From NCBI GenBank assembly GCA_016213945.1, contig JACQZF010000025.1, positions 1 to 38,682 on the forward strand: a DNA stretch of 38,682 nt, read 5' to 3'. The position numbers were made by a program, and so were the translations under genes. Numbering within the stretch: the stretch's first letter is position 1; each line of letters begins with the position of its first letter. Positions 1 to 38,682 of the stretch are shown piece after piece. Source of the stretch: Nitrospirota bacterium (GTDB lineage Bacteria; Nitrospirota; Thermodesulfovibrionia; UBA6902). The notes under the pieces were generated by a model. That model searched no databases and was not told where the DNA came from. It saw nothing but the letters and a program-made list of their open reading frames with translations.

Positions 1-27
1 GAAACTTCTTATCTTTAACTTATTATC

Positions 28-58
28 TGTGTCTCAGTGACTCAGTGGTTTCAGAGAT
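28..58. repeat. Low-complexity CTCAGTGACTCAGTGG-type dispersed repeat
   Basis: The gap before cimA carries an iterated CTCAGTG motif (CTCAGTGACTCAGTGG core). Similar short iterated intergenic tracts occur elsewhere in the window, but this one has no second copy here, so calling it dispersed is inference from genomes of this type. No clear promoter or ribosome-binding site for cimA is visible in the 74 bases available. Confidence 0.3.
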
Positions 59-74
59 ATGGTAAAATAACGCC

Positions 75-1637
75 ATGCGCAAAATTGACTTATACGATAC
101 GACATTAAGGGACGGCGCCCAGTCAGAGGACGTCTCCTTCTCTGTAGAAGACAAGCTGAGGATAATGTGGAAGCTCGACGATCTGGGCATCCATTACATC
201 GAAGGCGGCTGGCCCGGATCAAATCCAAGGGACGCGGAATTTTTTAACAAGGCAAAAAAGTTTAAATTCAAAAACGCCCAGCTCGCGGCCTTCGGTTCCA
301 CGTACCACGCATCCAACAAAGTAAACAATGACCCGAATATCAAGGCGCTCCTTGCCGCCAAAACCCCTGTAATTACCATTGTTGGAAAGACCTGGGACTT
401 TCATGTGAAAGAGGCCCTGAGGGTTTCACAACAGACAAATCTTGAACTGATCTACAATTCGATAGAGTATCTAAAAAAGAGGGTATCAAAAGTATTCTTT
501 GACGCGGAGCATTTTTTTGACGGCTACAAGGCAAATCCGGAATACGCGCTGAAAGCCCTGGAGGCCGCTGTCACAGGCGGCGCTGACTGTCTCGTGCTCT
601 GCGATTCAAACGGAGGGACTTTGCCCCCCGACATAGCGAAAATTGTAAAAACCGTATCGGAGAAATTTAAATTCCCCCTCGGCATACATGCCCACAACGA
701 TTCCGAATGCGCAGTGGCAAACTCTATTGTTGCCATTGAAAACGGCGTGATGCAGGTACAGGGGACGATAAACGGATTAGGCGAAAGATGCGGCAACGCC
801 AACCTGATTTCCGTCATTCCCAATTTGAAATTAAAATTAAAGTTTGATTGCATAAGCGATACGGACTTAAAGAAATTAAAGGATGTCTCCCGGTTTGTGA
901 CCGAGATCGCGAACATGAGGCATTTTAAAAGACAGCCGTATGTCGGGGACAGCGCCTTTGCGCATAAAGGCGGCATCCATGTCAGCGCAATTCAGAGGCA
1001 TCCCCAGACATATGAACATATCCGGCCTGACACAGTAGGAAATTATCAGAGAGTACTGGTGTCCGACCTCGGCGGCAGGAGCAATATCATCAGGAAGATA
1101 AAAGACTTTAAATTAAAGGTCGACCCTGATTCACCGAAGGTCACGCAGGTAGTGAGGGAACTGAAAGAGCTTGAGAACCAGGGGTTCCAGTTCGAGGGGG
1201 CTGAGGCGTCTTTTGAACTTTTGATAAAAAAGACCTTCGGCCTTCACAGGAAATTTTTCGACCTTATGGGTTTCAGACTGATCGTTGAGAAAAGAGAAGA
1301 AGGCGGGGACCCGGTCAGCGAGGCGACCATCATGGTCAAAGTTGGAAAAACACTTGAGCACACAGCAGCGACCGGACACGGCCCTGTTAACGCGCTTGAT
1401 AACGCGCTTAGAAAAGCGCTTGAGAAATTCTATCCGCAGCTCAAGCATGTGAAGCTCCTGGATTATAAAGTCCGGGTGTTGACCGCAGGCGTCGGCACCT
1501 CAGCAAAGGTCAGGGTCCTGATCGAATCAGGAGATGAAACTCACAAATGGGGGACCGTCGGCGTATCGGAAAATATAATCGAAGCGTCATACCAGGCGCT
1601 TGTCGATAGTATTGAGTATAAATTATTGAGAGGATGA
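75..1637 (+). CDS. cimA: (R)-citramalate synthase CimA
   Basis: Condenses acetyl-CoA with pyruvate to (R)-citramalate, giving 2-oxobutyrate for isoleucine without threonine deaminase. At 520 residues it has the length of the Geobacter-type citramalate synthase family. The DRE-TIM barrel fills about residues 1-270: DTTLRDGAQ at 8-16 gives the catalytic Arg12 and metal ligand Asp13, GIHAHND at 203-209 gives the metal-binding His205 and His207, and [11 protein letters not shown] follows at 234-244. A LeuA-type allosteric dimer domain occupies roughly 380-515 and suggests feedback control by isoleucine. The ATG is preceded only by a weak GGTAA. An ilvE gene at 27.4-28.3 kb could catalyse the last step of the same pathway. 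Homocitrate or isopropylmalate synthase is less likely because of the [11 protein letters not shown] segment after the active-site motif, which is typical of CimA. Confidence 0.92.
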
Positions 1638-1640
1638 ATA

Positions 1641-1722
1641 GGCTGTAAGCTATCAGCAATAAGCTGTAAGCTAAATCGAAAAATTTCTCCTTAAAGCTTA
1701 TCGCTGATAGCTAATGGCTGCT
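1641..1722. repeat. Dispersed AGCT-rich inverted repeat (family C, copy 1)
   Basis: An intergenic tract of iterated AAGCTGTAAGCT / GCTATCAGC units. GCTATCAGC near 1649 is the exact inverse of GCTGATAGC near 1703, so the tract can fold. Related tracts lie at 16452-16497 and 29137-29163. This copy runs almost to the rseC-like start codon and leaves no recognisable Shine-Dalgarno sequence there. Confidence 0.6.
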
Positions 1723-1727
1723 TTATT

Positions 1728-2159
1728 ATGATTGAAGAGACCGGCATAGTTTCAAAGACAGATGGCAACATCGCAAAGGTGCTCGTTCACAGGCGCAGCG
1801 GCTGTGAAGGCTGCGCGGCCCAGGGCGCGTGCGAACCTTCCGATGCCGGGATGGAAATTGAAGCGCTTAATCCGGTAAATGCAAAGGTCGGACAAACCGT
1901 AAGGATCTCGATGAACCCTAAATTATATTTAAAGGGGTCTCTCCTCGTTTACGGGATCCCTTTGACCGCGTTGATCGGAGGCGCAATAATCGGTAAAAAC
2001 CTGGGCGAAAGATTTATGGGAAGCTCAAACTCCGATCTTGTCGCTGCCGTCGCCGGCTTCAGCTCTCTTATATTATCGTTTATCGCAATAAAGCTATGGT
2101 CGCGCAACGCTGAAACAAAAGCTGAATACAAGCCGGTCATTGAAGAGATAATAAAATAA
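1728..2159 (+). CDS. SoxR-reducing system protein, RseC/MucC family
   Basis: A 143-residue RseC-family membrane protein. In enterobacteria RseC acts with the Rsx/Rnf electron-transport complex to re-reduce SoxR and also affects sigma-E signalling; its exact role here is unknown. The N-terminal cytoplasmic part has the Cys cluster Cys26-x2-Cys29-x5-Cys35, followed by two membrane helices at about 69-87 and 103-122, the typical RseC layout. The ATG follows the repeat at 1641-1722 without a visible ribosome-binding site. No rnf genes lie nearby, so the partner must be elsewhere. The family call rests on Cys spacing and topology. Confidence 0.8.
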   Translation: MIEETGIVSKTDGNIAKVLVHRRSGCEGCAAQGACEPSDAGMEIEALNPVNAKVGQTVRISMNPKLYLKGSLLVYGIPLTALIGGAIIGKNLGERFMGSSNSDLVAAVAGFSSLILSFIAIKLWSRNAETKAEYKPVIEEIIK

Positions 2160-2191
2160 ATAGAGTCTGTCCATAAACTCGAACATTAGGC

Positions 2192-2273
2192 CGTCATTCC
2201 CGCAGTCTGTTGAGCGGGAATCCAGTTTTCTTAATAAGTTCTGGATGCCCGATTAAGGACTTCGGGCATGACG
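2192..2273. repeat. REP-like palindromic repeat, GTCATTCC family (family B, copy 1)
   Basis: The element starts CGTCATTCCCGC and ends GGGCATGACG. Internal pairs are CCCGC/GCGGG, CCAG...CTGG and GCCCG...CGGGC, so it folds into two nested hairpins. It fills the gap between the RseC-family and EF-G-like genes. Related copies are at 7408-7472, 13984-14047 and 28363-28423. Confidence 0.75.
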
Positions 2274-2356
2274 AAATTGAAAATGCGTAATTTCTCTGCG
2301 AAATCTGTGGATAAATTTTATCATATTCTGAAATCTTTAAATTGGGAGGGTGGCTT

Positions 2357-4444
2357 ATGAACTTCGATGTTGAAAAAATCAGGAACATTGCAGTAATCGC
2401 TCACGGCGGGGCCGGTAAAACGTCACTTGTTGAGGCAATACTTTTTGACTCTAAAATGACTGACCGGATCGGGACCATTCAGGATGGGACTACAGTGACC
2501 GACTTTGAAACAGAGGAGATAGAGCGCAAGATCTCGATATCTTCCGCAAGCGCTTTCTGCAACTGGAGCGGACACAGAGTTAACCTCATCGATACTCCCG
2601 GATACATAAATTTTATTGAAGACACAAAATGCTGTCTCAGCGCTATTGACGGCGCTATTGTTATCGTAAGCGCCTTGTCCGGGGTAAAAGCTGAAACGGA
2701 AAAGATATGGCAGTTCGCCTGCCGTTATGAGATACCGAGGCTTGTTTTTATAAATAAGATGGACCGTGAAAACGCCAACTTTAAAATGGCCCTGAGCGAT
2801 CTGGAAAAATCTTACGGCTCTACCGCAATTCCCTTGAATATCCCCATCGGCGCTGAAAATGACTTCGAGGGAGTCATCGACCTTGTTAACTTAAAGGCAG
2901 TAACGTATAAGAACGGGACCCCGTCAGAAGGCGCAATTCCTGATGCCTATAAAACTGAGGTTGAAGAATACCGCAAGATGCTAATTGAAAAAATCGCGGA
3001 ATTAAATGACGCGCTCCTTGAAAAGTACCTTGAAGGAGGAGAACTCACCAATGATGAAATAAAGAAGGGTATTCGGGAAGGCTCCATCACGAGGAGATTT
3101 ATCCCGGTTGTTTGCGGCTCGGCAACGAGGAATATCGGCATTCATCAACTGCTTGATACGGTAATACTCTGCCTGCCTTCGCCTGAGGAAAAAGCAAACA
3201 TAACACCGATTAATGGAAAAGATCCAAAGACAGGAAATGAAATCAAGAGGAAGCCTGTCGTGAGCGAGCCGCTTTCCGCGCAGATTTTCAAGACCATAGC
3301 TGATCCCTTTGCAGGCAAGCTGACGCTGTTCAGAGTCTACTCCGGGGTCTTAAAGGCAGACTCAACTGTTTATAATTCCACTCGCGACAGCAAAGAAAAG
3401 ATGGGTAACATTTTCTACCTCCTCGGCAAAAAACAGGTCCCCGTAAAAGAAGTCGGGCCTGGGGAAATAGCGGCTGTCGCAAAACTCAAAGACTCTCAAA
3501 CTGGTGACACCATCTCGGATGTCGCCAATCCCATACTTTTTGAGCCTGTACAGTTTTCCGACCCCATGATCTCATATGCGATAGAGCCTAAAACAAGAGG
3601 CGACGAGGAAAAAGTCAGCACCGCGCTTCACAGAATGCTTGAAGAAGACCCGACCCTGAAATTCCACAGGGATGCAGACACAAAGGAGATGATCCTTGCA
3701 GGCATGGGACAGGTGCATCTTGAAGTCACCCTCGAAAAACTGAAGAGGAAATTCGGAGTAGACGTCTTGATGAAAACCCCGAAAATCCCGTACCGGGAAA
3801 CAATTAAAGCTGCGTCAAGCGCGCAGGGCAGATACAAAAAACAGTCTGGCGGCAGGGGACAATACGGCGACTGCTGGATAAAAATCGAGCCCCTTCCCAG
3901 AGGAACAGGGTTTGAATTTGTTGATAATATTGTCGGCGGCGTGATCCCGCGACAATATATTCCTGCCGTTGAGAAAGGAATTATAGAGTCCATGAAAGAC
4001 GGCTTAATCGCCGGTTACCCGGTCATAGATATCCGGGCGACATTATACGACGGTTCTTATCATACGGTGGATTCTTCGGAAATGGCGTTTAAAATAGCAG
4101 GCTCCATGGCGTTAAAAAACGCGACTCAAAATGCAAAGCCTATCATTCTTGAACCGATAGTCAGGGTAGAAGTCATTACACCTGACGAGTCGTTAGGAAA
4201 TGTAATTGGAGACCTCAATTCAAAACGCGGTAAGGTACAGGGCGTTGAACCGCAGGCCGGCGGGAACCAGAAAATCATGGCCCTTGTGCCGATGGCGGAA
4301 ATATTGACTTATGCCAACCAGCTAAATTCTTTAACAAGCGGCAGAGGCATTTATACGATGGAAGCTTCTCATTACGAAGAGGTGCCTTCCCACCTTGCCC
4401 AAAAAATTATCGCACAAAAAACAGAGACAAAGAAAGTCGAGTAA
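2357..4444 (+). CDS. Elongation factor G-like translational GTPase (EF-G paralogue)
   Basis: A translation-factor GTPase of 695 residues with the full EF-G architecture. The G1 motif AHGGAGKTS is at 15-23, followed by DTPG (G3) and NKMD (G4), then domain II, and the domain III-V region with GGRGQYGD and a C-terminal RGxVxG-like segment. Canonical EF-G has AHVDHGKTT at G1; GGAGKT marks the EF-G-like or EF-G2 branch, so this is probably an accessory paralogue with an unknown specialised role, not the housekeeping fusA. No str-operon genes (rpsL, rpsG, tuf) are adjacent. I chose the ATG at 2357 because GGGAGGG lies 7 bases upstream; an in-frame TTG at 2342 precedes that site and is unlikely. Confidence 0.87.
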   Translation: MNFDVEKIRNIAVIAHGGAGKTSLVEAILFDSKMTDRIGTIQDGTTVTDFETEEIERKISISSASAFCNWSGHRVNLIDTPGYINFIEDTKCCLSAIDGAIVIVSALSGVKAETEKIWQFACRYEIPRLVFINKMDRENANFKMALSDLEKSYGSTAIPLNIPIGAENDFEGVIDLVNLKAVTYKNGTPSEGAIPDAYKTEVEEYRKMLIEKIAELNDALLEKYLEGGELTNDEIKKGIREGSITRRFIPVVCGSATRNIGIHQLLDTVILCLPSPEEKANITPINGKDPKTGNEIKRKPVVSEPLSAQIFKTIADPFAGKLTLFRVYSGVLKADSTVYNSTRDSKEKMGNIFYLLGKKQVPVKEVGPGEIAAVAKLKDSQTGDTISDVANPILFEPVQFSDPMISYAIEPKTRGDEEKVSTALHRMLEEDPTLKFHRDADTKEMILAGMGQVHLEVTLEKLKRKFGVDVLMKTPKIPYRETIKAASSAQGRYKKQSGGRGQYGDCWIKIEPLPRGTGFEFVDNIVGGVIPRQYIPAVEKGIIESMKDGLIAGYPVIDIRATLYDGSYHTVDSSEMAFKIAGSMALKNATQNAKPIILEPIVRVEVITPDESLGNVIGDLNSKRGKVQGVEPQAGGNQKIMALVPMAEILTYANQLNSLTSGRGIYTMEASHYEEVPSHLAQKIIAQKTETKKVE

Positions 4445-4591
4445 AGTGGTACATGTCACACTTCTGTGCCAACGTGCCCATGTGCAAAATAGTTTCTTAG
4501 CCCTTTCAAATATATCAGACTAATTCAATCTGCACATATAACCTCTTGTTTTCACAATTACAATTAGTATTCCAGCTTTTTCCTAATCCTC

Positions 4592-4607
4592 TGGCATATA
4601 GCTTGCA
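4592..4607 (+). promoter_or_regulatory. Sigma-54 (-24/-12) promoter
   Basis: TGGCATATAGCTTGCA matches the sigma-54 consensus TGGCAY-N5-TTGCW with exact GG-N10-GC spacing. The predicted transcript starts near 4618, just ahead of the strong AGGAGG at 4624-4629 for the small Cys protein. Two sigma-54 activators are encoded later in the window, and published work on PEP-CTERM systems describes sigma-54 control of such genes. Confidence 0.8.
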
Positions 4608-4632
4608 TTTACCTGCCTAATAAAGGAGGTAT

Positions 4633-4881
4633 ATGTTGAATCTAATTACAAACAAGACACGCTGTCCATTTATTTATGAGCCCTTTGATGATTGCTACTG
4701 CGCAAAGATGAATAGCCAGGACATAGAACGAGCGGTGTATCTATGTTCCAATAATTTTGAAATGTGCGATATTTATAAAAATGGTAATGGTAACGGTAAT
4801 GGCAACGGTAAAAAAACAATAAGAACAGAGTCTATAAATATTCGAATCTCTCAAAAAATAATTTCTGATAAGAAAGACTGA
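4633..4881 (+). CDS. Small Cys-rich protein with (Asn-Gly)5 tract, unrecognised
   Basis: An 82-residue protein I do not recognise. It has five cysteines (11, 21, 23, 38, 45) spaced C-x9-C-x-C-x14-C-x6-C, a pattern that could bind a metal or FeS centre. A perfect (Asn-Gly)5 tract follows at 50-59, encoded by five 6-base units (4780-4809), and then a basic tail. There is no signal peptide or membrane helix. AGGAGG lies only 3 bases before the ATG, so the next codon TTG could also serve as start. It sits directly behind the sigma-54 promoter and 28 bases before the PEP-CTERM gene, so the two are probably co-transcribed. Function unknown; a small cytoplasmic regulator or redox protein is possible. 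Confidence 0.7.
   Translation: MLNLITNKTRCPFIYEPFDDCYCAKMNSQDIERAVYLCSNNFEMCDIYKNGNGNGNGNGKKTIRTESINIRISQKIISDKKD
4780..4809 (+). repeat. Hexanucleotide tandem repeat (AAYGGY)5 inside the small Cys protein
   Basis: Five consecutive AAT/AAC-GGT/GGC units encode Asn-Gly pairs. Because the unit is 6 bases, slippage changes tract length without shifting the frame. Confidence 0.85.
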
Positions 4882-4909
4882 TATTGCATTTTTAAGCAAG
4901 GAAAAGAGA

Positions 4910-5398
4910 ATGATAAAGAAAATATTGTTAATTATCTGCATTACATTAATAGCATTGACAAATAACTTAAATGCGTCAACCTGTCCCACATGCCCCGGTA
5001 CAGGACCATATACGACAGATAGTTACGGTACACAGAATACAGAATTCGCTCCAGACGAGACCCCGTATCTGTACTGGAAACTCCCGTCGAGCAACATTAG
5101 CTATATATTATCTTGGTGGACACTTGAAGGGACTAATACGTTTTATTCTAAAGAGTTGCTTAACACAAGCGGTTCAGATGAAATCAGGCTTATCTTAGAT
5201 AACTGGGATTCCATTAACCCAAAAGAAGGCAACTGGATCGTAAACGCGTTCTATTCAGCACCCGGAGAAAACACCAGTTGTGCAACAAGCTTCACGGTTA
5301 CTCCCGAACCAATCAGTTCAGTGCTGTTTATATCCGGTGGGGCGGTCTTTGTAATCAAACGCAGTTTAAAACGCAGGAAGAAGATAAATCTCTCCTGA
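4910..5398 (+). CDS. PEP-CTERM sorting domain protein, exported
   Basis: A 162-residue secreted protein. Residues 1-22 form a signal peptide (basic MIKK start, hydrophobic core, Asn-Ala-Ser end). The mature part has a CPTCPG motif and aromatic-rich beta-type sequence resembling no family I know. The C-terminus is a tripartite PEP-CTERM signal: Pro-Glu-Pro at 132-134, a hydrophobic segment at about 137-149, and a basic cluster at 150-158. Such proteins are normally processed by an exosortase and displayed or released with exopolysaccharide; no exosortase is present here. The start has AAGGAAAAG upstream. With the preceding Cys protein it probably forms a sigma-54 dependent two-gene operon. The sorting-signal call is good; the function is unknown. 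Confidence 0.8.
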   Translation: MIKKILLIICITLIALTNNLNASTCPTCPGTGPYTTDSYGTQNTEFAPDETPYLYWKLPSSNISYILSWWTLEGTNTFYSKELLNTSGSDEIRLILDNWDSINPKEGNWIVNAFYSAPGENTSCATSFTVTPEPISSVLFISGGAVFVIKRSLKRRKKINLS

Positions 5399-5447
5399 TT
5401 AATCCCCGAAGTGTTGAAGAAAGAAAAAGACAATACTTACGATACTC

Positions 5448-7334
5448 TTACAGTAATGCATTGCCTTCCATATCAACTCCTGCCATTCCAAAGCAAGACA
5501 ACACAGTAGGCGCAATATCCATAAGGCATGGGCTTTTGCTGTTTGTCTTAAAATTAGTGAGCAGGATCCCGGGGACAATAGAAGGATCAACGATGTGGTC
5601 CCCGCTCCATTTCTTCAAATTATCTATGATAAGCTCTGAAGGCGCGCCGCCGATAGCTGTTTGCCATGACGCCCTGTACCCCTCCTGAAATCCAACAACA
5701 AGATCAGGAGATTCATCGGCCTGAGTGCCGGAATAAATATTTTTATTTTTATACACGTTCTTAACGGCTGCTTGCCCATCTTTTGTGTCGGTTAAGCGTA
5801 TAAGATTATCAACAATCTGACCTGCTACAGATTCAGCCTCTGCACCTGCTCCAACTATGCCGTGTTTTTCCCTCCCTTTAATGTTTAGATAAATGCTTCC
5901 GAAACCGAGGGCATATGCCTTTGTCTTTTTCCAGTCGACGTATTGAAATAGTCCGCCGCCTTCTAAATCATCTCCGGAGACTTTTTGAGTGAGAGTCATA
6001 AAGCCGTTCTGTGCAAGCCAGGAATTTATGTTTACAGCCCGTCTAAAGCTTGCAAATCCGTGATCTGAAAAAACCATAAACGCGGTCCTGTCATCGACCT
6101 GTTTCATGACTTCACCAAGGATGACATCCATTTTCCTGTAATAATCATCAATGACATGTCCATACTTTTCAGCATACGCCTTATTATAAAGAGGATGCCT
6201 CGGGTCCTTAGTTACCCAGAAGATATGCTGTATTCTGTCAGTAGAAAAGAAAGCAGAAGCCAACAGCCCTTCCTTAAATCTGTTCAATTCAAACCAAAGC
6301 ATCTTTTCCTGTTCGGCAACTATTTCATCGCACATTGTAACAAAAGCTTCTTCATCGATTCTTCCCTCTTCAAGGGCCTTCGTGTCCTCAGGCATGCCAA
6401 GAGTATAAAACTGTCCAACTTCACCGGCAAGCTCCCGGATATAATCATCGGGACTCGAAATGACGAATGCGGGGTCCCTCGGGTTTATCTGGACCGCTGT
6501 CATATAGAGTTCGACTTCCGGAGCGGTTTTGTGTAAATAAAACTTAACAATACCAGACACGGTTTTCATAAGACCGAGCTTGAATGTCAATTCTATCCAA
6601 TCGCTCCACATGCCTTGTCTGACCATTATTTTTTTACCGTCCACGTTCATCTCTATCCCTGAATTATCGGAATGTATTCTGATATTAAGATCAACTTTTG
6701 CGGTGTCCCTTGAGGTAAGCTTTGTAATATTAGGCCCTGAGATATATGTTTTTATATTATTCCCCTCAAGCTTAACTTTTATGACTTTCTCGAATCCATC
6801 TTCTTTTTTGGTAATATCTCTTGTGGTATAAAATGCATACTTGCCAAGCCCGCCTTTTATATCAGGGACGCCAAGGCCTGCATAAAGTTTTGCCTTGTTT
6901 TGTTTGGGTTGAAAGGTCATCGGCCATTTTAAAATCGTTGAAGGGATACCGCTGTCGGAAGTGTAATCCCAAAACGAATTTCCATGCATCACGGGTAAAA
7001 ACATCTGCTCCCGTTTGCCAAACACGTTTTTGGGATTCATCTTTAATATTGCCAACTGCGGCATATAGTCAGTCACTCTTCGGTTTAAAAAATCAAAAAT
7101 ACCATGATACCCCGGGTTATTGCCCGTGGCTATTGAGGCCCATGCAACCGGGCTTTGCGCCGGATTACTCGTAGCTAATGGAGAATATGTGCCCATTCCG
7201 CCAAGCCTGGAGAAGTTAGGTACGTCACCTCGCTGCATCAGGTAAGATAATAATTTGGGGTCCAGTCCATCGAAGCCGAGAATTATTACCCGGTTATATT
7301 TCATATTCCCGGTGAATTTCACTGAATTGTCCAT
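5448..7334 (-). CDS. Type I phosphodiesterase / nucleotide pyrophosphatase-family hydrolase
   Basis: A 628-residue alkaline-phosphatase-superfamily enzyme. Metal ligand Asp22 lies in GFDGLD, and WASIATG followed by PGYHGIFDF at about 65-82 supplies the nucleophile, here Ser67, where eukaryotic NPP enzymes use Thr. FSDHGF in the middle and GDH near the C-terminus give further metal-binding Asp/His residues. Substrates in this family include nucleotide diesters and phospho-substituted lipids or glycans; the substrate here cannot be inferred. There is no signal peptide, so it is probably cytoplasmic. I use the ATG at 7334, 9 bases after GAGGAG; a TTG directly before it is the alternative. It converges on the PEP-CTERM gene with a 49-base gap and no obvious terminator. 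Confidence 0.82.
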   Translation of the reverse strand: MDNSVKFTGNMKYNRVIILGFDGLDPKLLSYLMQRGDVPNFSRLGGMGTYSPLATSNPAQSPVAWASIATGNNPGYHGIFDFLNRRVTDYMPQLAILKMNPKNVFGKREQMFLPVMHGNSFWDYTSDSGIPSTILKWPMTFQPKQNKAKLYAGLGVPDIKGGLGKYAFYTTRDITKKEDGFEKVIKVKLEGNNIKTYISGPNITKLTSRDTAKVDLNIRIHSDNSGIEMNVDGKKIMVRQGMWSDWIELTFKLGLMKTVSGIVKFYLHKTAPEVELYMTAVQINPRDPAFVISSPDDYIRELAGEVGQFYTLGMPEDTKALEEGRIDEEAFVTMCDEIVAEQEKMLWFELNRFKEGLLASAFFSTDRIQHIFWVTKDPRHPLYNKAYAEKYGHVIDDYYRKMDVILGEVMKQVDDRTAFMVFSDHGFASFRRAVNINSWLAQNGFMTLTQKVSGDDLEGGGLFQYVDWKKTKAYALGFGSIYLNIKGREKHGIVGAGAEAESVAGQIVDNLIRLTDTKDGQAAVKNVYKNKNIYSGTQADESPDLVVGFQEGYRASWQTAIGGAPSELIIDNLKKWSGDHIVDPSIVPGILLTNFKTNSKSPCLMDIAPTVLSCFGMAGVDMEGNALL

Positions 7335-7377
7335 CAATATTGGCTCCTCTTTTGTGAGACTTGATATATTTTACATA

Positions 7378-7523
7378 CTGTGGTCTCTGCCACAGTTCCA
7401 AATTTCTGTCATTCCGGCTTGTCGGGAATCTTTCCAGAAGGATTCCCGACGCGCTTCGCTTACGGGAATGACACCAAAAATAAACTTTCAAATAATGGAC
7501 GCCCTGCGGTCTCTGCCGCAGGG
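7378..7523. repeat. Composite repeat: two TCTCTG-loop hairpins (family F) flanking a REP-like palindrome (family B)
   Basis: Three elements lie in series: a hairpin CTGTGG-TCTCTG-CCACAG plus TTCCAAATTTC at 7378-7406; a GTCATTCC...GGAATGAC palindrome at 7408-7472; and a second hairpin CCCTGCGG-TCTCTG-CCGCAGGG at 7502-7523. The first 29 bases recur exactly at 38654-38682. With the terminator at 7622-7655 these elements account for most of the gene-free stretch 7335-7671; I see nothing else in it. Confidence 0.8.
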
Positions 7524-7621
7524 TTCTTCACAATCAATTGTAAGTTAATTCTATTTTTTGTGTCAATGTAGTGGAAAAAGATATTAACAGGTTTTTTAAT
7601 GCTGTTGAATAGCAGAAACAA

Positions 7622-7655
7622 AAAACGGGAACGGACATTCGTCCGTCCCCGTTTA
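7622..7655 (-). terminator. Intrinsic terminator for the LamG lipoprotein gene
   Basis: On the minus strand AAACGGG-ACGGAC pairs with GTCCGT-CCCGTTT around a small loop, followed by a T-rich run (TTTTTTGTTT). It lies 17 bases after the lipoprotein stop codon. Confidence 0.75.
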
Positions 7656-7671
7656 TGATCTTACATTTCAT

Positions 7672-8718
7672 TTAAAGTGGTGAGTCGGTTGTCCAGGCGT
7701 CTTTAAAATCAAAACTGAAGGGACTGAATATAGCCCCGGCAAAACCGTATCCCGATATATCATTAGCTGATGCGCCTTCGCCTTCGTTAAAACGCCAGTA
7801 ACCCTTTAAGGTCGTCGTATCGATCCTGCAAAGCGCCGATGCGTGATCAAGTTCATTGCCCATGCAGTTCACAATAGCCTCAGGGGTCCTCGCAACCGCC
7901 CAGAACCTGACCTCATCAATCATACCTTCGAATCTCTGGTCATGACAAAGACCGTCAAGTCCCGGATTGTATTTAGGATCGACAGGATCAGATGGATTTA
8001 CAGTGCAATGGTTTGTTTCGTCAGCAACGCCGTCCGTATTCTCATCAACATTTTTTGTTCCTACAAGATCCGGCACAATTCCCATAAATATTTTACTATA
8101 TGGGTTTTCTCCGGTAGCTGGCGGCTCATCAGTTGGAACAAATTTAGAGTCTGTAGATGCGCAACCGCTAAAGATTCCGTTTACATAAATATCCATATGA
8201 GGTGTTTGGGACTCTGCGCCAGCACAGGCGCTATGGACACCTGTGTGGTTAGCGTTAGCAAGCACGCCCGCAACATGCCTCCATTCATTGGCCGGTAAAC
8301 TAACGTTTGCAGCCAACGTAAAATAATTGCTTCCTACTTTGACCCTGAACTTAAGCACATCATCTTTAACATACAATGCCATACCGCCGACACCGCCGTA
8401 ACGTGAGAAAATGCCGCCATTAAGTTTTCCGCTTGCCTTGTTCTTTATCCATGCCTCGACTGTAAACTCTTTTCCGGCTATATCTGCCCGGGTGAGAAGA
8501 TTTGGATCAAAAACGAAAGCCCCGCATTGGTTTTTATTAGCGGAATTAAGTGGAGCGCGGGTGCAATCTATCGCGAAAGCCCCTGCATTTATTTCCTGCA
8601 CCTTTTGCTGCGGATCATTGCCGCAGCTCATTATTGCAAAACTTGCACATAAAATTAAGATTGCCCCGGTCAGAAAAAAGACGGATTTGTTTTTCATCTG
8701 CTTCATTACCCTCATCAT
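7672..8718 (-). CDS. LamG-domain lipoprotein
   Basis: A 348-residue exported lipoprotein. A signal peptide at about 1-31 ends in a lipobox with the lipidated Cys in IMSCGN. A concanavalin-like LamG jelly-roll domain covers about 65-345, with FTVEAWIK, the WRHVAG strand, MDIYVNG, IDEVRFW and the closing GYWRFNEGEG motif. A run of Asp/Glu/Asn-rich sequence around 215-250 resembles a calcium-binding insert. LamG domains bind carbohydrate or protein ligands, so surface adhesion is plausible but unproven. Several in-frame ATGs follow AGGAGG closely; the second, at 8715, has better spacing than the first. It is transcribed away from the Ig-domain lipoprotein and has its own terminator. Confidence 0.82.
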   Translation of the reverse strand: MMRVMKQMKNKSVFFLTGAILILCASFAIMSCGNDPQQKVQEINAGAFAIDCTRAPLNSANKNQCGAFVFDPNLLTRADIAGKEFTVEAWIKNKASGKLNGGIFSRYGGVGGMALYVKDDVLKFRVKVGSNYFTLAANVSLPANEWRHVAGVLANANHTGVHSACAGAESQTPHMDIYVNGIFSGCASTDSKFVPTDEPPATGENPYSKIFMGIVPDLVGTKNVDENTDGVADETNHCTVNPSDPVDPKYNPGLDGLCHDQRFEGMIDEVRFWAVARTPEAIVNCMGNELDHASALCRIDTTTLKGYWRFNEGEGASANDISGYGFAGAIFSPFSFDFKDAWTTDSPL

Positions 8719-8734
8719 ACCTCCTCGTGATTTT

Positions 8735-9016
8735 GTGAATGAAAAGAAAAGATGGAAAATTATAAGTTATTTACTGAATGATGTCAATAAAGTTTTTGAA
8801 AGTTTTTCAAATTTGATTATTAGCTATAGATATAACCAACACAACATGCTTGCATATGGTGATGAAACTATGATAAATTTAATCGCTCCGCAAAATATTA
8901 GACTCACGAGAGATAATTTGGATCTGCAAGCCGTTAGAGACAGAATTGACCATTTGAATACAGCATCAGAGGGATGGTTTTTAATCTTTACGGACAGGAG
9001 GGTGAAGGGCATGTGA
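8735..9016 (+). CDS. Possible small ORF or gene remnant, unrecognised
   Basis: The 358-base gap between the divergent lipoprotein genes holds an open frame of 93 codons from a GTG, or 56 codons from the ATG at 8846. The end of the product (IAPQNIRLTRDNLDLQAV and following residues) looks protein-like, but I recognise no family. No ribosome-binding site precedes either start, and the DNA is more AT-rich than its neighbours. It may be the 3' end of a gene truncated at the lipoprotein promoter region, or chance. Confidence 0.25.
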   Translation: MNEKKRWKIISYLLNDVNKVFESFSNLIISYRYNQHNMLAYGDETMINLIAPQNIRLTRDNLDLQAVRDRIDHLNTASEGWFLIFTDRRVKGM

Positions 9017-9076
9017 ATAAGAAGTAGCAAATATATTTTTTGAATGTTTTTTTCCATATAACACCGGAGGGATAAG

Positions 9077-10855
9077 ATGAGAATATTTCGCTTGCTTAAA
9101 ACATTATTTATTATATTGTCGTTGATTGCTTTTGCTATAAGTCTGCATGCATGCAAAAAGATAGATAACGACGACAATGGAACTGGAACCGGAGGCATAC
9201 TTGCCTCTGTAGAAGTAAAACCTGTAAACCCGGTTATGTCTCTTAAGGTCAAGGATGCTGATAACAATGATATTCCAAACACCCTGCAATTTACAGTAAC
9301 CGGTACTTATGAAGGAGGCTACACAGCTAATTTGACATCATCGGTAACCTGGAGCTCATCCAATGAAGCGGTTGCCACTATCGATGCTGCGGGCCTGGTG
9401 ACAGCTACGGGTATCGGGGACACAACTATCACTGGAACATATAACGGCAGTTCTTACACCACCAAGCTGACTGTAAAAGAATCTGTCGACATTGGCCTGG
9501 AATCTATCGAGGTAACGCCTGCTGCCCCAGCCATTTTCACAGGGAAAACCAAGCAATTTGCAGCAACAGGCACTTACGATGACGGCACTACCGGTGATAT
9601 CACAGCAGAAGTTAACTGGAGCTCCAGCGCACCGGCTGCTACTGTAGACGCTGCAGGTTTGGCTACTGGTGTGGCTGCCGGGACAACAACGATCTCTGCA
9701 ACAACACCGGGAGGCATATCAGGCAGCACAACACTGACTGTGACCGCGGTTGTGCTCGAATCCATTACCGTAACGCCTGATAATCAATCTCTTGCATTCG
9801 GAACCAAGACACTGCAATTTACGGCAACCGGAGCTTACAATGACGGCTCTAATCCGGATATAACATCTTTGGTGACCTGGAGCTCATCCAATGAAGCGGT
9901 TGCCACTATCAATGCAGCGGGATTGGCTACCTCTGCCGCTGCCGGCGCCGACGCCAGCACAATTATTAAGGCAGAATTGGGGGCCATTTCAGACACTGCT
10001 ACACTGAACGTAGTCAATTGTACTTCTGCCGGACTTACCACTATCACGGTAACTCATCCTGATACCACTATAGCCTCAGGGGCAACTCAGCAATTCGCAG
10101 CAGCCGGCGACGGAGCACTATCAACTCTGACAGCCTGTGTAGACTGGAGTTCAACAATTCCTTCTATAAGCACCGCTGGACTTGTAACCCCCGCCGGGAC
10201 CGGGACCTCAACAATCACAGCGGATTATCCTGCCACCGCCTTTTCCGGGAACTCATCGTTGACGATAAGGGTCAATGTCCCTAAAACAGGACTGACCGCA
10301 TCTCAGACCCCTGGCGACGATGGCGATTTGGAAAGAGGCGTTGCCTGGCCCGTTACGAGGTTTTTTGACAATGGCAACGGGACGATAACGGACAACCTCA
10401 CAGGGCTTATATGGCTGAAGAATGCCAATTGTTTTGGAGCGCAAAATTGGGCAAATGCACTTTCAGCAGCAAATACTCTTAACGCTGGTGAATGCGGCTT
10501 GACCGTCGGTGAAGGTTCTTTAGAAGGAAACTGGCGGCTGTCAAACATCAACGAGCTTGAGAGTCTTATCAATCTTTCTCAAGGTAATAATGTCACATGG
10601 TTAACAGCACAGGGCTTTACAAATGTCCAGGCATTTACAGTTAATGCGAACGGTACGCCGGAGGTTGGTAATGATACTGTTACGAGTTCAGGCATCTACT
10701 GGTCGTCTACTACCTATGCAGTTACAACAGCCAACGCATTGGTAGTAAACTTTTCGCCAGCAGCGGCCACTTACCCTGCTTACTCTCTGGGTGTTGATAA
10801 CAAACCTAAAACAGACGCTGAATATTTTGTCTGGCCCGTAAAAGGCGGAAAGTAA
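9077..10855 (+). CDS. Lipoprotein with four BIG2 Ig-like domains and C-terminal Lcl_C/DUF1566 domain
   Basis: A 592-residue surface lipoprotein. The signal peptide ends in a lipobox with the Cys in SLHACKK, then an Asp/Asn/Gly spacer. Four bacterial Ig-like (BIG2) repeats follow at about 40-135, 138-220, 222-312 and 316-395; three start SIEVTP-like or SVEVKP-like and carry WSSSNEAVATI-type strands. The last about 190 residues form an Lcl_C (DUF1566) domain with GLIWLKNANC, NWRLSNINELESLI, YWSSTTY and the closing YFVWPVKGG. Lcl_C shares the C-type-lectin-like fold found in carbohydrate- and collagen-binding proteins, so an adhesin role is plausible. GGAGGG precedes the ATG well. The next gene encodes a paralogous Lcl_C domain. 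Confidence 0.88.
   Translation: MRIFRLLKTLFIILSLIAFAISLHACKKIDNDDNGTGTGGILASVEVKPVNPVMSLKVKDADNNDIPNTLQFTVTGTYEGGYTANLTSSVTWSSSNEAVATIDAAGLVTATGIGDTTITGTYNGSSYTTKLTVKESVDIGLESIEVTPAAPAIFTGKTKQFAATGTYDDGTTGDITAEVNWSSSAPAATVDAAGLATGVAAGTTTISATTPGGISGSTTLTVTAVVLESITVTPDNQSLAFGTKTLQFTATGAYNDGSNPDITSLVTWSSSNEAVATINAAGLATSAAAGADASTIIKAELGAISDTATLNVVNCTSAGLTTITVTHPDTTIASGATQQFAAAGDGALSTLTACVDWSSTIPSISTAGLVTPAGTGTSTITADYPATAFSGNSSLTIRVNVPKTGLTASQTPGDDGDLERGVAWPVTRFFDNGNGTITDNLTGLIWLKNANCFGAQNWANALSAANTLNAGECGLTVGEGSLEGNWRLSNINELESLINLSQGNNVTWLTAQGFTNVQAFTVNANGTPEVGNDTVTSSGIYWSSTTYAVTTANALVVNFSPAAATYPAYSLGVDNKPKTDAEYFVWPVKGGK
10469..10540 (+). repeat. 72-nt near-identical block shared with the next gene (copy 1)
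   Basis: This segment of the BIG2/Lcl_C gene matches 11234-11305 at 71 of 72 bases; the one difference is A at 10529 against G at 11294 (Asn to Asp). The bases on either side diverge at once. Confidence 0.9.
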
Positions 10856-10894
10856 GTACATGCAAGCGCAACAGTGCAACAGGACGAAAGTAAA

Positions 10895-10925
10895 GCAGCA
10901 GCACAGCGATCAACTGTGCTGCTGC
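10895..10925. other. Perfect 12-bp-stem hairpin between the two Lcl_C genes
   Basis: GCAGCAGCACAG and CTGTGCTGCTGC pair perfectly around a 7-base loop. No T-run follows, so it is a weak terminator candidate; an mRNA-stabilising or partial-attenuation hairpin that sets the ratio of the two gene products fits better. Confidence 0.6.
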
Positions 10926-10951
10926 CCAAGAAGAAATAAGGAGAAAAAGAT

Positions 10952-11536
10952 ATGACAAAGAAAATTTTCATGATCATGGTTTTAATGCTTTTGGCAGCAA
11001 ACGCGGTATTTGCAGCAGATGCTGAGGTAGCAGAGACAGGGCAAACGCCGGCAGCCCCGATAGTGGCTCCGGCAGGTTCTGACGGCGACTTACAAAAAGG
11101 CGTGGCCTTGGCCAATCCGAGATTCACTGATCTCGGTGACGGGACAGTAAGGGACAATGTGACCGGACTGATATGGACAGCAGATGCCAATTGTGATGGC
11201 ACACAGAGAACCTGGGCAACTGCTGTTGCATTTGCAAATACTCTTAACGCTGGTGAATGCGGCTTGACCGTCGGTGAAGGTTCTTTAGAAGGAGACTGGC
11301 GGCTGCCCAACAGAAAAGAACTCCGCACCCTGATTGATTTCTCAAAATTTAATCCTGCGGTGACTACCGGTCATCCTTTTGGGGGTGTGCAGAACTCAGC
11401 TTACTGGACGTCCTCTTCCAGCGGCACAAGCAACTCATGGTCCGTTGACATGGGGACCGGCATCTCTTCCTTGAAAGCGGTTGCCACTACTTACTACGTC
11501 TGGCCTGTAAAAGGCAAATCAGTAAGCGAGCCGTAA
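10952..11536 (+). CDS. Exported Lcl_C/DUF1566-domain protein
   Basis: A 194-residue secreted protein: signal peptide at 1-21 (ending VFAADA), a short Ala/Pro-rich linker, then one Lcl_C (DUF1566) domain from about 45 to 190. Its landmarks are GLIWTADANC, WRLPNRKELRTLIDF, YWTSSSSGTSNSWSV and YYVWPVKG. It parallels the C-terminal domain of the preceding lipoprotein and includes the 72-nt near-identical block. There is no lipobox or membrane anchor, so it may be periplasmic or released. A Shine-Dalgarno AAGGAG lies upstream. A strong terminator closes the unit at 11597. Ligand unknown; carbohydrate or protein binding is inferred from the fold. Confidence 0.82.
   Translation: MTKKIFMIMVLMLLAANAVFAADAEVAETGQTPAAPIVAPAGSDGDLQKGVALANPRFTDLGDGTVRDNVTGLIWTADANCDGTQRTWATAVAFANTLNAGECGLTVGEGSLEGDWRLPNRKELRTLIDFSKFNPAVTTGHPFGGVQNSAYWTSSSSGTSNSWSVDMGTGISSLKAVATTYYVWPVKGKSVSEP
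11234..11305 (+). repeat. 72-nt near-identical block (copy 2)
   Basis: The second copy of the block at 10469-10540. It spans the LNAGECGLTVGEGSLEG region of the Lcl_C domain and ends exactly after the TGGCGGCTG codons. Confidence 0.9.
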
Positions 11537-11596
11537 ACTGAACAAAAGAGCAATAGAGCAGAAGCGCAAAAGTACAAAAGTATAAATAATAAACAA

Positions 11597-11630
11597 AGCA
11601 GGCGGTCTCAGGCCGCCTGCTCTTTTCTTT
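11597..11630 (+). terminator. Intrinsic terminator of the Lcl_C gene pair
   Basis: AGCAGGCGG pairs perfectly with CCGCCTGCT around a 7-base TCTCAGG loop, followed by CTTTTCTTT. It lies about 60 bases after the Lcl_C stop codon. Confidence 0.85.
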
Positions 11631-11669
11631 GATCGGGGACACGAATAGTTACATGCCGGATTAATTTAA

Positions 11670-13925
11670 TTACTCGATGATCTCTTTTATTCTCCCGGAA
11701 AAATTTACCGGGTCGAGCTCGGCGGCTTTTTGGGCTTCTTTAATTGCGCTGTCCCTGTCACCAAGCTTGAGATAAATCCCGGCGATACCGAAATGGCCCG
11801 GCGCTGACTCAGGGAATAATTCAATAAGCTTGTTATAAAACCGGAGCGCGTTATCATAATCCTTCGCCACTTCCGCAGCATTCGCAAAAGCCAGAAGCTC
11901 GTCATCCGTTAAAAAATATTTCTTGCCTGACGCGATAATGTCATACTTTGACACTCTCAACTTTCGGACCTTTTCCAACGCGTCATCGGCTGCGTCCTTT
12001 CTCGAAGTAAGGATTCCGGCCAGGGCCATTTTTACTTGCACAAACTCATTATGCGGGTCCATATCCACAGCCTTTTTAATGGCAAGGAACGCATTTTCGT
12101 AGTCCTTCTTGAGTATGTAATTATCTGCCAGGGCAAAATAATTCCACTGATTGTCAGGACTGATCTTCATGCACTCCCTGATGATGCCCTCCGCTTTCGA
12201 AATGAAAGACGGTTCATAGACCGCGATATCGTGATAAAAATCAACTACCATGACCCTGCGCTCAAGGTTATAAAAATCATCCGCGATCAGATTTTTTGTC
12301 TCTGCCGCAGTTGTCTCTACGAACTTCACTGCGCCCTCAATAGCAAAAGTCCTGTTTCTCAATATCTCACCTGAAATATTCAGCATCAGCAAACGGACTT
12401 CCGTATTGCCGAAAGTATTTAGAGAGAGCGCTTTCTTGAAATCATCCAATACAGTTAAAAAAGACCTGTATTTATTCTCCTTAAAGTCGAACATTATCCG
12501 GGTGGCAAGATATGATTCCCTTGCAGACTTGTAATGAATAAAATAAGCGGCGCCCGAAAAGAAACACAGCGCTATGAAGGCTGCTGCCAATGATTTTACC
12601 TGCAGTCTGTCCTGATCGCTTTTGCTGACAGGGGGCGGCAATTTTTCAGGACCCTCAAGATTATCAATGTAAGCCAGTAATGTAAAAAAAACCAAATACG
12701 AATTAAGCGTGTCGAATATAGGCAGGTTCTGCACAAAATAAACTGCAAGGGCAGTGGTTAGGGTGACAGCCTCGATTTTTGCAATGACATTCTTGAGATA
12801 CTGACGCCGGATTACAAAAAACGCCGCGCCGAAAAGCGAGAGATAGGAGAGCAGTCCCGCTATCCCCGCATTAACCAGCCAATCCATGATTATATTATGC
12901 GCCCGGTCCATCGACGTCTTTCCTCCGTAAGGAACAGGGCGCAGAGTGTACAAACTTGTGAAATTCTCCTGACCCCAGCCTAAAACGGGTTTCGCTTTAA
13001 ATCCCTCCCAGGCCACCTTCCAGGCGTCGGTCCTTGAAGAAATAGATGCGTCGATTGACGCAGTTGCAAACCGGGGCAAAGCGCTCTGAAATTCCAGTTC
13101 CGGCGGCAGCGAGGAAGGTTGTTTATAAGAAGTTAAAACAATTACCGGGAGGATAATGCAGGCGGCCAGGGCGGATAACGCTATCTTCCTGTAAAGCCTT
13201 TCCCCCGGTGTCCCGCACCTGCTGAAGATATAAAAAAGGCTGAAAAATATTATGCCCGATAAAACCGCGATAATCGCCCCCCGTGTTGCAGTGAAATAAA
13301 CTACGATTAAATTGATCACCGCTGATGTCAAATACGTATATTTCAACCAGGTTCTTCCCGCATGCAGGGACAAAATCAATCCGATAAAGGCCGTCAGCAG
13401 CATGTACGACGCGAGAAAAGCGGGATGACCTATTGTGCTGGATTCCCTGTAAACATTTCCCGCAACCAGTTTATTGAACAGGGCGTATAAACCGACGATT
13501 GCGCTTGCGGAAATAAAGATATTGAAAAAGATTGCCCAGTCCTTATTAGTCCTGAGAACGCTTCTTATGATCATGAAATAAAGCGCGAGGTGAAGGATTG
13601 TAATATATCCTTCCATGCGCTCAAAGCCCGACCATAAGCTTTTGTAAGGATTTACTCCTAAAATGTCCGCCAGCCCTGCTATGAAAGTAAAAATCAGGAT
13701 TGATGAAAATACCGGAGAGTAACGGGGACGATATTGTTTGTCCAATACTAAAAGCCCTGCCCAAAAGACCGCAGACAGCTCCACAATAATTCTGAATGCG
13801 TGATTTCTACCCTCAATATACGGGAACATTAATGACATTGATACATACAGAGGCAGGAGCGGGAGTAAAAAAATAAGCGCTTTTACCGTATGAATATAGA
13901 AAGCTTTTAATTTATCGATATGCAT
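11670..13925 (-). CDS. O-antigen ligase/polymerase-family membrane protein with C-terminal TPRs
   Basis: A 751-residue protein with about ten or more membrane helices in residues 1-470 and a soluble C-terminal half. The Wzy/WaaL hallmarks are TRGAIIAVLSG, a large periplasmic loop with GWGQENF, and AHNIIMDWLVNAGI. The C-terminal part holds TPR-like helical pairs (WNYFALADNYILKKDYENAF near 600, and FGIAGIYLKLGDRDSAIKEA near the end). The family joins or polymerises lipid-linked glycans at the periplasmic face; the glycan here is unknown and no glycosyltransferases are nearby, so an exopolysaccharide or protein O-glycosylation role is also possible. I chose the ATG at 13925; the frame stays open upstream into a REP-like repeat at 13984-14047, which I take as non-genic. 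Confidence 0.8.
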   Translation of the reverse strand: MHIDKLKAFYIHTVKALIFLLPLLPLYVSMSLMFPYIEGRNHAFRIIVELSAVFWAGLLVLDKQYRPRYSPVFSSILIFTFIAGLADILGVNPYKSLWSGFERMEGYITILHLALYFMIIRSVLRTNKDWAIFFNIFISASAIVGLYALFNKLVAGNVYRESSTIGHPAFLASYMLLTAFIGLILSLHAGRTWLKYTYLTSAVINLIVVYFTATRGAIIAVLSGIIFFSLFYIFSRCGTPGERLYRKIALSALAACIILPVIVLTSYKQPSSLPPELEFQSALPRFATASIDASISSRTDAWKVAWEGFKAKPVLGWGQENFTSLYTLRPVPYGGKTSMDRAHNIIMDWLVNAGIAGLLSYLSLFGAAFFVIRRQYLKNVIAKIEAVTLTTALAVYFVQNLPIFDTLNSYLVFFTLLAYIDNLEGPEKLPPPVSKSDQDRLQVKSLAAAFIALCFFSGAAYFIHYKSARESYLATRIMFDFKENKYRSFLTVLDDFKKALSLNTFGNTEVRLLMLNISGEILRNRTFAIEGAVKFVETTAAETKNLIADDFYNLERRVMVVDFYHDIAVYEPSFISKAEGIIRECMKISPDNQWNYFALADNYILKKDYENAFLAIKKAVDMDPHNEFVQVKMALAGILTSRKDAADDALEKVRKLRVSKYDIIASGKKYFLTDDELLAFANAAEVAKDYDNALRFYNKLIELFPESAPGHFGIAGIYLKLGDRDSAIKEAQKAAELDPVNFSGRIKEIIE

Positions 13926-13983
13926 CTTTTTAATCTGAAAAAAATCTCGAAAATATTTAATGACTATTACCCACCTAATAAGT

Positions 13984-14047
13984 GTCATTCCAGCTTGTCG
14001 GGAATCCTCCTGAAAGCAAGAAAAGATTCCGGACAAGCCGGAATGAC
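13984..14047. repeat. REP-like palindrome (family B, copy 3)
   Basis: GTCATTCCAGCTTGTCGGGAATC pairs with the inverse GATTCCGGACAAGCCGGAATGAC around a short spacer. It lies just upstream of the O-antigen ligase-like gene and creates a false in-frame ATG extension there. Confidence 0.8.
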
Positions 14048-14112
14048 AAAAAAAGAATCACTCAATTCAGATATTATAAATATTTAAGCAGATTAATTCT
14101 TAATGTATTATG

Positions 14113-14143
14113 AAAAAAATCCCCCTCCCTTACCAGGAGGGGG
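14113..14143 (-). terminator. Terminator of the flagellar operon, built from a family A repeat
   Basis: On the minus strand CCCCCTCC pairs perfectly with GGAGGGGG around a 7-base loop and is followed by ATTTTTTT. It lies about 30 bases after the MotE-like stop codon. The G/C-run palindrome and the trailing GGGGGG tract (14151-14156) are those of the dispersed family A repeat, so the mobile element appears to have become the terminator. Confidence 0.75.
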
Positions 14144-14173
14144 ATGCAGAGGGGGGTAGTGAGCCTTTAATTA

Positions 14174-14683
14174 CTACATCTTCAACTTTGCTATTTCTTT
14201 TGTTAAGAGCGTTGCCTTTTTGGAATCCATCATGCCTATGACAAGCCCGGCCTTTTTGCTCTCCATTTTGAGTAATATCTGGATCGCGGTTTCATTGTCG
14301 AGACCGACAAGCCTCTGTGCCGCGTCTTCAGGCGGCATAGCTTCATATGCCTTTGCCACGTGCCTCAATCTCTTGTTGCCTGTTTCTTCCGCCAATTGCA
14401 GGGATTTCTCTATCTGCTGCAGTATGTTGGAATATTTAGAGATCTCATCTTCAACTTCTTTCTTTAATATCTTAAGCCGTTCCGTCTCCTGTTTTATAAT
14501 CTCTTCCTTCTTTGCAAGCTCAAGCTTCTGCTTCTCTGCGTTGCCTGCCGCATCATCCTCAGCATATGCAGGAAACGATATAAACAACACTACCAAAAAA
14601 ACATGGAATATTAATTTTATCACCTGAAAATCTCCCCTGACCCCTCTTTTCAAAAGAGGGTTATCACCCCATAATTTTTTCAT
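14174..14683 (-). CDS. MotE-like flagellar protein (coiled coil plus MgtE_N/FliG-like domain)
   Basis: A 169-residue exported protein that ends the fli operon. A signal-type hydrophobic segment at about 21-42 ends in PAYAED. A charged coiled coil follows at about 48-105, then a helical MgtE_N/FliG-like domain at 108-169 (AYEAMPPEDAAQRLVGL, IQILLKMESKKAG), the layout of MotE-family proteins, which assist the flagellar motor. The start is odd: residues 4-20 (LWGDNPLLKRGVRGDFQ) are encoded by a family A palindromic repeat placed between the AGGAGG-served ATG and the signal sequence. A GTG at codon 21 could be the ancestral or an alternative start. The ATG overlaps the fliJ stop as ATGA. The function is inferred from family and position. 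Confidence 0.75.
   Translation of the reverse strand: MKKLWGDNPLLKRGVRGDFQVIKLIFHVFLVVLFISFPAYAEDDAAGNAEKQKLELAKKEEIIKQETERLKILKKEVEDEISKYSNILQQIEKSLQLAEETGNKRLRHVAKAYEAMPPEDAAQRLVGLDNETAIQILLKMESKKAGLVIGMMDSKKATLLTKEIAKLKM
14630..14672. repeat. Family A palindromic repeat inside the MotE-like gene
   Basis: CCCTCTTTT and AAAAGAGGG form perfect 9-base arms around one base at 14642-14660, flanked by CCCC/GGGG runs as in the other family A copies. Read in the gene frame it encodes NPLLKRGVRGDF. Confidence 0.8.
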
Positions 14684-15117
14684 CTTGACCTCCTTGAAAT
14701 CGCAAAAAAATCATTTTCTTTCTGTTCCAGATTTAATTTTTCCTTGTGCTCGCGCTTGATGATCTTTTCATGCAGTATCTCAACCACCTTTTTGTCCTTG
14801 TATGCGCTGACAAGCGTGTCCTTTAAACAGGTAAGCTCGTCCTGGCACTGCGCGTGGACTTTTTTCTGCTCATTTATTTTTCCGTTAATGCGTGAAAAAA
14901 AGTCATAACATGAAATCAGGTTGTTCGCGTCCAGAGAGCCTTCCTCCTGCTTCTCATTAAAGAACCTGAGCATGTCGGTAAAGTTGTTTTCAAGGGACTG
15001 TAGTTTGGTGTTCTCTTCATCTACCTTATCAGCCGCTTTCTTTACCTCCATCTCAACTTCTTTCTTCTTGCTGTCTTTTAATTTCAATATCTTTGAGACC
15101 GTCTTCTGTTTAGGCAT
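14680..15117 (-). CDS. fliJ: Flagellar FliJ
   Basis: A 145-residue, almost entirely charged, coiled-coil protein of FliJ size, directly after fliI. FliJ is the soluble stalk of the flagellar type III export ATPase: it sits in the FliI hexamer, contacts FlhA and escorts chaperones. The N-terminal basic helix (about 1-35, KISKILKLKDSKKKE-like) and the heptad pattern throughout agree. I chose the ATG at 15117, which overlaps the fliI stop by 8 bases with AGAAGG just upstream; a TTG seven codons earlier is less likely. Sequence conservation in FliJ is low, so the call relies on position, length and coiled-coil character. Confidence 0.82.
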   Translation of the reverse strand: MPKQKTVSKILKLKDSKKKEVEMEVKKAADKVDEENTKLQSLENNFTDMLRFFNEKQEEGSLDANNLISCYDFFSRINGKINEQKKVHAQCQDELTCLKDTLVSAYKDKKVVEILHEKIIKREHKEKLNLEQKENDFFAISRRSR

Positions 15118-16441
15118 TTTCCTTCTCCATTTGATCAAAGATAAAATATAATCCCTGTATGCTGTCGGCGAAATCTATCCGCTCATCCATGCCCTGTCTG
15201 AGATAATTTTTGAACCTCTCTATAAGCTTTATTGAATAATCAACCTTAAAATTTGAACCATGCTTATAAGCTCCGAGGTTTATCATGTCTTCAAACTTTT
15301 TATATACAGACAGCGCCTCGATGAACTTGCCTGCGTATTCCCTGTGCCTGTCATCTATAACATGAGGCATGACCCTGCTGATGGACTGTAAAACATCTAT
15401 GGAGGGATAGTGGTTTTCCATTGCGAGGTCTCTCGATAATACTATGTGCCCGTCGAGTATCGCCCGCGACATGTCCGCGACAGGCTCCAGCATATCGTCG
15501 CCCTCAACAAGGACTGTGTAAAGCCCCGTAATGCTGCCCGCGCCTTCTGAAGTGCCGACCCTTTCGAGCAGTTTCGGAAGAAGCGCAAATACCGAAGGGG
15601 TGTACCCTCTTGTTGTCGGGGGCTCTCCGACTGCAAGGCCGACTTCCCTCTGCGCCATAGCGACACGCGTCAGCGAATCCATCAGGAGCAGGACGTTTTT
15701 CCCGCAGTCCCTGAAATATTCCGCTATAGCCGTGGCTGTAAAAGCGCCCCTTACCTTTGCAAGCGGTGTCTGCTCTGACGTAGAGACAACCACAACGGAC
15801 TTTCTCAACCCCTCTTCCCCAAGGTTCTTGTCAATAAACTCCCGGACCTCGCGGCTCCTTTCACCAATCAGCGCTATCACATTTACCGCGGCCTCCGAAT
15901 ATTTAGCGATCATGCCAAGCAGGACGCTTTTCCCGACACCCGAGCCTGCCATGATCCCGACCCTTTGCCCCTTGCCGCAAGTGAGCAGGCCGTTGATTGT
16001 CCGGATGCCGATATCTATCGGCTCTTCAATCATCTGTCTCGTCAGCGGATGCGGGGATGTTTTATGAAGCAGATAATCCATCCCGTCTATGTGCCCGTTT
16101 CCGTCTATCGGTTTGCCTGCCGCGTCAAGCACCCTCCCTACAAGTTCATCACAAACCTTTACTGAAACATTCTGCCCAAGAGGCAATACCCGGCTGCCGT
16201 GTCTGATGCCGGATATCTCGCCGGTGGCCATGAGGATGACCTGTCCTTCTTTAAAACCGACTACCTCCGCTTCAACTGAAGGTGCACTGTCAGAATAAAT
16301 CCTGCACGATTCTCCTATGCTCACATCAAGCCCGGTTGCCTTGATGGTAAGCCCGGTTATCTCCACTATCCTTCCGTAGACCTTCAGCGGGTCAGAATTC
16401 TCAACAGACGATATGTATGGCGCAAGGTCGATGTTAATCAT
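15110..16441 (-). CDS. fliI: Flagellum-specific ATPase FliI
   Basis: The ATPase of the flagellar export apparatus, 443 residues, with the usual FliI layout. An N-terminal beta domain (to about 95) precedes a RecA-like core with Walker A GSGVGKS at 166-172, ALIGERSREVREF (catalytic Glu), VLLLMDSLTRVAMAQREVGLAVGEPP spanning Walker B and the FliI/SctN signature, then the C-terminal helical domain. It hexamerises at the membrane with FliH and FliJ. The 42-base gap from fliH is filled by a family C repeat and the ATG lacks a clear Shine-Dalgarno, unusual among otherwise overlapping neighbours; translation may rely on coupling or reinitiation. Confidence 0.97.
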   Translation of the reverse strand: MINIDLAPYISSVENSDPLKVYGRIVEITGLTIKATGLDVSIGESCRIYSDSAPSVEAEVVGFKEGQVILMATGEISGIRHGSRVLPLGQNVSVKVCDELVGRVLDAAGKPIDGNGHIDGMDYLLHKTSPHPLTRQMIEEPIDIGIRTINGLLTCGKGQRVGIMAGSGVGKSVLLGMIAKYSEAAVNVIALIGERSREVREFIDKNLGEEGLRKSVVVVSTSEQTPLAKVRGAFTATAIAEYFRDCGKNVLLLMDSLTRVAMAQREVGLAVGEPPTTRGYTPSVFALLPKLLERVGTSEGAGSITGLYTVLVEGDDMLEPVADMSRAILDGHIVLSRDLAMENHYPSIDVLQSISRVMPHVIDDRHREYAGKFIEALSVYKKFEDMINLGAYKHGSNFKVDYSIKLIERFKNYLRQGMDERIDFADSIQGLYFIFDQMEKENA

Positions 16442-16451
16442 AATTTAGAAA

Positions 16452-16600
16452 TATGCTTAAAGCTTATAGCTGAGAGCTTAAAGCTACGAGCTAAGAGTTG
16501 GCATTAGTTCATTCTCACTCTTTGCCCTCTGCCCTTGGCCCTGCCCTCTTTCCTCTGTATTCTGTCTTCTGACTTCTGACTTCTTCCCCGCTTTCATCTC
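16452..16600. repeat. Two low-complexity dispersed repeats at the fliH-fliI junction
   Basis: 16452-16497 is a family C AGCTTATAGCTGAGAGCTTAAAGCT-type tract. About 16512-16590 is an iterated purine-rich tract on the minus strand (GAAGTCAGAAGTCAGAAGACAG, here given only in outline, followed by AGAGG/GGGCAA units). Together they encode the last about 30 residues of FliH and the whole fliH-fliI gap. Confidence 0.7.
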
Positions 16601-17179
16601 TTCAACAACTTTTGCCAAAAGCGAATCAATGTCCGTTACTACTTCCTCCGTTTTGCTTATTACGAGAGGCCCCGTAACCGGCACACTGGAAATCACTTCT
16701 AAGACTATATCCTGATGGATGTCAATCAGTTCCTGTTTATTCTTAATGAACAGTTCATGCAGCGCAGGATTAATTTTGATTGTAATGGCGCCAGTACGCT
16801 GCAATTTCTTCAGCGCCTCCTTTACCATCGTAATAATAATTTCCGGCTTTGTGCTTATCTCCTCAATTATTATTTTCCTTGCTATTGCGACCGCAAGATC
16901 AACGGCCTGCTGCTGAAGCGCTTCAGCCAGAGTATCTTTAACCTCTGTTATCTCATTAATGATCTTTTCAAGCCCTTCAATAAGCACAAGGGCCTTCTGC
17001 TCCCCGGCCGCATAACCGGCCTTTTCGCCTGATGCAAAACCGTCTTCATATGCCTGCCGCTGGATCTCTTCCGTCCTCTGCATAGTTGATTCACGGCTTA
17101 AAGGCCTCCTGTCTTCTTCAAGAACAGGCATATTGAAAACAGATGTCTCAGCGTGCTTTGAAATCCCCGGCTTAAACAA
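16484..17179 (-). CDS. fliH: Flagellar assembly protein FliH
   Basis: A 231-residue FliH homologue, the stator and negative regulator of FliI that tethers the ATPase to the export gate. The N-terminal linker leads to the EDGFASGEKAGYAAGEQ segment (Gly-x3-Gly repeats) at about 45-62, the FliH hallmark, then a long helix and a V/A-type ATPase-E-like C-terminal domain with AVAIARKII and IKINPALHE. It starts at TTG 17179, overlapping fliG by 8 bases with AAGGA upstream. The last about 30 residues (from RRQNTEERGQGQ on) are low complexity and encoded by dispersed repeats that also supply the stop codon, so the native C-terminus was probably replaced or extended. Confidence 0.9.
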   Translation of the reverse strand: MFKPGISKHAETSVFNMPVLEEDRRPLSRESTMQRTEEIQRQAYEDGFASGEKAGYAAGEQKALVLIEGLEKIINEITEVKDTLAEALQQQAVDLAVAIARKIIIEEISTKPEIIITMVKEALKKLQRTGAITIKINPALHELFIKNKQELIDIHQDIVLEVISSVPVTGPLVISKTEEVVTDIDSLLAKVVEEMKAGKKSEVRRQNTEERGQGQGQRAKSENELMPTLSS

Positions 17180-18158
17180 ATTCTTCCTTGCCCCTTCCAG
17201 CTATCACTACCTTGCCTTCCTCATCAAGCTTCCTTGCGACCTTGACGATATTCTGCTGTGCCTTCTCAACATCAGACACCTTCACAGGGCCTCTTGTCTC
17301 CATCTCTTCCTTCAAAATCTGCACCGCTCTCTGAGACATATTCTTGAAGATCTTTTGCTTAAATGTGTCGGTAGCTGTTTTTAAAGCAAGCGTAAGGTCC
17401 TCGGTAGTTATCTCTTTCAATATAAGCTGGATGCCCCTGTCATCTATCTTCTCAAGGTCATCAAACACCAGCATAAGCTCTCTGATCGAATCCGCCATTG
17501 CCGTGTCCCTGCCTTCTATGTTCCCGAGTATCTTCTGCTCTGTAGTCCTGTCACAGTGGTTTAATATCTCGGCAATTACCTTTGTGCCCTGAAAGGACTT
17601 TCCCTGGTTCCCCTTGCCTATATCCAGTTGTCCCTTAAGCACCTCCTCTATTTCTTCAAGCGCGCTTTCAGGTATCCTCTCGGTTGACGCCACCCTGAGC
17701 GCAACATCCGCTCTTACCTGCTCCGGCAGGGCCTCCATAATTGCGGCCGCCTGCTCTGAATCAAGAAGACATAAAATCAGGGCGATAGTCTGGGGATGTT
17801 CAGTCACGAGAAAGCTTGAAAGGACCTTGGGGTTTACCCATTTTAATGATTCCAGCGGGCTTTCTTTAGATACCATCTCGAGGATCTTCTCGGCATCGGC
17901 GTTTCCAAGCCCTTTGGTCAATATCTTTTTCACATATTCTTCGCCGCCGACCTGGCTTATGTCGCCGCTGCTTACCTTTTCCAGGGTTTCGACAAAGACG
18001 CTCTCTACCTTTGTACGGTCAGTCCTTTTCATACGCGACATGAACGAGGTGATTTTACCTATGACTTCCGGGTCGAGGCCTTTTAAAATCTGTGAGGCCG
18101 TCTCCTCTCCGACAGCGCTTAAAAATATCGCGGCTTTCTCATACCCGTTCATCGCCAT
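17172..18158 (-). CDS. fliG: Flagellar motor switch protein FliG
   Basis: The rotor protein that links the MS ring (FliF) to the C ring and takes torque from MotA. At 328 residues it has the usual length. The N-terminal FliF-binding domain starts YEKAAIFLSAVGEE, the middle domain has EHPQT at 120-124 for FliM binding, and the C-terminal torque domain has the charged helix near LVFDDLEKIDDRGIQLIL. The ATG is 8 bases after GGAGG and directly abuts the fliF stop. It overlaps fliH by 8 bases, so the genes are translationally coupled. Confidence 0.97.
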   Translation of the reverse strand: MAMNGYEKAAIFLSAVGEETASQILKGLDPEVIGKITSFMSRMKRTDRTKVESVFVETLEKVSSGDISQVGGEEYVKKILTKGLGNADAEKILEMVSKESPLESLKWVNPKVLSSFLVTEHPQTIALILCLLDSEQAAAIMEALPEQVRADVALRVASTERIPESALEEIEEVLKGQLDIGKGNQGKSFQGTKVIAEILNHCDRTTEQKILGNIEGRDTAMADSIRELMLVFDDLEKIDDRGIQLILKEITTEDLTLALKTATDTFKQKIFKNMSQRAVQILKEEMETRGPVKVSDVEKAQQNIVKVARKLDEEGKVVIAGRGKEEFV

Positions 18159-19712
18159 CTATTTATCCTCCAGCCAGCCCTTCACAAGGACAGCCGCCTG
18201 CTGCGGGTTTTTATTCGCCCAGTCAATGACTTTCTTTTCAAGCGGTATCTCTTTGGCCTGAAGCGGATTTTCATCTATCGCCTTTGCTTCAGCCGCGCCT
18301 CCGGGATAAGACTGCTGTCTGACCGGCATTGATGAAAGCGTTTTCATCAGAGGGCGCACTACAAAGAGAAAGAACAATAAGGCAACGGCAACCGGTATAA
18401 AATATTTCAAAACAGTCATTATGATGGGCATGACTTCCGTTGGGGCATCCTTGGCGTCCTCAACCGCCATTTCCCTGAACGGCATGACCTTCACGCTGAT
18501 TTCGTCTCCCCTGTCGGAGGTAAAGCCAACGGTCTTTTTAACTATGTCTTCATAATATTTAACATCTTCTTCAGAACGCTGAACGTATTGTTTTGCGTTT
18601 TCCCCCAAACCCTGCTGCGAAGGGAGAATGCCGTCAACAAGTATCGCCACCGTCATCCTCTCAAGCGAAACCGGTGATTCAACTACATGGGTTACTGTTT
18701 TGCTCGTTTCGTAATTGATCATTTCATCCTGCTTCGAGGATTGTCCCTGTGAACCTGCAAACTGCGGGACAGCCCCGCCGGGCAGATTGGATGCGACACC
18801 GGGGACACCGGCAGGCGCGCCGGAGGTGGACTTTTCGGAGCTCTTCTGCTCGCTCCTTACAACAACTCCTTCGGGATCAAACTTCTCTTCGGTCCTTTCG
18901 CTCTTTGTGAAATCAAACGCAGCAAAAACCTTGGCCTTTACCTTGCCCCTGCCGGCAACGGGTTCAAGTATGCTGACGATCTTTTGTGCAATGTTCGATT
19001 CGTAACTGTGCTGATACTCCATCTGGGACCCGCTGAGACTGAGCATACTGTCATTCGTGGGTTTCTGAAGGAGATCGCCTTTGCTGTCGACAACGGTAAT
19101 ATTTTCCGGATTCAGTCCTTCCACACTGCTTGCCACAAGGTGTATTATGCCGTCCACTTCACTGCTGCTGGGTTTCCTTCCCTGTTTAAGCGTCAGAAAA
19201 ACAGCGGCTGTGGCATCCTGCTTCTCCTGCTGAAAGGCGAACACGGATTTGTCAGGCACCACCAGATGCACCCTGCACTGCTGCACGCTGGCGAGAGAGC
19301 GTATGGTCCGGGAAAGTTCCCCTTCAAGCGCCCTCCTGTAATTGAGCTTCTGTACAAACTCGCTTGTTGTAAAAGTTGTATTGTCAAATATTTCAAACCC
19401 GACACCGCCGCCCTGAGGGAGACCCTGCGAGGCAAGCTGAAGCCTTGTGTCATAAACTTTGTCCGAGGCAACAAGCACAGCGCCGCCATCGCCGATTTTA
19501 TACGGAATCTTTTTTTCCTGTAAGGTCTGGACTATTTTCCCCGCGTCTTCTTCTGAAAGGTTTGAATACAGGACCTGATAATCAACCCTCTGCATCCATG
19601 ACATCAGGAGGATTATGCCGGCAATGCTTATCACCAGCACTGCAAGGGCCGCGGTCTTTTTTGAAGCAGGCCAGGATTTTAAATTTTCAAAAACATTGTC
19701 GATAGCCGCCAT
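18159..19712 (-). CDS. fliF: Flagellar MS-ring protein FliF
   Basis: The inner-membrane MS-ring subunit, first platform of flagellar assembly, 517 residues. The first membrane helix is at about 19-40, followed by the YscJ/FliF ring-building domains with YQVLYSNLSEEDAG, the beta-collar region, and a Gly/Ala/Pro-rich insert near 290-325. The second membrane helix is at about 427-450, and the C-terminal cytoplasmic tail binds FliG. GGAG precedes the ATG by 5 bases. A family A repeat fills the gap to fliE upstream. Confidence 0.97.
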   Translation of the reverse strand: MAAIDNVFENLKSWPASKKTAALAVLVISIAGIILLMSWMQRVDYQVLYSNLSEEDAGKIVQTLQEKKIPYKIGDGGAVLVASDKVYDTRLQLASQGLPQGGGVGFEIFDNTTFTTSEFVQKLNYRRALEGELSRTIRSLASVQQCRVHLVVPDKSVFAFQQEKQDATAAVFLTLKQGRKPSSSEVDGIIHLVASSVEGLNPENITVVDSKGDLLQKPTNDSMLSLSGSQMEYQHSYESNIAQKIVSILEPVAGRGKVKAKVFAAFDFTKSERTEEKFDPEGVVVRSEQKSSEKSTSGAPAGVPGVASNLPGGAVPQFAGSQGQSSKQDEMINYETSKTVTHVVESPVSLERMTVAILVDGILPSQQGLGENAKQYVQRSEEDVKYYEDIVKKTVGFTSDRGDEISVKVMPFREMAVEDAKDAPTEVMPIIMTVLKYFIPVAVALLFFLFVVRPLMKTLSSMPVRQQSYPGGAAEAKAIDENPLQAKEIPLEKKVIDWANKNPQQAAVLVKGWLEDK

Positions 19713-19738
19713 TCATTCTCCTTTTAACCCCTCTGTGT

Positions 19739-19770
19739 CCCCCCTTTACTAAGGGGGGAATTAAGGGGGG
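19739..19770. repeat. Family A palindromic repeat between fliE and fliF
   Basis: CCCCCCTT-TACT-AAGGGGGG is a perfect 8-bp hairpin at 19739-19758, followed by AATTAAGGGGGG. It is the same core as at 22446-22464. A short CATCACTCGTCACTGAC tract follows it before fliE. Confidence 0.8.
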
Positions 19771-19798
19771 TGCTTTTACTCATCACTCGTCACTGACT

Positions 19799-20101
19799 CT
19801 AAACCGGCAACCTCATCACTTCTTCATAAGTGCTTATAAGCTTGTTCCTTATCTCAACCATCAATTGAAACGACATGTCAGCTTTTTCCACCGCGAGGAT
19901 CGCGCTTGTGACATCGCCTCCCTTTGACAGGTCGCCTACCGCCTTGTCAACATCGTTCTGCAGCTGCGAGGCCTTGCTCATCGCTTCATTTATAACTTCG
20001 TCAAAACTGGCCCCGGAAACACTGCCCGCCGGATTTTTCTGCGAAGCGGAGTTAGTCGCGATATTGCTGCCGATATTTTTAATCATTGTTATGTCTGCCA
20101 T
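19799..20101 (-). CDS. fliE: Flagellar hook-basal body protein FliE
   Basis: The small rod adaptor (100 residues) joining the MS ring to the proximal rod. The C-terminal half has the family signature, with DVTSAILAVEKADMSFQLMV and VEIRNKLISTYEEVMRLPV-like sequence; the central SFDEVINEAMSKASQLQ is also typical. GGGAGGG lies 4 bases before the ATG, and the start overlaps the flgC stop by one base (TAATG). Confidence 0.95.
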   Translation of the reverse strand: MADITMIKNIGSNIATNSASQKNPAGSVSGASFDEVINEAMSKASQLQNDVDKAVGDLSKGGDVTSAILAVEKADMSFQLMVEIRNKLISTYEEVMRLPV

Positions 20102-20508
20102 TATACCCTCCCGAGTTCAAGCGCCTTCTGGAACATGCCTTTGCTTGTATTAAACGCCTTGACGTTTGCTTCATAGGCCCTTAGCGCCATCATCATATTC
20201 GCCATCTCTTCAATGACGTTGATATTCGGCATGCTGACGTTGCCGTCTTCATCAGCGTCAGGATGCCCCGGATCATAAATCGTTATCGGCGGTTTATTGT
20301 CCGGGACCACATTGCTGACTCTGACCCCTTCGAGTTTTTCAGAAGGATTTGAATTTATGAGCATCGTTGAGAACACGACGTCCTTCCTTACATACGGGCC
20401 GCCGGTCTCCGTCTTTGTGGTCTGCGCGTTTGCCATATTGGATGCTATTGTGTTCATCCTTATCCTTTGCGCCTCAAGGGCGGTTGCGCTCACCTTAAAG
20501 ATATCCAT
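20101..20508 (-). CDS. flgC: Flagellar proximal rod protein FlgC
   Basis: A proximal rod subunit of 135 residues. The N-terminal rod signature begins FKVSATALEAQRIRMNTIASNMAN, and the C-terminal coiled segment has EMANMMMALRAYEANVKAFNT, both family hallmarks. The Shine-Dalgarno GGGAGG is well placed. It lies 67 bases after flgB and is coupled to fliE. Confidence 0.96.
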   Translation of the reverse strand: MDIFKVSATALEAQRIRMNTIASNMANAQTTKTETGGPYVRKDVVFSTMLINSNPSEKLEGVRVSNVVPDNKPPITIYDPGHPDADEDGNVSMPNINVIEEMANMMMALRAYEANVKAFNTSKGMFQKALELGRV

Positions 20509-20575
20509 TTACTGCCTCCCTTAAAATCCTTCACTATCTTGACCTGGGCAAGGCATCGCCCCGCCCTGCACTTCT

Positions 20576-20947
20576 TTACTTCCTGACGCTTATGGCGTTT
20601 TTATACATCCTTATCTTAGATGATAAAATCGTCACCGCTGTGTCGTGCAGCAGTGAATTCTCGGTCATCTTCGCCACTTCAACATTAAGCTCGACATTGT
20701 TTTTGTCTTCCCATGAAAGATTGTCTTCAACCTTTGCCGTGCTGCTTACCGTTGAAGCATTTCCGCCGCCGACGTGTTTGGGGTTAGTTGTTAAAAGCTT
20801 CTTTTCACTGCTAAGGAGATTATTGAACTTAACGTCCTTTGCCTTGTAGCCGGGCGTATCGACGTTGGCAATGTTGGAGGAAATGACCTTCTGCCTTATA
20901 TTGGCAGCCTGAACTAATCCCTCAAGAATCTTAAAACCTTTGTCCAT
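20576..20947 (-). CDS. flgB: Flagellar rod protein FlgB
   Basis: The first gene of the structural operon, 123 residues. The rod N-terminus has RQKVISSNIANVDTPGYKAKDVKF, the classic SNIAN-DTPGYKA motif, and the C-terminal segment ends in a helix typical of FlgB. The ATG is preceded by AAGGAG. A sigma-54-like promoter lies 28-43 bases upstream. Confidence 0.96.
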   Translation of the reverse strand: MDKGFKILEGLVQAANIRQKVISSNIANVDTPGYKAKDVKFNNLLSSEKKLLTTNPKHVGGGNASTVSSTAKVEDNLSWEDKNNVELNVEVAKMTENSLLHDTAVTILSSKIRMYKNAISVRK

Positions 20948-20974
20948 AATTTATCTCCTTACTTCCCTTATTAC

Positions 20975-20990
20975 ATCAAGAATCGTGCCA
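20975..20990 (-). promoter_or_regulatory. Sigma-54-like promoter of the flgB-fliJ operon
   Basis: On the minus strand TGGCACGATTCTTGAT has a perfect -24 element and spacing, but TTGA where the -12 consensus has TTGC. The predicted start is near 20963, about a ribosome-binding-site length before flgB. Position directly after the sigma-54 activator gene supports it; the imperfect -12 lowers certainty. Confidence 0.55.
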
Positions 20991-21109
20991 TATAATAAAT
21001 CAAAGAAGTTAAGGACCTGAGTAGTTGTGAGGCTTTGATTTGAAAGCTTTTTTTGTCTTTACTCACCTTCTTGTCTTCTTCTCTGCCTAACCTCTATTTT
21101 GACCATCTG

Positions 21110-22414
21110 TCAATTTTTCCACGCTGCGGGAAAATTTTTCCCATTCTCTTGAAGTTTATTCCTGATGGTCCTGACGCTCACCCCGAGTTTCTTCGCTGCC
21201 TTTGTCTTATTGCCTTTCGTCTCCTCAAGGGTTTTCATGATCAGGTCCATCTCCATGCCTCTTAAACTTCCGTTGCCCGGATTGCACTGGCTTAAATTCC
21301 CTTCAAGCATAAAGTCGTCCGCGTTTATCAGGTCCGATTTCGCGATAAGCACTGAACGGTGCACTGCGTTTTCGAGCTCCCTTATGTTTCCTCTCCACTG
21401 TCTTGTCCTTAATAATTCAACCGCATCATCCGAGAAGCCTGTGATGGTCTTGTTAAGCTGTACGGAAAACTTTTTTGCAAAGTGCTCCGAAAGCAGCAGG
21501 ATATCTTCCGGTCTTTCCCTTAAAGGCAGCAGTTGAATGGGGAATACGCTGAGCCTGTAAAAAAGGTCCTCCCTGAACCTTCCTTCCTTTATCTCTTTCT
21601 GCAGGTCCCTGTTGGTTGTGGCGATGACCCTCACGTCTACCGGGACAGGCTGTTTGCCCCCTACCCTGTCAACCTCCCTTTCCTGTAAGACCCTCAGGAG
21701 TTTCGCCTGCAGGATTGCGGTCATCTCTCCAATTTCATCGAGGAGGATCGTGCCTCCGTGGGCGAGCTCAAACTTGCCTGTTTTTCTGTCCAGCGCTCCG
21801 GTGAAGGAGCCTTTTTCATGGCCGAAAAGCTCGGACTCAAGGAGATTGTCGGGGATAGCGGCGCAGTTCACCGCGATAAAAGGTTTCTTGCTCCTGTGGC
21901 TTGTCTTGTAAATGTATCTTGCGAGAAGCTCCTTTCCTGTTCCGCTCTCGCCTAAAATAAGCACTGTCATGTCGCTTAATGCTACGCTGTGTGAAAGCTG
22001 GACCAGGTTTTTCATGTTCTCGTTGTTGGTCAACACCTCATCGCCGCCCTGTGAAACGCTCGACATGATGGACCCGATCGCCTTTGTCAGGGCCTCGAAT
22101 GAGAACGGCTTCATCAGGTAATCGTACGCGCCCTCCTTCATGGCATTGACCGCGTTTTCAACTGTGGCAAAACCGGTAATGACAAGTATCGGCAGGCTCC
22201 CGGTCTTTTTCCTTGCCTCTTTGATAAACGCAACGCCGTCCATCTTCGGCATCTTCATGTCAGTCACTATCATCGATACCGGGGTCTCATCAAGTTTTTT
22301 CAGCGCGTCAACAGGGTCTTCCGCAAGTATCACGCTGTAGCCCATCCTGACAATGGCCTCTCTTAACGCCGTCCTTAACTGTGTGTCATCATCCACAACA
22401 AGTATTGATTTCAT
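21110..22414 (-). CDS. Sigma-54-dependent response regulator, FlrC/FleR/FlgR-like
   Basis: A 434-residue activator with receiver (1-120, Asp52 as phospho-acceptor, preceded by VVDDD), AAA+ (about 135-370) and Fis-type helix-turn-helix (about 395-430) domains. The AAA+ domain has Walker A GESGTGKE and the sigma-54 contact loop GSFTGA, a Ser variant of the usual GAFTGA. The helix-turn-helix reads KAAKKLGVSVRTIRNKL, as in FlrC/FleR/FlgR regulators of middle flagellar genes. The ATG overlaps the kinase stop (ATGA), marking the two as a cognate pair, and flgB starts immediately downstream, the probable target. Role inferred from context and domain match. Confidence 0.87.
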   Translation of the reverse strand: MKSILVVDDDTQLRTALREAIVRMGYSVILAEDPVDALKKLDETPVSMIVTDMKMPKMDGVAFIKEARKKTGSLPILVITGFATVENAVNAMKEGAYDYLMKPFSFEALTKAIGSIMSSVSQGGDEVLTNNENMKNLVQLSHSVALSDMTVLILGESGTGKELLARYIYKTSHRSKKPFIAVNCAAIPDNLLESELFGHEKGSFTGALDRKTGKFELAHGGTILLDEIGEMTAILQAKLLRVLQEREVDRVGGKQPVPVDVRVIATTNRDLQKEIKEGRFREDLFYRLSVFPIQLLPLRERPEDILLLSEHFAKKFSVQLNKTITGFSDDAVELLRTRQWRGNIRELENAVHRSVLIAKSDLINADDFMLEGNLSQCNPGNGSLRGMEMDLIMKTLEETKGNKTKAAKKLGVSVRTIRNKLQENGKNFPAAWKN

Positions 22415-23328
22415 ATTGCCGCTCCAGAAATAGACCCCCCTAATTCCCCCCTTACTAAGGGGGGATTAAGAGGGGTAGCCCCATTTGCAAGGGGAGATAC
22501 AGAGGGGTTATTTTTATTTTCAGGAAAATATAGGCGGAAGGTGCAGCCTTTATTTTCATTGATAAACGCCTTTATAAAACCGTTGTGGCGCTGGACTATC
22601 TTGTAGGCTATTGTCAGTCCTAGCCCGGTGCCCTTGTCCTTTGTGCTGAAAAACGGATCAAATATCTTCTCGATATTTTCCAGGCTGATCCCCTCGCCTT
22701 CATCAATGACCGAAACGGTTGTGAAACCGTCCGCAGCCTCCATGACAATTTCCAGTCTCCCGCCGTCGGGCATGGCCTGGGCCGCGTTTAAAATAATATT
22801 CATGAAGACCTGCTTCAGTAATTCTGGATCGCCGTCGATAATTTCATCCGTCAGCTTCGTTGAAACGCTGACCCCCCTGATCTCCATTAAAGGCTTCAGC
22901 ATTGTCATTGAGTCAGCAACCACGTCGCTGAGTTTCACTTCCCTGAAAGACAGCTTCTGGTCTCTTGCGAACATAAGCATGTTGGTGAGAATGTTATTAA
23001 GGCTGTGTATCCCGCTTGAGATGCCCTTTGACATCTCCTCATGCCTGGACCCTTTAAGATCATTGGAAAGCATGGAAGCAAACAGCTCTATGCTGCACAG
23101 GGGGCTTCTTATTTCATGCACGATTTTCGCCGCCATCTCTCCCATCGCTATCAGCCTTGAATTCCTCTCCTGCAGTATTTCAAGCTCGCTTACCCGCGCG
23201 TTCTTCCGCTCCAGCTCCTGGGTCAGGTACCTGACCTGTTCGCTGAGCTTAGTATAGTAAGTCTCAAGGCTTTTTGACGCCTGTGTGAAACTGTAAAATG
23301 CCTCGTTCAGCTTGAGCGCCTTTTCCAT
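22411..23328 (-). CDS. Soluble flagellar sensor histidine kinase, FlgS/FleS/FlrB-like
   Basis: A 305-residue kinase without membrane helices. An N-terminal coiled region (15-60) precedes the HisKA box AAKIVHEIRSPL with His71. The ATPase domain has the N box NIILNAAQAM, G1 DEGEGI, F box and GTGLGL. Absence of a membrane segment and of a PAS domain suits a FlgS/FlrB-type kinase that senses export-apparatus or basal-body assembly inside the cell. After the final strand (FRLYFPEN) the last about 35 residues (NNPSVSPLANGATPLNPPL and onward) are encoded by a family A repeat, so the native stop was probably lost. It is coupled upstream (TAATG) to the TPR gene and downstream (ATGA) to the regulator. 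Confidence 0.87.
   Translation of the reverse strand: MEKALKLNEAFYSFTQASKSLETYYTKLSEQVRYLTQELERKNARVSELEILQERNSRLIAMGEMAAKIVHEIRSPLCSIELFASMLSNDLKGSRHEEMSKGISSGIHSLNNILTNMLMFARDQKLSFREVKLSDVVADSMTMLKPLMEIRGVSVSTKLTDEIIDGDPELLKQVFMNIILNAAQAMPDGGRLEIVMEAADGFTTVSVIDEGEGISLENIEKIFDPFFSTKDKGTGLGLTIAYKIVQRHNGFIKAFINENKGCTFRLYFPENKNNPSVSPLANGATPLNPPLVRGELGGSISGAAI
22433..22510. repeat. Family A palindromic repeat forming the kinase C-terminus
   Basis: CCCCCCTTACTAAGGGGGG (22446-22464) has perfect 9-base arms. It is followed by AGAGGGGTAGCCCC and CAAGGGGAGA units. In the kinase frame it encodes NPPLVRGELGG and related residues. Confidence 0.85.
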
Positions 23329-25760
23329 TATTGATATACCTCATCAATCTTGTTTATGATGCTGAGCCCTCTTAGTTTTGTCTTTGCCAGGCGGCTTATC
23401 AGTGAATCGCCTTTTTGCAGTTTGTCTAACATTTCATTTTTCCCGTCGGTATCGGATATGCTGCCGAGCCTGTACATTGCCCATTCGTCATCCGGATCTT
23501 TCTCATGAGCGGTCCCGTAATATGAAAGCGCCCTGTCGTCTCTTTCTTTGTCATAATGATAGTCAGCCAGCATTATGTAGTCTTCTGCGTCGCCGTCAAA
23601 CTTGTTTATCATCTTTTCATAAAACGCGACAACTTTTTGTGTATTGTCCGGAGCCGTTTCTTTAACGGCATTGATTATCTTTCCCAGCAGCTTCAGATCA
23701 GAGCTTTCAAATTCTTTTATTGCCATGAGATTCTTTAATGCCGGATCAAGACGTTTGTTAGAGTAGTTTATCCTTGCCTCTATCCTCTGCACCGCGTCTC
23801 CGGCATCTTTCGCTTTTGAATCCTTAAAAACAGTTATGTACCTCTCTGCCGCGGGCATATTCCCCAGCCCGACATAATAATCCGCAAGCTCAAGAGCGGC
23901 AGTGGTCCTTGCCTTGCCGGAGGTATTTTCCACAAGCCATGAACACAGCTTCAGGAACGGCCCGCCGTGGGGTTTCAGCTTATTTGCAATCTTCAGTAAG
24001 AATTCCTCCCTTGACGGATCAAGCATCCACTGCCCGACCTCTTTCCATAAGTCCGCGAGGCTTAATTCGCCTGTAGTCCTTTCGCCTGCCTCAAGCAGGA
24101 GTGTCTCAAGTTCCGCGAATGCCTCCGCAGGCGGCTCTTTTCCGTAAACGACTTCTTTTAACAAAGAAACGGACTCTTTACCCCTTCCCTCTTTCCTGTA
24201 AAGCTTCGCGAGCAGGATCAGGGTTTCTTTATACCTGCCTGAGGAGTCAAAATGACTGTGTCTGATTTCCTCAAGACTCGATATGGATTCCTTTAAATTA
24301 TTTGCCTTCAAATAGGTCAGCGACAGATTCAGTAAGGCCTCCTCTTTAATTTTTCTGTCTTTTGAGAAAGCTCCCGACTTAAAATATTCTATGGCCCTGG
24401 GATAATCCGCCTCTTCCATTGCAATCAGACCGAGGCTGATGATGGCGTTATCTCTGAAAGGGCCCGTATTGATTCCTGACATATGCCTTTTTGCTTCCGT
24501 AATCCTGCCGGCCGTGCGCATATTCTCACCGATTAAATAGTACGTCTCCGGCGATTTCCCGGGATAGGAGCTGTCAACGAGGGTTGCGTTATGATAGGCC
24601 TTCCCTGCCTCTTCAACCTTCCCGGATCTTTGCAATGCATTTGCCATGCTGAAGAGCACATCGGCCCCCCTGCCCGCATTTTCATAGTGCCGGACCGCCT
24701 CGGAAAACTCGCCTGTCGCTGAAAGGCTGTTTGCAAAACCGAGATGGGCCTTCGCAATATATTTTGAAGACGGGAAATCTTTTATAAAGATGGAATAGTT
24801 AGTTTTTGCTTCATATACGAGCCCGGTCTTCTGATAAATCTCCGCCCTTCTGATAAACGCCAGTTCTTTCAACTCCGTATTAGTTGAATATACGTACGCA
24901 AGCCTGAGCTGTTCAATGGCTTCAAGATATTTTTTTGCGCCGTCCAGGGCCTCTCCGTATATGAAGTGGTAAATGCCGAGGGAGTCGGCATCATTTGGTT
25001 TGTTCGCGGAAAGCTCTGCTATTACCTTAAACGGGTTATTCTCAGCCTTTAAAACCGACCATACCTTTTTATATTTTTCGGGAATGAAGTTGTAGTCATA
25101 GGTTGTTTTATCAGAGGCCGTTACCTCCGTTTTAGTATCTATATATTGCTCTGACAATTTATTACTGAAATCTCCGTCGCCTTCATAAGGCAATGTCTTA
25201 AGCTTCCTGCCGGCAGATGTCGTAATAATTCTATTTGAAAATCCCCCTGCCTCCCCCTTTTTCAAAGGGGAACTTTTGTCCCCTCTATTAAGACCAACAG
25301 TAGGTGCTTTAAGCAGGGGATTCAGGGGTGTGTTCCCAACTTTTTTTAAGGGGGGATTATTCTTTTCTGTCGCGTTGACCGTCTTTGTGTCCGCCTTTGG
25401 ATATGCGTCAATTACAAGGCGGCTCGGGCTGTCAAGTGAGAAGATCTTCAGGTCGGAACTGTTCTTCAGGGCGAATATAAGGGCGTCATTGTTTTTCCTG
25501 TAAGAAACAGGAAGCTTTTGCTGTTTCACCGCGAAGGCCGGGCCGGGAAAGTTGACCATGATCTCATGTCCCTTCTGACTCACCTTGCCCTTTGATATCA
25601 GATCATCCGGTCCTTCCAGGACAATTCTTAAAAATCCGGGATGATCGCTGGCCCTGATTTGAAGAGGAACATTGTCACTTTCAAGAGCGGCGTGTGACCC
25701 ATCTGGTTGGGGATAAAGCGCAAGCAGCATTAGTGTGATAACTGCACATAAAACATTCAT
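23328..25760 (-). CDS. Exported TPR protein of the flagellar regulatory operon
   Basis: An 810-residue protein I cannot name. A hydrophobic N-terminus (2-24) looks like a signal peptide, though it lacks the usual basic residues. An AMIN-like beta domain at about 28-122 (LQIRASDHPGFLRIVL, SRLVIDAYP) suggests peptidoglycan or envelope contact. Residues about 132-176 are a repeat-encoded linker (NNPPLKK, TPLNPLLK, SPLKKGEAGGF). From about 225 to the end TPR-like helical pairs dominate (LGIYHFIYGEALDGAKKYLE, AHLGFANSLSATGEFSEAVR). A consensus sigma-54 promoter lies just upstream, and the stop overlaps the kinase start, so it is probably a periplasmic scaffold or sensor co-regulated with the flagellar two-component pair. 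Function is inference. Confidence 0.75.
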   Translation of the reverse strand: MNVLCAVITLMLLALYPQPDGSHAALESDNVPLQIRASDHPGFLRIVLEGPDDLISKGKVSQKGHEIMVNFPGPAFAVKQQKLPVSYRKNNDALIFALKNSSDLKIFSLDSPSRLVIDAYPKADTKTVNATEKNNPPLKKVGNTPLNPLLKAPTVGLNRGDKSSPLKKGEAGGFSNRIITTSAGRKLKTLPYEGDGDFSNKLSEQYIDTKTEVTASDKTTYDYNFIPEKYKKVWSVLKAENNPFKVIAELSANKPNDADSLGIYHFIYGEALDGAKKYLEAIEQLRLAYVYSTNTELKELAFIRRAEIYQKTGLVYEAKTNYSIFIKDFPSSKYIAKAHLGFANSLSATGEFSEAVRHYENAGRGADVLFSMANALQRSGKVEEAGKAYHNATLVDSSYPGKSPETYYLIGENMRTAGRITEAKRHMSGINTGPFRDNAIISLGLIAMEEADYPRAIEYFKSGAFSKDRKIKEEALLNLSLTYLKANNLKESISSLEEIRHSHFDSSGRYKETLILLAKLYRKEGRGKESVSLLKEVVYGKEPPAEAFAELETLLLEAGERTTGELSLADLWKEVGQWMLDPSREEFLLKIANKLKPHGGPFLKLCSWLVENTSGKARTTAALELADYYVGLGNMPAAERYITVFKDSKAKDAGDAVQRIEARINYSNKRLDPALKNLMAIKEFESSDLKLLGKIINAVKETAPDNTQKVVAFYEKMINKFDGDAEDYIMLADYHYDKERDDRALSYYGTAHEKDPDDEWAMYRLGSISDTDGKNEMLDKLQKGDSLISRLAKTKLRGLSIINKIDEVYQ
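25240..25372. repeat. Tandem family A repeat units inside the TPR gene
   Basis: At least three CCCC/GGGG units (CCCCCTGCCTCCCCC...CAAAGGGGAAC, GTCCCCTC, GCAGGGGATTCAGGGG, AAGGGGGGATTATT) are placed in frame between the AMIN-like and TPR parts. The encoded linker is Pro/Lys/Gly/Asn rich and looks unstructured. Confidence 0.8.
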
Positions 25761-25772
25761 GCCTGCTAAACA

Positions 25773-25787
25773 GCAAGTAGCGTGCCA
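25773..25787 (-). promoter_or_regulatory. Sigma-54 promoter of the TPR-kinase-regulator operon
   Basis: On the minus strand TGGCACGCTACTTGC matches the consensus perfectly (TGGCAC-N5-TTGC, GG-N10-GC). The predicted +1 is at about 25761, essentially at the annotated ATG (25760), so the mRNA would be leaderless or start at the internal ATG of codon 11. Confidence 0.85.
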
Positions 25788-25872
25788 ATTTCAACTATTG
25801 ATTTTTTAAGATTTTACCAGGGAGATCTGCGTCAGTAAAATGACGGGGAACTGGACTGCTTTTATTTATTTT

Positions 25873-27267
25873 TCACTCAACTGTCTTCGCGCCGAAGTCG
25901 ATGGACTTCTTCTTCATTTTCTCAATCAGTGTGGTCCTGTTGAGTCCGAGAAGGCTTGCGGCTTTGCTCTTTATACCTTTGGACATTTCCAGCGCCTGAA
26001 TGATCAGATTGTTTTCTATTTCATCAAGCATCATGTTAAGGTCCACGCCCTCCGATGACAATGATTGCATTTTTGCAAGGCCCCTTTGCGCCTGGCGTTT
26101 TTCATGGAACCTATCGGGAAGGTCCTCAGGGACAATGGTGTCTCCTTCCTTCAGGATGATGAGGCGCTCCAACAGATTTTCAAGCTCCCGTACATTGCCG
26201 GGCCATCTGTAGTCTGTAAGATACCGCATCACTTCAGGGGAGATGACCGGAGGCTCTTTCTTTTTCCTTCTTGAAAGCTCCGCGATAAAATGTTCGACCA
26301 GCAGCGGGACATCTTCTTTCATCCTCCTGAGTGGAGGCAGGTGGACCGGGATCACATTTAATCTGTAGAAAAGGTCCTCTCTGAAGGCCTCTTCCTTCAC
26401 TGCCTTTTCCAGGTCCCTGTTTGTCGCGGCAATGATCCTCACGTCAACCTTTATGGTTTTTACTCCGCCCACCCTTTCAAACTCTTTTTCCTGGAGGACC
26501 CGGAGCAGCTTGACCTGGAGCGCAGGGACCAGCTCGCCTATTTCGTCAAGAAAGAGCGTGCCGTTGTTTGCAAGCTCAAAACGCCCGATCCTTGTATTGA
26601 CGGCCCCGGTGAACGCGCCTTTTTCATGGCCGAAAAGCTCGGACTCAAGAATGTCTTTTGGAATAGCAGCGCAATTCAGAGGGACAAATGTATTGCGCGC
26701 CCTTGAACTCTGATAGTGAATTGTCTTTGCGACAAGTTCTTTGCCTGTGCCGCTTTCCCCTGTGATAAGCACGGTGCTGTCGGTATCGGCGATCTTGTCG
26801 ATGAACTTGATAACATTCTGTACCGGCAGGGAGTTTCCTATGATCTTGTGGGTGCTGAACTTCTTTTTCAGTTCCTTCTTCAGCCTGATATTCTCTTCCT
26901 GAAGTTGTGAAACATCAAGCGCCCTTTTTATGGTAAAGAACATATCTTCAAGATCGAAAGGCTTTGTAATATAGTCGAAGGCCCCGAGTTTCATCGCCTC
27001 AACCGCGGTCTGCACACTGGCGTGTGCGGTGATCATTATCGGGGTGACATCGATCTTTTCAGAGGCAATATTGCGAAGAACATCCATGCCGTTCATACCC
27101 GGCATCATAAGATCAAGCAACAGAAGGTCAAACTTATCTTCTTTTAGAACAGTCAGACCGGTTTCCCCGTCGGAAGCGGTCAGGACTTCAAACCCTTTGG
27201 TCTCAAGAAAATCTTTTAAAAGTCCTCTGATAGATGCTTCATCATCTATTACCAGGATACGCTGCAT
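25873..27267 (-). CDS. Sigma-54-dependent response regulator, FleQ-like
   Basis: A 464-residue activator with receiver (1-120), AAA+ (about 140-375) and Fis-type helix-turn-helix (about 415-455) domains. The receiver keeps DD at 8-9 and Asp52 in LLDLMMPG, so phosphorylation is possible. The AAA+ domain has GESGTGKE and a canonical GAFTGA. The C-terminal helix-turn-helix reads [20 protein letters not shown], close to the RTTLVEKMRK motif of FleQ flagellar master regulators and different from the regulator at 21110-22414. It precedes a perfect sigma-54 promoter by 86 bases. It has no neighbouring kinase. It may instead be a PrsR- or ZraR-like regulator of PEP-CTERM or stress genes; the flagellar role is inferred from motif and place. 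Confidence 0.85.
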
Positions 27268-27316
27268 GGGTATATATTGCCATATTAAAAATGCGACGTC
27301 AACACTTTGACAGGAA

Positions 27317-27347
27317 GAAAAATAAAAACCCCGGCTAAAGCCGGGGT
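27317..27347 (-). terminator. Intrinsic terminator of ilvE
   Basis: On the minus strand ACCCCGGCT pairs with AGCCGGGGT with a tight loop, followed by TTTTATTTTT. It lies about 35 bases after the ilvE stop and insulates it from the regulator gene downstream. Confidence 0.9.
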
Positions 27348-27382
27348 AGAGTTTTGGTAACTTTCCTGGAAATATTTTTTAA

Positions 27383-28300
27383 TTACTTCACATACGCCAG
27401 CCAGGATTTGTAGGTCTTCACTTCTCCCTTTACGATCTTGAAGAAAAGGCCTTGAAGCTTCTTTGTTACGGGTCCCGGTTTACCTGTTCCAATCGTCCTT
27501 CCGTCCACTTCACGCACGGGCGTTACCTCCGCGGCAGTCCCTGAGAAAAATGCCTCGTCAGCGATGTAGACCTCATCGCGCGTAAAGTGTGCCTCACGGA
27601 CTTCGATCTTTCCCCTCCGCGCCATCTCCATGATGCTCTTTCTGGTGATGCCTTCAAGGACCGACGGAAGAGGCGGTGTGATTAGCGCGCCGTCTCTGAC
27701 GATAAAAATGTTCTGGCCTGTGCCTTCAGAGACAAAACCGCTTGTGTCAAGCATCAACGCTTCTTCATAACCGCACGCGAGCGCCTCGCGTTTTGCCAGC
27801 GTTGAATTTACATAGTCTCCGCAGGTCTTGCTTTTCGTCAAAGTCGCGCTCACGTGATGCCGCGCAAAAGAAGATATCTTTACCCTTATGCCGTTCTTGA
27901 TCCCGTCTTCTCCAAGATATGCGCCCCACGGCCATGCGGCGATCGCGACCCTTGCAGGGTTTTCCTTGGGATACAGGCCCATCGCCCCGTAGCCGAGATA
28001 AACAAGAGGGCGTATGTAGCATTCCTTGAGTCCATTGATTTTTACGGTGTCAATGATCGCTTTCTCAATTTCTTTATGTGAAAACGGGATATCGATCTTT
28101 AAGATATGGCAGGAATCAAAAAGCCTGTCCACATGTTCTTTCAATCTGAAGACAGCGGAACCGCTTTTGGTCTTATAGCATCTGATGCCCTCAAACGCTC
28201 CAGTGCCGTAGTGCAAAGTATGGGTCAGGATGTGAACGTTAGCGTCACCCCACTTAACAAATTTTCCGTCCATCCAGATAAATTTCGACTCGTTAAGCAT
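27383..28300 (-). CDS. ilvE: Branched-chain amino acid aminotransferase
   Basis: A PLP-dependent fold-type IV transaminase (305 residues, the family length) making or breaking Ile, Leu and Val with glutamate/2-oxoglutarate. The N-terminus has the [19 protein letters not shown] signature. The PLP lysine is in the [18 protein letters not shown] region, followed by GYEEALMLD and SEGTGQNIF. The late part has [11 protein letters not shown] and the [12 protein letters not shown] motif. GGAGG lies 4 bases before the ATG, and a terminator follows. With cimA at the other end of the window it fits a citramalate-based isoleucine route. Confidence 0.95.
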
Positions 28301-28362
28301 CTTCCCTCCAGAAAGTGATTTGAAATTTAGGAGTAAGTAAAACCAATTCTTTAATTAAACTT

Positions 28363-28423
28363 GTCATGCTGAACTTGTTTCAGCATCTAATAACGTGAGG
28401 CCCTGAAACAAGTTCAGGGTGAC
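28363..28423. repeat. Palindromic repeat, GTCATGCTGAAC type (family B-related)
   Basis: TGCTGAACTTGTTTCAG pairs with CTGAAACAAGTTCAGGG, bounded by GTCA and TGAC. It lies in the gap between pcm and ilvE and leaves the ilvE ribosome-binding site intact. Confidence 0.8.
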
Positions 28424-28481
28424 AAATAAATAATCACGCTCCCAAATTATACTCCTTTATTTTAAAACTTTGCCACTGCCC

Positions 28482-29132
28482 TTAGACTTCTTTCTCGTCC
28501 CATCCGTCTTTTCCAATCAATGGAACAAAGACGCAGGGCGTTGAGATTAAACTGCTTATCCCTGTGGCGGTCTTTTTTATTTTATAGAGTGTCTGTGAGT
28601 ATCTGCTGCCGACAGGGATGACAAGCCTTCCGTTAACTTTCAACTGCTCTATGTATTGCTGGGGAATATGAGGCGCTGCTGCGGTAACTATTATCCCGTC
28701 ATATGGAGAATGTTCAGGCAGTCCGACTGTACCATCAGAAACTATCACGTGAACATTTGTGTAATTCAACTGTTTTAAAACACCCCGCGCCCTCAGGGAA
28801 AGCGGTTGTATTCTCTCGATTGTAAAAACCTCCGCGGCCAGCATTGATAGCACCGCGGCCTGATACCCTGACCCAGTGCCTACCTCAAGGATTTTTTCAT
28901 CTCCCTTTAGTTCAAGCAGCTCGGTCATTACAGCTACCATATAGGGCTGGGAAATCGTCTGCCCTTCGCCTATCGGCAGGGCCCCGTCATCGTAAGCTTT
29001 GCTTTGCAGGTATTCATCAACAAACAGATGCCTCGGCACACTTTCCATCGCGGCAAGCACCCTCTCGTCCTTGATGCCCCGGTCCCTTAACTGGTACTCC
29101 ACCATTTCAGAACGTTCTTTTTCGTATGCCAT
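28482..29132 (-). CDS. pcm: Protein-L-isoaspartate O-methyltransferase
   Basis: Repairs isoaspartyl damage in aged proteins by SAM-dependent methylation. At 216 residues it has the normal length. The SAM motif I is LEVGTGSGYQAAVL, preceded by the PCMT signature GQTISQPYMVA, and later motifs include PYDGIIVTAAAPHIP and the LVIPVG strand. The ATG lacks a clear ribosome-binding site because a family C repeat lies 5 bases upstream. surE, its frequent neighbour in other bacteria, is two genes upstream here. Confidence 0.95.
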   Translation of the reverse strand: MAYEKERSEMVEYQLRDRGIKDERVLAAMESVPRHLFVDEYLQSKAYDDGALPIGEGQTISQPYMVAVMTELLELKGDEKILEVGTGSGYQAAVLSMLAAEVFTIERIQPLSLRARGVLKQLNYTNVHVIVSDGTVGLPEHSPYDGIIVTAAAPHIPQQYIEQLKVNGRLVIPVGSRYSQTLYKIKKTATGISSLISTPCVFVPLIGKDGWDEKEV

Positions 29133-29136
29133 GTTC

Positions 29137-29163
29137 AGATGTAAGCTGTCAGCTAACAGCTAT
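29137..29163. repeat. Family C repeat (copy 3) at the FAD-protein/pcm junction
   Basis: TGTAAGCTGTCAGCTAACAGCTA is a short AGCT-rich inverted repeat like those at 1641-1722 and 16452-16497. It encodes the last residues and stop codon of the FAD protein and replaces the pcm leader. Confidence 0.6.
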
Positions 29164-30537
29164 CCTTCTCAATATCTCTCTTGCTGCAATTATACCAGAG
29201 GCGGAGGCCTGGATCAGTCCCCTGCTTACTCCCGCGCCGTCGCCGATAGCGAACAGGTTTTCAATCTCGGTTTCGAGGCTGCTGTTCAGCTTCAATTGCC
29301 TTGAGTAAAATTTGACCTCAACTCCATACAGCAGAGTATGTTTGCTGTAAACTCCCGGAGCGATTTTGTCCATCGCCTTGAGCATCTCAAGGATGTTCGT
29401 GATGTAACGGTGCGGGAGCACAAAACTCAGATCCCCGGGGGCCGCGTCGGGGAGCGTAGGTTTGACCTTTCCCCTTGCAATCCTTGTACGTGTTGATCTT
29501 CTGCCTGCCAGCAGATCGCCGAGCCTTTGAACGATCACGCCTTTGCCCAGGAGGTTGGCAAGCCTCGCAACATACCTCCCGTATAAATGCGGCTCGTCAA
29601 AAGGTTCCGTAAAATGTGTGCTGACGAGAAGCGCAAAATTTGTATTGCCGGTTTTCTTGTTGGAATAACTGTGCCCGTTGACGATCCACACGCCTTTCAC
29701 ACATTCCTTGACTATCTCGCCGTACGGGTTTACACAAAAAGTCCTCACACGGTCATTAAACTTTTTTGAATAAAAAATAAGCTTCGGTTCATATGTAATC
29801 TTTGTCAGAGGTTCAAGCACGGATGCAGGAAGTTCGACCCTGACGCCGATGTCCACGGGATTTTTCAGCAATGAAAGCCCCATTGTCTTTGCCTGCCTTT
29901 CAAGCCAGAGCGCCCCTTCCCTGCCCGGCGCAACAATTACAAACTTCCCGGAAATAGTTTCCTTGCCGCCTGTTTCAATTCCTGCTGCCTTACCGTCCCC
30001 GGTCAAGATAGTCCTGACGTCTTCGGAAAACGCGATATCGATCTTTGAATTGAGATCAGCCTTGATACTCTTCAGAAGCGCGGGACAGCGGTCTGTGCCA
30101 ATGTGTCTTATTCTGGAAGGCACCAGGGTCATGCTGTTTTCATCAGCAAGTTTTTTGAGGGATTCAACTTTTTCCATGTCGCCGCCAAAGACCTCAGCGG
30201 GTGCGCCGTACTTTACATAAATTTCGTCGGTATATTTTATAAGCCCTTCAAGCGCGGCTTCATCTACATATCGTGACAGGTTTCCGCCTGTTTCTTTTGA
30301 AAGTGTGAGCTTGCCGTCACTGAAAGCCCCGGCGCCGCCCCAGCCGCATAACAGGCCGCATTCGGGACAAGTAATGCACGGAATGCCCTGGGCGGAAGAT
30401 GGACATATCCTTGCTTCGATGTCCCTACCTTTTTCAATAAGCAGTATTTTGATGTCTTTGTTTGCTTTGACCAGTTCAAGGGCGGCAAATATGCCGGCAG
30501 GACCTGCCCCGACTATAATTACGTCGTAGTGTTTCAT
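29149..30537 (-). CDS. FAD-dependent dehydrogenase, COG2509-like
   Basis: A 462-residue flavoprotein. The N-terminal Rossmann motif is VIIVGAGPAGIFAALE, with a GD motif near the C-terminus (LFAIGDGAGVSRG) that binds the FAD ribityl chain. A Cys-rich stretch at about 45-65 (CPSSAQGIPCITCPECGLLC) precedes GWGGAGAFSDGKL, typical of the uncharacterised COG2509 family of predicted FAD dehydrogenases. The substrate is unknown. The last residues (AVS and stop) are encoded by a family C repeat, suggesting a recent change of C-terminus. No ribosome-binding site is visible; a repeat at 30543-30625 lies just upstream. The flavoprotein assignment is firm, the function open. Confidence 0.85.
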   Translation of the reverse strand: MKHYDVIIVGAGPAGIFAALELVKANKDIKILLIEKGRDIEARICPSSAQGIPCITCPECGLLCGWGGAGAFSDGKLTLSKETGGNLSRYVDEAALEGLIKYTDEIYVKYGAPAEVFGGDMEKVESLKKLADENSMTLVPSRIRHIGTDRCPALLKSIKADLNSKIDIAFSEDVRTILTGDGKAAGIETGGKETISGKFVIVAPGREGALWLERQAKTMGLSLLKNPVDIGVRVELPASVLEPLTKITYEPKLIFYSKKFNDRVRTFCVNPYGEIVKECVKGVWIVNGHSYSNKKTGNTNFALLVSTHFTEPFDEPHLYGRYVARLANLLGKGVIVQRLGDLLAGRRSTRTRIARGKVKPTLPDAAPGDLSFVLPHRYITNILEMLKAMDKIAPGVYSKHTLLYGVEVKFYSRQLKLNSSLETEIENLFAIGDGAGVSRGLIQASASGIIAAREILRRIAVS

Positions 30538-30542
30538 AATAA

Positions 30543-30625
30543 GAAAGTGGCAGAGGCGCAGAGGGACAGAGGCGCAAAGTCTTTAATCCCTTTGAGCCTT
30601 TGTGCCTTTGCCCCTTTGTGCCTGA
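30543..30625. repeat. Low-complexity GGCACAAAGGGGCAAAGG-type repeat (family E)
   Basis: On the minus strand a series of CACAAAGG/GCAAAGG/GAGGC units fills the gap between surE and the FAD protein. It is iterated but not a clean palindrome, and no promoter is recognisable in it. Confidence 0.55.
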
Positions 30626-30640
30626 TAATTGAATGTCTGC

Positions 30641-31408
30641 TCATTTGAATCCCTTTGTCCATTCTTTTCTTATCAACTCCAGTGCCTTGTAGTTCGTCAG
30701 ATCGAGATGCACCGGCGTCACGGAAATGTATCCTTTACGGACCGCGTCCAGGTCCGTGTCTTCGCCTGCCTCCAACTGCGGCGCGCCACCGCCAATCCAG
30801 TAAAATTGCCTTCCCCTCGGGTCGGACAATTCCTGAACAGCATTTTCGTACACCCTTTTCCCCTGTTTTGTAAACTTAACACCTTTTATCCTGCAGGTAT
30901 CCGGCACATTGACATTCAGCAGGGTGTCATCGGGCAGGCCTTTCTTAAAAACTTTCAGGACCATCTCTCTGGCAAATTCCGCTGCTGCCTTATAACCCGA
31001 AGCACGGGCCCGCAAGTTACCGTTGCTCCTGACAAGAGATACTGCAATAGACGGAATGCCGAGCAATGTCCCTTCAATCGCAGCGGCAACCGTACCGGAA
31101 TAAGTTACATCATCGCCGACATTGCCGCCGTTATTGATCCCGGAAACTATTATATCCGGCTTGCGGGGAAGTATTTTATTTACTCCAACGATAACGCAGT
31201 CTGTAGGCGTACCGTTTATAAAAAATGCATTGCGCCCTGCCCTTTCAAACTTCAAAGGCCTGTGCAGCGTGAGCGCGTGAGCAACCGCGCTTTGCTCAGT
31301 CTCCGGAGCTATAACGAAAACATCGCCTGCGGACCGGAGGGTTTTTGAAAGCATCTTAATACCGGGCGATGATATCCCGTCGTCGTTTGTCACTAAAATT
31401 GTGGGCAC
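30641..31408 (-). CDS. surE: 5'/3'-nucleotidase SurE
   Basis: A metal-dependent survival-protein phosphatase acting on nucleoside monophosphates and short polyphosphate, 255 residues. The N-terminal ILVTNDDGISSPGI gives the metal ligands (Asp-Asp), followed by APETEQSA and the SGINNGGNVGDDVTYSGTV motif with the metal-binding Asn and active-site Ser/Thr. The start is a GTG without a clear Shine-Dalgarno. It lies upstream of the FAD protein and pcm on the same strand and may be their first gene. Confidence 0.95.
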   Translation of the reverse strand: MPTILVTNDDGISSPGIKMLSKTLRSAGDVFVIAPETEQSAVAHALTLHRPLKFERAGRNAFFINGTPTDCVIVGVNKILPRKPDIIVSGINNGGNVGDDVTYSGTVAAAIEGTLLGIPSIAVSLVRSNGNLRARASGYKAAAEFAREMVLKVFKKGLPDDTLLNVNVPDTCRIKGVKFTKQGKRVYENAVQELSDPRGRQFYWIGGGAPQLEAGEDTDLDAVRKGYISVTPVHLDLTNYKALELIRKEWTKGFK

Positions 31409-31582
31409 GGATTTATTTTAACAAAACACGAAATTTTTAATTAGCCAGACGCGGATAGGAAGATTGTCAGGATCAACACTTCATCACATCAACCATCCTT
31501 ATAATTTTATAAATTGAATTTTCATTGATTTTCTAAGTTGAGTTCATTAAAATAAATCGCCTGTTACAAAATAAAACAGCAG

Positions 31583-31599
31583 TGCTTCAAATTGAAGCA
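31583..31599. promoter_or_regulatory. Perfect palindrome, possible operator of the TSUP operon
   Basis: TGCTTCAAATTGAAGCA has perfect 8-base arms around a central A, in the 242-base divergent gap between surE and the TSUP gene, about 50 bases before the TSUP start. The gap is AT-rich. The size and symmetry fit a dimeric repressor site; the factor is unknown and no regulator gene is adjacent. Confidence 0.5.
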
Positions 31600-31650
31600 A
31601 TCTTCTTTCAATAATTTCTAACATATTTTCTATAAAAGGAAGGACGAATA

Positions 31651-32628
31651 ATGCCTAACAAAACACTGAAAATTTCAAAGGCCGTTCTATCTCTATTGAT
31701 CTTTACAGCCTTGATCGTCGGAGCAGTTTCTGTCTTCGCTTCAACTGAAGCGGCAGAGGCCCCCGCAGTTGCAAATTCAAATGTCGCCTGGTGGATATGG
31801 CCGCTGGTTTTGTTTGTAGTAACATTTGTCCTCGGGATCCTTGCAGTTTTAGGCGGTGTCGGGGGCGGAGTTTTATTTGTACCGATTATCGGCGGATTTT
31901 TCCCTTTCAATATCGATTTCGTGAGAGGCGCCGGGCTGCTCGTTGCTCTTGCAGGAGCGCTCGCAGCGGGGCCCGGACTTCTGAAGAGAAACCTCGCAAG
32001 CCTGCGCCTGTCATTGCCGGTTGCATTAATTGCATCATCCGCTGCCATAGTGGGCGCTATGATCGGACTGGCGCTTAAACCTAATGTCGTTAATATTCTT
32101 TTGGGTGCGACCATCCTGCTTATCGTACTCATCATGGCTACTGCCAAGAAGTCTGACTTCCCCATCGTGCCCAAACCGGACAACCTCTCGCAGAGTCTCG
32201 GCATTATGGGAATCTACAGGGAAGAGTCTATCGGCAAGGACGTGGAGTGGACTGTTCATAAAACGCCGCAGGGACTGATGCTGTTCGTCGTGATCGGCAT
32301 TATGGCGGGTATGTTCGGACTTGGGGCCGGCTGGGCGAATGTCCCGGTTTTAAACCTGCTCATGGGCGCCCCTTTGAAAATTTCTGTTGCCACGAGCAAG
32401 TTCCTGCTTTCTATCACCGACACGTCGGCGGCCTGGGTCTACCTGAACCAGGGTGCGGTGCTGCCGATGATCGTGGTGCCTTCAATCGTAGGTATCATGC
32501 TCGGTTCCATGGTGGGTGTTAAGATACTTGCAAAAGCAAAACCCAAGGCTATCAAATGGATGGTCATCGGGCTTTTACTTTTTGCAGGGCTAAGGGCTTT
32601 GTTAAAAGGACTTGAGATCTGGAAATAG
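31651..32628 (+). CDS. TauE/SafE (TSUP) family permease
   Basis: A 325-residue membrane protein with about eight or nine helices. The two TSUP half-motifs are visible: LGGVGGGVLFVPIIGGFFPF in the first half and GIMAGMFGLGAGWANVPVLNLL in the second, both Gly-rich re-entrant segments followed by a Pro. A hydrophilic loop at about 165-210 separates the halves and is longer than in short TSUP proteins. Members export sulfite or sulfonates or move other sulfur anions; the substrate is unknown. The start has AAGGAAGG upstream. It leads an operon with the small membrane protein and the UspA gene, behind a candidate operator. Confidence 0.87.
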   Translation: MPNKTLKISKAVLSLLIFTALIVGAVSVFASTEAAEAPAVANSNVAWWIWPLVLFVVTFVLGILAVLGGVGGGVLFVPIIGGFFPFNIDFVRGAGLLVALAGALAAGPGLLKRNLASLRLSLPVALIASSAAIVGAMIGLALKPNVVNILLGATILLIVLIMATAKKSDFPIVPKPDNLSQSLGIMGIYREESIGKDVEWTVHKTPQGLMLFVVIGIMAGMFGLGAGWANVPVLNLLMGAPLKISVATSKFLLSITDTSAAWVYLNQGAVLPMIVVPSIVGIMLGSMVGVKILAKAKPKAIKWMVIGLLLFAGLRALLKGLEIWK

Positions 32629-32677
32629 AGCTGAAAAAAGAAATTGGCATTTTTAAATTTTAATAAAGGAGAAAAGC

Positions 32678-33121
32678 ATGAGCAACGAGAGAACAAAGGC
32701 TTCAGAGGAGCAAATAGCATATGCTAATATTTTAAATAAAGGGATGTGGTTCGGACTGGCCCTGCTCATAATCACTTTCATTATCTACATATCCGGGGCG
32801 CTGCCCAGCTACGTGCCGATTGAAAACCTTTCTAAAACCCCGCCGGGTTCAACGGTGCCGTACTGGAGCATGAGAGCGCATGATTTCAATCAGGCCCTCA
32901 ATATACCGACAGGCTGGGGATGGACCGCGCTGGCAGGTAAAGGCGACTATCTGAATTTTGTTGGAATCGCCATGCTTGCGGGTTTAACTATCTTATGTTA
33001 TCTCGTCATACTGCCGATACTCATCAGAAAGAAAGATACTCCTTACGTGATCATAGCAATAGCTGAAATAGCCGTATTGGCTCTTGCCGCAAGCGGAATT
33101 CTAAAAACAGGAGGACACTAA
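32678..33121 (+). CDS. Small TSUP-associated membrane protein
   Basis: A 147-residue protein with three membrane helices (about 24-42, 89-113 and 122-141) and an extracytoplasmic loop rich in aromatic residues (VPYWSMRAHDFNQAL, TGWGWTALAG). I do not recognise it with certainty; its place between a TSUP permease and a UspA protein resembles DUF1634-type partner proteins, but it is longer. It may form a complex with the permease. AAAGGAG precedes the ATG, and the UspA gene starts one base after its stop. Confidence 0.75.
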   Translation: MSNERTKASEEQIAYANILNKGMWFGLALLIITFIIYISGALPSYVPIENLSKTPPGSTVPYWSMRAHDFNQALNIPTGWGWTALAGKGDYLNFVGIAMLAGLTILCYLVILPILIRKKDTPYVIIAIAEIAVLALAASGILKTGGH

Positions 33122-33122
33122 A

Positions 33123-34013
33123 ATGGCGCAATCCTGCCCGACAGTAAAAATTGAGCGACTCCTCTTATCAACAGACGGTTCAGAATTCGGCGAAGGCGCG
33201 ATAAGAGAGGCGATAAAACTTGCAAAGACATGTTCGAGTAAATTATTCGCCATCTATGTAATTGAGACCAACCCTGAATATGAGACCATCGCGCCCCAGC
33301 TTGTTGAAAAGGCGGAAAAAGAGGCCAGGCAGCATCTTGAGGCAGTAAAGGCCATGGCTTCAAAAGAAGGTGTCGAATGCGAAATCATCGCGCGACAGGG
33401 CGAAGACCCGTTCAAATATATTGTTGAAGAAGCCGCAAAGAATAAGGTCAGCATGATAATAACCGGAAGGCGCGGCAGAAAAGGACTCAAGAGGCTCATG
33501 ATGGGCAGTGAAACCGCGAAAATAATAGGCCACGCCCCATGCGATGTCCTCGTGGTCCCGCGGGCTGCGAATATCGAATTCAACAGGATCATTGTGGCCA
33601 CAGACGGCTCGAAATACAGCGAAGCGGCAGTGCGCGAGGCCATAGGCATCGCAAAACGCTGCGGCTCAACCCTTATCGCAATCTCCGTTGTGCCTTCTGA
33701 AACCGCGTCGCCGTTTGACATCGTTCATACGGAAATGATGAAGGAAACCATTGTCGAAAAAGAACTGAAAATGGCGGAATGCACGATCAAGGACTTGAAG
33801 GCGTCCTCTGAAAAAGAAGGGGTCTCTGCTACCGGATTTATTTACTCAGGCAAACCTTACGAGGCGATCATCAATACGGCCAAAGAAAAGAAGGCAGACC
33901 TGATCGTAGTCGGAAGTCACGGCAGGACAGGGATCGACAGGCTCCTGATGGGCAGCGTTACAGAGAGAGTCATCGGCCTCTCCGAGTGCGCGGTGCTTGT
34001 TGTAAGAAGTTAG
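33123..34013 (+). CDS. Tandem universal stress protein (two UspA domains)
   Basis: A 296-residue cytoplasmic protein with two UspA domains, about 8-148 and 153-295. Each starts with a strand ending in TDGSEFG or TDGSKYS and ends with the ATP-binding signature G-x2-G-x9-G-S: GRRGRKGLKRLMMGS in the first and GSHGRTGIDRLLMGS in the second, so both are predicted to bind ATP. GGAGG lies 7 bases before the ATG. Being the third gene of the TSUP operon it may sense energy state and adjust transport, as suggested for other transporter-linked Usp proteins; this is inference. Confidence 0.92.
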   Translation: MAQSCPTVKIERLLLSTDGSEFGEGAIREAIKLAKTCSSKLFAIYVIETNPEYETIAPQLVEKAEKEARQHLEAVKAMASKEGVECEIIARQGEDPFKYIVEEAAKNKVSMIITGRRGRKGLKRLMMGSETAKIIGHAPCDVLVVPRAANIEFNRIIVATDGSKYSEAAVREAIGIAKRCGSTLIAISVVPSETASPFDIVHTEMMKETIVEKELKMAECTIKDLKASSEKEGVSATGFIYSGKPYEAIINTAKEKKADLIVVGSHGRTGIDRLLMGSVTERVIGLSECAVLVVRS

Positions 34014-34375
34014 CCGCTACTTTACACGAATTAGCACTAATAAGTGAACTACCTCCATCAGATGCGCGGCATCTGAGTTGGAAATGCTAATGTCATTTCG
34101 CACCTTGATGCGGAATCCATTTCTTGAGAATCCCCGTTCGTAGATGACCCAAATCTACATCCTTGTCTTCAGATCGCCCCTTCCTGCCCGTCAATCTCGA
34201 CATACCATTGAACCATGCTTCTGCTTCCATCAGTCAAACACTTAAGGTTTTCGCAAATATTCCGATAGCATATTTGTGAGGCTTTTTGCTGTAGTATTTT
34301 ATTTGTTAGAACTTTAGGAAACTTCAATTGTTTAGATAATTGATATTTCCGCAGAAAAAATATAAAGGAGGCAAT
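34014..34375. other. Gene-free interval with a degenerate repeat and possible remnant
   Basis: This 362-base gap holds no convincing gene. Around 34092-34115 GTCATTTCGCACCTTGATGC and the following GGAATCC look like a decayed family B repeat. ATCAGATGCGCGGCATCTGA near 34059-34078 is a small inverted repeat. 34110-34220 has codon-like composition on the minus strand but only short frames, so a decayed gene is possible. No clear promoter for the PhnD-like gene could be identified. Confidence 0.4.
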
Positions 34376-35230
34376 ATGAACGCAAAAAAACTATTGGGCA
34401 TATTTCTGATTGTTGCAACAGGAATATGTTTTACTTACAGCTTTTCACAAGCTGAGGAATTTAAGATAGCCATCATGCAGGACCAGAAAGGGGCAGCCCA
34501 GCAATACAGGCCGCTCGTGGATTTCATGAAGAAAAAAGGGGTCGATGTTTCATTTGTAGGCACTTCTAATTATACAGAGGCAGCAAAAATGTTTGAGGAC
34601 GGGAAAGCGGACGCCATGTTCAGCGGCTCCGGGGTTGCGGGATCGATGGTTATCAAGGGCGTTGCTTATCCTGTTGTAAGGCCTGCCGGCAATGACGGCA
34701 ACAGCACTTACTGGGCTGTCATACTCGCCCCTAAAGGCACGCCGAAATATACAGGTTCAGGCGACTACTTCAAGGGTAAGAAAGTAATATTCTGCAGCCT
34801 TGCTTCCTCAGGTGAATTTTATTTCCACGCTGTTGGCGGTCACAAGGCGGCTGCAAAAATGATGAATGCAGCCTCTCACGGCGCTGCTATTGATGCGCTT
34901 TCAAAAGGGACTGCTGATTTAGCAATAGTAAAGAACAGGGTCTGGGACAAAATGAAATCCAAATACCCGGAGCTTGAGATAGTTGGAGAGGACGACGGCG
35001 AGAACCCTGACGGGACTTTAATTGTCTCAAAGAAAGTCAGTCCCCCTCTTGCTGAAAAAGTAAAATCGGCGCTTCTGTCCCTGAAAGGCGACGCCTCCGC
35101 TGAAGCTAAGGCTGTCCGTGACGGAATGAGTATTCAGGGATACATAGACACCACTGAAAAGGATTTCACGCACACAGTTGCTTTATTAAAACAGGCTGGC
35201 GTAGACAAGTCCTTTGATTTCAGTTTTTAG
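34376..35230 (+). CDS. PhnD-like periplasmic substrate-binding protein
   Basis: A 284-residue exported binding protein of the PhnD/phosphonate-binding-like family, which takes phosphonate, phosphite, phosphate or other small anions. The signal peptide is at 1-25 (basic MNAKK, hydrophobic core, cleavage near SQAEE). Typical features are FKIAIMQDQKGA, DAMFSGSGVAG, YWAVILAPKGTP, and the CSLASSGEFYFH pocket region. The start at 34376 is set by AAAGGAGG 4 bases upstream; the frame is open back to a TTG at 34340 that lacks a site. No permease or ATPase follows; instead a chemoreceptor lies 92 bases downstream, so it may feed a chemotactic signal instead of uptake. Confidence 0.85.
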   Translation: MNAKKLLGIFLIVATGICFTYSFSQAEEFKIAIMQDQKGAAQQYRPLVDFMKKKGVDVSFVGTSNYTEAAKMFEDGKADAMFSGSGVAGSMVIKGVAYPVVRPAGNDGNSTYWAVILAPKGTPKYTGSGDYFKGKKVIFCSLASSGEFYFHAVGGHKAAAKMMNAASHGAAIDALSKGTADLAIVKNRVWDKMKSKYPELEIVGEDDGENPDGTLIVSKKVSPPLAEKVKSALLSLKGDASAEAKAVRDGMSIQGYIDTTEKDFTHTVALLKQAGVDKSFDFSF

Positions 35231-35322
35231 CCTTTTAACATTTACCGCTCATTGCAAAAATTGAGTGGGAAGGACAATATGGATGACATGGCAAACAGAC
35301 GTTTGAATAAGGAGGGGATAAA

Positions 35323-36891
35323 ATGAAACTATTTTCAGTCAACACAATCGGCAAAAAATTTCTTGTCCCGATGCTGGCGCTGATGATAATATCGCTCGGC
35401 GGGCTTGGAATTTTTATGATGCTGAACAATAATGCATCCATCAAATCCATGATGAATTCCAAAGGGAACAGCGTTGCGGATTTTATGGCAAAGATCAGCG
35501 TCGGGTATTTTGCCAATTTCGATTATCTGGCGCTGGATGATTTTGTTAAAGAAATAGCAAAAGACCCTGAAGTTGAGTTTGCCGTATTCTACGATGAGCA
35601 AAACAAACCGCTTACCAAAAGCATCATGGAACCTGAAGACAACTCCTCCTTATTGATCTTTGAACGTAAGATTACCGATGCGGATGGAAAACCTATAGGC
35701 CGCCTGAAGCTCGGCTACAAAAATACCGCCTTATCCGGGAATTTGCGTAAGAACATAATAATTGTGTGCGCAGGCGTCCTGATCGCTTTGTCCCTGCTTG
35801 TATTCGGAATGAGTGTTATCATCCGGTCAATCACGGCTCCCCTGAAACAACTGTTGCGAATATTTCAGAATATCTCCTGTGGTGAAGGAGATTTGACCCA
35901 GCGGCTTGAGGTAACAACACATGACGAAATAGGAAACCTTGCAATGTGCTTCAACCGCTTTGTAGAAAAACTCCACGAAATAATCAGCAAGGTAGCGCAC
36001 GTAACCAACCAGGTGGCCTCCTCGGCAGAGGAAGTCTCAGCCTATTCAGGGCAGATCGCCTTAGGCGCGGAACAGCAAAATGCGCAATCCGACCGCGCGG
36101 CTGTTGCCATGCAGGAGATGGCCTCCTCGGTGACACATATCGCCGAGAGCGCCGACAAGGCTTCAAGTTCTACAAAGGAAGTAAATGATATTACCGTGAA
36201 AAGCGGTGAAAAGGTCATCCTGACCGTAGATAGCATGTACCGGACATATCAATCAGTAAAAGAAGCCTCTTCAATCATTGAGACCCTGGGCGCAGGCTCA
36301 GGGAAGATTGGAGAGATTATAAAAGTCATTAACGATATAGCCAGTCAGACCAATTTACTGGCATTAAATGCAGCTATTGAAGCTGCGCGTGCGGGTGAAC
36401 AGGGAAGAGGTTTTTCCGTGGTAGCTGATGAGGTAAGAAAATTAGCGGAAAGGACCACATTCGCCACAGGTGAGATCGGGGACATGATAAAAGGAATTCA
36501 ACATGATACCCTTAAAGCAATAGAATCCATCCAGAGCAGCGCAAAAATAGTTGAAGCCGGGGTAGAATCAGCAAACCAGGCAGGAGAGTCTTTACAACAG
36601 ATAGTTACTGCGGTTTCAGACGTTACAGGCATGGTGCAGCAAATCGCCACCGCTACCGAGGAGCAATCTTCCGTGGGTGAAGAAATATCATCCACTATAG
36701 AGTCAGTAGCCACTGTATCCAGAGATACTGCCGGGAATGCTCAACAGTCTTCCAAAGCAAGTCATGACTTGAGCGCCCTGGCATCGGAATTACAACATTT
36801 AGTCAGCGGATTCAAGCTTCAAAATGGAAAGCATGAAACCATAAATGATGCATTTACAAGCAAAGCAACAGAAGCTCTTTTCCGAACCTGA
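35323..36891 (+). CDS. Methyl-accepting chemotaxis protein
   Basis: A 522-residue membrane chemoreceptor. Membrane helix 1 is at about 13-33 and helix 2 at 144-166, bounding a sensor domain of about 110 residues, small for a ligand-binding domain and Cache-like in its closing strands ([23 protein letters not shown]). A HAMP domain follows at about 167-220, then the long signalling coiled coil with the conserved tip [20 protein letters not shown]. It ends FRT, without a CheR-binding pentapeptide. TAAGGAGG precedes the ATG. With the upstream binding protein it suggests sensing of a periplasmic ligand by a binding-protein-receptor pair. Output would go to the flagella encoded in this window. Confidence 0.93.
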
Positions 36892-36954
36892 AAGCTGAGG
36901 AGATCGTCTTCATTCCCAGGACAATCCTCAGCGCATCAATAACTCGTCAGCGTA

Positions 36955-38607
36955 TCAACTTCTCATCTTTTTAAAAGCATTGATCAAACCGTTGGTTGAT
37001 GAATCGTGTGATGAGATTTGGTTATCGTCAGTTAATTCAGGCAGAATTTTATTCGCCAATTGCTTGCCAAGCTCAACTCCCCACTGGTCAAAGCTGAATA
37101 TATTCCAGATCACTCCCTGTGTAAAAATCTTGTGCTCATACATTGCAATTAAACTGCCGAGCGAGCGCGGGGTCAGCTTCCTGATCAATATTGAATTGGT
37201 CGGCTTATTGCCTTTGAATATTTTGAAAGGCGCAAGCCTCTGGATTTCTTCATCGCCCTTCCCTGACGCCCTGAGCTCCTCAATTACTTCTTCCTTTGTC
37301 TTACCATTCATCAATGCCTCTGTCTGGGCAAAGAAGTTTGAAAGCAGGATATTATGATGATCACCGATTGGGTTATGGCTGATGGCAGGCGCGATAAAAT
37401 CACAGGGGACCAATCTCGTGCCCTGATGTATAAGCTGATAAAAGGCGTGCTGGCCGTTGGTCCCCGGCTCCCCCCAGATAACAGGGCCTGTCTGATAATT
37501 AACTTCCCTGCCGTCCCTGCCGGCATATTTGCCGTTGCTTTCCATATTGCCCTGCTGGAAATACGCGGGGAACCTGTGCATGTACTGGTCATACGGCAGT
37601 ATCGCCTCTGTCTCTGCACTGAAAAAATTATTGTACCAGACGCCAATCAATGCGAGGGTAACGGGAATGTTCTTTTCAAACGGCGTCTCCCTGAAATGCC
37701 TGTCCATCGAATGCGCGCCTTCAAGCAATTCTTTGAAATTGTCAAAGCCGATGGAGCACGCGATGGAAAGCCCGATCGCGGACCACAATGAATATCTGCC
37801 GCCGACCCAGTCCCAGAAGCGGAACATATTGGCGGGGTCAATGCCGAATTTTGCAACTTCCTCATGGTTGGTTGAGATCGCGACAAAGTGACGCTTGATG
37901 TATGCCTCGTTCTTTGCCGGTTCCAAAAACCACTTCCTCGCCGTATGCGCGTTGGTCATGGTCTCCTGAGTTGTAAATGTCTTTGAAGCGATCATGAACA
38001 GGGTTGTTTCAGGAGAGACCCTCTTTAAAGTTTCGGCGATGTGAGTGCCGTCTATGTTTGAGACAAAGTGAGTTTTTAAATGCGGCGCGCAATACGGCTT
38101 CAATGCCTCGGTCACCATCACGGGGCCGAGGTCTGATCCGCCGATGCCGATGTTTACGATATCCGTGATCGATTTCCCGGTATAACCTTTCCACCCGCCT
38201 GAGATAACGGTGTCTGAGAAATACTCGATCTGCTCTAACACGAAATTAATATCAGGCATCACGTTTTTTCCGTCAACATAAATTGGGGCCTGCGAGCGGT
38301 TTCTCAGGGCCGTGTGAAGCACTGCGCGGTTTTCAGTCTCGTTTATTTTATCGCCTGAGAACATCTTATCAATCGCATCCTGAAGATTGACTTCATGAGC
38401 AAGCTGCAAAAGGGAACTGACAGTCTCTTCAGTGATTATGTTTTTGGAATAGTCCACAAGCATGTCTTCATGCAGGAGGGAGAATTTGTGAAACCTGTCC
38501 CGGTCTTCACGAAACAGGTTAAGCATGTGCCTGTCCTTCATTACCTCATACTGCTGTTGAAGCTTTTTCCATGCTGAAGTTTCATCGGGATTGATCTTAT
38601 CAAGCAC
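36955..38607 (-). CDS. pgi: Glucose-6-phosphate isomerase
   Basis: Interconverts glucose 6-phosphate and fructose 6-phosphate, 550 residues, the normal length for the long bacterial/eukaryotic type. [12 protein letters not shown] binds the phosphate; signature 1 is [14 protein letters not shown], signature 2 [18 protein letters not shown], and [15 protein letters not shown] with the catalytic Glu lies between. It starts at GTG 38607 with GGAGG 6 bases upstream. It converges on the chemoreceptor gene, with no strong terminator in the 63-base gap. Confidence 0.97.
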
Positions 38608-38651
38608 GGCTATCCTCCATTGTTCTCAAGATTTCATAATAAATTTTTACA

Positions 38652-38682
38652 CCCTGTGGTCTCTGCCACAGTTCCAAATTTC
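38652..38682. repeat. Family F hairpin repeat, cut by the window end
   Basis: CTGTGG-TCTCTG-CCACAG followed by TTCCAAATTTC at 38654-38682 is identical over 29 bases to 7378-7406. It lies upstream of pgi, and the window ends inside it. Confidence 0.85.

Follow-up and report, generated by a model that had tools for sequence, protein, structure and literature searches.

A small cysteine protein behind a predicted sigma-54 promoter and its lineage-specific pairing with PEP-CTERM proteins in Nitrospirota

The DNA analysed here, referred to as the window, is a stretch of 38,682 nucleotides from a Nitrospirota bacterium (Thermodesulfovibrionia, UBA6902). It contains a gene for a small cysteine protein, here called CysA, a gene for a secreted PEP-CTERM-type protein, and a set of predicted promoter elements upstream of both:

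4450-4486, + strand: putative enhancer-like upstream activator site (UAS), TACATGTCACACTTCTGTGCCA plus ACGTGCCCATGTGCA
4539-4551, + strand: IHF-like site TAACCTCTTGTTT (YAANNNNTTGATW, one mismatch)
4592-4607, + strand: predicted sigma-54 -24/-12 promoter, TGGCATATAGCTTGCA, an exact consensus match
4625-4629: GGAGG ahead of the CysA ORF
4633-4881, + strand: CysA, small cysteine protein of 82 aa (translation; alignment of 66 members; dN/dS)
4780-4809, + strand: Asn-Gly (NG) tract of CysA, residues 50-59, five NG
4910-5398, + strand: secreted PEP-CTERM-type protein of 162 aa (translation; TIGR02595 11.5 bits, sub-threshold)

The initial annotation described an 82-residue protein with five cysteines, and the cysteines of CysA (C11, C21, C23, C38 and C45) indeed follow the pattern C-x9-C-x-C-x14-C-x6-C exactly. 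Across the family this motif holds only in part: C11, C21, S28, C38 and C45 are invariant in 66 of 66 aligned members, whereas the third cysteine, C23, is nearly invariant and dispensable, so that the invariant cysteine set comprises C11, C21, C38 and C45. The core of CysA is under strong purifying selection, with a dN/dS of ~0.04 between the two closest species; this value and the existence of paralogues rule out a spurious or non-coding ORF. The Asn-Gly tract varies in length as first proposed, with five NG repeats in the window and eight in the closest relative. It is encoded by GGTAAY-type hexamer repeats, and species differ by whole units, which suggests slippage. The CysA orthologues of five genera without a PEP-CTERM neighbour (L004, L006-L012 and L024) share a conserved -[ST]x[ST]C-like tail, in which the cysteine is the last residue; this tail is absent from the window's genus.

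CysA remained unrecognised in every family library searched (Pfam, NCBIfam and PDB). Pfam and NCBIfam contain no family for it and gave nothing consistent across the 66 members, and no significant profile or sequence match to known zinc-finger or Fe–S families was found in Pfam, NCBIfam or PDB. The PDB search returned chance antibody chains alone, with no convincing match. A known zinc-finger family was considered on the basis of a weak PCFS4 match (E 0.26) and rejected, the match not being common to the family. The structure model, of modest confidence (pLDDT 63.6, core 70-90), shows ~45 residues packed into a compact core; Foldseek searches with it matched no solved fold, and literature searches yielded no description of the family. 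The protein is nevertheless conserved in relatives, a question raised by the initial annotation: it is present in 46 of 101 relatives, often as several paralogues, and a profile search found the family in 48 of 396 Nitrospirota genomes. Beyond this phylum, the search consisted of one pattern-based scan of the genome collection, of a type returning close relatives, and it retrieved Nitrospirota/Thermodesulfovibrionia records. The family has so far been seen only in Nitrospirota, the sole phylum scanned genome by genome.

The gene 28 bp downstream of the cysA ORF encodes a protein with a signal peptide and, at about 5300-5395, a VTPEP motif, a hydrophobic stretch and RRKK. Its earlier designation as an exosortase substrate is borne out by the signal peptide and the PEP-hydrophobic-basic C-terminus, but not by TIGR02595, against which it scores 11.5 bits with a cut-off of 16 (a near-identical orthologue reaches 15.6); the PEP-CTERM assignment is therefore motif-based. 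The window genome encodes one exosortase, identified as exosortase W, and ~15 other PEP-CTERM genes above the TIGR02595 cut-off. Signal peptide, PEP motif, hydrophobic stretch, basic tail and a genomic exosortase are all present, as in the PEP-CTERM/exosortase system described elsewhere. The PEP-CTERM gene has a dN/dS of ~0.18 between the two closest species, compared with the far lower value for the CysA core.

The promoter-like sequence TGGCATATAGCTTGCA is one of two exact sigma-54 matches in the window and contains the GG-N10-GC element. The consensus sigma-54 promoter noted at the outset recurs, with at most one mismatch, upstream of 27 of 27 CysA orthologues (0.1 expected in shuffles), and a chance match at 4592-4607 is ruled out by this conservation. 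Further upstream, aligned regions define a UAS consensus consisting of a palindromic GACATGNCACANNNNTGTGNCA followed by NNRTGYCYNTGTGCA. It occurs with at most two mismatches in 23 of 27 orthologues (0.0 in shuffles), about 118-143 bp from the -24 element. Moderate evidence supports an IHF-like site, TAACCNNTTGATT, which is found with at most one mismatch in 19 of 27 orthologues, compared with 6.6 in shuffles, and usually lies 49-53 bp from the -24 element. The UAS-promoter spacings cluster near 107, 116, 128 and 140 bp, which is suggestive of helical phasing, although not strongly enough to claim it. NtrC-type promoters have a distal palindromic enhancer, an IHF site between, and a -24/-12 element. 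The cysA promoter shares this layout, with a palindromic enhancer-like site, an IHF-like site and a -24/-12 element, and differs in its UAS sequence and target set. The predicted arrangement is that of a textbook enhancer-activated promoter, and at the sequence level the case for sigma-54 regulation of cysA is strong.

In the window's taxonomic family, CysA is normally encoded directly downstream of its own kinase and regulator, the usual order being HslV-HslU-histidine kinase-sigma-54 response regulator-[UAS/sigma-54]-CysA. The kinase carries three PAS domains; the regulator combines receiver, PAS, AAA+ and Fis domains. The window genome departs from this order: cysA is detached from the pair and adjoins an EF-G gene, and the kinase orthologue (72% identical) is on another contig, C70, with the regulator beside it; there, HslU and the kinase are separated by a PEP-CTERM gene. 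Because the pair is unlinked from cysA in this genome, we infer that control there is exerted in trans. Kinase and small cysteine protein are jointly missing in four genomes (G014, G018, G019 and G028), which favours a common circuit; against it, a CysA-like gene persists in two others (G010 and G024) that lack a kinase orthologue. Of 77 family genes, 44 have a sigma-54 activator gene immediately upstream, compared with 7.5% of positions drawn at random from the same loci. Judged by gene order, the most conserved partner of CysA is this upstream two-component pair and not the PEP-CTERM gene. A similar CP..C..YC..CPFY stretch occurs fused N-terminal to a receiver domain in a gene adjoining a family member (L048:2171-2737).

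With at most one mismatch allowed, the UAS occurs at three sites in the whole window genome, ahead of cysA, a CysA paralogue (contig C91) and a PEP-CTERM gene (C80), and a sigma-54-like element follows each of them. Across 38 genomes there are 31 such sites, compared with 0 for a reversed-pattern control. The majority front small-cysteine-protein genes and a few have no evident target; other sites lie ahead of a PEP-CTERM gene (L138) and of a gene that reads from its sequence as a glycosyltransferase (L144).

Control of PEP-CTERM genes by sigma-54 has been described for Proteobacteria via PrsK/PrsR, a regulatory system with a PEP-CTERM box and a sigma-54 promoter (Haft et al. 2006, PMC1569441), and pepA is RpoN-dependent (PMC9850573). 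The initial annotation had proposed looking for exosortase and PrsK/PrsR genes elsewhere in the genome; alongside exosortase W, a PrsK and a PrsK/PrsR-like pair were found. The latter is the putative CysA circuit, which resembles PrsK-PrsR in having a tandem histidine kinase and sigma-54 response regulator, and an activator site plus a -24/-12 promoter ahead of PEP-CTERM genes. Its regulator scores 355.2 bits against PrsR (orthologue in L082; TIGR02915, cut-off 502.6), the activator at L044 scores 356.5 bits, and the kinase on C70, which is built of PAS domains, scores 45 bits against PrsK (TIGR02916, cut-off 300). The activator sites also differ, that of the CysA circuit being GACATGNCACANNNNTGTGNCA ~140 bp upstream and that of PrsK-PrsR a 17-nt motif ending TTTACA ~63 nt upstream. 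Unlike in PrsK-PrsR, the main target appears to be a small cysteine protein. Canonical PrsR/PrsK control of cysA was rejected on the sub-threshold scores and the different activator site; the circuit is predicted to work like PrsK/PrsR, although neither its scores nor its activator motif place it in that system. It is a sequence-distinct parallel in Nitrospirota, whose most conserved output is a small cysteine protein missing from standard libraries. The one gene of the window genome over the TIGR02916 cut-off, a canonical PrsK (G000:C74:7838-9844, 528 bits) with a PEP-CTERM gene upstream of it, coexists with the CysA-circuit pair.

By a strict motif test, 12 of 63 unfused family members are followed directly by a PEP-CTERM gene, and ~3 further neighbours are cut, extended or divergent, giving a total of about 15. 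Behind CysA itself, such genes are confined to two genera, one of them the window's own. Since the majority of CysA orthologues lack a PEP-CTERM neighbour, PEP-CTERM is ruled out as an obligatory partner. The proteins encoded downstream are of several unrelated kinds, differing among species. In a subfamily designated CysB, three genera show a 4-nt overlap between the small gene and that of its PEP-CTERM partner, which usually belongs to a single type. In three genomes from a different family (G038, G043 and G045), Cys domain, linker, signal peptide and PEP-CTERM region are encoded as one protein, which is of the same PEP-CTERM type as the CysB partner and keeps four cysteines. In one fusion protein (L042), the linker to the signal peptide is a tract resembling the NG tract. 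The fused gene is directly behind a sigma-54 activator gene; a sigma-54-like site is present and the UAS of CysA is absent, so the regulator in that lineage must read another site. Such a putatively cytoplasmic cysteine mini-protein, as partner or N-terminal fusion, sets these loci apart from the PEP-CTERM/exosortase system as described, and was not found in the literature searched.

Genes of a further subfamily, CysC, have a sigma-54 activator on one side and STAS and sigma-70 genes on the other, without PEP-CTERM. In the window genome, an unrelated 79-aa cysteine-rich protein with no family match occupies the corresponding place between a sigma-54 activator and STAS/sigma-70 genes (L163:1006-1242, G000:C35). 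Class-wide family members at L206 and L207 adjoin genes that read as CheW-like and chemoreceptor-like, one of them behind a sigma-54 activator. Since many members occur in sigma-54, STAS/sigma-factor and chemotaxis operons without PEP-CTERM, the pairing, though strong, is lineage-specific. The functional link first proposed is upheld by the ~15 adjacent cases, the 4-nt overlaps and the three fusions; as for adjacency in relatives, PEP-CTERM neighbours do occur in several genera, but not beside most CysA orthologues. Given that the link to PEP-CTERM is not universal and that so many family genes follow an activator gene, the family is best seen as a signalling-associated cysteine mini-protein, coupled to PEP-CTERM in several lineages.

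We consider it about an even bet (probability roughly 0.5) that CysA has a two-component system of its own, that it is the chief sigma-54-dependent output of this system, and that it acts as a cytoplasmic regulator or adaptor. A signal received by the three-PAS kinase would be passed to the receiver-PAS-AAA+-Fis activator, the probable ligand of the palindromic UAS ~140 bp upstream. DNA bending, probably by IHF, would follow, and sigma-54 polymerase would then transcribe cysA and any PEP-CTERM gene directly behind it. Two further genes, for the CysA paralogue and for another PEP-CTERM protein, are probably activated in trans by this regulator. CysA itself is most likely a cytoplasmic regulator that binds metal and is deployed together with exosortase substrates, the four invariant cysteines and the gene context suggesting metal binding, and the cysteine pattern and context pointing to an adaptor. 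It would most likely tune the signalling module, or else both the synthesis and the export of the co-induced exosortase substrates. The sequences directly show the promoter architecture, the conservation, the gene order, the regulon sites and the recurrent pairing and fusion; the identity of the UAS-binding regulator, the part played by IHF, metal binding and the adaptor role are proposed.

Gene overlaps and naturally occurring fusions suggest that exosortase substrates have a partner in the cytoplasm. More tentatively, this so far undescribed family of cytoplasmic Cys domains may truly belong to the exosortase pathway of Nitrospirota. Its members would be partners that sense metal or redox state, either in trans or as an N-terminal domain that can be cleaved off, and would link the production and export of PEP-CTERM proteins to a dedicated two-component/sigma-54 circuit. 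As the family adjoins a two-component regulator and is repeatedly paired or fused with PEP-CTERM proteins, it may be an overlooked part of surface-protein control in these bacteria.

We find it doubtful that CysA is only a sigma-54 signalling mini-protein behind whose suitable promoter PEP-CTERM genes have landed, the proteins being uncoupled. This would accommodate the species-dependent PEP-CTERM type behind CysA, the many family members lacking such neighbours, and the precedent for sigma-54 control of PEP-CTERM genes (PMC1569441). However, CysB is followed in several genera by one recurring PEP-CTERM type, with the genes overlapping, and a fusion to this type exists in another family; a shared promoter alone requires none of this. 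Those same overlaps and N-terminal fusions, with the four cysteines kept, could instead reflect a dedicated export helper that binds its partner preprotein in the cytoplasm, in cis if fused, and is removed together with the signal peptide. We regard this as unlikely, given the lack of a PEP-CTERM neighbour for most CysA orthologues, the unrelated kinds of protein behind CysA, and the association of CysC and class-wide members with STAS, sigma-70, CheW or MCP genes. A leader peptide or attenuator acting in cis on the PEP-CTERM gene is suggested by the short ORF 28 bp ahead of a structural gene in the window, but is very improbable for a family with multiple paralogues and fusions whose amino-acid sequence is under strong purifying selection and which is conserved even at loci without a PEP-CTERM gene downstream.

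With a precise activator site and a small regulon, the two-component circuit and the proposed partner of the exosortase substrates are both directly testable. The second exact sigma-54 site of the window (25772-25787, - strand) is ~12 bp ahead of an 810-aa ORF, in the vicinity of a flagellar gene cluster and of two genes for sigma-54 activators.
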